From contig OX352761.1 of the NCBI GenBank assembly GCA_947095585.1, positions 54,407,465-54,471,464 on the forward strand: 64,000 bases of DNA, in the 5' to 3' direction. Every line of letters starts with the position of its first letter. The stretch's first letter is position 1. The position numbers and the translations under genes are program-made. Source of the stretch: Nephrocerus scutellatus. Its lineage: Eukaryota; Arthropoda; Insecta; Diptera; Pipunculidae. This document shows, in pieces, positions 1 through 64,000 of this stretch. The notes beneath the pieces are model-generated. The model saw only the letters and a list, made by a program, of their open reading frames with translations, was not told where the DNA came from and searched no databases.

Positions 1-85
1 CAATGTCTAGCGGAATTATCTTTGAGTTTGTGTAGTCCAGGATTTGGACTTCGCCAAAACTCAGATCGAAATAACATCTGCAAAA

Positions 86-1000
86 TTAGTTTCTGATATT
101 ATTCTTATGAATGGTTTTCCCAGATTCGGTTAAAATGGTAGTTGAGTTGTCTTCTTTGACAACTTCTTTCTTAAATCTTGGGGACAATTTAGTGCCTAAT
201 CTCCTATTTATTCTAACAAAAACCGTTTCACCTGGGGAGTACGTTTTAATTTCTTGTCTTGACTTATTATGATTTTCAATATCTTTAATTTGTTTTAGTC
301 TTAACTTTTCGATATTTTCCTGCCTTGCTTGTTCGTACTGATTCGGGTCTTTGCTAACAATTCTGCCGAAAAATGGTTCTATTTGGTTTATTTGTGACTG
401 TGTGTATTGAATAGTAATATTCGTAGACAGCACAATCTAGGAGTTCTATTAATGATATATTGGGCCGTTCAGCTTTTAAGCATCTCAATATTTCACACAG
501 GGTAGAGTGGAATCTTTCCACTTGTCCGTTAACTGTGCTGCTGTATGGAGGAGTTTTAAAAATTTCAATACCCAATTGGTCTTGTAACATAAAGCAGATT
601 GTTGCTGAATTAAGTGATTTCTCGTTATCGAAAATTACTAATTTAGGGACACCGAAGGCAAAAATTAGCTGTCTCAAAGGTTCGTGAATGTCTTCTATTG
701 CTTTAGAATTTTTAATTTTTACTTGGGGAAATTTTGAAAATTTGTCTATTGCTGTAAGTACTAATTTTTTTTTAGTGAAGTAGATATCGATATGCACTAT
801 ATATCCAGAAAACTGTGGGATTGGGGTTTCTAGAATTTTGGTTTTACTTGGGTGACGTTCGTTTTTTTGTTCTTTGCAAATTCGGCATTGTTTTATGATT
901 TCGTATATCCGAGCTCTCATTTTAGGAAAATAGTATTTCTGCAGAAATTAGATTTTGTTCTCGTTTTGTACTCCTCGAGAATCGCTTTCCAGCGTTTCAT
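86..1000 (-). pseudogene. gypsy E integrase (frameshifted)
   Basis: Two overlapping minus-strand frames make up one integrase. The upstream frame (354-920) has the C-x2-C half of the zinc-binding motif (QCRICKEQ), then the catalytic core with the first Asp (HIDIYF), the second Asp (FDNEKSL) and the Glu (NGQVERFHS). The downstream frame (86-433) has the C-terminal strand-transfer region with the run GETVFVRINRRLGTK. A frameshift around 354-433 separates them. The upstream frame continues to about 1000 at lower quality. The function would be inserting the cDNA; this copy is broken. Confidence 0.85.
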
Positions 1001-1340
1001 CTTGGAGTTGTTGTTCCTATTGCTTAATGCATAGGTCAGTGGCTGGTGGTGGAGGTGGTGAAGATTTTGACATGGGCTGTCCCATATAGATAGTTCCAAA
1101 AGTTGTTAAGCATTTCCTTTTCATTGGCCGCGTAGTGTTCGTCTCACTAAGGGATCTCAAAATGAACGTAATGGGTCTATTGTTTTGGGAAAGTACGGCA
1201 CCGATAGTGAAGTTCGACGCGTCGGTTGTCAGCTCAAAGCTCTGTTTGGCAAAGAAGTATATCTTGGGAAACAAGGGAGACTTTTATTTTATTAAATGCT
1301 GCTATGGCATCTGTAGAAAAAGAAATTGGAGTTTTGCTTG
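917..1340 (-). pseudogene. gypsy E RNase H domain
   Basis: Minus-strand frames covering 1017-1340 contain the typical gypsy RNase H start (FELTTDASNFTIGAVLSQ), with its first catalytic Asp, and the region just before it. Frame 917-1099 then holds the later part (ALSNRNNNSKMKRWKAILEEY), which in the gypsy/17.6/297 group lies just upstream of the integrase. The two frames differ, so at least one frameshift lies near 1060-1100, next to a (CCACC)n-like low-complexity stretch. The RNA-degrading activity is certainly lost. Confidence 0.8.
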
Positions 1341-1344
1341 ATTT

Positions 1345-2575
1345 GTTTTTAAATTCTCTACATTAACTTCACCTGCCCGTGTGTTTGTGGGTTTGTGGAT
1401 TTGTGGGTTTGTGGGTTTGTGGATTGTGGATTTGTGTGTCATGGAATCTTGCGATCAATTTTTGACCCACTTCCCAAAGTCCTATTTTATTGAAATTTTC
1501 CACAGGCATATCTCCGATGACAACACTTTCTATTAAAATTTGAGGACCCTCGGGCCACAGGGTCGGTGGGCTCCCCTACAAATATTTTACAAAATTTTAT
1601 TTTACTCGATTTTCTTCAAATTTTATACACTTGTTTGGAGACCCCGGGCCCGGGTTCGTGGGGCCCCATAACTTTTTTTAAAAAAAGTATCCCAATTTTC
1701 TTCAAATTTAATACACATGTGTATCTCCGATAGACAACACCTTTTGTAAAAAATTTGGAGACCCCGGGCCCGGGTTCGTGGGGTCCCATAACTTTTTTTA
1801 AAAAAAAATTAACCCGATTTTCGTCAAATTTAATACACATGTGTATCTCCGATAGACAACACTTTTTGTAAAAAATTTGAAGACCCCGGGCCCGGGTTCG
1901 TGGGGCCCCATAACTTTTTTTTAAAAAAATTAACCCGATTTTCGTCAAATTTAATACACATGTATCTCCGATAGACAACACTTTTTGTAAAAAATTTTGA
2001 GACCCCGGGCCGTGAGGCCCCATAATTTTTTTAAAAAAATAACCCGATTTTCTTCAAATTTAATACACATGTGTCTCTCCGATAGACAAAACTTTTTGTA
2101 AAAAATTTGCAGACCCTGGGTCTCGGGGTCGTGGGGCCCCAAAATTTAAAAAAAATTTAAACCGATTTTCTTTAAATTTTATATACGTATGTATCTCCGA
2201 TGAAAAACACTTTTTATAGAAAATTTGGAGACCCCGGGCCCCAGGGTCATTGGGCCCCAAATTTTTTTTTTAAAAAATAACCCGATTTTTTTTAAATTTT
2301 ATATACATGTGTATCTCCGATGGCCAACAATTTTTGAAAAAATTTTGGAGACAGGGTTTGGATGGTCATGGGGCCCCTACAAATTTTTTAAAAAACTTAA
2401 CCCGATTTTTTTTTGTAAGGTTTTTGGAGTGAGGCAGGCCCTGAGGTCCGAGGGGTGTCCATATAAATTTTTTAAAAATTAGCTCGATTTTCTTCAAATT
2501 TTAACACATACCCATCTCCTATTAGAGAATTTACATGAAAAATTGTATTTTTATGGGTTGTTTTTTTTAAATATT
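1345..2575. mobile_element. Composite tandem-repeat element, copy 1, inserted in gypsy E
   Basis: This block separates the RT connection region (right) from RNase H (left) of gypsy E, so it is an insertion. It starts with TTTTTAAATTCTCTA, then a (TTTGTGGG)n stretch (about 1381-1432), then a non-repeated piece ending near 1500. Next comes a tandem array of about 120-bp units to about 2540, and last a tail ending in TTTTTATGGGTTGTTTTTT. Two more copies start the same way at about 4592 and 5711, which defines it as a dispersed family. TTTTTAAA or a close variant lies on both sides and could be a target duplication. No coding capacity was seen. Family unknown. Confidence 0.65.
1500..2540. repeat. 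About 120-bp satellite-like array with GC palindrome
   Basis: About eight to nine units, with GACCCCGGG-like cores near 1640, 1760, 1882, 2001, 2113 and 2231. Each unit combines a GC-rich core containing the 12-bp palindrome CCCGGGCCCGGG followed by GTTCGTGGGGCCCC, an AT-rich run (T7A7) and the phrase ACACATGTGTATCTCCGAT. Units become more diverged to the right. Open frames through the array only reflect the repeat and are not genes. Confidence 0.8.
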
Positions 2576-2890
2576 TTTTCTCCTCGTAATAAAATTGTTA
2601 AAGGTTTTGCTAATTTGCGTAGTCCTTGACGAAACGTCTGTAGTAAGCAGATAATCTTAGGAACGACTTTAGTGCTTTGAGTTTTTGGGTATTGAAAATT
2701 TACTATTGCTTTGACTTTTTGATAAACCTCTTGAAGATACAATAAAGCCTAAGAACTCGACTTCTTCTTTGAAGAACTCGCATTTATCCAATTGTATTTT
2801 TATATTGGCCTCGCGTAGAGTTCGAAATATTTCCTTTACATGGTCGCTTTCGTTTTGACTATATATAATTATGTCATCTAGATACGAGGG
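2573..2890 (-). pseudogene. gypsy E reverse transcriptase fragment
   Basis: The minus strand reads the RT catalytic motif Y-L-D-D at 2873-2884, then the thumb/connection region (KCEFFKEEVEFLGF, FRQGLRKLAKPLTILLRGE) down to the junction with the composite repeat. The N-terminal half of RT, the protease and the end of gag are absent; the break falls immediately upstream of the catalytic motif, where the mariner remnant begins. The 63-codon open piece (2551-2742) is only part of this domain. Confidence 0.8.
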
Positions 2891-3337
2891 GTGCCGTAAA
2901 AATTTATTTATAGATAAAGTAATAAAAAATTAAAATTTTTCATCAAAAAGCTTTATTGCTTTTCAAAATATTCGCCTTTAAGGTCTATACACTTTTGCAT
3001 AAGCTTTTATCGAACCCTTTTTTCAGTCCGAAGATGATAGCTCCAAAACATGGTTTTTGAAGCCTTCAACTGCTTCTTCAGACGACAAAAATCGTTGTCC
3101 ACTCATCTTATCTTTGATTGTTGGGAACATGAAGAAGTCATTGGGTGCCAAGTCGGGGCTGTAAGGCGGATGACCCATCAATTTGATTGTTTGAGTGCTC
3201 AAATACTCGCTTGGTGATGTGTGTGAGCTCGCATTATCGTGATGCAAAATGATTCGCCATTTTGAGTTGCTTTCTCTCAATTTGTTGAAAACCTCAGGCA
3301 AACAATTGGTTGTATACCGAGCTGAACTGATTTCTAT
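2891..3337 (-). pseudogene. mariner transposase, C-terminal remnant
   Basis: The open minus frame 3023-3301 carries the second half of a mariner-type DDE transposase: the second catalytic Asp in ILHHDNASSHT and the third in PPYSPDLAPNDFF, 34 residues apart as in mariner (D34D). Weaker homology continues upstream to about 3337 and downstream of 3023. The N-terminal DNA-binding region and the first catalytic Asp are missing, so it cannot act. It lies directly between gypsy E gag and gypsy E RT in the same orientation. I could not define terminal inverted repeats. Confidence 0.85.
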
Positions 3338-3678
3338 GAACTAAATTCGCCTGGCTTACCAGAAAATTCTCGTAAGCTTCTTACGATATCCGGAATTTTG
3401 TCGAGCTCTGTGAGGTCGCCTCTGTGTTCGAGACTAATACCTTGATCTTGTGCGGCGTAAAGTTCAGAGTTCGGCTTTATACTAGCATTAACGATACCAG
3501 TGATCATGTTAGTTAATTCTGCAGAAGATATTGTTTGACGTACGGCACTTTGAGGTTGTGGTGCTTGTACACGAGGTTGTGGTACATGTGCCTGATTTTG
3601 TTGAGCATGAGCATCAGGCTCAGGTATGTTTAGGACAGAGGGGCGGATAAGGTTGTTTGGATTTGCAATGATTTTCAA
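3334..3678 (-). pseudogene. gypsy E gag, N-terminal part
   Basis: A 115-residue minus-strand frame that starts with Met at 3678. It is rich in Pro/Gln/Ala at first (PQPRVQAPQPQ) and ends with a segment typical of the start of the gypsy capsid domain (IPDIVRSLREFSGKPGEF). The frame is cut at 3334-3337, where mariner sequence begins. Assignment rests on the capsid-start wording and on its position upstream of RT; there is no zinc knuckle left to confirm it. Confidence 0.6.
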
Positions 3679-3679
3679 T

Positions 3680-3898
3680 TTAAGATTACTTTATTTTAAA
3701 AATGCTTTGTTTTATTTTTTTATAATTCACTTCGTGTATTTTTATTTATTATTTATTTTAATATTTTCAATACAATTTAGAATTTTCTTACTGTATTTTT
3801 TGTTATTATTTTATCAGAGAATAAAAACGGTTTTACTTTATTTCAAAGCTTATTACTTACTTTCAGTATAAATTGAATTTTAAATTGAAAATAAGCTA
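3680..3898. other. AT-rich DNA upstream of gypsy E gag
   Basis: Very AT-rich. Probably the untranslated leader of gypsy E. A phrase here (CAAAGCTTATTAC...TTTCAGTATAAATTGAA, about 3844-3875) recurs at about 4041-4083 on the other side of the LINE tail fragment, so the flanks of that fragment are related. No LTR end or primer site recognised. Confidence 0.4.
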
Positions 3899-4025
3899 TT
3901 TTTTTTTTTTTATAATTCGCGCACGCTTCAAGGGGTTCGCACCCTTATAATGCTCGGCTATATGCTTGGCACAGGGTGGGCGTTAAGGAAGAGGAGGAGA
4001 AAAGAGGAGATGTCTGTGAGCTATT
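3899..4025 (-). repeat. LINE 3' end fragment (same family as 40327-42880)
   Basis: A run of T's (poly-A tail on the minus strand, about 3899-3911) is followed by about 115 bp that match, with a few differences, the extreme 3' end of the LINE at 40327-42880 and its duplicated piece at 38094. The shared phrase is TTCGCGCACGCTT(C/A)AAGGGG. It is a strongly 5'-truncated insertion. It contains only the last few codons and the 3' untranslated region. Confidence 0.75.
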
Positions 4026-4591
4026 AGATTACTATAAGATTCAAAGCTTATTACATTTCGATACACTTTCAGTATAAATTGAAATTAAATTTAAAATAAA
4101 CAATAAGATTACATACGATAAAATTATGATGATTATTCTCCAAAGCGGCTGGCAGCTCTGATGTCTCCTTTTCCTCCTATGTTTGCAGGTTACTTGGGGG
4201 CCCAATTTCTTTGAAGAGCAGTTGTTTGCACACACAAAAGGGAACCAATGTAATTTTCGTGCACTACGACCCTTTTTTTTATTGATTGCGAGCCCGAATG
4301 GCGAAGCTAATAATCAGAGGACAAGAAAATTTTTCTAGCGTACGTGTGTCGGGTTGTCGGGTTGTCGGGTTGTACGTTTGTCTGATTGTATATCGCGACT
4401 TCTACCAGTCAGAATTTGATGGGACTTTTGGACAGCAAATTTTTTTTTTAAATACTTTTTTTAAAACTCGTTTTGCAATGACGTGACACATGTAACACGT
4501 CGCGTGTGGCGCATGTAAATTTTTTTTTTAAAAAGGTACTTGTTTTAAAACTTGACTTGCGATGACTTGACACGTGTCTCGTGTCGCGTGT
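4026..4591. other. Unassigned DNA
   Basis: No gene recognised. It contains a short GTCGGGTTGTCGGGTTGTCGG repeat near 4350 and two imperfect copies of a segment running from a long T-run through TTAAAACT...GCGATGAC/GCAATGACGTGACAC(A/G)TG (about 4440-4590). Confidence 0.4.
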
Positions 4592-5215
4592 TTTTTTTTA
4601 AATTCTCTATATTAACTTCGCGTCCCCGTCTGTTTGTGGGTTTGTGGGTGTGTGGGTTTGTGGGTGTGTGAATTTGTGTGTCATGGAATCTTGCGATCAA
4701 TTTTTAACCCACTTCCCATAGCCCGATTTTATTGAAATTTTGCACACATGTGTATCTCCGATAGACAACACTTTTTGTAAAAAATTAAGAGAACCCGGGC
4801 CGGGTTCGTGGGGCCCCATAACTTTTTTTAAAAAAAATTAACCCGATATTCTTCAAATTTAATACACATGTGCATCTCCGATAGACAACACTTTTTGTAA
4901 AAAATTTGGAGACCCCGGGCACTGGTTCGTGAGGTCCCATAAATTTTTTAAAAAAATAACCCGATTTTCTTCAAATTGAATACACATGTGTATCTCCTAT
5001 AGACAAAACTTTTTGTAAAAAATTTGGAGACCCTGGGTCCCGGCGTCATGGGGCCCCAAGATTAAAAAAAAAATTAACCCGATTTTCTTTAAATTTTATA
5101 TACGTATGTATCTCCAATGAAAAACACTTTTTGCAAAAAAAAAAATTTTAAAAAACTTAACCCGATTTTTTTAAAATTTTGTATCTCCGATGGACAAAAT
5201 TTTTTGTAAAGTGAC
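4592..5215. repeat. Composite tandem-repeat element, copy 2
   Basis: It starts with the same TTTTTAAATTCTCTATATTAACTTCG head as copy 1, then a (TTTGTGGG/TGTG)n stretch, the non-repeated piece with GTCATGGAATCTTGCGATCAATTTTTAA, and about four units of the 120-bp array. The units lose the GC palindrome rightwards. The array stops at about 5215, without the TATGGGTTG tail of copy 1. Confidence 0.7.
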
Positions 5216-5710
5216 GTCGCTGTATGTTAACACAAAAGTCATGTTTAACAAAACTATTACCGTTTGTAATATTTACTCAGTTTATTTATCAAACGTTATC
5301 TTATCATTAATTTTTACTTTTTTTTATTAAATACAATATATATACGAGACATTCAGAATCCAGAAGACATGCATTTTTTTCAGTGTGCGTTTGTTAGTTT
5401 GTCACTTTGAATTCACTCCACATCTACAGGTCAGAATTTTTATGGGACTTGTTTTAAAACAATTCTTAAGCGCTCAGCTTGCGATGGTGTAATTTTGAGT
5501 TTTTTTTGTTCATATTTAGGAGAAAAAAAATGTTTTTTTTTTAAAGTAAAATCCTTTTAAGATAATTCAGTCCTTAGGCTGAATTACAAATATCCATATG
5601 GCGAGCTGAGAAGCTCGCTTTATTATCTTACAGATATTTTTCTGTGCACTTTGAAACTTTTTTTTATTGATACAGATATTTTTCCGTGCACTTTGTGCTT
5701 TATGGCACTA
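5216..5710. other. Unassigned AT-rich DNA
   Basis: No coding frame of note and no recognised element. A phrase ACAGATATTTTTC(T/C)GTGCACTTTG is repeated at about 5631 and 5671. Confidence 0.4.
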
Positions 5711-6175
5711 CTTTTTAAATTATCTATATTAACTTCGCGTGCCCGTGTGTTTGTGGGTGTGTGGATTTGTGACTTTGTGTGTCATTGAATCTTGCGATCA
5801 ATTTTTAACCCACTTCCCATAGCCCGATTTTATTGAAATATTGTACACTTGTATATTTCCGGTGACAATACTTTCTATTAATATTTCAGGTCCCTCGGAC
5901 CTCGGGGGGCTCCCATACAAATATTATAAAAAATTTACCCGATTTTCTTAAAATTTTATACAAATTTGTCTCCGATGGAAAACACCTTTTGTAAAAATTT
6001 GGAGAGATCGGGCCCCTGTGTCGGGAGGGCACCCATACAAATCATATGAAAAAAGTTTCCGATTTTATTCAAATTTTATACGCATGTGTATTTCCGGCGA
6101 CAATACTTTCTTTTAAAATTTGGAAGTGATCGGGCCCCAGGTTCGGCCGCAAGGCCCTTATACATTTTTTTAAAT
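5711..6175. repeat. Composite tandem-repeat element, copy 3
   Basis: Same head as copies 1 and 2 (TTTTTAAATTATCTATATTAACTTCG), a short TTTGTGGG stretch, and three to four diverged 120-bp units (GGGCCCC-bearing cores near 5890, 6010 and 6130). It ends near 6175 where unrelated DNA starts. Confidence 0.65.
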
Positions 6176-7115
6176 ACCGTCGCACTTCAACGACTCTGTG
6201 CGGTGTGAGCTGCGCAGTCGGCTGCGCTGCTTGATTTGGTGGATTTTGATTGCAAAATCTATTCTGCCTGTTCATGGCAGCACTACGAGTTTGCGTCGCC
6301 ATATTTTTAACTCGGCACTTACATGGTAATTAATTATGTCATTATTTCAAATAATGAACGAAAACAGAAAATTTCGGTTTCACATTATTTATCAAGCATC
6401 AATATACATTACTCCGACTTACACAATCATTATTAATGCCATTTCACAAAGTTACCATGAATGTGCGTAGTAGTAGATATAAAAGTCGAATCGATTATGA
6501 ACATTCTATTTCATCTTTAAGTAATATGTATGTATTTTGTTTACCAATGTCTCTTTCCAATTGCACAAACCGTATCCGAAACCATACCCATAGGTTAGCT
6601 TTTAAAGTGCCAGAGTTTTTGAGGTGAACGAGGTGAGTGCCCGATGTACCCGATTGCCGACGGGTAGCAAAGTAACATTATCAGTTACAAAACAAAGGTA
6701 CATAAAATCATACCATACTCCGGGCACAGTTCGCAAATGCAACGTTAAACTGAAACCACGAGAGAGAAATCTTAGCTCACCCACAAATGAACCCAGCAAA
6801 TGAAACGAGACATAAATGTTTTATGCTTAATTCAACTGACTTACTTATTTACTGAATCGTATTTTTATTGAAGTCGTTTTTTGTTGTCGATATCAACTTA
6901 CAGATTGAACAACAAGTTTTCACAATATTCTGTTATTTGGCGTATTCATAAATTAGTTCAGAGCAGTCAAAGAGTTCTCAAGAAAAATGCTCGTGTTTCT
7001 TATTTGCTCAGCGTATGAGCGTGCTCTAAGTGCTCAGAATAAAATGATCTGAGCATTTTCAAATTTGTCATGTGATGTTAAATGTCTCTTTCGATGATTT
7101 TCTCCTACAATAAAA
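6176..7115. other. Unassigned DNA with one short ORF
   Basis: A minus-strand frame starting with Met at 6302 (MATQTRSAAMNRQNRF, then Gln/Pro/Ala-rich) could be the beginning of a retroelement gag, but it runs into the composite repeat after about 45 residues, so this is a guess. The rest (6303-7115) has no recognisable feature. Confidence 0.3.
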
Positions 7116-7212
7116 AAAAAAATGACCCAGGATCGAGGGGCTCCCATATCAATTTCTGCGATAAGAGAATTTAGATTAAAATTTTTAATTTTTATGGGTT
7201 GTTTTTTTTTCT
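7116..7212. repeat. Composite-repeat tail fragment
   Basis: It carries GGGGCTCCCATA, TAGAGAATTTA-like wording and the end TTTTTATGGGTTGTTTTTTTT seen at the right end of copy 1 (about 2530-2575). It may be the detached end of copy 3, with 6176-7115 as an insertion, or a separate fragment. Confidence 0.5.
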
Positions 7213-7287
7213 TTCACTTTATATTGCGCGTTTTTATGACACTACTTTACTTATTCGCGCACTCTTTTGTTAATGATGAAATGACAA

Positions 7288-7745
7288 ACTGCTCGGGCGT
7301 CAGTTATGGTTTCTTTTGCTGCAAAAATAAAAAAATATTTTTTGGGACGGATGACCGTCCACTTGCAATACTTTATTAAAACTCAAACTTATTCTAAAAA
7401 TTACAATTATTTATAGAAGCAAACAAACAATGTGTGGGAAGTGTGGACATAAAGTGCAGACGTTGAGTCGGCAGCTTGTTCGCTGACTTCTAAGAATTGT
7501 TAACTCAGGTAACTGCAACTGGGTCGGTGATTTCCAGGAATAGTTGTGCACTGAAAGTTCAGGTGCACGCGAAATGCAGTTAACAGGAAGTTAAGTGAAC
7601 TGGATTTCATGTTCATGTGATGGGAAAATGTATGGGAAGAAATCAATCTTTTGGGTGATAACTTATAAATATATTGAGATTTTTTTTGGGAGTATGTATA
7701 TATATCTTTTATTATATTTCGTTCTATATAGATATGTATATAGTA
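7288..7745. other. Unassigned DNA left of the RTE-like repeat (repeated at 9982-10439)
   Basis: No coding frame recognised. It could be the 3' untranslated part of the BEL/Pao element whose integrase lies at 8831-9212, but I see no LTR that would prove this. The same sequence recurs in the second duplication copy. Confidence 0.35.
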
Positions 7746-8692
7746 CTAGCTGACCCGACAGACGTTGTCCTGTCCCACTTTCAATAAATTTGTTTGTAAT
7801 CGTTTTGTGAACTTTTGAAAAGCTATTTGTTTTGCGAGTCGAGATCGAGTCACAGTATTAGTCACATCATTGTGTTACATTTTTTAATTTTGGGTCTTTT
7901 AGGGTCTTTTGGGGTTCTTTTAGGGTCTTTAATGATTTTTGGGGATTTTGAGGGACTTTCGGAGGTCTTTTTGTGATTCTTTTCGGGGTCTTTTGTGGTC
8001 TTTTGGAGATCTTTTTGCCCACAAAATCAAAGAAGAAGCTGTCAAATGACATTTGCGCACGTAACCCAAACAATTGGAATCTATTGGAACAGAAATGAAA
8101 TAACGACTTTTGCTGGACAGATCGCGAATCAACACAAATTTTGATTTTATTTTAAGTTAGGCTGGAATGCGTTTTTCCAAAGTTTTCATTTCACCGAAAA
8201 CATTCAATAGAGTTATTTCCTCAAAATATATCCAATTTATCGTTTTCCAAATTTTCCCGCCGGGAACATAACGAACAAAACAATTTTTGCTGTTTATCCG
8301 AATTTTTCGACTTTCCTTTCTAATTGTCTTCTAATTGTTTCCTAGGACTATTACGAACAAAACAAAAAAAGAATTACGCTAATCCATCGTTCGAATCATG
8401 AGTTATGGTTCATACATAAATCCTATGGAAAACAGCACTTTCAGTTTCCGAATTTTACAATTTTCCGGGCATCTTTTATATTTTTTTTTCGCATAAACCT
8501 TATTCGGACTATCGCGAATTTATAAAATAAAAGTTAGCCAAATCGGTCCAGTCGTTCTCAATTTTTTTTTCACTTTAAAACCTATTCTCATACCTACCAA
8601 ATATACATAAAAAATTTCATAACAATCGGTCGAGCCGTTTCGGAGCAGTTGAGACCCAAACACCGTGACACGATTTTTTTATATTAGATTTT
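7746..8692. repeat. RTE-like dispersed repeat (copy 1)
   Basis: It begins CTAGCTGACCCGACAGACG and ends ATATTAGATT, wording I associate with tails of RTE-type LINEs and related repeats in insects. TACTAG occurs at both edges (7744-7749, 8692-8697), a possible target duplication. Inside (7885-8010) is an asymmetric run of GGGTCTTTT-like units. The 68-residue Lys/Pro-rich minus-strand frame there is a by-product of that run. Confidence 0.5.
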
Positions 8693-8830
8693 ACTAGGTA
8701 TGCTATATTGACATGGTTGCATAATAGTTTGTTATATATTTTTACAATTTGTTAACTTGTATTAGTTAACGTATTGTTCGCTGACTACTATTTTATTTTC
8801 GTCTTCCAATAGTACTTCTAAAAAATTTTG

Positions 8831-9212
8831 TCAGTGAAAAAGTGTAGATGTGTACATATTGTGTGTAGTAGGACCTTGCAGGGACTGCAACAGATCCAAT
8901 ACTACGGATATTACCAGAGGTAGCTGCAGTAAAATGAGAAACGAACAAATTTGTGGTAAGATACCACGAACTAAAATATCACTATCCAGTATCTCCGTCT
9001 TGCTGGTAAGCAAGCTTATACCTGGATGATTGTGTAGTAAGTGGGTATCCCTTACCATACACTTCACTGATTGGTGCTTCATTGGTATGATAATTGGATG
9101 CTTGACGTTGAATGGAGCCAGTGACCGTTGGATACCTCCCCCTAGGCGGAGCAAGCCCCTTTCAACGATAAATGGATTTAAACTCGCAAGCCTACCTTGC
9201 CTTGGTAATGGG
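8831..9212 (-). pseudogene. BEL/Pao pol, integrase N-terminal piece (copy 1)
   Basis: The minus frame reads the stretch that precedes and forms the zinc-binding part of BEL/Pao integrases: LNPFIVERGLLRLGG, then KHPIIIPMKHQ and HLLHNHPG. After about 70 recognisable residues the reading drifts, so a frameshift is likely, and the DDE core is absent. It is the downstream part of the same pol whose RNase H is at 28581-29236. In this duplication copy it abuts a truncated LTR. Confidence 0.8.
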
Positions 9213-9976
9213 TGTAGTGGCGACATTGTCAGGTGCCACCCTATGAACCATGATTTTGAAAATAATAACTCAAACAGAATGTGCGAACGACTAGGTTACA
9301 CATTCCGTTTGTTACCGAAAATGCCAAGGCGGGAATTGCACCGCAAAAACATGCGATGTATTGCGCTCACGTTCTGCCTACTAGCCTTGGTTGAACGCGT
9401 TCTCTGTCGGCTGATCTTTCCAGTTTGCTTAGCGTGGAAGACCAGCAAGAGAAAAAGTTCGTCACTAGGCAGTCGATAGAAAACAGCGCTGAGTGCCGGT
9501 CGGCATTCGATTTCCCTGCTGCATTAACGTCTGTCGGCTCAGTGATTAAATACATACATACCTTCTTCGACAAAAGGAAAATTTTTGAGTTTTTGTTGTA
9601 ACGTGATAGAACAACGCGTATAATAAGTATTTTCTGTCAAAGATAAAAAAAAGAACTTTTTGGTTATTGCGTGGAAACAAAAAATATACCTCGATTAAAC
9701 TTGGTCTAATTAATTGAATTTTGGTTGCGTGATCCAACATAACACGAAGACTGTGGTCCTAGACCAATTAATTTTGCTCAGTGTGTTAAAGAAACAAAGC
9801 GGTTAATATTGTGCAAAAAAAAATTTGAATTTTGGTTTGCGGGACGAAAGTGATCCACATGAGATGAGTTTTTTTCTCAGCATCATAACCTAAGCATTCG
9901 ATAAATGATACTCACTTCCATCATAACCAAACAAATAGCTTAAAGGAGTACATGTGAAAGTGCGGACATTGTCATA
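9213..9976 (+). repeat. LTR 5' fragment (LTR0) in duplication copy 1
   Basis: First 764 bp of the long LTR, starting TGTAGTGGCGAC right after TGGG. It is cut at the 9976/9977 duplication junction and is essentially identical to 11907-12670. Confidence 0.9.
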
Positions 9977-10439
9977 GACAAACTGCTCGGGCGTCAGTTA
10001 TGGTTTCTTTTGCTGCAAAAATAAAAAAATATTTTTTGGGACGGATGACCGTCCACTTGCAATACTTTATTAAAACTCAAACTTATTCTAAAAATTACAA
10101 TTATTTATAGAAGCAAACAAACAATGTGTGGGAAGTGTGGACATAAAGTGCAGACGTTGAGTCGGCAGCTTGTTCGCTGACTTCTAAGAATTGTTAACTC
10201 AGGTAACTGCAACTGGGTCGGTGATTTCCAGGAATAGTTGTGCACTGAAAGTTCAGGTGCACGCGAAATGCAGTTAACAGGAAGTTAAGTGAACTGGATT
10301 TCATGTTCATGTGATGGGAAAATGTATGGGAAGAAATCAATCTTTTGGGTGATAACTTATAAATATATTGAGATTTTTTTTGGGAGTATGTATATATATC
10401 TTTTATTATATTTCGTTCTATATAGATATGTATATAGTA

Positions 10440-11386
10440 CTAGCTGACCCGACAGACGTTGTCCTGTCCCACTTTCAATAAATTTGTTTGTAATCGTTTT
10501 GTGAACTTTTGAAAAGCTATTTGTTTTGCGAGTCGAGATCGAGTCACAGTATTAGTCACATCATTGTGTTACATTTTTTAATTTTGGGTCTTTTAGGGTC
10601 TTTTGGGGTTCTTTTAGGGTCTTTAATGATTTTTGGGGATTTTGAGGGACTTTCGGAGGTCTTTTTGTGATTCTTTTCGGGGTCTTTTGTGGTCTTTTGG
10701 AGATCTTTTTGCCCACAAAATCAAAGAAGAAGCTGTCAAATGACATTTGCGCACGTAACCCAAACAATTGGAATCTATTGGAACAGAAATGAAATAACGA
10801 CTTTTGCTGGACAGATCGCGAATCAACACAAATTTTGATTTTATTTTAAGTTAGGCTGGAATGCGTTTTTCCAAAGTTTTCATTTCACCGAAAACATTCA
10901 ATAGAGTTATTTCCTCAAAATATATCCAATTTATCGTTTTCCAAATTTTCCCGCCGGGAACATAACGAACAAAACAATTTTTGCTGTTTATCCGAATTTT
11001 TCGACTTTCCTTTCTAATTGTCTTCTAATTGTTTCCTAGGACTATTACGAACAAAACAAAAAAAGAATTACGCTAATCCATCGTTCGAATCATGAGTTAT
11101 GGTTCATACATAAATCCTATGGAAAACAGCACTTTCAGTTTCCGAATTTTACAATTTTCCGGGCATCTTTTATATTTTTTTTTCGCATAAACCTTATTCG
11201 GACTATCGCGAATTTATAAAATAAAAGTTAGCCAAATCGGTCCAGTCGTTCTCAATTTTTTTTTCACTTTAAAACCTATTCTCATACCTACCAAATATAC
11301 ATAAAAAATTTCATAACAATCGGTCGAGCCGTTTCGGAGCAGTTGAGACCCAAACACCGTGACACGATTTTTTTATATTAGATTTT
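10440..11386. repeat. RTE-like dispersed repeat (copy 2)
   Basis: Second copy of the 7746-8692 repeat, carried along by the 2,694-bp tandem duplication. Edges and internal GGGTCTTTT run are the same. Confidence 0.5.
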
Positions 11387-11524
11387 ACTAGGTATGCTAT
11401 ATTGACATGGTTGCATAATAGTTTGTTATATATTTTTACAATTTGTTAACTTGTATTAGTTAACGTATTGTTCGCTGACTACTATTTTATTTTCGTCTTC
11501 CAATAGTACTTCTAAAAAATTTTG

Positions 11525-11906
11525 TCAGTGAAAAAGTGTAGATGTGTACATATTGTGTGTAGTAGGACCTTGCAGGGACTGCAACAGATCCAATATTACG
11601 GATATTACCAGAGGTAGCTGCAGTAAAATGAGAAACGAACAAATTTGTGGTAAGATACCACGAACTAAAATATCACTATCCAGTATCTCCGTCTTGCTGG
11701 TAAGCAAGCTTATACCTGGATGATTGTGTAGTAAGTGGGTATCCCTTACCATACACTTCACTGATTGGTGCTTCATTGGTATGATAATTGGATGCTTGAC
11801 GTTGAATGGAGCCAGTGACCGTTGGATACCTCCCCCTAGGCGGAGCAAGCCCCTTTCAACGATAAATGGATTTAAACTCGCAAGCCTACCTTGCCTTGGT
11901 AATGGG
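11525..11906 (-). pseudogene. BEL/Pao pol, integrase N-terminal piece (copy 2, original junction)
   Basis: Same content as 8831-9212 with one or two substitutions. It ends exactly at the TGGG target duplication (11903-11906) before LTR1. If the whole block 11907-28583 is mentally removed (insert plus one TGGG), the reading frame runs without a break from the RNase H/connection part at 28584 into this integrase. This shows where the LTR element landed. Confidence 0.9.
11903..11906. other. Target-site duplication TGGG (left)
   Basis: It lies directly before LTR1. The same four bases follow LTR4 at 28580-28583. A 4-bp duplication fits a gypsy-type integrase. Confidence 0.85.
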
Positions 11907-14900
11907 TGTAGTGGCGACATTGTCAGGTGCCACCCTATGAACCATGATTTTGAAAATAATAACTCAAACAGAATGTGCGAACGACTAGGTTACACATTCC
12001 GTTTGTTACCGAAAATGCCAAGGCGGGAATTGCACCGCAAAAACATGCGATGTATTGCGCTCACGTTCTGCCTACTAGCCTTGGTTGAACGCGTTCTCTG
12101 TCGGCTGATCTTTCCAGTTTGCTTAGCGTGGAAGACCAGCAAGAGAAAAAGTTCGTCACTAGGCAGTCGATAGAAAACAGCGCTGAGTGCCGGTCGGCAT
12201 TCGATTTCCCTGCTGCATTAACGTCTGTCGGCTCAGTGATTAAATACATACATACCTTCTTCGACAAAAGGAAAATTTTTGAGTTTTTGTTGTAACGTGA
12301 TAGAACAACGCGTATAATAAGTATTTTCTGTCAAAGATAAAAAAAAGAACTTTTTGGTTATTGCGTGGAAACAAAAAATATACCTCGATTAAACTTGGTC
12401 TAATTAATTGAATTTTGGTTGCGTGATCCAACATAACACGAAGACTGTGGTCCTAGACCAATTAATTTTGCTCAGTGTGTTAAAGAAACACAGCGATTAA
12501 TATTGTGCAAAAAAAAATTTGAATTTTGGTTTGCGGGACGAAAGTGATCCACATGAGATGAGTTTTTTTCTCAGCATCATAACCTAAGCATTCGATAAAT
12601 GATACTCACTTCCATCATAACCAAACAAATAGCTTAAAGGAGTACATGTGAAAGTGCGGACATTGTCATAGACAATTCTCTTTGAAAGAAAGTAGAGTCT
12701 CGGAACAGACAAATAGCACCAATACTCATACCTACGATTCTCACCGCCATTCGTCGCAAAAAAAAGGAAAAAAATTTATGCTACACCCCCCATGCTGGAT
12801 AAGGAGGCAGGAAGTTTTTTCTCATACAGCAGCGCCTCGGCTCGTCAGGATGCCTTGGGAACGAACCAAGATACGCCCGTTTCCAGGGCCTAGAACAAAC
12901 ACGTAGACAAGGAGTAGTTATATATATAAATGTTATATTTCCTGTAGAGTGGTTATGAGATACCTTAAAGTATAGTTTATGCGATTGTTTTATTTTGTTC
13001 AAAAAAAAAGAAAAAATGTGATTGCTAAGTATAATAATAGATGAAAACCAGAGTGAGCGTGGTATTCATTTCTTCTTCGTTTTTTTTCCCCTCGGTGTCT
13101 TCGCGCGGTAACGCCCCTGTATTGGGTGCGTAATTATCATTAATCATCAAACATTAAATTTCAGCAACCTTATCATCGTCAGCGCTGACGAGGAGGAGGA
13201 TTTGTATTCCTTAAGTTGTTTTGATTTTCTTCTATTATAATACACATATGTTCCACTAAGCAAAGAACAAATTAAGTTTTTTTTCTTAGTGGATACCTAT
13301 GACATCTTTTATTTGTTCCCATGGGTCGTTTGGTTTGGTTGAAAATGACCTAAACCAGAGGCCATTTTAGTACACTTGAGAGAGAATAAGAAGGGAAGAA
13401 AGATGAATACTTACCTTACTTATATGTTTATTTAATACAAACGATAAAAATCTTTTGATTAATATTGTTCGATTACAAAATCGATTAATATAAAAATTTT
13501 ACTTACCTTACTTACATGTTTATTCAATAAATTCGATGAAATGTTTTGCTTTATATTGTTCGATTATAAAATCGATTAATATAAAAATTACTTACCTTTA
13601 CTTAAATGTTTACTCAATACATTCGATGAAATGTTTTGCTTAATATTGTTCGATTACAAAATCGATTAATATAAAAATTACTTACCTTTACTTACATGTT
13701 TATTCAATACATTCGATGAAATGTTTTGCTTTGTATTGTTCGATTATAAAATCGATTAATATAAAAATTACTTACCTTTACTTAAATGTTTACTCAATAC
13801 ATTGGATGAAATGTTCTGATTAATATTATTCGATTACAAAATCGATTAATATAAAAATTACTTACCTTTACTTACATGTTTATTCAATACATTCGATGAA
13901 ATGTTTTGCTTTGTATTGTTCGATTATAAAATCGATTAATATAAAAATTACTTACCTTTACTTAAATTTTTACTCAATACATTGGATGAAATGTTCTGCT
14001 TAATATTGTTCGATTACAAAATCGATTAATATAAAAAAAATTACTCACCTTTACTTACATGTTTATTCAATACATTCGATGATATGTTTTGCTTTATATT
14101 GTTCGATTATAAAATCGATTAATATAAAAGATGCTTAACTTTGCTTACATGTTAATTAAATACAAACGATAAAAATCTTTTGATTATTATTGTTCGATTA
14201 CAAAATCGATTAATATAAAAAATTACTTACCTTACTTACATGTTTATTCAATACATTCGATGAATTGTTTTGCTTAATATTGTTCGATTATAAAATCGAT
14301 TAATAAAAAAATTACTTACCTTTACTTAAATGTTTACTCAATACATTGGATGAAATGTTCTGCTTAATATTGTTCGATTACAAAATCGATTAATATAAAA
14401 ATTACTTACCTTTACTTACATGTTTATTCAATACATTCGATGAAATGTTTTGCTTTATATTGTTCGATTATAAAATCGATTAATATAAAAATTACTTACC
14501 TTTACTTAAATGTTTATTCAATACATTCGATGAAATGTTTTGCTTAATATTGTTCGATTACAAAATCGATTAATATAAAAAAATTACTTACCTTTACTTA
14601 CATGTTTATTCAATACATTCGATGAAATGTTTTGCTTTATATTGTTCGATTATAAAATCGATTAATTTAAAAGATGCTTAACTTTACTTACATGTTTATT
14701 CAATACAAACGATAGAAATCTTTTGATTAATGTAGTTCGATTATGAAATCGATTACAAACGATAAAAAAGATTTTGCGATTAATATTGTTCGATTACTTC
14801 TTATCTTTATCTTTGATTTTTTTTATATCTTATAACTCTTATTTAAATATAAATCTCTAGAAGTTAAAACTATCTTGTTATGATTATTTAGTTTGTTACC

Positions 14901-15429
14901 CTAAATAATTAACCCAAGAAAAAAAAGGTTATAAAAAAGAAACAGTTATTTGTTGATCAAACCGTGACAAGCTAGCGTTTTTTTTTTGTATGGTTTGATC
15001 GTACCGATGGATGCTTTAATAGCGTAGAATTTAACATCGGGGCATTCTTCCCTTTTCCCAAGTAAGCACCCCCTTTTTTTTATATAGAGACTTATTGCCA
15101 AGGGATGACTCCCTGAATGACTTACGTCACGGCAATAAGTTGGGCTAAGCCCTTTATTAAATTCAAAATAAAAATCGAAGGAATATGATTTAAAATATAT
15201 CACATTCCTCACGTTTGTAGCCGATGAAGGGTGGAGCAAACGGCTTCTTCTCTCCTGTTCCCCTCTACAACTGTGCACGTAATTTTTTTATGGTGTTAAG
15301 AACTCAGCTTATGGGGGGGGGGGCGCAAGATCCCACCCATTTCGGCGAGCTAAGCCTGGAGCATTCTCTCCATTTGCTACAAATAACACCAACGTTGATA
15401 AACGACAACAACAACCAATTACCATTACA
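11907..15429 (+). repeat. LTR1 of the multimer (3,523 bp)
   Basis: TGTAGTGG...CCATTACA. It is the longest of the four because its internal 90-bp array is expanded (13408-14800, about 15 units). It has a private segment of about 145 bp (about 15070-15215, including CAATAAGTTGGGCTAAGCCC) where LTR2 and LTR3 have a short GGAGCG-bearing link. It lacks GCATGACGTGCACCCCGCAC near 15370. It does not carry the 380-bp insertion of LTR3/4. Confidence 0.9.
13408..14800. repeat. 90-bp minisatellite in LTR1 (about 15 units)
   Basis: The monomer is 90 bp with the core TGTTCGATTAYAAAATCGA and the phrase TTACTTACCTTTACTTA. Each core contains the inverted repeat TCGATT-ATAA/ACAA-AATCGA. Units alternate between a TATAAA/AAATGTTTACTC type and a TACAAA/ACATGTTTATTC type, so the true period is often a 180-bp dimer. 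Confidence 0.9.
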
Positions 15430-16994
15430 TAAATGGCACCCAACGTGGGGCCCGAGAAGATTGGACTTGTTTCTGACACCTTGGCTCTCACACACAATTT
15501 CCGTGGAAACCCGAATATGGTTCAGGCTTGTGTCTGGATTCTTTTGGTTCCACATTCTTCCCCCCTTTCTCCAATTTTAATTTAAAAATAGTTTAATAAA
15601 AAACAGTTCCCTAAAAGGGACTGACTGCTTTTGTACATCCAGCGTGATGGATTGCGCAAGGTCATCCGGAAATGCAAGAGAACTAGTGCTCGACTGCCGG
15701 TTTCTTGACCGTTGATACTTGTACAATCGAGATTTTTCAAATTTCTGGACAGTTTCTCATGTGTCCAGAAATGTTTCTCGCTGGAACTAATTTGTTCCTT
15801 CCTAATTTTGCTTATCCGATTGATAAGATCGTGACTTGGTTCTTCTTGGAACTGCAGGAGTTTAGCATGCTGCTGACTTCCTGACCAGAAGTGAATCGGT
15901 TCTTCTTTAAATTTCATTACTTTTAGCGTCCGTCTGACTTCCTGACCAGAAGTGAATCAGTTCTTCTTGGAATTGCAGTAGTATCAGACACAGGCTAACT
16001 ATTTGATGAGAGGATGACCAAAATTGGAATTCATAAAACTTCAACCTCTACCATTTCTTTCGTCAGTTTGACAAATAGATTTTCGTTCTCGATCTATCTA
16101 GGGTTTTCCTGACCAGTGGAACCATTTTCTAGCTGGATTGCTAACCAGATAGTGACTCGATTCTTCTTGGAATCGCAGGAGTTTAGCTAAGAGCTAGCTG
16201 CTGACCAGGAGTGAATTAGTTCTTCTTGGAATTATAGTAAGTTTTAGCGGGGATGACCTGGCTAATCAGTTAAACACCCTATGGGTCGATTGTCGAAAGC
16301 ATTTAAATTCGTTTTAAATTTCTTTTCCCTACAAGAGGCACCCAGGGTGCACTCTCGCTTCCTTTCATCGTTGTGCTCCGGAGGTGTTGCTTGGTGGTGA
16401 GGAAGAACCCGATGGAAATTTGAAAGTTAGATATTTGGTATTTTGTTAGAGAGCATCTAATTGGTACATTTAAGATTGTATAATTAAGATTTAGTTTGGT
16501 TATTCAAACTTATTTATTATAAATAAGGTTTTACTATCTATTTATCTCAGAAATTTTGAAAAATTTCTTTTTGTTGTTGCAAAAATAAAGCTCTTTACCG
16601 GCCTTAGTTATAATTGATTTTTATTTTTTAAAAATTTAAACTGTGCTGCTTCGTTAGGAAGATCCGTGCATAGATAGAAATGATCGAACTTTTTTTTGAA
16701 TAAATATTTAAAAGCATACGACGTTTCTTCATATATCTATATCCATGCTTGAATAGCAATTGTCTTATTGAATTCTCAGTCCATTCGAATAGTCATTTAA
16801 ATACATACGACTGTTCCCACTATCTTTGTATTTTATTCAATTGAATTTTTTCCCCCACATTCGATTGACTTGTCTACTATCAGCATGGCAGTAAGGCCAG
16901 CTTAGACGGTCCCAAGAAAACCAACTTGTGTGGGGAATTTGTCGCCTTTTTCAGTCCTCTCGTCATTCTCTGTGGAACACCTTTACGCCTGTTT
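15430..16994 (+). mobile_element. Leader 1 of the multimer (1,565 bp, non-coding)
   Basis: It starts with the primer site and ends at LTR2. No long frame. It contains four to five diverged repeats of a phrase like CTGACCAGAAGTGAATCGGT followed by TCTTCTTGGAA (about 15826-16250), and an AATAAA at about 16585. There is no polypurine tract before LTR2 (the last bases are TTTACGCCTGTTT), so part of the original internal region is missing. Confidence 0.8.
15434..15451 (+). other. Primer-binding site after LTR1 (tRNA-Lys, one mismatch)
   Basis: TGGCACCCAACGTGGGGC, four bases past the LTR end. It differs at one base from the site TGGCGCCCAACGTGGGGC found after LTR2 and LTR3, which is the classic tRNA-Lys1,2 primer site. 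Confidence 0.85.
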
Positions 16995-19634
16995 TGTAGT
17001 GGCGACATTGTCAGGTGCCACCCTATGAACCGTGATTTTGAAAATAATAACTCCAACAGAATGTGCGAACGACTAGGTTACACATTCCGTTGGTTACCGA
17101 AAATTCCAAGGCGGGAATTGCACCGCAAAAACATGCGATGTATTGTGCTCACGTTCTGCCTACTAGCCTTGGTTAAACGCGTTCTCTGTCGGCTGATCTT
17201 TCCAGTTTGTTTAGCGTGGTAGACCAGCAAGAGAAAAATTTCGTCACTAGGCAGTCGATAGAAAACAGCGCTGAGTGCCGGTCGGCATTCGATTTCCCTG
17301 CTGCATTAACGTCTGTCGGCTCAGTAATTAAATACATACATACCTTCTTCGACAAAAGGAAAATTTTTGAGTTTTTGTTGTAACGTGATAGAACAACGCG
17401 TATAATAAGTATTTTCTGTCAAAGATAAAAAAAAAGAACTTTTTGGTTATTGCGTGGAAACAAAAATCCGCATGAGATGAGTTTTTTTTCTCAGCATCAT
17501 AACCTAAGCATTCGATATATGATACTCACTTCCATCATAACCTAACAAATAGCTTAAATGAGTACATGTGAAAGTGCGGACATTGTCATAGACAATTCTC
17601 TTTGAAAGAAAGTAGAGTCTCGGAACAGACAAATAGCACCAATACTCATACCTACGATTCTCACCGCCATTCGTCGCAAAAAAAGGGAAAAATTTTATGC
17701 TACACCCCCCCATGCTGGATAAGGAGGCAGGAAGTTTTTTCTCATACAGCAGCGCCTCGGCTCGTCAGGATGCCTTGGGAACGAACCAAGATACGCCCGT
17801 TTCCAGGGCCTAGAACAAACACGTAGACAAGGAGTAGTTATATATATAAATGTTATATTTCCTGTAGAGTGGTTATGAGATACCTTAAAGTATAGTTTAT
17901 GCGATTGTTTTATTTTGTTCAAAAAAAAAGAAAAAATGTGATTGCTAAGTATAATAATAGATGAAAACCAGAGTGAGCGTGGTATTCATTTCTTCTTCGT
18001 TTTTTTTCCCCTCGGTGTCTTCGCGCGGTAACGCCCCTGTATTGGGTGCGTAATTATCATTAATCATCAAACATTAAATTTCAGCAACCTTATCATCGTC
18101 AGCGCTGTCGAGGAGGAGGATTTGTATTCCTTAAGTTGTTTTGATTTTCTTCTATTATAATACACATATGTTCCACTAAGCAAAGAACAAATTAAGTTTT
18201 TTTTCTTAGTGGATACCTATGACATCTTTTATTTGTTCCCATGGGTCGTTTGGTTTGGTTGAAAATGACCTAAACCAGAGGCCATTTTAGTACACTTGAG
18301 AGAGAATAAGAAGGGAAGAAAGATGAATACTTACCTTACTTATATGTTTATTTAATACAAACGATAAAAATCTTTTGATTAATATTGTTCGATTACAAAA
18401 TCGATTAATATAAAATTTTTACTTACCTTACTTACATGTTTATTCAATAAATTCGATGAAATGTTTTGCTTTATATTGTTCGATTATAAAATCGATTAAT
18501 ATAAAAATTTACTTACCTTACTTACATGTTTATTCAATACATTCGATGAAATGTTTTGCTTTATATTGTTCGATTATAAAATCGATTAATATAAAAATTA
18601 CTTACCTTAACTTAAATGTTTACTCAATACATTCGATGAAATGTTTTGCCCTATATTGTTCGATTACAAAATCGATTAATATAAAAAATTACTTACCTTT
18701 ACTTACATGTTTATTCAATACATTCGATGAAATGTTTTGCTTTATATTGTTCGATTATAAAATCGATTAATATAAAAATTACTTACCTTTACTTAAATGT
18801 TTATTCAATACATTCGATGAAATGTTTTGCTTAATATTGTTCGATTACAAAATCGATTAATATAAAAAATTACTTACCTTTACTTACATGTTTATTCAAT
18901 ACATTCGATGAAATGTTTTGCTTTATATTGTTCGATTATAAAATCGATTAATATAAAAGATGCTTAACTTTGCTTTCATGTTTATTCATTACAAACGATA
19001 AAAATCTTTTAATTAATATAGTTAGATTATGAAATCGATTAATATAAAAGATACCTTACTTATATGTTTATTCAATACAAACGATAAAAAAGATTTTGCG
19101 ATTAATATTGTTCCATTACTTCTTATCTTTATCTTTGAAATTTTTATATCTTATAACTCTTTTAATATATAAATCTCTAGAAGTTAAAACTATCTTATTA
19201 TGATTAATTAGGTTGTTACCCTAAATAATTAACCCAAGAAAAAAATGTAATAAAAAAGAAACAGTTATTTGTTGATCAAACCGTGACAAGCTAGCGTTTT
19301 TTTTTGTATGGTTTGATCGTACCGATGGATGCTTTAATAGCGTAGAGTTTAACATCGGGGCATTCTTCCCTTTTCCCAAGTAGGCACCCCTTAGGAGCGT
19401 TACCCGATGAAGGGTGGAGCAAACGGCTTCTTCTCTCCTGTTCCCCTCTACAACTGTGCACGTCATTTTTTAAATGGTGGTAAGAACTCAGCTTATGGGG
19501 GGGGGGGCGCAAGATCCCACCCATTTCGGCGAGCTAAGCCTGGAGCATTCGCATGACGTGCACCCCGCACCTCTCCATTTGCTACAAATAACACCAACGT
19601 TGATAAACGACAACAACAACCAATTACCATTACA
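16995..19634 (+). repeat. LTR2 of the multimer (2,640 bp)
   Basis: Same ends as LTR1. It lacks about 180 bp near 17465 that LTR1, LTR3 and LTR4 keep (the segment with GGTCTAATTAATTGAATTTTGG). Its array (18328-19125) has about nine 90-bp units. It has no 380-bp insertion. Confidence 0.9.
18328..19125. repeat. 90-bp minisatellite in LTR2 (about 9 units)
   Basis: Same monomer and inverted repeat as in LTR1, with exact 90-bp spacing at 18481, 18571 and 18661. Copy number is about 60 % of that in LTR1. Confidence 0.9.
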
Positions 19635-21182
19635 TAAATGGCGCCCAACGTGGGGCCCGAGAAGATCGGACTTGTTTCTGACACCGTGGGTCTCACACAC
19701 AATTTCCGTGGAAACCCGAAGATGGTTCAGGCTTGTGTCTGGATTCTTTTGGTTCCACATTCTTCCCCCCCTTTCTCCAATATTAATTAAAAACAGTTCC
19801 CTAAAAGGGACTGACTGCTTTTGTACATCCAGCGTGATGGATTGCGCAAGCTCATCCGGAAATGCAAGAGAACTGGTGCTCGACTGCCGGTTTCTTGACC
19901 GTTATACTTGTACAATCGAGATTTTTCCAATTTCTGGACAGTTTCTCATGTGTCCAGAAATGTTTCTCGCTGGAACTAATTTGTTCCTTCCTAATTTTGC
20001 TTATCCGATTGATAAGATCGTTACTTGGTTCTTATTGGAACTGCAGGAGTTTAGCATGCTGCTGACTTCCTGACCAGAAGTTAATCGGTTCTTCTTTAAA
20101 TTTCATTACTTCTAGCCTCCGTCTGACTTTCTGACCAGAAGTGAATCAGTTCTTCTTGGAATTGCAGTAGTATCAGACACAGGCTAACTATTTAATGAGA
20201 GGTTGACCAAAATTGGAATTCATAAAACTTCAACCTCTACCATTTCTTTCGTCAGTTTGACAAATAGATTTTCGTTCTCGATCTATCTAGGGTTTTCCTT
20301 GACCAGTGGAACCATTTTCTAGCTGGATTGCTAACCAGATAGTGACTCGATTCTTCTTGGAATTGCAGGATTTTAGCTTAGAGCTAGCTGCTGACCAGAA
20401 GTGAATTAGTTCTTCTTGGAATTGTAGTAAGTTTTAGCGGGGTTGACCTTGCTAATCAGTTAAACACCCTATGGGTCGATTGTCGAAAACATTTAAATTC
20501 GTTTTAAATTTCTTTTCCCTACAATAGGCACCCAGGGTGCACTCACGCTTCCTTTCATCGTTTCGCTCCGGAGGTGTTGCTTGGTGGTGAGGAAGACCCC
20601 GATGGAAATTTGAAAGTTAGATATTTGGTATTTTGTTAGAGAGCATCTAATTGGTACATTTAAGATTGTATAATTAAGATTTAGTTTGGTTATTCAAACT
20701 TATTTATTATAAATAAGGTTTTACTATCTATTTATCTCAGAAATTTTGAAAAATTTCTTTTTGTTGTTGCAAAAATAAAGCTCTTTACCGGCCTCAGTTA
20801 TAATTGATTTTTTTTTTAAAATTTAAACTGTGCTGCTTCGTTAGGAAGATCCGTTCATAGATAGAAATTATCGAACTTTTGTTTGAATAAATATTTAAAA
20901 GCATACGACGTTTCTTCGTATATCTATATCCATGCTTGAATAGCAATTGTCTTATTGAATTCTCAGTCCATTCGAATAGTCATTTAAATACATACGACTG
21001 TTCCTATTATCTTTGTATTTTATTAAATTGAATTTTTTTTCCCCCTCATTCGATTGACTTGTTACTATCAGCATGACAGTAAGGCCAGCTTAGACGGTCC
21101 CAAGAAAACCAACTTGTGTGGGGAATTTGTCGCCTTTTTCAGTCCTCTCGTCGTTCTCTGTGGAACACTTTGACGCCTGTTT
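19635..21182 (+). mobile_element. Leader 2 of the multimer (1,548 bp, non-coding)
   Basis: Closely related to leader 1, with the same diverged direct repeats and AATAAA, the same end (GACGCCTGTTT) before the next LTR and no polypurine tract. The identical 3' boundary in all leaders shows that the loss of the internal region came before multimer growth. Confidence 0.8.
19639..19656 (+). other. Primer-binding site after LTR2 (tRNA-Lys)
   Basis: TGGCGCCCAACGTGGGGC, a full 18-nt match to the tRNA-Lys1,2 primer site known from retroviruses, four bases after the LTR end. Confidence 0.9.
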
Positions 21183-22289
21183 TGTAGTGGCGACATTGTC
21201 AGGTGCCACCCTATGAACCATGATTTTGAAAATAATAACTCCAACAGAATGTGCGAACGACTAGGTTACACATTCCGTTGGTTACCGAAAATTCCAAGGC
21301 GGGAATTGCACCGCAAAAACATGCGATGTATTGCGCTCACGTTCTGCCTACTAGCCTTGGTTAAACGCGTTCTCTGTCGGCTGATCTTTCCAGTTTGTTT
21401 AGCGTGGTAAACCAGCAAGAGAAAAAGTTCGTCACTAGGCAGTTGATAGAAAACAGCGCTGAGTGCCGGTCGGCATTCGATTTCCCTGCTGCATTAACGT
21501 CTGTCGGCTCAGTAATTAAATACATACATACCTTCTTCGACAAAAGGAAAATTTTTGAGTTTTTGTTGTAACGTGATAGAACAACGCGTATAATAAGTAT
21601 TTTCTGTCAAAGATAAAAAAAAGAACTTTTTGGTTATTGCGTGAAAACAAAAAATATACCACGGTTAAACTAGGTCTAATTAATTGAATTTTGGTTGCGT
21701 GATCCAACATAACACGAAGACTGTGGTCCTAGACCAATCAATTTTGCTCTGTGTGTTAAAGAAACAAAGCGGTTAATATTGTACAACAAAAAAATTGAAT
21801 TTTGGTTTGCGGGACGAAAGTGATCCGCATGAGATGAGTTTTTTTTCTCAGCATCATAACCTAAGCATTCGATATATGATACTCACTTCCATCATAACCT
21901 AACAAATAGCTTAAAGGAGTACATTTGAATATGCGGACATTGTCATAGACAATTCTCTTTGAAAGAAAGTAGAGTCTCGGAACAGACAAATAGCACCAAT
22001 ACTCATACCTACGATTCTCACCGCCATTCGTCGCAAAAAAAAGGGAAAAATTTTATGCTACACCCCCCCATGCTGGATAAGGAGGCAGGAAGTTTTTTCT
22101 CATACAACAGCGCTTCGGCTCGTCAGGATGCCTTGAGAACGAACCAAGATACGCCCGTTTCCAGGGCCTAGAACAAACACGTAGACAAGGAGTAGTTATA
22201 TATATAAATGTTATATTTCCTGCAGAGTGGTTATGAGATACCTAAAAATATAGTTTATGCGATTGTTTTATTTTGTTCAAAAAAAAGAA

Positions 22290-22675
22290 AAAAAAAGAAA
22301 AAAATTGAGGTGTGGGCACAACACGACTTTCTTTTACGGACGGGGCCGGAATTTTCAGTAACTATATATATTTTTTGCATTTTCTCATAGTAGTTTACTA
22401 CTACGACTACCACTTCCGTTTGGCCGATTTCCGCCAAAATCAACTGGGCCCTCCCAATTTATGTAGAAAGCTTAAATATGAATTTTCGTCTCAATCAATT
22501 CAGCCGTCTTGGCTGTAGAGTCAATACAGAGCCACAGACATACAGACAGACATAGCTTTTTTTTTTTGCTTTTTCTGACTCAAGAGATACGGTAATGGGT
22601 AAATCTGCAAAAATCCCGAGTTCGAAAATTTTCATGATTACTATACTTACTTTTACTACTAAATAGTAAAAGAAA
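22290..22675. mobile_element. Short repeat inserted in LTR3
   Basis: The LTRs without it read TTCAAAAAAAAAGAAAAAATGTG here. In LTR3 the A-rich stretch is split by about 380 bp with AGCCACAGACATACAGACAG and a terminal hairpin (CTTTTACTA-CTAAA-TAGTAAAAG). It looks like a short non-autonomous or truncated RTE-like element. Class not proven. Confidence 0.65.
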
Positions 22676-23070
22676 GTAAAATGTGATTGCTAAGTATCAT
22701 AATAGATGAAAACCAGAGTGAGCGTGGTATTCATTTCTTCTTCGTTTTTTCCCCTCGGTGTCTTCGCGCGGTAACGCCACTGTATTGGGTGCGTAATTAT
22801 CATTAATCATCAAACATTAAATTTCAGCAACCTTATCATCGTCAGCGCTGTCGAGGAGGAGGATTTGTGTTCCGTAAGTTGTTTTGATTTTCTTTCTATT
22901 ATAATACACATATGTTCCACTAAGCAAAGAACAAATTAAGTTTTTTTTTTCTTAGTGGATACCTATGACATCTTTTATTTGTTCCCATGGGTCGGTCAGC
23001 GTTTGGTTGAAAAGTACCTAAACCTGAGGCCATTTTAGTACACTTGAGAGAGAATAAGAAGGGAAGAAAG

Positions 23071-23780
23071 ATGAATACTTACCTTACTTATATGTTTATT
23101 CAATACAAACGATAAAAATCTTTTGATTAATATTGTTCGATTAGAAAATCGATTAATATAAAAATTTACTTACCTTACTTACATGTTTATTCAATACATT
23201 CGATGAAATGTTTTGCTTTATATTGTTCGATTATAAAATCGATTAATATAAAAATTACTTACCTTAACTTAAATGTTTACTCAATACATTCGATGAAATG
23301 TTTTGCCCTATATTGTTCGATTACAAAATCGATTAATATAAAAAATTACTTACCTTTACTTACATGTTTATTCAATACATTCGATGAAATGTTTTGCTTT
23401 ATATTGTTCGACTATAAAATCGATTAATATAAAAATTACTTACCTTTACTTAAATGTTTATTCAATACATTCGATGAAATGTTTTGCTTAATATTGTTCG
23501 ATTACAAAATCGATTAATATAAAAAATTACTTACCTTTACTTACATGTTTATTCAATACATTCGATGAAATGTTTTGCTTTATATTGTTCGATTATAAAA
23601 TCGATTAATATAAAAGATGCTTAACTTTGCTTTCATGTTTATTCATTACAAACGATAAAAATCTTTTAATTAATATAGTTAGATTATGAAATCGATTAAT
23701 ATAAAAGATACCTTACTTATATGTTTATTCAATACAAACGATAAAAAAGATTTTGCGATTAATATTGTTCCATTACTTCT
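23071..23780. repeat. 90-bp minisatellite in LTR3 (about 8 units)
   Basis: Same monomer as in LTR1 and LTR2. The open frame of repeated SIHSMKCFALYCS-like wording is a by-product of the 90-bp (30-codon) period, not a gene. Confidence 0.9.
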
Positions 23781-24290
23781 TATCTTTATCTTTGAAATTT
23801 TTATATCTTATAACTCTTATTTAAATATAAATCTCTAGAAGTTAAAACTATCTTATTATGATTAATTAGGTTGTTACCCTAAATAATTAACCCAAGAAAA
23901 AAATGTAATAAAAAAGAAACAGTTATTTGTTGATCAAACCGTGACAAGCTAGCGTTTTTTTTGTATGGTTTGATCGTACCGATGGATGCTTTAATAGCGT
24001 AGAGTTTAACATCGGGGCATTCTTCCCTTTTCCCAAGTAGGCACCCCTTAGGAGCGTTACCCGATGAAGGGTGGAGCAAACGGCTTCTTCTCTCCTGTTC
24101 CCCTCTACAACTGTGCACGTCATTTTTTAAATGGTGGTAAGAACTCAGCTTATGGGGGGGGGGCGCAAGATCCCACCCATTTCGGCGAGCTAAGCCTGGA
24201 GCATTCGCATGACGTGCACCCCGCACCTCTCCATTTGCTACAAATAACACCAACGTTGATAAACGACAACAACAACCAATTACCATTACA

Positions 24291-25856
24291 TAAATGGCGC
24301 CCAACGTGGGGCCCGAGAAGATCGGACTTGTTTCTGACACCTTGGGTCTCACACACAATTTCCGTGGAAACCCGAAGATGGTTCAGGCTTGTGTCTGGAT
24401 TCTTTTGGTTCCACATTCTTCCCCCCCTTTCTCCAATTTTAATTTGAAAATAGATTAATTAAAAACAGTTCCCTAAAAGGGACTGACTGCTTTTGTACAT
24501 CCAGCGTGATGGATTGCGCAAGCTCATCCGGAAATGCAAGAGAACTGGTGCTCGACTGCCGGTTTCTTGACCGTTGATACTTGTACAATCGAGATTTTTC
24601 CAATTTCTGGACAGTTTCTCATGTGTCCAGAAATGTTTCTCGCTGGAACTAATTTGTTCCTTCCTAATTTTGCTTATCCGATTGATAAGATCGTTACTTG
24701 GTTCTTATTGGAACTGCAGGAGTTTAGCATGCTGCTGACTTCCTGACCAGAAGTTAATCGGTTCTTCTTTAAATTTCATTACTTCTAGCCTCCGTCTGAC
24801 TTTCTGACCAGAAGTGAATCAGTTCTTCTTGGAATTGCAGTAGTATCAGACACAGGCTAACTATTTGATGAGAGGATGACCAAAATTGGAATTCATAAAA
24901 CTTCAACCTCTACCATTTCTTTCGTCAGTTTGACAAATAGATTTTCGTTCTCGATCTATCTAGGGTTTTCCTTGACCAGTGGAACCATTTTCTAGCTGGA
25001 TTGCTAACCAGATAGTGACTCGATTCTTCTTGGAATTGCAGGATTTTAGCTTAGAGCTAGCTGCTGACCAGAAGTGAATTAGTTCTTCTTGGAATTGTAG
25101 TAAGTTTTAGCGGGGTTGACCTTGCTAATCAGTTAAACACCCTATGGGTCGATTGTCGAAAACATTTAAATTCGTTTTAAATTTCTTTTCCCTACAATAG
25201 GCACCCAGGGTGCACTCACGCTTCCTTTCATCGTTGTGCTCCGGAGGTGTTGCTTGGTGGTGAGGAAGACCCCGATGGAAATTTGAAAGTTAGATATTTG
25301 GTATTTTGTTAGAGAGCATCTAATTGGTACATTTAAGATTGTATAATTAAGATTTAGTTTGGTTATTCAAACTTATTTATTATAAATAAGGTTTTACTAT
25401 CTATTTATCTCAGAAATTTTGAAAAATTTCTTTTTGTTGTTGCAAAAATAAAGCTCTTTACCGGCCTCAGTTATAATTGATTTTTTTTTTTTAAATTTAA
25501 ACTGTGCTGCTTCGTTAGGAAGATCCGTTCATAGATAGAAATTATCGAACTTTTGTTTGAATAAATATTTAAAAGCATACGACGTTTCTTCGTATATCTA
25601 TATCCATGCTTGAATAGCAATTGTCTTATTGAATTCTCAGTCCATTCGAATAGTCATTTAAATACATACGACTGTTCCTATTATCTTTGTATTTTATTAA
25701 ATTGAATTTTTTTTCCCCCTCATTCGATTGACTTGTTACTATCAGCATGACAGTAAGGCCAGCTTAGACGGTCCCAAGAAAACCAACTTGTGTGGGGAAT
25801 TTGTCGCCTTTTTCAGTCCTCTCGTCGTTCTCTGTGGAACACTTTGACGCCTGTTT
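24291..25856 (+). mobile_element. Leader 3 of the multimer (1,566 bp, non-coding)
   Basis: Nearly identical to leader 2, including the diverged repeats, AATAAA and the 3' boundary. No frame of interest on either strand. Confidence 0.8.
24295..24312 (+). other. Primer-binding site after LTR3 (tRNA-Lys)
   Basis: TGGCGCCCAACGTGGGGC, identical to the site after LTR2. Confidence 0.9.
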
Positions 25857-26964
25857 TGTAGTGGCGACATTGTCAGGTGCCACCCTATGAACCATGATTT
25901 TGAAAATAATAACTCCAACAGAATGTGCGAACGACTAGGTTACACATTCCGTTGGTTACCGAAAATTCCAAGGCGGGAATTGCACCGCAAAAACATGCGA
26001 TGTATTGCGCTCACGTTCTGCCTACTAGCCTTGGTTAAACGCGTTCTCTGTCGGCTGATCTTTCCAGTTTGTTTAGCGTGGTAAACCAGCAAGAGAAAAA
26101 GTTCGTCACTAGGCAGTTGATAGAAAACAGCGCTGAGTGCCGGTCGGCATTCGATTTCCCTGCTGCATTAACGTCTGTCGGCTCAGTAATTAAATACATA
26201 CATACCTTCTTCGACAAAAGGAAATTTTTTGAGTTTTTGTTGTAACGTGATAGAACAACGCGTATAATAAGTATTTTCTGTCAAAGATAAAAAAAAAGAA
26301 CTTTTTGGTTATTGCGTGAAAACAAAAAATATACCACGGTTAAACTAGGTCTAATTAATTGAATTTTGGTTGCGTGATCCAACATAACACGAAGACTGTG
26401 GTCCTAGACCAATCAATTTTGCTCTGTGTGTTAAAGAAACAAAGCGGTTAATATTGTACAACAAAAAAATTGAATTTTGGTTTGCGGGACGAAAGTGATC
26501 CGCATGAGATGAGTTTTTTTTCTCAGCATCATAACCTAAGCATTCGATATATGATACTCACTTCCATCATAACCTAACAAATAGCTTAAAGGAGTACATT
26601 TGAAAATGCGGACATTGTCATAGACAATTCTCTTTGAAAGAAAGTAGAGTCTCGGAACAGACAAATAGCACCAATACTCATACCTACGATTCTCACCGCC
26701 ATTCGTCGCAAAAAAAAGGGAAAAATTTTATGCTACACCCCCCCATGCTGGATAAGGAGGCAGGAAGTTTTTTCTCATACAACAGCGCTTCGGCTCGTCA
26801 GGATGCCTTGAGAACGAACCAAGATACGCCCGTTTCCAGGGCCTAGAACAAACACGTAGACAAGGAGTAGTTATATATATAAATGTTATATTTCCTGCAG
26901 AGTGGTTATGAGATACCTAAAAATATAGTTTATGCGATTGTTTTATTTTGTTCAAAAAAAAGAA

Positions 26965-27350
26965 AAAAAAAGAAAAAAATTGAGGTGTGGGCACAACACG
27001 ACTTTCTTTTACGGACGGGGCCGGAATTTTCAGTAACTATATATATTTTTTGCATTTTCTCATAGTAGTTTACTACTACGACTACCACTTCCGTTTGGCC
27101 GATTTCCGCCAAAATCAACTGGGCCCTCCCAATTTATGTAGAAAGCTTAAATATGAATTTTCGTCTCAATCAATTCAGCCGTCTTGGCTGTAGAGTCAAT
27201 ACAGAGCCACAGACATACAGACAGACATAGCTTTTTTTTTTTGCTTTTTCTGACTCAAGAGATACGGTAATGGGTAAATCTGCAAAAATCCCGAGTTCGA
27301 AAATTTTCATGATTACTATACTTACTTTTACTACTAAATAGTAAAAGAAA
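26965..27350. mobile_element. Short repeat inserted in LTR4 (same site as in LTR3)
   Basis: Same position and practically the same sequence as 22290-22675, offset 4,675 bp. Shared by descent from one insertion rather than two events. Confidence 0.8.
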
Positions 27351-27745
27351 GTAAAATGTGATTGCTAAGTATCATAATAGATGAAAACCAGAGTGAGCGT
27401 GGTATTCATTTCTTCTTCGTTTTTTCCCCTCGGTGTCTTCGCGCGGTAACGCCCCTGTATTGGGTGCGTAATTATCATTAATCATCAAACATTAAATTTC
27501 AGCAACCTTATCATCGTCAGCGCTTTCGAGGAGGAGGATTTGTGTTCCGTAAGTTGTTTTGATTTTCTTTCTATTATAATACACATATGTTCCACTAAGC
27601 AAAGAACAAATTAAGCTTTTTTTTCTTAGTGGATACCTATGACATCTTTTATTTGTGACCCATGGGTCAGCGTTTGGTTGAAAAGTACCTAAACATGAGG
27701 CCATTTTAGTACACTTGAGAGAGAATAAGAAGGGAAGAAAGATGA

Positions 27746-28445
27746 ATACTTACCTTACTTATATGTTTATTCAATACAAACGATAAAAATCTTTTGATTA
27801 ATATTGTTCGATTACAAAATCGATTAATATAAAAATTTTACTTACCTTACATGTTTATTCAATGCATTCGATGAAATGTTTTGCTTTATATTGTTCGATT
27901 ATAAAATCGATTAATATAAAAATTACTTACCTTTACTTAAATGTTTACTCAATACATTCGATGAAATGTTTTGCTTAATATTGTTCGATTACAAAATCGA
28001 TCAATATAAAAATTACTTACCTTTACTTACATGTTTATTCAATACATTCGATGAAATGTTTTGCTTTATATTGTTCGATTATAAAATCGATTAATATAAA
28101 AATGACTTACCTTTACTTAAATGTTTATTCAATACATTCGATGAAATGTTTTGCTTAATATTGTTCGATTACAAAATCGATTAATATAAAAAAATTACTT
28201 ACCTTTACTTACAAGTTTATTCAATACATTCGATGAAATGTTTTGCTTTATATTGTTCGATTATAAAATCGATTAATATAAAAGAGCTTAACTTTGCTTA
28301 CATGTTTATTCATTACAAACGATAAAAATCTTTTGATTAATATATTTCGATTATGAAATCGATTAATATAAAAGATACCTTACATATATGTTTATTCAAT
28401 ACAAACGATAAAAAAATTTTGCGATTAATATTGTTCGATTACTTC
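27746..28445. repeat. 90-bp minisatellite in LTR4 (about 8 units)
   Basis: Same monomer. Copy number similar to LTR3. Confidence 0.9.
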
Positions 28446-28579
28446 TTATCTTTATTTTTGATTTTTTTTATATCTTATAACTGTTATTTAAATATAAATG
28501 ACGTGCACCCCGCACCTCTCCATTTGCTACAAATAACACCAACGTTGATAAACGACAACAACAACCAATTACCATTACA

Positions 28580-28583
28580 TGGG
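28580..28583. other. Target-site duplication TGGG (right)
   Basis: Directly follows LTR4; partner of 11903-11906. Confidence 0.85.
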
Positions 28584-29370
28584 TTTTTGGTTCTCAGTGC
28601 CTCTATTTCGCTAGCGAACTCCCTTTGTTGAATGTGTTTTAATAAAATTTCTTCAGATGCTTGCCTTTCTTCTCTGTTAGCCTCTATGGTTTTATCTTTG
28701 GTTTTGAGGTTGTTTATAAAACGTTTCACAAGTGACAATACCTTGCACATCATTACGAAACTAGAGTATTTGCTCATACAATTGTCCAGGAATTCGTTTA
28801 TTACAACCACAAATGCGCCCATCTTTGAGGGCCGTAATTCTTCGGTCGTTAGGTTTTGTGATGAAATGCCCCTTAATTGTGCTGGTTTGGTTTTATCGAA
28901 GTCACTTAGCCAATGAAGCCCATGCCACCAAAGCTCGTTTCCCAGAAGATCAGTTGTACTCATGCCCCTCGAGGCGATATCAGCTGGGTTATCCTTTGAT
29001 GAAACACGAAACCAATGTTCTCTTTTGTAAATCCTTATGATCGCGCTTGTTATGTTTGCGACGAACGTAGTCCACCGTCTAGGATGTGCAGACAACCAGT
29101 CTAAAACTATTTTTAAATCTGTATATAAATAAATGTTAGTGATTTTGCACTTTAACGATTCTTCCACCATCTTCATTAAGTTGGATAGCAGTAAAGCTCC
29201 CATAAATTCTAATCGTGGCAAACTTATTTGTTTCACTGGTGCTACGCGCGATTTGGCTGTGATGATGGTTGCCTTAAACCATTGTTCGTATTAACTAGTG
29301 CGTACACAACTGCGGCATAAGCTTGTTCACTTGCGTCACTAAACCCTATTAAACTTAATTGATTAGTTGT
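28581..29370 (-). pseudogene. BEL F RNase H and connection region
   Basis: The open minus frame runs from 29236 to the LTR4 junction. It has the BEL/Pao signatures SLPRLEFMGALLLSNLM, YTDLKIVLDWLSAHPRRW (catalytic Asp kept; the usual TDS reads TDL), NPADIASRGM and WWHGLHWLSDF. About 130 bases to the right (29240-29370) bridge to the RT fragment in another frame. The last residues of this frame past 28581 are LTR sequence read by chance. Confidence 0.85.
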
Positions 29371-29719
29371 TTGCAGTCACCTTGGGATTCGAATGGAATG
29401 CTCGTTCTGGTAATTTCGCGGTGAATTTGAATGTATCTTCGTAAGGATCCTGTTGAAGACCAAATACCTTAGCAGCGATTGAGGGTTCTCCTATATCTTT
29501 CATTGCTCTTTCGTCCGGGACTTGGTTCCGAATGAATGATCGTAGCTCGTCATTATTTGTGAGGAACTTGCGCATTCTGAACCCATGCTTGCTTAATTTG
29601 ATCGTTACCTGCTTCATAATTTCCATGACCTTCGCCGCACTGATAGCTCCGGTCATCATATCGTCCACATACATATCTTCCAATATAATCTGTCCTGCTT
29701 CTGGGTGGCTTGATTGCAT
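29363..29719 (-). pseudogene. BEL F reverse transcriptase, catalytic part
   Basis: The minus frame contains the RT active-site motif Y-V-D-D at 29660-29671 (DMYVDDMMTG), followed by the BEL/Pao thumb region. A frameshift between 29719 and 29752 separates it from the fingers/palm part. The motif is intact, but the gene is not. Confidence 0.85.
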
Positions 29720-29751
29720 TTGGCAACCAATTTCTTTTAAGCTACGTGTTG

Positions 29752-30249
29752 CTAAGTACGCTGCTGATGCCGTGCCATATGTGTTTTTAATCTGTAAACT
29801 GCTGGTTGTTCATGTTTATTATTTCGCCACAAAATATTTTGGTACTCTTGATCTCGTTTTGACACCCACACCTGCCGGTACATCTTCTCTATGTCTCCAC
29901 ACAGTACAAATTCGTGCTGGCGGAACTTTAATAATATTTTGAGCAGTGGTGGTTGCACAGTGGGACCGACCATTAAAATGTTGTTTAATGATATCCCAGT
30001 AGATGACTTTACGGAAGCATCAAAAACCACTCTTAGCTTCGTAGTAGTGCTGTCTGCCTTCAATACTCCGTGATGCGGCATATAATATTTGATAGCAAGG
30101 CTGCAACCTTGTACCATTTCCATATGCCCGAGCTTCTCATATTCCGCCATGAATGCCTTGTAAATTGCTCCGAATTGTTCGTTACGCTCGAATTTCCTTT
30201 CCATAGCCTTTAATATTTTGAGGGCAGCATTATAAGTTGTCCCAAGCAT
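29752..30249 (-). pseudogene. BEL F reverse transcriptase, fingers/palm part
   Basis: The minus frame has YYMPHHGVLK, KLRVVFDAS and the first catalytic Asp region LCGDIEKMYRQV, all typical of BEL/Pao RTs. It continues in a different frame at 29719. The last part (after about 29800) drifts out of register. Confidence 0.85.
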
Positions 30250-30275
30250 GACAGGGGTTTGCTTGTATAGCAGAT

Positions 30276-30764
30276 TTACAATGAATTTGTTGTCTTCTGC
30301 TTTGTTGGTTGTGGTCTGAAAACGCTCTTCACATCTGGGGTTCGTTTATTGCTTTTCGGAAGTTCTTCCATTTCCCAGAATCTGCTAAGGGAATTATCTA
30401 TATCAAAAAGAATATTAAATTTTGTCAGATCGGTATTTTTCTGCTGATTCTCGCCGCTTCCTCCGGCCACAATCCAACCAAACACAGTTTCAATTGCTGC
30501 CAAGCCACTTGGCAAGTGTAGTTTCTTCGATGCTAATGATTTGAAGAAGATATACACTCCCAAAAGCAATTCGATTTGTCCGTTCTTGTTAAACATTGGA
30601 TCAGCCAGCTGCAGCTCCTTCAGCAATTCGGCATCACGTTCTGATATTTTATATGATTTGGATATGACGGATACTTTCGGGATGATGAATACATGTGCTG
30701 CTAGTGTTTCTTTACCATAAGTTGACTTAATGATCATCTCTGTGGAATCTTTCGTTGTCACCAT
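30276..30764 (-). pseudogene. BEL F protease-RT linker region
   Basis: 163 codons between protease and RT with the BEL/Pao phrases KELQLADPMFNKNGQIELLLG and AIETVFGWIVAGG. In active elements this is the C-terminal part of the aspartic protease region and the start of RT. It opens after a frameshift near 30770-30790. Confidence 0.75.
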
Positions 30765-30779
30765 TCCCGTTTCACCTAG

Positions 30780-30976
30780 CCCTTTACCAAAATTCTAGCG
30801 TTTTTGCGCTCTAGCTTTAAATCCCGCATACATGCTTCAGAAATGAAGGATGCCTGGGATGCAGAATCCAGTAATGCACGATATGTTAGTGTGTAGTGAC
30901 CATTGACGTCTTTAATCATCACCAAAGCGGTTGGTAAGATATTGTGTGATGTACGTGGTATAAGTTTTCAAGTCTG
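30780..30976 (-). pseudogene. BEL F aspartic protease core
   Basis: The minus strand reads PTALVMIKDVNGHYTLTYRALLDSASQASFI-like wording. The active-site triplet is D-S-A (about 30858-30876) where BEL/Pao proteases have D-S-G. The Gly-to-Ala change in the catalytic loop would likely harm activity. A stop lies near 30795. Confidence 0.7.
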
Positions 30977-31306
30977 CTACATGTCACTTGCAGCCTCCTT
31001 TGTGGCTAGTTCAATTTTGTGGACTTGAGCGCTCGGTTGATTAGCTTGCTTGGCTGCCCTCGATGTATCTGATGATTCATGTAGGGTGGTATGGTGTTTC
31101 CTTTGACAGTGATAACATCTCGCTCTTGATCTGCACTCTTTAACCCGGTGTCCGCCATTTAAACAATTGAAGCACCTATTGCTGGCTTGAATTGCTGCTG
31201 ACCTTTGTGTTGAGTAAATGCCTTGATAAGTGTCGCATTCATATATTCGATGCTCCTCTTGTTTGCATATTGCGCATTTGTTAGTGACTTCGGTTGATGT
31301 AGCCAC
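30977..31306 (-). pseudogene. BEL F gag, zinc-knuckle part
   Basis: The frame holds three Cys/His clusters in BEL/Pao gag style: CAICKQEEHRIYEC, CFNCLNGGHRVKEC and CYHCQRKHHTTLH. It is in a different frame from the preceding capsid region (frameshift between 31306 and 31383). It would bind the genomic RNA. Confidence 0.85.
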
Positions 31307-32222
31307 TGTATATGCTTGTGGTACTGGTATCGCTCGATTTGGGATAAATTTCCTTGTATAGCCCTTGACTCAGCCATATCCATCTTTCCTAGGAGTGCCA
31401 GTAAGTCATCGAAAGTGGGAAATTCCTGCTCCGTTGTTTCCTACGCCCAAAGAGACCTGGTTTCGTTATCTAATTTATTAAGTGTAATATAAATTAACCA
31501 AGGATCTATTTTTTCAGCATTCGCACCTAACGCCTTTAGTCCTCTAACTGCTTCGTCGATTGTATCCGTCAGTTTTATAATGTTTGCGACATTTGGTTGT
31601 GTAATATTTGGGTGCTCTATGAATGTCTTAATAAATCCGTTGACGGCTTTTCGTTTTCTGTAGTATCGTTTTATGAGCTTCTGTAGCGCTTCATTATAAT
31701 TAGAATCAGTCACTGGAAGATGCCGGATTAGTGCTAATGGTTCTTCTTTTAACACACCCCTCAGGTACTGAAACCTATGCGCCGCTGTTAAATTTTCTCG
31801 TTCATGAATGGTGGAGCTGTATAGGTCGAAGAACAATTGCCACTGCATGTAGTCCCCTTCAAATACTGGAATATTTATTTTTGGCAAACGAACTTTAATG
31901 GCTTGGCGGTGTGTAGTATTCATGGTATTGTCTGCGAGTAATAACCTTGGTGTCTCAAGGCTGCGTTCGCGTGCGATGGCATTTAACCATGCATGAACTT
32001 GTAATAATTGTCCTCAAAGTCTGGCAGGTCTGATTCGACGTCGCAATCAAGATCAAACATCTCCTTTTCAATGTTTTGGAACTCATTTAGCAACCGCTGT
32101 ACTCTCTCCTGCTTAACATATATTTCGTCTATGCTAGCGGTTTCCAAATTGCCACGAACATGCGTTAACAATTTAGTCATTGAGCCCATGGTTATGGCTC
32201 GTTGCCTTTTCAAGCTCTCCAT
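31307..32222 (-). pseudogene. BEL F gag, N-terminal and capsid part
   Basis: Start codon at 32222 (MESLKRQRAITMGSMTKLL), a common BEL/Pao gag beginning with a short helical region. A frameshift near 31930-31980 leads into 31923-31441, which carries KVRLPKINIPVFEGDYMQW and LPVTDSNYNEALQKLIKRYY, the hallmark capsid region. The frame ends at a TAG at 31441-31443 but continues in the same frame to about 31300, so this is a single in-frame stop. Confidence 0.85.
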
Positions 32223-32242
32223 ATTATCACTTCACAAGAACT

Positions 32243-32260
32243 TTCCACCTGGGGGCGCCA
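32243..32260 (-). other. Candidate primer-binding site of BEL F
   Basis: Just upstream of gag the minus strand reads TGGCGCCCCCAGGTGGAA. The TGGCGCC start fits a primer site next to a 5' LTR, but the rest does not match a tRNA I can name. Confidence 0.4.
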
Positions 32261-32705
32261 ATATTTCTCTATGGATAAATGGTAATTTCTTTGCATCCAA
32301 CTGTTAAAGAAAATGAATACCCTTTGATAGATGTACACGGTTTCCAATCCTTTCTCGCCTTTAAAGTTGACGCTAGTTTTTTTATTAACAAAATGTTCCG
32401 CAAATTATGTATAGAAGAATATCACACGCAGCACCGATAAACAGTTACACACAAAAAAATGAAGTATTATTTCATATTAATTAATTTTATTTTAAGTATT
32501 AAGTAAGTACAACCCGAGACAGCCAACTGAGCTGTAGACTGAAAAAATTCTATATAATAATATGAAAAAGAATGAAACTTTTATGTATAACAGTAGTTTT
32601 TCTCTCTTCTCTCTACTGCACATCGCCAGACGACGACGACGACGACAAATTCTTCTTCTTTTGTATGCGGTACTTGAACAACCGTGGTGAAGGTTTTTCT
32701 CCATG
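32261..32705 (-). repeat. Possible 5' LTR of BEL F
   Basis: About 445 bp between the candidate primer site and an unrelated LINE fragment. It contains (GAC)n-like and polypyrimidine stretches near 32610-32660. The partner LTR is not visible in the window, so both edges are uncertain. Confidence 0.3.
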
Positions 32706-32708
32706 ATT

Positions 32709-32820
32709 GCAACAATAATGCTGCAGTTAGTTCAGATTAACCTCCAACACTCTAAAAAGGCTGTCCAAGAACCATGGATTGTTAACAACCTGGTTTGCGG
32801 ATTCAGGACATATTAGTGAA
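32709..32820 (+). pseudogene. LINE endonuclease N-terminal fragment
   Basis: The plus strand reads LVQINLQHSKKAVQEPWIVNNLVCGF, the start of an APE-type endonuclease in Jockey/R1/I-group ORF2, with the catalytic Glu of the EPW motif. The usual spacer between the helix and EPW is missing, so there is an internal deletion. Only about 35 residues are preserved. Confidence 0.65.
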
Positions 32821-33889
32821 ACGTAATCTAAATCTATATTCTAAATGTATTTATATAAATTTATACATGGAAATGTATCTAAATGTAATCTAAATGTGTA
32901 TAACTTCAGCGATCGAAGTGTAGCTGCCAAACATCAACGACAGGGGTGAGTTACTTTTCGATTATAATTTTAAGTACTAACCTAACTGTAGTCAATACTG
33001 GTAATGAATCAACCTTCGTAACCAGGAGTAGACAAGAAGTGTTTGATTGAACTCTTGTCACCGACTCTGTTATGGAGAGGGTCCCACTAGGGGTTCTGCC
33101 ACTAGCAAAGACATCACGACACGCTCGCGGTTGCTCGGTCTAGCTTGTCGGACGGGCGGTTCTTGTCTCTTGCCAGTGAAACCTCCTCATTAACAAAAAA
33201 AAAATTTCCTGTCGAATTATAAAGGGGAAAAAATGGGGGAATGGTAAAAGGTACGAAAAGGGAAGGATATCCTCTCAGTCCAGTTGCAGTCAGGTCGTTC
33301 CTTCACTTTCTTAAGATTCAACCTATAACTATACTAATTTATGTTAACCTATATTAGAATTAAAGTAAAAGAAAATTATTTCTTTATCTTTTAAGAAATC
33401 ATTTTATTTCCTTAAATAATTTACTTAACTATTACCTAACCTACTTTAGAAGGAATGACCTGATTGCATCTGCACCGAGGCATCGCAAAATCGTCAAAGA
33501 AGTGGTCGACATTACTCAGTCTACAAGTCCACAGTTCGTCAGGTCATACTCTGAAAAGCGCCGGAGAAACCATCACGGGATTATCGATCCCAGCCACATA
33601 CCATGCCAACGTGGTCTACTCGCTCATGATGCTTAACATCAGATGCAAGTAAAAAACGAGAAAAAAAATGATACCTCTAACCCAAAGGTTAAGCAAAAAT
33701 AATAATTCAAGGTTTTTTCATTTAAACGTTATAAATCTTTTTAATGCAAATTAATTATTATTGGGAATTTGTCCTCTGAATTCAGAAGGATTTCTATGAA
33801 CTTTTACTGTAAGAAACTGTAAATGTTTATAGATACATATGTACTTAATTCATTTGTAAAAATTCATTTGTAAAAAAAATTATAATTCA
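32821..33889. other. Unassigned DNA
   Basis: No element recognised. A plus-strand frame at 33464-33652 gives no family I know. TAATCTAAAT-like phrases repeat at about 32823-32895. Confidence 0.4.
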
Positions 33890-34744
33890 CTAGCTGTTCC
33901 CGGGCGCTTTGCTACCCGCACACATGAACCCCCGGGGTGACGGGAGTACTATAGCCTATAACTTTCGCTCACCTGCCAATAATTTACGTTGACATTTTTT
34001 TAAAAATACGTTTGTAAATCTCATGTTAAAATTTTATGTTTCTCCCATTCCATCTATACCTATAACTTTCCCCTCCTGCCAATAATATATCTTAAAAATT
34101 TCATAAAATTCAGTTTAAAAATGTGGCTGATATTAACATTTTACATTCCCTGTGTATAAAATAAAATAACTACTAATCAAACAAATGCAGTTTTCGTGAC
34201 TCATGTGTATAATATAAAAACAGTTATTTTGTGTAATAATGTTTTTTTACGATTAATTATAAAATTTTATTTTTAATTTGGCGTCCTACGATGTATTCTT
34301 GCGCGTGTTGTAATGAAACTAAATAAATGTCAAAAATAGCGGTTTTACCACCTACTATCTTGAAAACAGCGCCACCTAACGAGTCGAAATTTCACAAAAA
34401 CCCAAATAGCAACGAAACAAACGTATAGTTAAAATTTTAAGTTCCTAAGATGCTTCGTTACTAAGAAACAGAAAAACCGTTATATCTTGGAAACAGCGCC
34501 ATCTATCAGGTCGAAATTTCACAAAAACCCAAATAGTAATGAAAATGGATAACATCTGAAGTTCCTAAGATGCTTTTTTTTCTGAGAAACAAAAAAACCG
34601 TTATATTTTGACAACAGTGCCACTTAGAGAGTTCAAACCAAAACAATAACCCAAACCGCTAAAATCCTAATCTATGGTGAAAATTTCAGCTTCCTGAGAA
34701 AGGCAATCTCAAACAATACAGACACCATTTTTATATATTAGATT
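33890..34744. repeat. RTE-like dispersed repeat with internal tandem units
   Basis: It starts CTAGCTGTTCCCGGGCGCTTTGC and ends TTATATATTAGATT, the same kind of head and tail as 7746-8692 but a different body. TTTGTAAA lies on both sides. Inside, about 34330-34640, a unit of about 125 bp (AACAGCGCCAYCTA...TTTCACAAAAACCCAAATAG...TTCCTAAGATGCTT) occurs about 2.5 times. No coding frame. Confidence 0.5.
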
Positions 34745-35934
34745 TGTAAAGAAATTAAAATTCATTTGTAAAAAAAAAGTTTATTGTTGTTACAACTATA
34801 TTGCAATAAAATATGTCAGAAAATCCAATAAATAAATAAAAATTAATGAGTCAATGTCTATTACTGCTCTTAGTAGCCAAGCAGGAGGTATAAAAATATA
34901 TGGAAGTGAACTTACTTGGATTCATTCAAAGATATCCTGCCGGCACGATTTCGATGAATTTACTTGTAGCAAAGTTGGTTAATAGATTATCAGCAGCTAC
35001 CAAACGCAGTTTACACTTAGCGGAATTATGTAAATGTAAGTTAAAATTAAAAAAAAACTCAAAAATAAAAAAGAAAACTAAATTTTAAATAAAGTCCATA
35101 AAACTCAAATTTAAATTAACTGAAGACTCAATTTAAATGACTCTATTTAAAAAAAAAACTCAATTTTTTAATTAAATAGAAAAACTCAGAAAAGTAAACA
35201 AAAAAACTCAATTTTGAATAAAATTACTTTCAATAAAAAAACTCAATTTCCATCATCCCGTCCTTTTTTTTTAATTTTAGTCACATTTACTAGTAAACGT
35301 TAAACATGAATAACGATCATATAACACCTAAACCAATTTCCAGTAAGATAATTATTTAAAATCCCTATGCTTCCCCAACCTTTGCCATTCCAAATATTCC
35401 AGCCAATTTTAAGCAGCTGATTTATGTCAACATGAACATAGCAAATGACAGACATCGGTCAATAGGTAATTTTATTGTCAAATCGTACGTATGAATTTTT
35501 GTAGTTTGTTTGCATTTTGTTTGTTTTCTTTTATTTCATTAATTATATCGGGAGTGTAAGACTTTGTGAAATATAGTGTCGATAGGGCTGGGGGAAAATC
35601 CAGCCCCTAGCCCTGAAATCGATTGGATAGATGGAGACAATGCAATGAATGTTACATGTATACAGAAGTGGTGGAATTTGCTGTTTTTCAAAATCAACAG
35701 GTAGGTGTAAATCTAAAATATAGAGGCGCGATTTCTTCCTTTTCCAAAAAGAAAATTTATTTGGGAAATAGAAATCGCGTCTCAGTTTTAAAGTTTGTCG
35801 TAGTAGAATATTATCTCTCATTTTCTCGGCACATGCATTCGACGTCGACGTCAGCTGAGGATTGTCTCAATTTTTTGAGTGGTCACGAGTAAAATATAAC
35901 GTAAGAAAAAGGAAACTTACAACAAACGATCTTA
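34745..35934. other. Unassigned AT-rich DNA
   Basis: Between 35030 and 35270 a motif like AAAAAACTCAATTT recurs irregularly six to eight times. Near 35585-35620 an imperfect hairpin (GGGCTGGGGGAAAATCCAGCCCCTAGCCC) occurs. No gene recognised. Confidence 0.4.
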
Positions 35935-36320
35935 AGCTTAGTACACACATACCGCCAGAAGAGTCTCCGCGAGCGTGGGAATGAATTGTTTTCCGTTGTC
36001 CGAGTGTAGATATTCTGTAACTCCAAAGACATGAAAAATGGCTTCCTCTAACTACTGGAGCACTGCAGCTGAAGTTGCCTTCCTTATGGGTTTAAGACGG
36101 ACAAATTTGCTGAAGTGGTCAAGCACAACAAAAATTTGGGTGTTGCCATTTTTGGTTCTGGGATAGGGTCCCAGAAAGTCAATGTACAGGCGCTGAAATG
36201 GTCGTTCGGTCACCGTCTGTACCCCCATTGGTGGTCTATTCGTCCTATTCGTACATTTATTGCACCAACATATTTCTACGTGTTGGACGTGGACGTAACA
36301 ACTCTCTCAACCAAATAATT
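35935..36320 (-). pseudogene. gypsy A integrase fragment
   Basis: The minus strand reads the end of the zinc-binding motif (CWCNKC), then RLYIDFLGPYPRTKNG with the first catalytic Asp, FVVLDHFSKFVRLKP, one in-frame stop, then LHSDNGKQF with the second Asp. It breaks off before the catalytic Glu. The 2,233-bp duplication starts inside this region (36267), so the zinc-binding part is also present near 38500-38550. Confidence 0.8.
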
Positions 36321-36339
36321 CTATACTGGAAGGTATCAG

Positions 36340-38093
36340 CTGAACATTTCTACTCCGATCACCAGTACATACAAGTCAGTTAAGATGGCAAGCCTACTCG
36401 TCAATCACCTTATAGAAATCATAGGAAGCTGACTGACTGGCTCAAATACCGAGTAACGTTCGATCACTTTTTAAACGTTCACTCTGATCTGAAATTCCCC
36501 CATTAGCACTAATGAACTTGACAACAAGGTCAAGTTACTCACCTGGGATTTTAATAAAGCGCTTTCTGCTTCCTGCCCTCTCACGAGCAGCTGCTCAGGA
36601 AGCTATTCAACGTAGCCAGGCTACTAGATTAGAAGCTGACTAGGATTCCCACTGGGATCCCACTTCACGGGAAGCTCCCATGTGTTAAGTGATGTCGGCC
36701 TTGATAGGACAGACACTCGTACAATCTTCAACAATCTGATAAATAAGGACAAACTGCTTTTGGCGCCACAAAGCTTCAAACTATACAAATCTGCAGGACC
36801 TGATGGCATAATTCCAGCCGAGCTGCAAAGGACTTCGATATTTTCCTTCCTCTGCTGGAAACAATTCTAAAGAGTTGTCTCGATCTGGCCCATATTCCAG
36901 TTTTATGGAGAGAAGTAAACGTGGTTTTCATACCCAAAGCCGGCAAATGCTCGCATGTTAGTCCAAAGGATCTCAAACCAATCAGTCTTTCATCATTCCT
37001 GTTAATCACATATACGTATATAATATATAATGTTAATATACACACACGCATTGACAAACAGATCAGCACACGTATTGTAAATGCAATTCTGTAGAAAGAG
37101 CTCTGCACACACTGGTACGTTCTATTGAACATTCCCTTCACCACAAAGAGTACACAATGGTGGCATTCCCCCTTCTATGGAACTAAGCGGTGAATGAGCT
37201 GCTGGTATGCCTAAGAGGTGAGGGCTGCAGAGTAATCGCTTATGCAGATGAGGTTGCTATTGCCGTCTCAGGAAAATACCCAAATACCTGCAAAATGCTC
37301 TCAACAAGCAAACTTGCTGGTCAGATCGCTGTGGTTTAGGGATAAATCCTCACAAAACTAGGCTTGTCCTATTCACCAGGAAATATAAAGTTCCACTTAT
37401 TAACCCTCCTTCTATTTAAGGTATAAGCTCAACATTCTCTGATAGAGCCAAGTATTTGGGACTTATTTTGAACAGAAAGATAAGCTGGAAACCTAACATA
37501 AAGTCACACTGGCACTCTTCTCGTGCTAAAAAGCCATTGGTAGCAGATGGGGCTTCAACCCCATATAACCCATTGGCTATATAAAGCGGTAATAAGACCT
37601 ACTTTTCTATACGGTGTGACTGTATTGTGGACTGCTCTAAATAATAAATAATAAAGTAAACCTTGACAAATTAAGCAAAGTCCAAATATCAGCTAGTCTA
37701 TGTATGAGCGGAGCAATTCGTACAACCCCCTCTGCCGCATTGGACATTCTGTTCGACCTTCACCAATCGACATTTACAGCAGGCAAGTAGCTGACTAGAA
37801 ATGAAATCGGTCACTCCTCTATCCTGAATTTAGTCAGGCTCCCAGACAATATAGACTACCACATTCCGCAACTCCATTTCAACAAAAACTTCCAGGTCAC
37901 CTTTCCCTCCAGATCATTCTGGGACGAAGACGTTTACTTGGAATGTGAACACATTCATTTTTACACAGACAGGTCAAAAACTGAAGACGGAGTCGGCGTA
38001 GGAGTTTTCTGAAAAAATCTAAATCTTAGCCTCTGTTTCCGTCTTCCAAATCACTGTAGTGTTTTCCAGGCTGAAATTATGGCAATCAGTGAA
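36340..38093 (+). pseudogene. LINE ORF2 with RNase H (copy 1)
   Basis: Frames on the plus strand change often, but the domains follow each other: the linker after the endonuclease (KLTDWLKYRVTF, SASCPLTSS), RT start (YKSAGPDGIIPAELQ, WREVNVVFIPKAGK), the RT catalytic motif reading Y-A-D-E at 37241-37252 instead of YADD, and an RNase H domain (FYTDRSKTEDGVGVG, about 37961; then FQAEIMAI). An RNase H behind RT points to the I/LOA/Jockey-related groups. The 3' end is cut by the minus-strand LINE at 38094. Confidence 0.75.
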
Positions 38094-38499
38094 TCCTTTT
38101 TAATATATAATTCGCGCACGCTTAAAGGGGTTCGCACCCTTATAATGCGCGGCTATATGCTTGGCACATCGTGGACGTTAAGGAAAAGGATGAGAAAAGA
38201 GGAGATGTCTATGAGCTCGTGTTTTGAATGCCTGTGGATCATAGTGATGTGGGAAGACAGAGCTTGGCAGAGCATTCCACATACGTATTGTACGGCTGAA
38301 GAACGAATCCCTAAACTTAATTGTACGTTCGAAGATGTGCTTAATGGTAAACTGATGTGCATTTAGAGCGCCACGAGTATTGCGGTTGAATTCAAGGAGA
38401 GGTGGCATGAAACTGGCTATTTCTCTTGAGCACCGCTGGTGGAAGAAGCGATAAAACAGTGACAAGCAGGAAACGTTCCGGCGGTGTTCAAGCGAATCT
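38094..38499 (-). repeat. Minus-strand LINE, 3' end piece in duplication copy 1
   Basis: The last about 400 bp of the LINE at 40327-42880, including its C-terminal codons (SFFSRTIRMWNALPSSVFP) and 3' tail. It is cut at 38499 by the tandem duplication. In this copy the frame is open past the position where copy 2 has a stop. Confidence 0.85.
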
Positions 38500-40732
38500 A
38501 ACATATTTCTACGTGTTGGACGTGGACGTAACAACTCTCTCAACCAAATAATTCTATACTGGAAGGTATCAGCTGAACATTTCTACTCCGATCACCAGTA
38601 CATACAAGTCAGTTAAGATGGCAAGCCTACTCGTCAATCACCTTATAGAAATCATAGGAAGCTGACTGACTGGCTCAAATACCGAGTAACGTTCGATCAC
38701 TTTTTAAACGTTCACTCTGATCTGAAATTCCCCCATTAGCACTAATGAACTTGACAACAAGGTCAAGTTACTCACCTGGGATTTTAATAAAGCGCTTTCT
38801 GCTTCCTGCCCTCTCACGAGCAGCTGCTCAGGAAGCTATTCAACGTAGCCAGGCTACTAGATTAGAAGCTGACTAGGATTCCCACTGGGATCCCACTTCA
38901 CGGGAAGCTCCCATGTGTTAAGTGATGTCGGCCTTGATAGGACAGACACTCGTACAATCTTCAACAATCTGATAAATAAGGACAAACTGCTTTTGGCGCC
39001 ACAAAGCTTCAAACTATACAAATCTGCAGGACCTGATGGCATAATTCCAGCCGAGCTGCAAAGGACTTCGATATTTTCCTTCCTCTGCTGGAAACAATTC
39101 TAAAGAGTTGTCTCGATCTGGCCCATATTCCAGTTTTATGGAGAGAAGTAAACGTGGTTTTCATACCCAAAGCCGGCAAATGCTCGCATGTTAGTCCAAA
39201 GGATCTCAAACCAATCAGTCTTTCATCATTCCTGTTAATCACATATACGCATATAATATATAATGTTAATATACACACACGCATTGACAAACAGATCAGC
39301 ACACGTATTGTAAATGCAATTCTGTAGAAAGAGCTCTGCACACACTGGTACGTTCTATTGAACATTCCCTTCACCACAAAGAGTACACAATGGTGGCATC
39401 CCCCCTTCTATGGAACTAAGCGGTGAATGAGCTGCTGGTATGCCTAAGAGGTGAGGGCTGCAGAGTAATCGCTTATGCAGATGAGGTTGCTATTGCCGTC
39501 TCAGGAAAATACCCAAATACCTGCAAAATGCTCTCAACAAGCAAACTTGCTGGTCAGATCGCTGTGGTTTAGGGATAAATCCTCACAAAACTAGGCTTGT
39601 CCTATTCACCAGGAAATATAAAGTTCCACTTATTAACCCTCCTTCTATTTAAGGTATAAGCTCAACATTCTCTGATAGAGCCAAGTATTTGGGACTTATT
39701 TTGAACAGAAAGATAAGCTGGAAACCTAACATAAAGTCACACTGGCACTCTTCTCGTGCTAAAAAGCCATTGGTAGCAGATGGGGCTTCAACCCCATATA
39801 ACCCATTGGCTATATAAAGCGGTAATAAGACCTACTTTTCTATACGGTGTGACTGTATTGTGGACTGCTCTAAATAATAAATAATAAAGTAAACCTTGAC
39901 AAATTAAGCAAAGTCCAAATATCAGCTAGTCTATGTATGAGCGGAGCAATTCGTACAACCCCCTCTGCCGCATTGGACATTCTGTTCGACCTTCACCAAT
40001 CGACATTTACAGCAGGCAAGTAGCTGACTAGAAATGAAATCGGTCACTCCTCTATCCTGAATTTAGTCAGGATCCCAGACAATATAGACTACCACATTCC
40101 GCAACTCCATTTCAACAAAAACTTCCAGGTCACCTTTCCCTCCAGATCATTCTGGGACGAAGACGTTTACTTGGAATGTGAACACATTCATTTTTACACA
40201 GACGGGTCAAAAACTGAAGACGGAGTCGGCGTAGGAGTTTTCTGAAAAAATCTAAATCTTAGCCTCTGTTTCCGTCTTCCAAATCACTGTAGTGTTTTCC
40301 AGGCTGAAATTATGGCAATCAGTGAATCCTTTTTAATATATAATTCGCGCACGCTTAAAGGGGTTCGCACCCTTATAATGCGCGGCTATATGCTTGGCAC
40401 ATCGTGGACGTTAAGGAAAAGGATGAGAAAAGAGGAGATGTCTATGAGCTCGTGTTTTGAATGCCTGTGGATCATAGTGATGTGGGAAGACAGAGCTTGG
40501 CAGAGCATTCCACATACGTATTGTACGGCTGAAGAACGAATCCCTAAACTAAATTGTACGTTCGAAGATGTGCTTAATGGTAAACTGATGTGCATTTAGA
40601 GCGCCACGAGTATTGCGGTTGAATTCAAGGAGAGGTGGCATGAAACTGGCTATTTCTCTTGAGCACCGCTGGTGGAAGAAGCGATAAAACAGTGACAAGC
40701 AGGAAACGTTCCGGCGGTGTTCAAGCGAATCT
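38500..40732. repeat. Tandem segmental duplication, copy 2 (2,233 bp)
   Basis: Second copy of 36267-38499. Its right edge runs without a break into the rest of the minus-strand LINE, so this copy keeps the original right junction. One of the few differences (AACTTAATT to AACTAAATT) makes an in-frame stop in that LINE at about 40547. Confidence 0.95.
38573..40326 (+). pseudogene. LINE ORF2 with RNase H (copy 2)
   Basis: Duplicate of 36340-38093. The Y-A-D-E motif is at 39474-39485. The RNase H here reads YTDGSKTEDG, with the usual Gly that copy 1 has changed to Arg. Confidence 0.75.
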
Positions 40733-41673
40733 ATTGATTTCGCAATGTTTTCGTCACCGAAAAGTTTTATCGCACGGTTTTGTATTCTATCTAGTTGATA
40801 CAAGGTGGTTCTAGGCGCACCAGACCAGATATGACAATTGAACTCAAGTTTAGGGCGAATAAAGGCCTTGTAGATAGTAGCCAGGTCAGAGGGAGTGAAA
40901 AATTTCTTGCACCGGGTTAGAAAACCTAAACATTTCGCAGCATTTTTGGCGACGGTAAATATGTGGTCATTCCAACGAAGCTTGTCGTTGACGCACATAC
41001 CGAGAATTGTCAGATTTTCAGTTTCCTCCTGAATGGCACTTGCATTCATGGATAATGGCATGGGATTTGGGATTCGCTTGGACGACAGGAGACAGCATTG
41101 GGTTTTTGAAGCGTTAAATTCAACTCGATTGTTTTCTCCCCATTTTATTATGCTGTCTAGGTCAGAGTTTAACGTGCTTAACATACGAAGTTGTTTGAGT
41201 TCCACATGAGATCTGGAGGGACGTTCCTCAAACTTATATGAGAAGCTGAGAGTGCTCTCGTCGGCGAAGGAGTGAATTGGATTAGAAGTCACAGATAAGA
41301 GATCATTAATAAAAATGAGAAAGAGTGTCGGGGACAGAACAGAGCCCTGGGGAACGCCAGCATTTATGTGGTGAATTTTAGACTTGAATCCGTCCAAAAC
41401 AACTTGAATTGAGCGGTCCAAAAGATAGCTTCTAATCCAATGAAGCAGTTTATCATCGACACCAAAGGCACGCATTTTTGACAAAAGAGCTTGATGCCAA
41501 ACTCTGTCAAATGCCTTAGAAATATCAAGTGCAACAGCTTTGCTTTCACCAAATTGATGCAAAGACCGGTTCCACTGTTCGGTGAAATATACCATCAAAT
41601 CACCAGTGGAACGTTGCCCACGAAATCCGTACTGCCGGTCACTAAGGATTTCATTGATTTCAAAATATTTCAT
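40411..41673 (-). pseudogene. LINE reverse transcriptase (minus strand)
   Basis: An almost complete RT frame: SDRQYGFRGQRSTGD, ALDISKAFDRVWH (first catalytic Asp), GVPQGSVLSPTLF, then the catalytic motif reading F-A-D-E at 41257-41268 instead of FADD. After it come the thumb (NDKLRWNDHIFTVAKNAAK) and the conserved C-terminal region (IYKAFIRPKLEF). A TAG near 40547 stops the frame early; the C-terminus then continues in frame to about 40411 (NALPSSVFPHHYD). Confidence 0.85.
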
Positions 41674-41937
41674 GAGCTAAAAATTTATCAGCGTTTCCAT
41701 GACCTTGGAAAGAATGGATGTAAGTGCTATGGGTCGGTACGAATAAGGAGACGACGGCTCGCCTTTTTTGGGTATGGGCTGGACAAAGGCTGTTTTCCGA
41801 CTTCTCGGGAAGAGTGCAGAAGAATAGGATAGATGGAAAAGCTTACGCAATGGTAATGCCAGCTTGGAAGAACACCTCTTCAGAACTAATGGGGAAATAC
41901 CATCTGGGCCAGCGGATTTGTGAATGTTGAGATCGTT

Positions 41938-42486
41938 TTAAACTCTAGCAAGTGCACGAGTACGAATGAAGATCTGTCCCATAGAGTGTTCAATACTCGG
42001 GGGTGCAGGCGGCATCAATGCACAATCTGGAAGCGTGGAGCTAGCTGCAAAATGTGCAGCAAACAGATTGGCTTTGTCTTTAGAGTTCACAACTGGAGTG
42101 TCATTATAAATGAGCGTTGGAATGGCCGACGAGGCTGTATTTTTGATTCTTTTCGCAAATGACCAAAAATTTTTACTACCTTTGGGACATTGTAGTATTT
42201 TTTGCCTCAATTTTCGGTCGTAGGTGAATTTGACTCGCCGAAGATGAGCATTGCAATCATTTCTGGCTCGTTTAAACTTTTTTCGGTTTTTCTCTGTTGG
42301 GTTTGCTTTGTAAAACCGAAAGCATACCTCTCTAATCCTAGAAGCCTCTTTACAGCTCGAGTCGTACCATCCATCATTCTTTGGTTTGATAGACTTATCC
42401 CTGAAGGGGATAAACTTTCTCATACCAATAAGAATGATGTTTGTGATTGCATCCGCGGCGGCATCCACGTTGTTATCGCGAAACAA
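41938..42486 (-). pseudogene. LINE ORF2 linker between endonuclease and RT
   Basis: 183-residue minus frame with the basic, helix-rich linker typical of Jockey/R1 ORF2: KPKNDGWYDSSCKEASRIREVCFRFYKANPTEKN and KNFWSFAKRIKNTASSAIP. About 265 bases between 41673 and 41938 (start of RT) are present in other frames, so frameshifts lie there. Confidence 0.8.
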
Positions 42487-42517
42487 TAGCGACCAGTTAT
42501 AACTCCCAAAGAAGTTG

Positions 42518-42880
42518 TTAAGGCCGTCCCAATTGGCTTTCTCGTATTGCCATACTGTTTTTTTGGGAGTTTTTTTCTCTAACTGCGTGGTTTGTTAACG
42601 AGAAATTAGTTGATACAACACAATGGTCAGACGAGCCTAGAGGCGACAATACATTGACGGAGTAATTATCGGGACGAGAGGTAAGGAACAAGTCAAGGGT
42701 GTTTGCGGAATGATTTGCAATGTCAGGTAATATGGGGTTAATCATTTGTAGTTTCCCTAAGGCAATAGATAATGCTATGTTATCCAGTTCTGTGATTATC
42801 GCCCTGTTTCTACCACTAAGTAAGTCATAGAGACGTTCGGAGTCAATGTCTGTAGTTTGTTTTATCTAGTAAAATGTTTA
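42518..42880 (-). pseudogene. LINE endonuclease C-terminal part
   Basis: The frame at 42518-42745 reads LDLFLTSRPDNYSVNVLSPLGSSDHCVVS, holding the final SDH motif of the APE-type endonuclease. Related wording (DSERLYDLLSGRNRAIITELDN) continues to about 42870. The catalytic N-terminal half is missing. Confidence 0.8.
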
Positions 42881-42898
42881 CAGTACGAGTCAGATTAT

Positions 42899-43204
42899 TT
42901 ATTTGAGATGGTGGTCGCTGTAAATGGTAAAGGGAAGACCAAAAATATATTTGTGAAACTTTTTCACTGCAAAGACTATGGCAAGAGCTTCCCAATGCAA
43001 CTGCGAATAATTTTTTTCCGCAGGCGATAGCGTGCTAGATACGAAAAGCATTGGTTTTTCCACCCCATTAACTACATGCGATAAAATGGCTCCGACCCCG
43101 TATGGACTTGCATCAGCTGCAATGACTATGGGATTGTTCGGATCGTATAATACTAATACATTAATAATTATAACTAACTTTTTCGGGATTTTGCCTAATG
43201 CCAC
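42899..43204 (-). pseudogene. gypsy A RNase H domain
   Basis: The frame has IVIAADASPYGVGAILSH (first catalytic Asp), MLFVSSTLSPAEKNYSQLHWEALAIVFAVKKFHKYIFG (second acidic residue) and IYSDHHLK, ending just as the LINE insertion starts. It is in a different frame from the RT at 43161 (frameshift in the 43161-43204 overlap). Confidence 0.85.
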
Positions 43205-43692
43205 CTCCCGAAATAGTGTGACCTAAATAACTGACAGACTTTTCTAAAATTCTACATTTTTCTGCATTTATTTTTACATTAAATTCATTCAGACGTCCTA
43301 ATACTGAATTCAAATTATATTCGCATTCTAATTTGTTTCTCCCCCCAATTAAAATATTGTCTAAATAACATTCCACATTTACTAGATCTTTAAGAATTAG
43401 ATTCATTAACGACTGAAAAATGGATGGAGCTGTCTTTAAACCGAACGGTAAACGAGTATACCGAAATAGACCCTTATGGGTGTTTATAGTAAGCAATTCT
43501 CGAGATTTTTCTGATACTGTGATTTGCTGATATGCCCCTGACAAATCTATCACGCAAAAATACGTGCAATTAGACAAACCTGCAAAGATATCATCTATTC
43601 TTGGGATTGGATAATAACTCTGACTTGACAAACGGATTAATAGTTTTCTTAAAATCTACGCACTGATTTATTTGGTTTAGCTACGACGACTA
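43161..43692 (-). pseudogene. gypsy A reverse transcriptase, main part
   Basis: The frame 43631-43161 has PIPRIDDIFAGLSNCTYFCVIDLSGAYQQI (first Asp), LPFGLKTAPSIFQ and the catalytic motif reading Y-L-D-N at 43356-43367, where YLDD is expected, then LGHTISGGGI. A few codons upstream (VVVAKPNKS...) reach 43692 in another frame, where LINE B begins. The fingers domain continues at 58006. Confidence 0.85.
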
Positions 43693-44242
43693 ATCATTAA
43701 GCTTTCAAACTGTTCGGACGTGTTTTTCCTTCTCTCCCGACGTGCTAATTATTTTGTTTTCCAGTTCGTTATTTTTATTTTTTTTTTCAATTATTGACTT
43801 CTGCCAAATTGCAATATTCGGTTATTGCCCTAAGCTTTTTTCTTTTTTCTTGCAATTTTTCGGTCATCGACGTTATTTCGTATGCTCCATATAGTTTCGT
43901 TGATCGCTATTGTGTTTTCATAAATTAAATATTGTATGTCGTAATAACTGACCTAAATTTTCGATATAGTAAACAATAATTTGCTGCTCTTCAACCAGTG
44001 TTTACATTTATAGTGCTCGCCTTTGCTTTTTCCATCAACGTTATTTCGTGTGCTACATATAGCTTTGCTGCTCGAGACTGTTTAGCCCTTACATCAGCAG
44101 AGTATTGTGTGGTTATAACTGACCTACTGAACTGAAAATAGTAAACAACAATTTGCGGATCGTCGACAGTGACAGTGTTTATACTTATAGTGCTCGCCTT
44201 TACTTTTTCCTCTTTGAAGTGCCATTGTAAGTGAATTTAACT
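43690..44242 (+). promoter_or_regulatory. LINE B 5' untranslated region with two repeats
   Basis: The segment includes TTCGGACGTG near the start, a motif like the downstream promoter of Jockey/I elements. Two imperfect repeats of about 170 bp follow: CAACGTTATTTCGT-like phrases at about 43868 and 44036, ATAACTGACCTA at about 43944 and 44116. Duplicated 5' regions can act as internal promoters in other LINEs; that role is inferred here. Confidence 0.5.
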
Positions 44243-45164
44243 ATGATATGTGGAAACGAGACTTGCGCAACCAATGACGACCACCAAGATTGGGTGAAAT
44301 GCAGGGGACTCTGTGGCAAGTCTTACCATGCACTTTGTGTTGGTCAGCGTAAAAGATCAATTCTTTATTTGAAAGACTTCGCTGACCATTTCTAGTTCTT
44401 CTGCGATGAATGTAAGGAAGTGTCTCTCTCAGATATTCTCAGAGCAATTAAATGCAGCAACGAAGCTGTAAAAACACTTTCAATGGAAAACCACACCAAG
44501 ATCCTTCACCAACTCTCCAAATACGATTACCTGCTGAAAAGCCTCGATGAACTTAATTCGACCGTTCATTCTAACGCTGACTTATGCTTATCAAAAATTA
44601 ACTTGATTGAAAAGGAGCTAAAAATGATAGGTAATGTCAACGAAGAATCGACGGAATCCATCTCTAATCTGATCAAATCGCGCAAAACTCACATCTTCCA
44701 AACACACTCGCAAGACATTGTAGACAAATTGGAATTGGTAATCGAAGCTATTATAAATTGAATTTACAATGTTATTATCTCTCGACCTCATACCTCGTCT
44801 CAATCAACCCAATCATCACGCATCGATGACATATCTCTTCGCCTGACTCTTCTATCCGAGCTCATCAATGAATTAGTCCTTAATTCCAACGCTAACAACT
44901 CTGAGCTTTCAATAACCCACACTAGCCTCGGCGAAATTACTGAAGAATTAAAAATACTATCCAGTAAGGTTGACTTTATTCCAAATAAAAATCATCAGAA
45001 CTCAATAAATAATTTGTCAATTCATGACGAAATTATTAACGTATCACCTCACCCAGCCGCCCATCTTAACACACCCTCCCCTGCTCCCTCTTCTGACCGA
45101 CCAAAAACCACCCAGTACTCTACTCTCAAAAAATTAGGAGAACGATTGGGCCAATCGTATTAAA
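44243..45164 (+). pseudogene. LINE B ORF1 with PHD-like zinc finger
   Basis: ATG at 44243 opens MICGNETC, then WVKCRGLCGKSYHALCVG and FFCDECKEV. The Cys/His pattern (C-C, C-C, H-C, C-C) matches a PHD finger as found in ORF1 of some CR1-type LINEs. A TAG at 44393-44395 interrupts the finger. The rest is helical (44420-44761: SILRAIKCSNEAVKTL-like coil), shifts frame at about 44760 and ends at about 45164 with a Pro/Ser-rich tail. Confidence 0.7.
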
Positions 45165-45374
45165 AGATTAAACGACCTAAATAATTTATCTAAAAAGAGC
45201 AACAAGGCCCCTATTAGTCACCATACCGCTATCTTCTTCCTGGGTATGCAATATTTTCAAGCAACGTACCTTCGTACCTATTCTCTTTCCGACTATTCTA
45301 ACTACCTGGGTACTTACTTGCAATTCACACAGCTTTATAACTTTCTCTACCAGTGCTATCTTAATAAAGCTCAA

Positions 45375-46978
45375 AGCTCAAGACAATATCATAAACGACC
45401 GTAAGTCCTTTTTTCAATTCGTCAACTATAAAAGGAAGTCCGATGGCTACCTTCCGTCACTCTCATATGAAAACACATCATCAACCAATCCACGTACCAT
45501 TGCCAACTTTTTTGCTACCTTCTTCAAACAATCTTTCGCTGTCAACCCCTTCGTACCAGACCCTTCATATTTCAATTACTTACTTAACTTCTCCAACGGC
45601 CCCTTTCTCTCTCAAACTATCGACCCCACTGTTATCAAAAATAAACTACAAAACCTTAATGATGAATTCTCACCCGGCCCAGATGGCCTTCCAGGCTCTC
45701 CCTCCCCCTTTCTAACCTCTTTCCACTATCCCTCTCACAAGGAGAATTTCCTCAAATTTAGAAGAGCTCTTTCATAACCCCAATACACAAAAAAGTATCA
45801 AAGAATGATGTACCTAATTATCGCCCCATTGCTAAACTTTCTCATATACCCAAACTTTTCGAAAGTATTTTATACGAAACCCTAAGCTTCTATTGTAAGT
45901 CTCTTATCTCTCCGAGCCGACATGGCTTTCTCAAAGGTAGATCAACCACCACTACCCTCGTTGAATTCGTGTCCTCCGCTCTTACAGCCTTAGAGAACGG
46001 CAACGAAGTCGACGTTGTTGCAACTGATTTCAGTAAGGCTTTTGATAAGATATCTCATCAATTAATCCTTTTTAAATTGTCTGCCCTCGGCTTTGAAGCT
46101 TTATTTTTAAAATGGATATCTTCCTATCTAGAAAACCGTGTTTATAGTGTTCGCTTCAGGTTCGTCATCTCAACCACATTTATGGCAACCTCTGGTGTAC
46201 CACAAGGCAGCCATGTCGGCCCCCTTCTCTTCATTCTTACTATAAATGATCTCGATAGGGTCATCAAAAATTCCTCCCTCTCTCTCTATGCTAACGATAC
46301 CAAATTTTTCAAGCCAATTTCTTCTCCACAAGACTCTTGTCTCCAGACAGTTTTTCGACCTGGTGCCTCAAAAATTGCTTAGAGCTCAATATCACCAAAT
46401 GTTAAACTATTACCTTATCACGTAAGTGCAACAAACCCCCTCCCAGACATTACCATCTCCACGACCAAGCCATTTCCCGCGTGCAATCTTTTCATGACCT
46501 CGGCATATTTCCGGAGCTTAATTTCCGTTCTCATATTGATGGAATCATTCCTAAAGCTAACTCATCATCACTTGGCTTTATTAAACGGTGGTCCAAAGAA
46601 TTTTCCAACCCATATGTGACTAGATCCCTCTATATCACTTTTGTCTGTCCCCTCCTCGAGTACGCTAGTCAAGCATGGTCCCCCTATCATCAAGTTCATG
46701 TGTCTAGAATCGAGAGCGTCTAACGTCGTTTTCTTCGATTTGCTCTTCGGGGCTTACCTTGGGACAATCACCTTATCCTGCCCCCTACCAAGATCGCCTA
46801 AACCTCCTAAACTTAAAAACACTTGAGGAACGCAGAGACACTGCTGACATTCTTTTCATACATCGTATTCTCCTAGGCTCCATCGACTGCGCGTCTTTAT
46901 ATAACTCGATTTTTTTTAACACCGCAACCACTCTCTGCCTTAAACTTGATCTCCTTCACCGTTCCCCCTATCGTTAAG
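45375..46978 (+). pseudogene. LINE B ORF2, reverse transcriptase part
   Basis: It begins with the linker (VNYKRKSDGYLP, FFATFFKQSF, SPGPDGLP). The RT core frame 45969-46382 has VVATDFSKAFDKISH (first Asp), SGVPQGSHVGPLLF and the catalytic motif reading Y-A-N-D at 46287-46298 instead of YADD. The thumb region (46481-46977: GIFPELNFRSHID, SLYITFVCPLLEYASQAWSP, KTLEERRDTADILFIHRIL) runs in several frames. There is no endonuclease between ORF1 and RT. Confidence 0.8.
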
Positions 46979-47055
46979 TGTCTTATCTCTTAGTTATTAA
47001 GTTGAATATTTGCTTGTAACAATATCTTATGTCTTAGCTTTAAGTTAATGATGTA

Positions 47056-47059
47056 AGTT
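47056..47059. other. Target-site duplication AGTT (left)
   Basis: AGTT directly before the LTR at 47060. The same bases follow the other LTR at 57933-57936. Confidence 0.85.
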
Positions 47060-49337
47060 TGTAACGAGGTTTTCCCAGCCGGGGTAGAACTCAGTGTGAC
47101 CAGGGTTCCTTCTATTAGGGTCGTTACAATAAAAGAATTTGTTTTTAGTTAACTTCGTTTAATCTGTACACTTAAAATTATCGTTTGTTTAAAGCTATAT
47201 ATTATTTTACTGTATAAGTTTCAATTATGATTAAAGGAGACCGACGTATCTCCAGGCGGGATGATAGTCTGTTCTCGCGTAGAGCGTGGATTTGAAGGCA
47301 AGGACTTCGCTCTTGAACCTCCAATAGTGTGGATAATGTCTAGCGTTAGGCGTGGGCGTGAAGGCAAGGACTTCGCTCTTGAACCTCCAATCTAGCGTAA
47401 AGCGTGGATAATGTCTAGCGTAAAGCGTGGGCGTGAAGGCAAGGACTTCGCTCTTGAACCTCCAATCTAGCGTAAAGCGTGGGCGTGAAGGCAAGGACTT
47501 CGCTCTTGAACCTTCAATCTAGCGTAAAGCGTGGATAATGTCTAGCGTAAAGCGTGGGCGTGAAGGCAAGGACTTCGCTCTTGAACCTCCAATCTAGCGT
47601 AAAGCGTGGATAATGTCTAGCGTAAAGCGTGGGCGTGAAGGCAAGGACTTCGCTCTTGAACCTTCAATCTAGCGTAAAGCGTGGGTAATGTCTAGCGTAA
47701 AGCGTGGGCGTGAAGGCAAGGACTTCGCTCTTGAACCTCCAATCTAGCGTAAAGCGTGGGTAATGTCTAGCGTAAAGCGTGGGCGTGAAGGCAAGGACTT
47801 CGCTCTTGAACCTCCAATCTAGCGTAAAGCGTGGGCGTGAAGGCAAGGACTTCGCTCTTGAACCTCCAATCTAGCGTAAAGCGTGGGTAATGTCTAGCGT
47901 AAAGCGTTGGCGTGAAGGCAAGGACTTCGCTCTTGAACCTCCAATCTAACGTAAAGCGTGGGTAATGTCTAGCGTAAAGCGTGGGCGTGAAGGCAAGGAC
48001 TTCGCTCTTGAACCTCCAATCTAGCGTAAAGCGTGGGTAATGTCTAGCGTAAAGCGTGGGCGTGAAGGCAAGGACTTCGCTCTTGAACCTCCAATCTAGC
48101 GTAAAGCGTGGGTAATGTATAGCGTAAAGCGTGGGCGTGAAGGCAAGGACTTCGCTCTTGAACCTCCAATCGTTAGGATAACTACTGGCGTAAAGTGTAA
48201 AGTGAAGGCAAGGACTTCGCTCTTGAACCATTCACTCTGACTTGTTGCCGGGAAGAGGGATTTCTAGGAAAGAAGACCGATTGTTAGGACTGCTGGCCTT
48301 TTATAGTCCTCCATCGAGTGTGGAAATCCCGTTGTTGCAACGATCGTGAAATCCGCTAACTCGCCTGATGGTGTGTTGTTGTTTCCTTTGATGTGATATG
48401 GTTGTTGTTGTTTTGTCCGGCCGGTCAGTATTGCTGCGCTCGGCGGTCTATTGGTTCGTGATCCCGTTGGTGCAACGATAGGGAAATCCGCTACGTCACA
48501 TGATCGGTGGGACTTGGTAGTGTTGTTGTTGCCTCTTTGATGTTTGTTAGTTCCAAGATCCCGTTGATGCAAAATTAGGGAACTCCGCTACATCGCATGA
48601 TCGGTGTAGTGTTGTTGTTGTTTTGACTCGTTTGTTATTTGTTGGTTTGCCTCGAAAATGCGTGCTGTCGTACATTGTGTGTTGTTTGTTGTTGTTTTTT
48701 TCTTTTGGTTGTCTAATGATGCTGCAGACTTCTGATTGTCCGTTATCATATTTTGCATGCTGTTTGTTGTTGCCTTTTACGTGGGTCTGCGCCGTCTTAC
48801 ACTGCATGCGTTGTTGTTGTTGTTCTCCTTGACTTGTCTGATGCAAAATGTATGCATGTTGTTTGTTGTTGTTTTGAATATTGGTCGGGTATTCTGTGTC
48901 TGTGGTGCTGTATGCCTGCTGTTGTTGTTTTCTCCAATGATGCTGTGTGCTTCTGCATGTATTGTGAGTCACGAGCGGGGTATCCCTAGTCTGTGTGGTC
49001 TGGTGCTGTATGTGTGTCGTCATTCTCTCACTCAGCTGCTTGATGATGGCGTGCATTGGTTGTGCGTGGTGAATTTACGCGTTGTGAGAGGAACGACAGA
49101 ACGAAATATAGAGAACCTGTGTATCATAAGCCGAGAGTAATTTCGGCGAGTAATTTACCACTTAAAAGAGTGGGAAACATGTTGCTAGGTTTAAGAACAT
49201 TATGGTAAACGTTTCTTTGTAATGTGTATGTAAGTTTTTTTTTTATTAAATTCAAAAGAAAGTGTTGTTTACAAAAAGATGGTTGCGTACCAAAAATAAT
49301 GTGTGGAAAAAATTGTGTGGCAAATTTTCCCTTCACA
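47060..49337 (-). repeat. 3' LTR of the Osvaldo-like element (2,278 bp)
   Basis: Read on the plus strand it starts TGTAACGAGG and ends CCTTCACA (minus strand TGTGAAGG...CGTTACA). It contains a 75-bp minisatellite (47260-48230) and (GTT)-rich stretches (48360-48940). It lacks about 36 bp that the other LTR has at 55665-55700. A 169-residue Gln/Thr/His-rich frame (48547-49056) is present in both LTRs and follows from the GTT repeats. Confidence 0.9.
47260..48230. repeat. 75-bp minisatellite in the 3' LTR
   Basis: About 14-15 units around GAAGGCAAGGACTTCGCTCT. Some units are shortened variants without the GTAATGTCTAGCG part. The 75-bp period is 25 codons, which keeps minus-strand frames open; the resulting repeated peptide is probably not a protein. 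Confidence 0.9.
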
Positions 49338-50703
49338 CCTCCCCCTTACTTCGACGGATGCTGATCTTTCCCTTCCTGGTGACTAGCACTCCAAGTCGGG
49401 TCTTGTCCTGCACATGGAAGAAGTGTATCCTTCGTAGTTCTCCCGCTTGTACTCTCGCCTTTGCCGTATCTATCTTGGCCTGGAGTTCATGGGATACGGT
49501 TTCGCTCATGGTCTCTTCTTTGTGCACTATGTCACTCCCTGTGAGTGACAGGACATCTTCCTGTCGTCGGGTCGTCGCGGTTTTTGGTGGGTTGTTCCTG
49601 TCTGGTCCGGGTTCGAGGAGGCCTGTCGGCGGGGTGAAACTTCTTTCCCTCGGTTTGTTGTTGTGGCTGCCACTGCTACTGCTGCTGCTACTGCGGTTGC
49701 TGCTGTTGCTCCCACTACTGCTGCTGCTGCGGGTGCTGTTGCTACTACTGTCACTGCTGCTGCTACTGCTATCGTGTCTGCTGCGGCTGCGGTAGCGGTG
49801 GCGAGTGCGGCGCGGAGTTTTTGGCCTGCTGCGGTTGACTCTTTCTCGGATGTTACAGTCTATGTCGTCATCGCCTAGTCCGAGATCTGGAAACTTAATT
49901 GCTGGGTCGGCGCTTCTTTGGATGAGGTTGGCAAGCATTCTCCGTTTCTTGCTGGCGCTGTCCGGCGACATCCTCTGGCCTGGCGAGTTGGGTCCTGCCA
50001 GTCCCCAGGTGAGGACTTTCTCCGCTGCTTCCAGTAAAAATGCGCCACAATCCACCCCATTTCGCTGTTGTGGCATCTCCATGTGTCGGCCTGGGTATGA
50101 GTCCTGGAACTCTGCCCACGTCCAGTGATGTCCCTTCGATAGGTGCTGTTGCACGACGTAGCCGCGAATTACCTCAATGGCCTCGTTCCTTGGTGTTTTG
50201 GCCCACGAATCGTACACATCAATGGTGGCACGGTGAGGTCTCCCCGGGTTGGTAACCACCACGAGGTACCAATGGTTGCCGTCGCAAATGGGCACTAAAA
50301 CCAGGTCTTTCCTGATGAGGTCCTTGTGCCGGTCCCACCTGCTCACTAGTGCGTGTCGCCTAATGGCCGTTGACTCGGGGCTCTCCTGCTGATCTGGCTG
50401 GTACTGCTGCATCCGTGAGAAGAGGAATGTGCTGCAGATCTTGATTCTCTCCCGGTGGCTTTCCTCCATCCTTCTCTCTAACCACCTGAGTCCGACTCCC
50501 ACCAGAACGTCGTTGAAGTATACCCCTTTCTTTAGTCGGCAGTAGTCGGCCATTCGCACATCGATGCCACCTGGCCCTGGAGGAAAACTTCCGATCACCT
50601 GGTTTAATTCGGCGTCTCCGGATGCGTGAATCGTGTTTGTGGCTTCCATGCAGATGCGTTGTATGGCTTCGTTGTCTATCTTGGGTGTCCTCTGGGTATT
50701 CAT
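49333..50703 (-). CDS. Ulp1/SENP-like (C48) cysteine protease ORF of the LTR element
   Basis: 456 intact codons after pol, starting at 50703, 290 bases past the pol stop; the stop codon falls in the first bases of the 3' LTR. The N-terminal 230 residues match a Ulp1 fold: YFNDVLVGVGLRWL (residues 62-75, like the WLND start), FLFSRM, DLVLVPICDGNHW with His144, VYDSWA with Asp165, and PQQRNGVDCG with Gln213 and Cys219. The Gln-Cys spacing of six equals that of yeast Ulp1. Known Ulp1/SENP enzymes cleave SUMO or similar modifiers. Residues 290-350 are Arg/Ser- and Ser-rich, and about 100 residues follow. There is no signal peptide or membrane span, so it is not an envelope. Target and role are unknown. 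It could be made from a spliced RNA, which I cannot show. Confidence 0.9.
   Translation of the reverse strand: MNTQRTPKIDNEAIQRICMEATNTIHASGDAELNQVIGSFPPGPGGIDVRMADYCRLKKGVYFNDVLVGVGLRWLERRMEESHRERIKICSTFLFSRMQQYQPDQQESPESTAIRRHALVSRWDRHKDLIRKDLVLVPICDGNHWYLVVVTNPGRPHRATIDVYDSWAKTPRNEAIEVIRGYVVQQHLSKGHHWTWAEFQDSYPGRHMEMPQQRNGVDCGAFLLEAAEKVLTWGLAGPNSPGQRMSPDSASKKRRMLANLIQRSADPAIKFPDLGLGDDDIDCNIRERVNRSRPKTPRRTRHRYRSRSRHDSSSSSSDSSSNSTRSSSSSGSNSSNRSSSSSSSGSHNNKPRERSFTPPTGLLEPGPDRNNPPKTATTRRQEDVLSLTGSDIVHKEETMSETVSHELQAKIDTAKARVQAGELRRIHFFHVQDKTRLGVLVTRKGKISIRRSKGEV
49338..49351 (-). other. Polypurine tract of the Osvaldo-like element
   Basis: The minus strand reads AAGTAAGGGGGAGG directly before the 3' LTR (TGTGAAGG). 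It is the expected priming site for plus-strand DNA. The tract lies inside the last codons of the third ORF. Confidence 0.85.
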
Positions 50704-50993
50704 CTTGTAAAATTTTTGTTGGTTTTGGTTTTGTTTACGATGTCTGGATACACTGAGTAATCACTTGAGACTAATTTTTACTTGTTGTGTGTACTTGAAA
50801 CGAAAACAAGTTGCGCGACCTGTACTCCGTTATTTTCTTCTTCTGGTGTAGTTTACTTCGTTGTTTCAGCATTGGGGTGTCGTGGTGTTACTTTGGATGT
50901 GTTGTCTTTTCTTTCTTTTCCCAAGTTGATATCATAGTTTCTGTAATTTAACTCTTTTGGTTACAGATGGGATCGTCAAATGCCGTTTCGGTG
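50704..50993 (-). other. Spacer between pol and the third ORF
   Basis: 290 bases without a frame. A splice acceptor for a subgenomic RNA could lie here (TTTTACAAG just before the ATG), but the pyrimidine tract is weak. Confidence 0.35.
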
Positions 50994-53900
50994 TCAGTGT
51001 GTTGCTGACGTATTGCTCTGGATTTCGATGATGATGCTATTGATCGCTGTCGCATTTTCGTCATGCCCCTGACTTCTCTCTCCCGCTTGTGTTCTTTTGT
51101 GTGGTCGTCTTGAGGTTTGTTGCCGATTGTTTTGTCTTGTGGTTTTTAATGGAACGATGTTCTGTTCATGGTTCCCCGTCCCAGACCGCCAGTTGCGCGG
51201 GTGATTATACCATTCGTGCTGATGTTTGCTGCCGTGTTGTATCACTGTGGGCTCGTTAGAGTGTTGGGTGTGGGGTGTCACTGTTATTGCGATGCGGTTT
51301 GTCTTCTCTGGTTCGGGTGGGGAGTTTCCGTGGAAGTCTTTCAACTCATTGACGTGGGCTGTGCGCTCCTTGTTTTGCCCATGTTTCCTTAGCCTTACTA
51401 TGACAGGTGAGACGAAGCTCATTACTAAGTATGGCCCGTCGTATCGTGGTGCTAGTTTACTAGCGAACCCTTCCACTGCCTTTGATAGGTGGTGCTGTTT
51501 GACCAGCATCAGATTCCCGATCTCGGGCTTCCAAGGACGTCGTCTGAGGTTGTAGTGGCGGGCTTGATCCTTCGCAGCTCGTTCGAAGCTTCGTCGCACG
51601 ATCTCGAAGATCTCGTTCATCTGGGTCTTTCGGTCCTCTGGTTTTTTACCTAGTGTACCCGTCCCAGGAGTGATCTCGTCGTACAGCGTGTTCGGGAGGC
51701 GGGGTTCTCGGCCCTGTGTCAGGAATGCCGGGCTGTATCCTGTTGAGTCCTGTACGCTTGAATTTATTGCTAGCATAACTTCGGGCAGCTTCTCGTCCCA
51801 AGTGCGTTGTTGCGTTCCCGCTAGTTGTGCAATTATTGTTTTAGCGGTGCGGTTGACCCTTTCAGAGGGATTTTCTTGGGGGGTATATGGCGCTGTAAAT
51901 TGCTGGCGTATGCCCATGGTCTCCAAGAATCGACGAAATGCCCTGCTACTGAATTGCGCCCCGTTGTCTGTTATCAGGATCTTGGGTACGCCGTATCGGG
52001 CCAGTATACGTTCGCGAAAAGCCCGTTGGACTCCTTCGGTCGTTGCCCTTCGCATTGGAATCAGTTCGACCCATTTCGAAAACCGATCAAAGAAAACCAG
52101 TAACATGGTATTTCCGTGTTTCGACCTAGGGAGTGGCCCAACGAAGTCACTACACAATGTGGCCCATGGTTCGTCGGCCACCTGGGTAAGCATTTTACCT
52201 GCTGCTTGCTGTTGGCTGGGTTTGTAGCACTGGCAGCTTTCACATTTCTTTACATACTGACGAATGTCACGAAACATACCCGGCCAATAGTAGCGACCGC
52301 ATATTCTCGCCGTGGTCTTCCGGATCCCCAGGTGCCCTGCTGATGCGCTGTCATGGTTTTCCTGCAGTACCCGACTTCGAAGGTTACTCGGCACACACAG
52401 TTTCCACGGTGTTGAGTCCTCGTCTCCGGCTCGATGCCCTATGTGTCGATACAGCTGCTGGCCTTCGATCACGTAGTCGGGGAATTTGGCTGGGTTCTCT
52501 GTGACCTGCTGGACCTTCTTTTGCAGCCAGTGGCACTTCTGTTGCTCTACGTGTTCCTCGGAGGTTGCCATCAGTGTTTCTTGCGGCTGTCTTGATAGAG
52601 CGTCTGCAACGACGTTGAATTTGCCCCGCCTGTACTGTATGTCGTATGTATACTGCTGTAGTTCTAGCGCCCACCGTGCGATCCGGCCGGACGGGCTGGA
52701 TATCGAGTTTAGCCATTTGAGCGAGAGGTGGTCTGTTATTACTGTAAACCTATACCCTTCGATGTATGCCCGCATCTTCCTTATTCCCCATACGATGGCC
52801 AGGCATTCCTTTTCGGTCGGCGAGTAGTTCTTCTCTGCGGGGTTTAGGTGTCGACTGGCATACGCTATGACCCGTTCACTGTCGTCTATCTCCTGGGTGA
52901 GGACTGCTCCTAAACCATAATCGCTGACATCCGTCTGGAGTGTGAACTTCTTAGAGAAATCGGGGCAGGCCAGGATTGGGGCCTCGGTAAGTTTAACTTT
53001 GAGTGCTTCGAATGCTTGCTGCTGCTCTTCTCCCCACTTCCAGTGCTTGCCTTTCTTGAGGAGGCTCGTCATCGGTCGCACGGTCTCGGCGAAATCTGGA
53101 ACAAATCGGCGGTACCATGAAGCGATGCCCAGGTACCGGCGTACCTCTCGTACATTACTCGGGGGTTGGAGCTCTTTGATGGCCGCTATTTTGTCGGGGT
53201 CAGTGTGTATGCCTTTGTTACTGACCACGTGTCCCAAGTACCGTATTTCCGTTTTGCAGAACTCACATTTTTCCGGGTTAATTTTTAGGTTAGCCATCTG
53301 CAATCGCCTGAACACCTTGCGCAGATTTCCCATGTGTTCGTCAAACGTTCTCCCGATGACGACTATGTCGTCAAGATATGCAAACGCATGGGGCTCCATC
53401 TCTGGTCCGATGACTCGATCGAGCGCTCGCTGGAAGGTCGCAGGGGCCGAATGTAGCCCAAACGGCATCACGCGCCATTGGAACAAGCCACGGCCGGGTA
53501 CCGTGAAGGCGGTGTACTGCTTACTCTTCTCCTCCATGGGGATTTGCCAATATCCATTTCTCAGGTCCAGACTACTGATGAATTTGGCACCGCGAAGCTT
53601 TTCTAGAATGTGTTGGATTCGTGGCAGGGGGTATGCGTCGGGCACTGATCGTGCATTCAGTTCTCGATAGTCGATACATAGTCTCCATTTGCCCGTCTTC
53701 TTTCGCACGAGAACTATGGGCGCGCTGTGGGGGCTATGTGAAGGCTCGATACATCCTTTTTCCAACAACTCGTCGATCTCTGTATTTATTATTTCCTGCA
53801 TGGCTGGATTACGGGGGAAGTAGCGCTGCTTTATTGGGCGTTCGTCGTGCATGATGATTCTGTGTTCCGTGATGTTGGAAACGGCGGGTAGTTGATCAAA

Positions 53901-54497
53901 TTTCTTGAATTCTTGTTGCAGAAACGCTGAAAGCTGTTCCTGTTCAGTCCGTGGTGTTTCTTGCGTGGTGGTGCATTGTCGGATGTGTTCTGCGGGCGTT
54001 GTTCTGTGCTGTAATTTTATGGTCTGGCCACCGCAGCTTAGACGGGCCTCAACCCGTGACAAAAAGTCCAGACCTAAGATTACTTCATCCATTGCATCTG
54101 GGAGAATCAAGAATGGAAACTGTATCTCCCTATTACCTATCTCGACATCTAGCTGTAGGGCCTCTCGGATCAACTTGGGTGTCCCTTCGGCCATCCGTAC
54201 GGTCACATCCATGGGTAGACTCTTTGTTGTCCCCCTTTTGTCTTCTGCAAAACGTTCGCTCACAAAACTCCTAGTAGCCCCTGTGTCAATCGTAGCTTTT
54301 ACCGGCGTCCCTCCTAGGGTGATGGTGGCGAGGATCCGGTTGGAATCGTAGGCAAGGAAGTTTACTGGGCCCGGGGTGTCGGTCTCGGGGTTTCCGTCGC
54401 ACCACGGTTTCGGCGGTCCCCTTGCTCGTTTCCCGGTCGTTCGACGCGTTTCCGGCAGCATTCCACGGTCCGAACATTTCGAAGGCCGCAGTCCCAA
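50994..54497 (-). CDS. pol: Pol polyprotein (protease, RT, RNase H, integrase) of the Osvaldo-like element
   Basis: 1167 intact codons counted from the first Met (the frame is entered by frameshifting, so the Met need not be used). Domains: aspartic protease (DTG at 71-73); RT (SLDLRNGYWQI, Asp311; YLDD at 374-377, bases 53367-53378); RNase H (Asp523, Glu562, Asp589); integrase zinc motif (His715, His722, Cys752, Cys755); integrase core (Asp784, Asp844, Glu879); and a GPY/F-type module (GPYLV, about 1021-1025). All catalytic residues are present, so the enzyme set may be functional. It makes and inserts the cDNA in virus-like particles and the nucleus. It overlaps the end of gag. Confidence 0.95.
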   Translation of the reverse strand: MGLRPSKCSDRGMLPETRRTTGKRARGPPKPWCDGNPETDTPGPVNFLAYDSNRILATITLGGTPVKATIDTGATRSFVSERFAEDKRGTTKSLPMDVTVRMAEGTPKLIREALQLDVEIGNREIQFPFLILPDAMDEVILGLDFLSRVEARLSCGGQTIKLQHRTTPAEHIRQCTTTQETPRTEQEQLSAFLQQEFKKFDQLPAVSNITEHRIIMHDERPIKQRYFPRNPAMQEIINTEIDELLEKGCIEPSHSPHSAPIVLVRKKTGKWRLCIDYRELNARSVPDAYPLPRIQHILEKLRGAKFISSLDLRNGYWQIPMEEKSKQYTAFTVPGRGLFQWRVMPFGLHSAPATFQRALDRVIGPEMEPHAFAYLDDIVVIGRTFDEHMGNLRKVFRRLQMANLKINPEKCEFCKTEIRYLGHVVSNKGIHTDPDKIAAIKELQPPSNVREVRRYLGIASWYRRFVPDFAETVRPMTSLLKKGKHWKWGEEQQQAFEALKVKLTEAPILACPDFSKKFTLQTDVSDYGLGAVLTQEIDDSERVIAYASRHLNPAEKNYSPTEKECLAIVWGIRKMRAYIEGYRFTVITDHLSLKWLNSISSPSGRIARWALELQQYTYDIQYRRGKFNVVADALSRQPQETLMATSEEHVEQQKCHWLQKKVQQVTENPAKFPDYVIEGQQLYRHIGHRAGDEDSTPWKLCVPSNLRSRVLQENHDSASAGHLGIRKTTARICGRYYWPGMFRDIRQYVKKCESCQCYKPSQQQAAGKMLTQVADEPWATLCSDFVGPLPRSKHGNTMLLVFFDRFSKWVELIPMRRATTEGVQRAFRERILARYGVPKILITDNGAQFSSRAFRRFLETMGIRQQFTAPYTPQENPSERVNRTAKTIIAQLAGTQQRTWDEKLPEVMLAINSSVQDSTGYSPAFLTQGREPRLPNTLYDEITPGTGTLGKKPEDRKTQMNEIFEIVRRSFERAAKDQARHYNLRRRPWKPEIGNLMLVKQHHLSKAVEGFASKLAPRYDGPYLVMSFVSPVIVRLRKHGQNKERTAHVNELKDFHGNSPPEPEKTNRIAITVTPHTQHSNEPTVIQHGSKHQHEWYNHPRNWRSGTGNHEQNIVPLKTTRQNNRQQTSRRPHKRTQAGERSQGHDENATAINSIIIEIQSNTSATH

Positions 54498-55483
54498 CAG
54501 AAGATGGTTTGGGGGTTACGACAGTCCCGCCTCATGTGTCCGTCCTGGCCACATCGCAGGCAAGCCGTCCTTACATTTATTCGCGCTTCCATATTTTGTG
54601 CTACCATGAAATTCCTTTCGGGTTGTCTGGGTCGGGGCGAGGGTTTGATAGGTTCTGCTGCACCAGCGATGCCTTCGAAATCTTCTGCCAGACTGATGAG
54701 TTCGTGGAGGTCTCTAAAATCCTTCCTCCGGATATAGTACTGGTACTCTTGGCGACAGTTTCGGAAGATCCTTTCGACCTGTTGTGTACCGGCGTAGTTT
54801 GCGTGCCTCATGAGGTTCTGCATTATGATTACGAAATCCTTGAAGCGCTCCTTTGGCTTTTGCTGGCGTTGACGAATTTCGTCTTCTAGATGTTCCCAGT
54901 ACCTGGAGGGCAGGAAGAACTGTAGAAAATCTGTCGTGAAGGCGTTCCAGGTCTCCCATTTTCGGTTGTTGTTTCGGAACCATAATAACGCGCGTTCACG
55001 GAGTAGTTCCGGCATGGTTCTGGGTAGAAGGTCCCTGTTTAAACAGTAGGCATCCGCAAGTTCTTCTAGCCTTTCGATGAATAGGAGAGGCTCCTTACCA
55101 CCATCGTACTTCACCGACCACTTCCTCACCTGGTCCATTATTTGAGCGTACGACGTAACTGTCGTGTCCGTCCTGCTTCGCGTTGGAACCACTTCCGGTG
55201 GTGCCGGAGAGATTGCCCTGATGGTTGCCTTTGGGTCGTCGCGTACCGTGGCTTCAGATGGATTCAAGGTTATAAGGGGCGCTTGTGATGGGCTGCGTCT
55301 ATGCTTCTCCTCGAGCTCACTTAGGCGTATCTCGTCCTCCGACGTAACGTCTCGTCCCGAAACAAAGCTGGAAAACCTTTTCCTTAAATCTTCCACTGCG
55401 CCGTTGCTGTCGATTCGGAACTCGCTCATGTAGCTCTTCAGCTCCTCTTTCGACAGTGCATAAATCCAACTGGTCTTAACCAT
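54362..55483 (-). CDS. gag: Gag of the Osvaldo-like element
   Basis: 373 intact codons, Met at 55483, about 70 bases after the primer site. Residues 5-41 (WIYALSKEELKSYMSEF...GAVEDLRKRF) look like a SAP-type helix-turn-helix. Residues 118-270 are the capsid region (VKYDGGKEPLLFIERLEELADAY, ERFKDFV). A CCHC knuckle is at 308-321 (CLRCGQDGHMRRDC), and a second, Cys-only cluster (CWDCGLRNVRTVECC) is at 329-343. Gag builds the particle and binds the RNA. Pol follows in the -1 frame. Confidence 0.93.
   Translation of the reverse strand: MVKTSWIYALSKEELKSYMSEFRIDSNGAVEDLRKRFSSFVSGRDVTSEDEIRLSELEEKHRRSPSQAPLITLNPSEATVRDDPKATIRAISPAPPEVVPTRSRTDTTVTSYAQIMDQVRKWSVKYDGGKEPLLFIERLEELADAYCLNRDLLPRTMPELLRERALLWFRNNNRKWETWNAFTTDFLQFFLPSRYWEHLEDEIRQRQQKPKERFKDFVIIMQNLMRHANYAGTQQVERIFRNCRQEYQYYIRRKDFRDLHELISLAEDFEGIAGAAEPIKPSPRPRQPERNFMVAQNMEARINVRTACLRCGQDGHMRRDCRNPQTIFCWDCGLRNVRTVECCRKRVERPGNEQGDRRNRGATETPRPTPRAQ
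54428..54434 (-). promoter_or_regulatory. -1 ribosomal frameshift site GGGAAAC
   Basis: The minus strand reads G-GGA-AAC in the gag frame inside the gag/pol overlap (54362-54497). Slipping back one base enters exactly the pol frame. Downstream (toward 54362) the RNA is GC-rich and could fold into a stimulatory structure. The heptamer fits the canonical X-XXY-YYZ pattern. Confidence 0.8.
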
Positions 55484-55553
55484 CGTGGTTATCTAATTGT
55501 GTTCTTTCTTTATTGGTATATTTTTTTTTTTTTTTTCTCTATCAAATTCCAGA

Positions 55554-55571
55554 GTCCCTGCTCGGGCGCCA
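55554..55571 (-). other. Primer-binding site of the Osvaldo-like element (tRNA-Lys)
   Basis: The minus strand reads TGGCGCCCGAGCAGGGAC two bases after the 5' LTR. It differs at one position from the tRNA-Lys3 primer site (A to G at base 11). Confidence 0.9.
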
Positions 55572-55573
55572 AT

Positions 55574-57932
55574 TGTAACGAGGTTTTCCCAGCCGGGGTA
55601 GAACTCAGTGTGACCAGGGTTCCTTCTATTAGGGTCGTTACAATAAAAGAATTTGTTTTTAGTTGGGAATGGAATTCAATCGTTCTTTATTTGTTCTTCG
55701 CTTAATCTGTACACTTAAAATTGTCGTTTGTTTAAAGCTATATATTATTTTACTGTATAAGTTTCAATTATGATTAAAGGAGACCGACGTATCTCCAGGC
55801 GGGATGATAGTCTGTTCTCGCGTAGAGCGTGGATTTGAAGGCAAGGACTTCGCTCTTGAACCTCCAATAGTGTGGATAATGTCTAGCGTAAGGCGTGGGC
55901 GTGAAGGCAAGGACTTCGCTCTTGAACCTCCAATCTAGCGTAAAGCATGGATAATGTCTAGCGTAAAGCGTGGGCGTGAAGGCAAGGACTTCGCTCTTGA
56001 ACCTCCAATCTAGCGTAAAGCGTGGGTAATGTCTAGCGTAAAGCGTGGGCGTGAAGGCAAGGACTTCGCTCTTGAACCTTCAATCTAGCGTAAAGCGTGG
56101 ATAATGTCTAGCGTAAAGCGTGGGCGTGAAGGCAAGGACTTCGCTCTTGAACCTCCAATCTAGCGTAAAGCGTGGATAATGTCTAGCGTAAAGCGTGGGC
56201 GTGAAGGCAAGGACTTCGCTCTTGAACCTTCAATCTAGCGTAAAGCGTGGGTAATGTCTAGCGTAAAGCGTGGGCGTGAAGGCAAGGACTTCGCTCTTGA
56301 ACCTCCAATCTAGCGTAAAGCGTGGGTAATGTCTAGCGTAAAGCGTGGGCGTGAAGGCAAGGACTTCGCTCTTGAACCTCCAATCTAGCGTAAAGCGTGG
56401 GTAATGTCTAGCGTAAAGCGTGGGCGTGAAGGCAAGGACTTCGCTCTTGAACCTCCAATCTAGCGTAAAGCGTGGGTAATGTCTAGCGTAAAGTGTGGGC
56501 GTGAAGGCAAGGACTTCGCTCTTGAACCTCCAATCTAGCGTAAAGCGTGGGTAATGTCTAGCGTAAAGCGTGGGCGTGAAGGCAAGGACTTCGCTCTTGA
56601 ACCCCCAATCTAGCGTAAAGCGTGGGTAATGTCTAGCGTAAAGCGTGGGCGTGAAGGCAAGGACTTCGCTCTTTAACCTCCAATCTAGCGTAAAGCGTGG
56701 GTAATGTCTAGCGTAAAGCGTGGGCGTGAAGGCAAGGACTTCGCTCTTGAACCTCCAATCGTTAGGATAACTACTGGCGTAAAGTGTAAAGTGAAGGCAA
56801 GGACTTCGCTCTTGAACCATTCACTCTGACTTGTTGCCGGGAAGAGGTATTTCTAGGAAAGAAGACCGATTGTTAGGACTGCTGGCCTTTTATAGTCCTC
56901 CATCGAGTGTGGAAATCCCGTTGTTGCAACGATCGTGAAATCCGCTAACTCGCCTGATGGTGTGCTGTTGTTGTTGTTTCCTTTGATGTGATATGGTTGT
57001 TGTTGTTTTGTCCGGCCGGTCAGTATTGCTGCGCTCGGCGGTCTATTGGTCCGTGATCCCGTTGGTGCAACGATAGGGAAATCCGCTACGTCACATGATC
57101 GGTGGGACTTGGTAGTGTTGTTGTTGCCTCTTTGATGTTTGTTAGTTCCAAGATCCCGTTGATGCAAAATTAGGGAACTCCGCTACATCGCATGATCGGT
57201 GTAGTGTTGTTGTTGTTTTGACTCGTTTGTTATTTGTTGGTTTGCCTCGAAAATGCGTGCTGTCGTACATTGTGTGTTGTTTGTTGTTGTTTTTTTCTTT
57301 TGGTTGTCTAATGATGCTGCAGACTTCTGATTGTCCGTTATCATATTTTGCATGCTGTTTGTTGTTGCCTTTTACGTGGGTCTGCGCCGTCTTACACTGC
57401 ATGCGTTGTTGTTGTTGTTCTCCTTGACTTGTCTGATGCAAAATGTATGCATGTTGTTTGTTGTTGTTTTGAATATTGGTCGGGTATTCTGTGTCTGTGG
57501 TGCTGTATGCCTGCTGTTGTTGTTTTCTCCAATGATGCTGTGTGCTTCTGCATGTATTGTGAGTCACGAGCGGGGTATCCCTAGTCTGTGTGGTCTGGTG
57601 CTGTATGTGTGTCGTCATTCTCTCACTCAGCTGCTTGATGATGGCGTGCATTGGTTGTGCGTGGTGAATTTACGCGTTGTGAGAGGAACGACAGAACGAA
57701 ATATAGAGAACCTGTGTATCATAAGCCGAGAGTAATTTCGGCGAGTAATTTACCACTTAAAAGAGTGGGAAACATGTTGCTAGGTTTAAGAACATTATGG
57801 TAAACGTTTCTTTGTAATGTGTATGCAAGTTTTTTTTTTATTAAATTCAAAAGAAAGTGTTGTTTACAAAAAGATGGTTGCGTACCAAAAATAATGTGTG
57901 GAAAAAATTGTGTGGCAAATTTTCCCTTCACA
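55574..57932 (-). repeat. 5' LTR of the Osvaldo-like element (2,359 bp)
   Basis: Same ends and order as the 3' LTR: TGTAACGAGG...CCTTCACA on the plus strand. It contains a 75-bp array (55790-56810, about 15 units, differing in number and variants from the other LTR) and the GTT-rich part. It keeps about 36 bp (55665-55700) lost from the 3' LTR. Confidence 0.92.
55790..56810. repeat. 75-bp minisatellite in the 5' LTR
   Basis: Regular 75-bp units, purer than in the 3' LTR. The 196-residue minus-strand frame (56230-56820) made of 25-residue repeats follows from the period. Confidence 0.9.
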
Positions 57933-57936
57933 AGTT
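57933..57936. other. Target-site duplication AGTT (right)
   Basis: Partner of 47056-47059. Confidence 0.85.
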
Positions 57937-58005
57937 TTAAGATAATGCTATTAGCTTGCAATAAGCCGAATAAATGGGGGCGATCTGCCCCCACCAAAGT
58001 TAAAA
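57937..58005 (+). mobile_element. LINE B 3' end, right of the nested element
   Basis: Short piece that completes LINE B once the LTR element is taken out. It has a hairpin GGGGGC-GATCT-GCCCCC (57976-57992) near its end, followed by a short A-rich tail (AAAGTTAAAA), then gypsy A RT sequence. A 3' hairpin is a plausible RT recognition structure. Confidence 0.6.
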
Positions 58006-58940
58006 ATTGGGCTTGCCCATCGCGAATATTTAATAGGTTCTATAATATTTTTATTTACTAACCGTTCCAATTCAGCTTCAACTACTCCTTTGACCTGATA
58101 GGGTACCGTATAGGCACAGTGAAATATTGGCTGTACATTATGTTCTACTAAAATCTCCACCATAAAATCCTTTATAGGGGGATCATATACATTTACTGAT
58201 TTTATATTAGGATATTTTTCTAATATCTTTTCCATGAGACTTATTTTATTTAAGTTATTTACCGACTTATAATAAGTATGTTCCTTGGCTGGTTCAACAA
58301 AACTAAATCTCCAGTCTGGTTTTAAAACATTTAACCATGATCTCCCAATCAACGGTTTAAAATCGCGGCTAGCATCAATAACGACTAACTCCAAAACATG
58401 CCTCTTTCCCCACAGCTCAACATTGACTCGAATCTGACCCAAGACTTTTATAGATTCACCTGTAACTGTAGTACAATTATTAGAGTAACTTTCAATATTT
58501 ATCTTACTAAAATATGAGTGATACTTATCTAGCGAAATTACTGAAGCGCAGGCACCAGTATCGACTTCCATATACAACGGTTGACCTTCCACTAATACAT
58601 TCATCTCGCATGGACTATCTGTTTGTTGTACTGCATTTATGTCATTCAAGCGATTTTTTCTACAAACGTATGACGTATGGCCATATTTATTGCAGCTATA
58701 ACATTTCCAAGATTTAGCAGGACACTGACTTTCATGTTGATTTCTCACTCCACATCTCGTACACAATTTAGCATTCTTATTTCTCGATGATCGGTTTGGA
58801 CTTCTATCCTGAGTACTCGATGAACTTCGTGATTGATTACGGTTTCGACTATAATTTGACTTATTTCTGTTTGCTTGGATGTGACCTTTGTCGACTAACA
58901 TAACCTTGCTTTTTTTCGATCCATGTGCTTTATTGGCATG
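58006..58940 (-). pseudogene. gypsy A gag end, protease and RT start
   Basis: The frame 58901-58006 reads an Arg/Ser-rich linker, zinc clusters (CTRCGVRNQHESQC; CYSCNKYGHTSYVC), the protease active site (MEVDTGACASVIS), the protease flap and end (LIGRSWLNVLKPDW), and the RT fingers (PYQVKGVVEAELERLVNKNIIEPI, SRWASPI), where LINE B cuts in. Codons past 58006 are LINE sequence read by chance. A second-type knuckle plus fused gag-pol frame fits the gypsy group related to CsRn1/Mag-like elements; the exact group is unsure. Confidence 0.85.
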
Positions 58941-59205
58941 AGATTAAGATTAAGATCTTTTATTAAACATTTAGGTATTATACAATTTTGACTTAAAACT
59001 AAACTTATAACTATTATTAATAAGTGTCGGCTCAACAATAGGGGCCCGACGTATTGACATTGTCTTTTTTTTTGTATTGCTTATTATTAAACAATATTTT
59101 TGACTACTTAATCTACTACATGTTATATTTAAAGCAAGTTAATTTTAAACAATAAATTTTAAAATAAAATAAAAATGAAAAAAAAACCATATAAGTTAAT
59201 TAAAT
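58941..59205. mobile_element. Small insertion in gypsy A gag
   Basis: About 265 bp of AT-rich DNA that splits gag: gag residues read up to 59206 on the right and resume at about 58936 on the left. It starts with ATTAAGATTAAGATC and contains GGGGCCCGACG. No class assigned. Confidence 0.5.
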
Positions 59206-59774
59206 GGTTACCGTAGTGGTTTATTTCTTGAGCTTCCTTCGCCGACATTTCCATTGTAAGTGCGACCTCACAGTACTTGTAAAATTTTTCGTTCGCATAT
59301 ATTAAACTTCTTGTTGAATTGCATTTTCTTTAAGCCCGACTATAAATTTAGCAGCAAGCGCATCATCCAAAAATTCACTAAACTTACACGACTGAGGCTA
59401 AACTTTTTAGCTTCACAATAAAATCAGCAATTGATTCGCCTTTTTGCACTGCTTGTGAACACTTGAACCTCTCGACTCTTTTGTTAATTTTGGGTGCAAA
59501 ATGACCCGTTAATATTATTACCATTGCTTCATAATCTAGATCTATTGGCTGTTTTGGGATTGTAAGCGACTTTAATATTGAATGTAACTCCGGACTCGTA
59601 AGTATCAAAAAATTGTTCTCCTTCTTCGACTTTATTGACTTTTAAATAATTAGACATACGCTCTTCGTAGTCTACAAATCCACTTTCCACATCAAATTGT
59701 TCCATTATCCCGATCATTGTCATTCTAGGATACTTTATTTGACTATTTACAACAATATCTTTTTTTACAATCAC
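59206..59774 (-). pseudogene. gypsy A gag, capsid part
   Basis: Three frames in order: 59774-59529 (IMEQFDVESGFVDYEERMSNYLKVN), 59608-59384 (EAMVIILTGHFAPKINKRVERFKCSQAVQKGESIADFIVKLKSLA) and about 59380-59206 (FLDDALAAKFIVGLKENAIQQ, ALTMEMSAKEAQEI). This is the standard gypsy capsid layout, with two frameshifts and one stop. Confidence 0.8.
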
Positions 59775-59970
59775 TTAGTGTTGTTTTATTTTCTGATGGG
59801 AATTCTTCACTTTTATTCTTAATCATATGCCACGCCACAAAACTGTTTTTTTTTTTTTGCCGTATGCAATTTATCGCAACAGCACCGTTGCACTTTTTTT
59901 TTTCAAGAGAAGCTTACAAAAACTTTGCTTTTGTTTTACTCTTTTTTACACACGTAATTTGTTTGTTTTT

Positions 59971-59984
59971 TTTCCTCGTCGCCA
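59971..59984 (-). other. Primer-binding site region of gypsy A
   Basis: The minus strand reads TGGCGACGAGGAAA, eight bases after the end of the candidate 5' LTR. The TGGCGACGAGGA start is one I associate with insect gypsy elements. Confidence 0.55.
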
Positions 59985-59992
59985 ATTTATTA

Positions 59993-60243
59993 TGTAGATT
60001 TTTAAATATTTTTTTCACGCTATTTTCAGGGAATTGTTACTTCGAAATATTAAAAGACTTTTTGTTTCGTTTTGTAATTTTATTTCAGGCTTGTTAAATG
60101 GCCAAACTCTCGATTTCAACTGCCCGTTTTGATCAGTTATATTGTCTATATATGTACGTTTAACATATGCAAATAAAAGGTTATATACTTATTTATATAC
60201 ATATATATAACAACAATTTTGTATGGGGGACAGTTAGGCTACA
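59993..60243 (-). repeat. Candidate 5' LTR of gypsy A (251 bp)
   Basis: Bounded by TGTAG and CTACA (perfect 5-bp inverted ends), directly upstream of the primer site and gag. The matching 3' LTR was not found, so the right edge rests on the inverted ends only. Confidence 0.55.
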
Positions 60244-60269
60244 TGACACCATTTAAACTTACATCTAAT

Positions 60270-60600
60270 TTGTTAAACATAACAATAGGCAGGCATGCAG
60301 CAAGACTTGGAGTCTTCTCGAATGATGTCTGCAGAAGCTGCATGGATGAGGAGGACTTGTCCAGTCATCTCCCAACAACGTAAACCCCATTGGAGCTTTC
60401 TTCTACAACGACACTAATGATCTTATCAACATTGACATTGGTAGTCTCCTACGCTTCATACGAAGCTCTAATTGGTTCATCGAGTAGGTGGAAGGAATTT
60501 TTCCTGATCCGTGTGGTATCACAATGGACCATTACTGGTCTACGTGTGTCGGTTTCACTGACAGTCACTTAACCTAACCTAACCTAACCATTACACGATT
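60270..60600 (+). pseudogene. LINE ORF2 C-terminal end with CCTAA tail
   Basis: The plus strand reads the zinc-finger-like end of an I/Jockey-group ORF2 (LGVFSNDVCRSCMDEEDLSSHL...LLRFIRSSNWF). A short 3' region follows and ends in CTTAACCTAACCTAACCTAACC. The tail repeat is the LINE's own 3' end type, not a telomere. It may be of the same family as the plus-strand LINE at 36340-38093, whose own end is missing. Confidence 0.65.
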
Positions 60601-60619
60601 CAGCGCATACTCGAGTCAA

Positions 60620-61560
60620 AATGTTACCGCGTCGCAACCAAAATAAGCTAGCGATTCTCCAAATTTTTGAAAAAGAATACCGTCGTCGATGAAAAAGTTG
60701 ATGAGGACAGTTCGGACAGTCGTTCGAGATTGCCAACTTGATCGACGAAGCGAAAACCATATAATCTTTTGCATCGAGGAATTACACGTCACCATTGGAA
60801 TAAGAAGACGTCTTTCATAGTCTGGAGCGAAGGGAAAAATCAGAACCATCAAACGATGCGGTTGGGACTGCCCTCATTCAACTTACTATGAATGAAGCAA
60901 TTTCAAGTCGAAGATCTGTTATAGTTTTCTAGAAGTGTTTCAACGGACGACGAAGCTAGCATCGACCGATGATGTTACCGATATTGGTCGTGGTGTTGTA
61001 TCAAATAACATTGAGCCCACGTTCAATTAGTGACACCCTAAAGTAACGTTATGACCGAGAGAATGTTGTCCTGAGGAGCCTCACAAATGAGCTTATGAGG
61101 TTCCCGACGCTGAGTGGCATCACGGATCCAAAATTTAAGAATTAACAATCGCCATGAAAACACACATCGCGCTGTTATAGTCACTCAATATGTAGAAAGA
61201 GCTGAACAAAAATGCTTTCCGAGAAGCTTTGAAACATACCATCGCTCTTTGCAAAGTGGGATGATCAGAAACGTGTCAACGAGAACAGAAATGTTAAATT
61301 ATTCACTGAATTTGTGATGCAACAGTGGCAAAATTGCTTCAAATTTAAGGACATGACTGTCAATGATCTTTGGACATTCGTGAAGGAGCAGAAAGTGTGC
61401 TTCAAATGCCTGGCATCGCGTCAGCATCAAGTCAACTAGTGCCCGGGAAAGAAAAGTTGCAACGCTTCAGGTATTGAAAATGTCTCAACAGTCTTCTGTT
61501 GAGGGAAGTAAAGAGGTTCAGCTGATCCAATCGCAACTCAACAGTTTCTGGAATTTCTCA
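60620..61560 (+). pseudogene. BEL G gag
   Basis: Across several frames the plus strand reads BEL/Pao gag wording: RENVVLRSLTNELMRFPTL-like text at about 61050-61110, KWDDQKRVNENRNVKLFTEFVMQQW at about 61255-61335, and a zinc cluster VCFKCLASRQHQVN-stop-CPGKKSC at about 61398-61465. No single frame is longer than about 70 codons. Confidence 0.65.
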
Positions 61561-61787
61561 TCAAGAATGGAAAAGATTTGAAGAGGACAGTTCGGACAGT
61601 CATTCGAGAAACTTGATCGACGAAGCGAAAACCATATAATCTTTTGCATCATTTACGTCGTTTGTAACTTCCCAATTTCGTAAATGTCAAACCATAAATT
61701 TTAATCTGCCTCGATCACGCAAGTTTTCTCGAAGGAATCCGAGCTACGGTTCTAAACGAACCGCTAGCCTTTAAGACCAAAACTCGG

Positions 61788-62400
61788 TTGTATCGTGTAC
61801 GGACGCCAATGTTAATACTCAAGCGTCCGCATCAAATATTGCCCAATAAGGTTGCCCAACAATGTCACGAACTTGACAAAAGTTCCTTCGGAGTTGGCGT
61901 AGAAAAAAAGCAAAGTGGCTACGAACGTGGATTTTTCCGCTTTTCACCATCATCAAGAAATACAAAATCCCGGCCAAAAGAAGATGTGTCGCCGACGTCG
62001 CAGCCGGAGAAGCAAGTGTGTCTCCTCACAGCTTTATGTAAAGTTCCAGATAATTTAATCGCACTGCCCTCTCGAGATAATCATGTGATGGTAAATGCAG
62101 ACGTCGCAGATTTGCATTATCATGCAAGTTCAGCAATGCCAAAGATTTATATAGCGAGACGGAGATCAAATAAAGGAACCAAAACGTACGTAGTGCAATC
62201 AATAATGTTCGGTCCAACTTGCTCGCCATCACAAGTGCAACATGTCATGAATCACCACGCCGAAAAATTTCGCTGTCGCTTCCTGAATTCTCAAATGCTC
62301 TCCAATATTTTTTGTATCTCGACGATTATTTCAACAGCAATGAAACAGTTGAGTTCGAGTGACTCGCGACGCTATCAAGATCTGTCGTGAAATGGGTTTC
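61788..62400 (+). pseudogene. BEL G reverse transcriptase region
   Basis: A 200-codon open frame (61788-62390) of which the last third is recognisable: KTYVVQSIMFGPTCSPSQVQHVMNHHAEKF, typical of the BEL/Pao palm. The catalytic motif Y-L-D-D is at 62315-62326 in the next frame (FLYLDDYFNSNET), so a frameshift lies just before it. The N-terminal part of the open frame matches less clearly. Confidence 0.7.
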
Positions 62401-62709
62401 AAGCTGTGTCAAGTCCAGTCAAGTGAGCATTTTTTGTTGACCCAAATGCCACAATAGAACGTCAAGCAAGATTTGGTGAATCTAAATGTCGAGTAATCTT
62501 CAAGCTACACGACGAAGCTCTTGGGAATGTTTTGAAAGCCTTTCGAAGACATTTTCATTTTCAAGCTAAGCTCCGAGGGTTTGGTGAAACGAATAATCGC
62601 CAAGAATTACTGTCGGACGGAGCGGAAGCTGTGAGAGCTTTAATGAATATTTTCCGATCCATTTGGGCTTTCTGGCAAGTACATCGTTCGTGGAAAATGG
62701 ATACTGCAA

Positions 62710-63200
62710 GATGTTTGGCGTGAAAATGTCGGGTGGAATGAAAAAATTCATCTCGCGGATAAATGTCAAGATTTAAAGGTGGTATAAGTTATACGGTCGG
62801 AATCAGTGCAAGATTGAGCTCGTTATGTTCGTCGATGCTTCTAAAAATACCGCCGCCGAATTTGTGATGGTGAAAAGAATCAAGTCACACTCGTGATGTC
62901 GAAAACCAAAGTTGCACATCTGAAAGTGATGGCAATACCACGAGTGGAACACGAGGCTACAAAATTGGCAAAAGGTTGCCAAAGACGACCGCTATGCTGC
63001 AATTCGTTCAAGATTGTTAAACACTATTTCCTAAGCGACTGAAGTGAACGCTATCCGGAATTCACTCGCCAAGTGCCAAACTTCTACCTTTTGAGGCTCA
63101 TCGCGTGAGTGACTGCAGCAGATGTATGGCGTTACCATCCGAATTAAATGCTGTTGACGATGCAAGGAAAGTGACAAAGCACAATTATGAGGAAACTGGT
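62710..63200 (+). pseudogene. BEL G connection and RNase H region
   Basis: The plus strand reads WRENVGWNEKIHLAD, then LVMFVDASKNTAAEFV (first RNase H Asp) near 62820-62870. Wording for the end of RNase H (PSELNAVDDARKVTK-like) follows near 63135-63180. Frames change at least three times. Confidence 0.65.
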
Positions 63201-63279
63201 TAGTGTCGGTTCGTCGGTCAAATTACTTTTCTATATAGTCAAGGATTGGCCTACTGAACAGGTAATATAAACGTGGTCG

Positions 63280-64000
63280 AAGTTCACGATCACCACCATG
63301 ATGTGAACTCGTATCCAATAAACCGAATCGCCTCGAGTTTTCGAAAGCAACTGGTCAACGTTTGGGCAAGTCGTCGGTTGAGTAATACCGGCCTCTAAAC
63401 TATTCCATTTATTCCATTAAAAAGGGAACAACAGGGAAGAATATATGTCAATAAGAGAGCTGAACAAGGCTGAAATGGAGATTTGTTGTATTCAACAGGA
63501 GGTGTTCGCAGAAACTTGGTCGGTGATAATTCAAGAAACTCAACCATCGCCAGACGACGAACTCGGCAAATGGAGCCTCTGTATGTCTATACCTCTAAAT
63601 TCGTAGTCGTTGGCAATGGACCCAAGGGAAAAGTTGATTCGTCTCAAATCACAGGGATGCGATTTCGTGAAGTGCATTCAGCGCGAAGAATTGTATCTTG
63701 CTGTCACCGTATCATGTTTTCATTCATTTTTATCTGCGTCATTTGCACGAAAGAAATTAAAGCAACTGTTGGAGATGCTCGAGAAAGTGTTTGGATTACT
63801 TTGATTCGTCAATCGCTCTACATGGTCAGCTTTGAAGATTTCAAACTGTAACTTATCGAAAGCAAATATTAATAAGCTGCAACTAGAGTGGCGCTTCATT
63901 CTAGTTTATTCGCCATGAACAAGCGGAGCTTTGGGAGCGGTTGATCGGATACATCAAAGAATGTATCAAAGTCTGCCCGGTGGGTGAAGTGCCGACTGAA
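63280..64000 (+). pseudogene. BEL G connection to integrase, partial
   Basis: RELNKAEMEICCIQQEVFAE (about 63457-63515) resembles the stretch before the BEL/Pao integrase. AELWERLIGYIKECI near the window end resembles the C-terminal side of the integrase core. The region between is poorly preserved, and the element continues past 64000. Confidence 0.5.

Follow-up and report, generated by a model that had tools for sequence, protein, structure and literature searches.

A predicted SENP-like protease gene downstream of pol in a gypsy-type LTR retrotransposon of the fly Nephrocerus scutellatus

C48 (Ulp1/SENP) proteases are encoded by several DNA transposons, as the first-pass annotation of the DNA analyzed here had stated. 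Passages of PMC2836005 describe Ulp1 domains in Ginger1 and Mutator elements, and a C48 peptidase is described for Cryptons (CryptonF and CryptonS) in a section of PMC3212892; the transposition machineries of Mutator elements and of these Cryptons are unrelated to that of the element reported below. Ginger1 is similar to our element in that a gypsy-type integrase is followed by an Ulp1 domain (PMC2836005, same passages). However, Ginger1 has TIRs and moves as a DNA transposon by cut and paste, whereas our element has LTRs, gag, RT and a separate ORF for the predicted protease. Identity with Ginger1 was rejected because RT, RNase H and LTRs are all present. Among retroelements, insect endogenous retroviruses also have a third ORF downstream of pol, which codes for env-F, a protein with a signal peptide, a fusion peptide and a membrane span, and in D. 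melanogaster a third ORF occurs in 17 lineages, all of which are gypsy/gypsy and carry env-F (PMC12992720). Among the papers that searches of the open-access literature listed (a scope outside which lie Repbase Reports and the first descriptions of Osvaldo, Isis and Ulysses), no title or abstract beginning announced a C48, Ulp1 or SENP protease in an LTR retrotransposon, in agreement with the previous remark that no described gypsy element was known to have one. The words "Ulp1" and "C48" are likewise absent from the main text of a 2026 survey of D. virilis transposable elements (PMC12910113).

The window, a 64,000-nucleotide stretch of Nephrocerus scutellatus DNA, has a single complete LTR element, a Ty3/gypsy retrotransposon on the minus strand at 47060-57932 (10,873 bp). 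It is flanked by a 4-bp target site duplication, AGTT (47056-47059 and 57933-57936). The 5' LTR (55574-57932, 2359 bp) and the 3' LTR (47060-49337, 2278 bp) both read TGTGAA...GTTACA on the minus strand, with the usual TG and CA ends, and both contain 75-bp tandem repeats. A primer binding site, TGGCGCCCGAGCAGGGAC (55554-55571), which we take to be of the tRNA-Lys type, follows the 5' LTR after a two-base spacer, and the polypurine tract (PPT), AAGGGGGAGG (49338-49347), adjoins the 3' LTR. The gag ORF (54362-55483, 373 aa) matched Retrotrans_gag, and a CCHC knuckle match in it was under its Pfam cut-off. It overlaps, in a -1 frame relation, the pol ORF (50994-54497), in which Pfam detected an aspartic protease, RT, RNase H and integrase (H2C2 and rve) in this order. 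Both ORFs are open. Thus, with LTRs, target site duplication, primer binding site and open gag and pol in place, the previous description of a complete LTR retrotransposon is upheld. In a global alignment the two LTRs differed by 13 substitutions and by five gap runs totaling 81 positions, and two of these runs (46 positions) fall within the 75-bp repeat array; since the differences are few, the insertion is young. In separate scans, ARAGORN found no tRNA, and a bacterial promoter scan that covered part of an LTR was uninformative for this element.

A protein search with pol scored a capped set of 7973 candidates, of which 3314 passed. The best 120 of these 3314 were examined, and the best-ranked among them that bear an organism name are from Diptera; it is on these pol neighbors that the assignment to a fly-type element rests. 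Most of the 120 are nameless, and none is named Osvaldo or Ulysses. The Osvaldo/Ulysses group has been defined among LTR elements of 20 Drosophila species (portion of PMC5408442). For Ulysses of D. virilis, part of PMC3136932 gives LTRs of 2 kb and two ORFs; the LTRs in the window are 2.28 and 2.36 kb and the ORFs number three. Judging by the size of its LTRs and its dipteran pol neighbors, the element may plausibly belong to this group. It had been stated that Osvaldo-like relatives usually carry an env-like ORF; this does not hold in D. melanogaster, in view of the gypsy/gypsy membership of all third-ORF lineages mentioned above.

The third ORF (ORF3; 49333-50703, minus strand, 456 aa, ATG to TGA) lies in a third frame and starts 290 nt past the pol stop, and this gap (50704-50993) has stops in all three frames. 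ORF3 is intact. It had been placed between pol and the PPT. The first part of this placement is correct, but at its other end ORF3 spans the PPT, which is coding, and terminates five bases inside the 3' LTR (stop codon at 49333-49335). As its coding sequence extends through the PPT to a stop supplied by the LTR, ORF3 belongs to the element. The C48 domain lies within its N-terminal 285 codons (49849-50703), where the Pfam match covers residues 78-230. Residues 286-456 (49336-49848) form a basic tail of pI 11.5 with 36 Ser and 25 Arg, which bears out the Arg/Ser-rich tail noticed before. GC contents at the three codon positions of the C48 domain (0.57, 0.43, 0.65) resemble those of pol (0.57, 0.43, 0.57) and are also similar to those of gag (0.55, 0.44, 0.59), whereas the tail (0.49, 0.57, 0.63) is unlike both. 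ORF3 had no match in NCBIfam, and a pattern scan of it detected no PxVxL HP1 box. We rejected the reading of ORF3 as env: none of the six matches that Pfam gave up to E 10 belongs to an env family, and the highest 19-residue hydropathy, 1.09, occurs within the protease core and does not indicate a membrane span. In both respects ORF3 differs from env-F.

The element very probably encodes a C48-type protease in ORF3, as judged from several sequence and fold comparisons. The Pfam family PF02902 matched it at E 6.6e-25 (88.7 bits, cut-off 20.7), and the catalytic set follows in order as H144, D165, Q213 and C219, all four of which are invariant in an alignment of ORF3, P0021 (described below) and SENP1. 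The motifs had been given correctly in the first-pass annotation, with YFND from residue 62, NHWYLVVV from 143, YDSW from 164 and PQQRNGVDCG from 211. Among PDB sequences the best match was SENP7 (3eay, E 5.8e-16, residues 38-155), followed by SENP1 (2.2e-10) and SENP2 (3.3e-8); no SENP6 chain was among the matches listed. Structure prediction, which had been proposed together with the Pfam search, yielded an Ulp1/SENP fold with moderate confidence and SENP7 as the best fold match. A profile of ORF3 and P0021 only gave SENP7 at 2.4e-35 and SENP2 at 8.5e-15. An exception to this pattern was profile A2, for which SENP1 came first; as A2 holds a SENP1 row, its PDB matches are inflated. Plain identity does not place ORF3 closer to SENP7 (26.9% over 219 columns) than to SENP1 (27.1%), whereas for the C48 domain of P0021 the values are 31.5% and 23.0%, respectively. 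By profile and predicted fold, then, ORF3 appears most like SENP6/7 (Ulp2 type), with which it shares the C48 fold, the H-D-Q-C set and, for SENP7, a similar lead-in sequence before the core. It differs from these enzymes in being retrotransposon-encoded and short and in its RS-rich tail. In part of PMC8324896, Drosophila Velo is said to have its closest mammalian homologue in SENP7. A protein search with whole ORF3 (a capped set of 7990 candidates) returned one match, vole SENP1, and residues 1-285 had no match at E 1e-3 among 961 candidates. These searches admitted candidates of 0.55-1.75 times the query length, and long SENP6/7 and Velo proteins were therefore out of reach. Viral contigs contained no relatives of ORF3, profile A2, pol or P0021, and bacterial and archaeal genome contigs gave nothing for profile A3.

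It had been suggested to look for gypsy pol followed by C48 in other fly genomes. The pol search detected a case of pol joined to C48. PF02902 occurred in one of the best 120 of 3314 pol matches, P0021, a predicted protein of 1483 aa (ENA source, 6409-bp contig), which is known as a protein only and has protease, RT, RNase H, integrase and C48 in this order in one chain. Its pol is 58% identical to that of the window and its C48 domain 28.7%. H, D, Q and C are all conserved in this domain, and its C48 piece is nearest SENP7 (2.2e-19, compared with 2.1e-8 for SENP2). This recurrence shows, at the level of predicted proteins, that a C48 gene was maintained or re-acquired in related elements. Together with the Pfam, PDB, catalytic-residue and fold results, P0021 supports the structural reading given at first, i.e., a gypsy element with an Ulp1/SENP-like third ORF.

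In twenty-three of the best 120 of 3314 pol matches, over 80 residues follow the end of the pol alignment, and a single one of these tails, that of P0021, had a C48 match to ORF3; the tally covers tails fused to pol in predicted proteins, not separate third ORFs. C48 is thus patchily distributed, and the fused tails of four related pols (P0015, P0034, P0037 and P0069) are without it. In a FastTree phylogeny of 120 pol regions (window plus P0002-P0120, with P0121 left out by a filter), P0015 and P0037 sit inside the 20-member group of the window (support 0.94), and P0021 is in a set of four that joins this group at a node with support 0.74. This pattern implies that C48 was gained once and later lost, or else was gained twice; given where P0015 and P0037 lie, that lineage can do without the protease. 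The C48 domains of ORF3 and P0021 paired in 88% of 200 bootstraps of a five-sequence unrooted tree, which, with long branches and few sequences, is weak support for one capture. Judging from the lower identity of C48 than of pol, it is also possible that the two lineages captured the gene independently.

Two further features of the tails were considered. SIM-like stretches were seen by eye in the tails of P0015 and P0037. A fixed SIM pattern, which misses the P0037 stretch, matched 2 of 25 pieces (P0015 and P0021) in a set made of the 23 tails and ORF3 as two pieces, neither of which matched; with 2 occurrences in 6419 aa, compared with 5 in 25117 aa in the rest of the tailed proteins, it is not clearly enriched. 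The last ~45 residues of P0015, P0034, P0037 and P0069 look alike, and the end of ORF3 resembles three of these four (25 of 2000 shuffles reached the score). However, the P0021 end does not resemble them (260 of 2000 shuffles), nor do the ORF3 and P0021 ends resemble each other (1724 of 2000). A profile of the four ends did not separate P0021 from shuffles, and ORF3 was not among its best 40 rows. No shared C-terminal motif is claimed.

What might such a protease do? Our favored reading is that the predicted protease acts in deSUMOylation against host silencing. The main rival is that it serves the element itself: Gag, integrase or the pre-integration complex would lose SUMO, which would aid particle assembly, nuclear entry or integration. 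This appears unlikely, though it deserves serious weight. P0021, a single predicted chain in which C48 is joined to integrase and could travel with it, favors this rival somewhat. In Ginger1 transposases, too, an Ulp1 or OTU domain comes after a gypsy-type integrase, and the authors suggest, in passages of PMC2836005, that it acts in transposition or repair. The ORF3 of the window, however, is separate from pol, in another frame and beyond a gap with stops, and there are related pol tails without C48. An activity toward NEDD8 or ubiquitin instead of SUMO, or a viral-type cleavage of Gag or ORF3, is improbable: SENP7 ranked first in most of the comparisons, by ~20 orders of magnitude with the profile of ORF3 and P0021, and an aspartic protease is already present in pol.

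Of comparably small and slightly lower probability is the idea that ORF3 is a passenger, a piece of a host gene that was caught by chance and has no function for the element. Even in the absence of selection, a recent insertion will seem intact for some time, and the four related tails without C48 would fit this idea. Nevertheless, P0021 has the same order, and the retention of all four catalytic residues at 28.7% identity points to long maintenance or repeated capture. It is very unlikely that an assembly artefact or a rearrangement brought an unrelated gene into the element: ORF3 is on the sense strand, codes through the PPT, takes its stop from the LTR and lies between matching target site duplications, and the pol-C48 order in P0021 argues against chance rearrangement in the window. 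No support for such an event was found in the one window copy. Neither of the findings that had been named as adverse, a lack of C48 matches and a chance rearrangement, was encountered for this one copy: profile as well as structure searches matched C48, and P0021 repeats the order.

We return to the counter-defense reading. In flies, piRNA-guided silencing uses SUMOylated Panx; loss of four Panx lysines abolished repression, and a stable SUMO fusion restored it, whereas a cleavable fusion did so only partly (PMC13195609). An ancestor of both elements might have taken the gene once from a cellular SENP6/7-like gene, with C48 later lost in some relatives. The ORF3 protein would enter the nucleus via its basic Arg/Ser tail and would act on host factors at the transcript or DNA of the element, stripping them of SUMO and perhaps of SUMO chains. 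The SUMO-dependent piRNA/Panoramix and heterochromatin machinery would be one example of such a target, and the element would thereby be expressed long enough for transposition. An HP1 box brings SENP7L to heterochromatin (part of PMC8324896); since ORF3 is without a PxVxL box, its targeting would need other contacts, perhaps through the RS-rich tail. That a young, complete, fly-type gypsy element captured a SENP6/7-like SUMO protease which counters host silencing, with this mechanism included, stands in even balance in our judgment. The more specific proposal, tentative and somewhat doubtful, is that a fly gypsy-type lineage uses a SENP7-type deSUMOylase in its third slot, in trans, on host piRNA and heterochromatin silencing, which would be the first retrotransposon-encoded SUMO protease in counter-defense.

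If this is true, an LTR retrotransposon with its own SUMO protease would directly counteract SUMO-dependent piRNA silencing, and transposon counter-defense against this silencing could be tested with a single small enzyme. The element also shows that in gypsy-type elements the slot for a third gene can hold an apparently captured intracellular enzyme instead of env, and that retrotransposons, like DNA transposons with gypsy-type integrases, have recruited Ulp1-type proteases. Our analysis suggests that the element may tamper with the very protein tag that its host uses for silencing such elements.

Among the proteins matching the element's pol (best 120 of 3314 matches), four whose tails, C-terminal to the pol alignment, lack the C48 SUMO-protease domain (P0015, P0034, P0037 and P0069) carry a similar short motif at their C-terminal end, to which the C-terminal end of ORF3, the third ORF of the element, shows a weak likeness. 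In the tails of P0015 and P0037, acidic stretches resembling SUMO-interaction motifs (SIMs) were seen by eye adjoining Ser/Pro-rich sequence; a fixed-pattern count gave no support for enrichment of SIM-like stretches. Another match, P0004 from Eurosta solidaginis, joins a related gypsy pol to a Pao-type peptidase and transposase-like sequence in one protein, and looks like a chimaeric gene model.

Mobile elements are abundant around the insertion. Two reverse transcriptase fragments with RVT_1 matches, both of non-LTR type by eye, are located at 40549-41673 and 45969-46382, and an RT_RNaseH fragment of another LTR element lies at 42902-43204. A gag-protease remnant of another LTR element (57951-58901, minus strand; protease matches under Pfam cut-offs) immediately adjoins the insertion. 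Its reading frame was not continued when the flanks of the insertion were joined, which means that the remnant had either decayed already or ended at this point. Further away, the 36776-40532 region appears to be a tandem duplication. A 300-nt stretch at 38000 recurs without change at 40233, and the ORF at 36776 has a near-identical counterpart at 39009; in both pairs the members are 2233 bp apart.

Within each LTR of the element, we detected a ~0.9 kb array of a 75-bp tandem repeat. The 5' LTR array (55872-56760) contains 11.9 copies, and the 3' LTR array (47273-48171) includes 52-bp variant units; in the LTR alignment, two gaps of 23 bp each set the arrays apart. For the LTR retrotransposon Ulysses, one report describes its large LTRs as the source of most Ulysses piRNAs in Drosophila virilis testes (PMC3136932).
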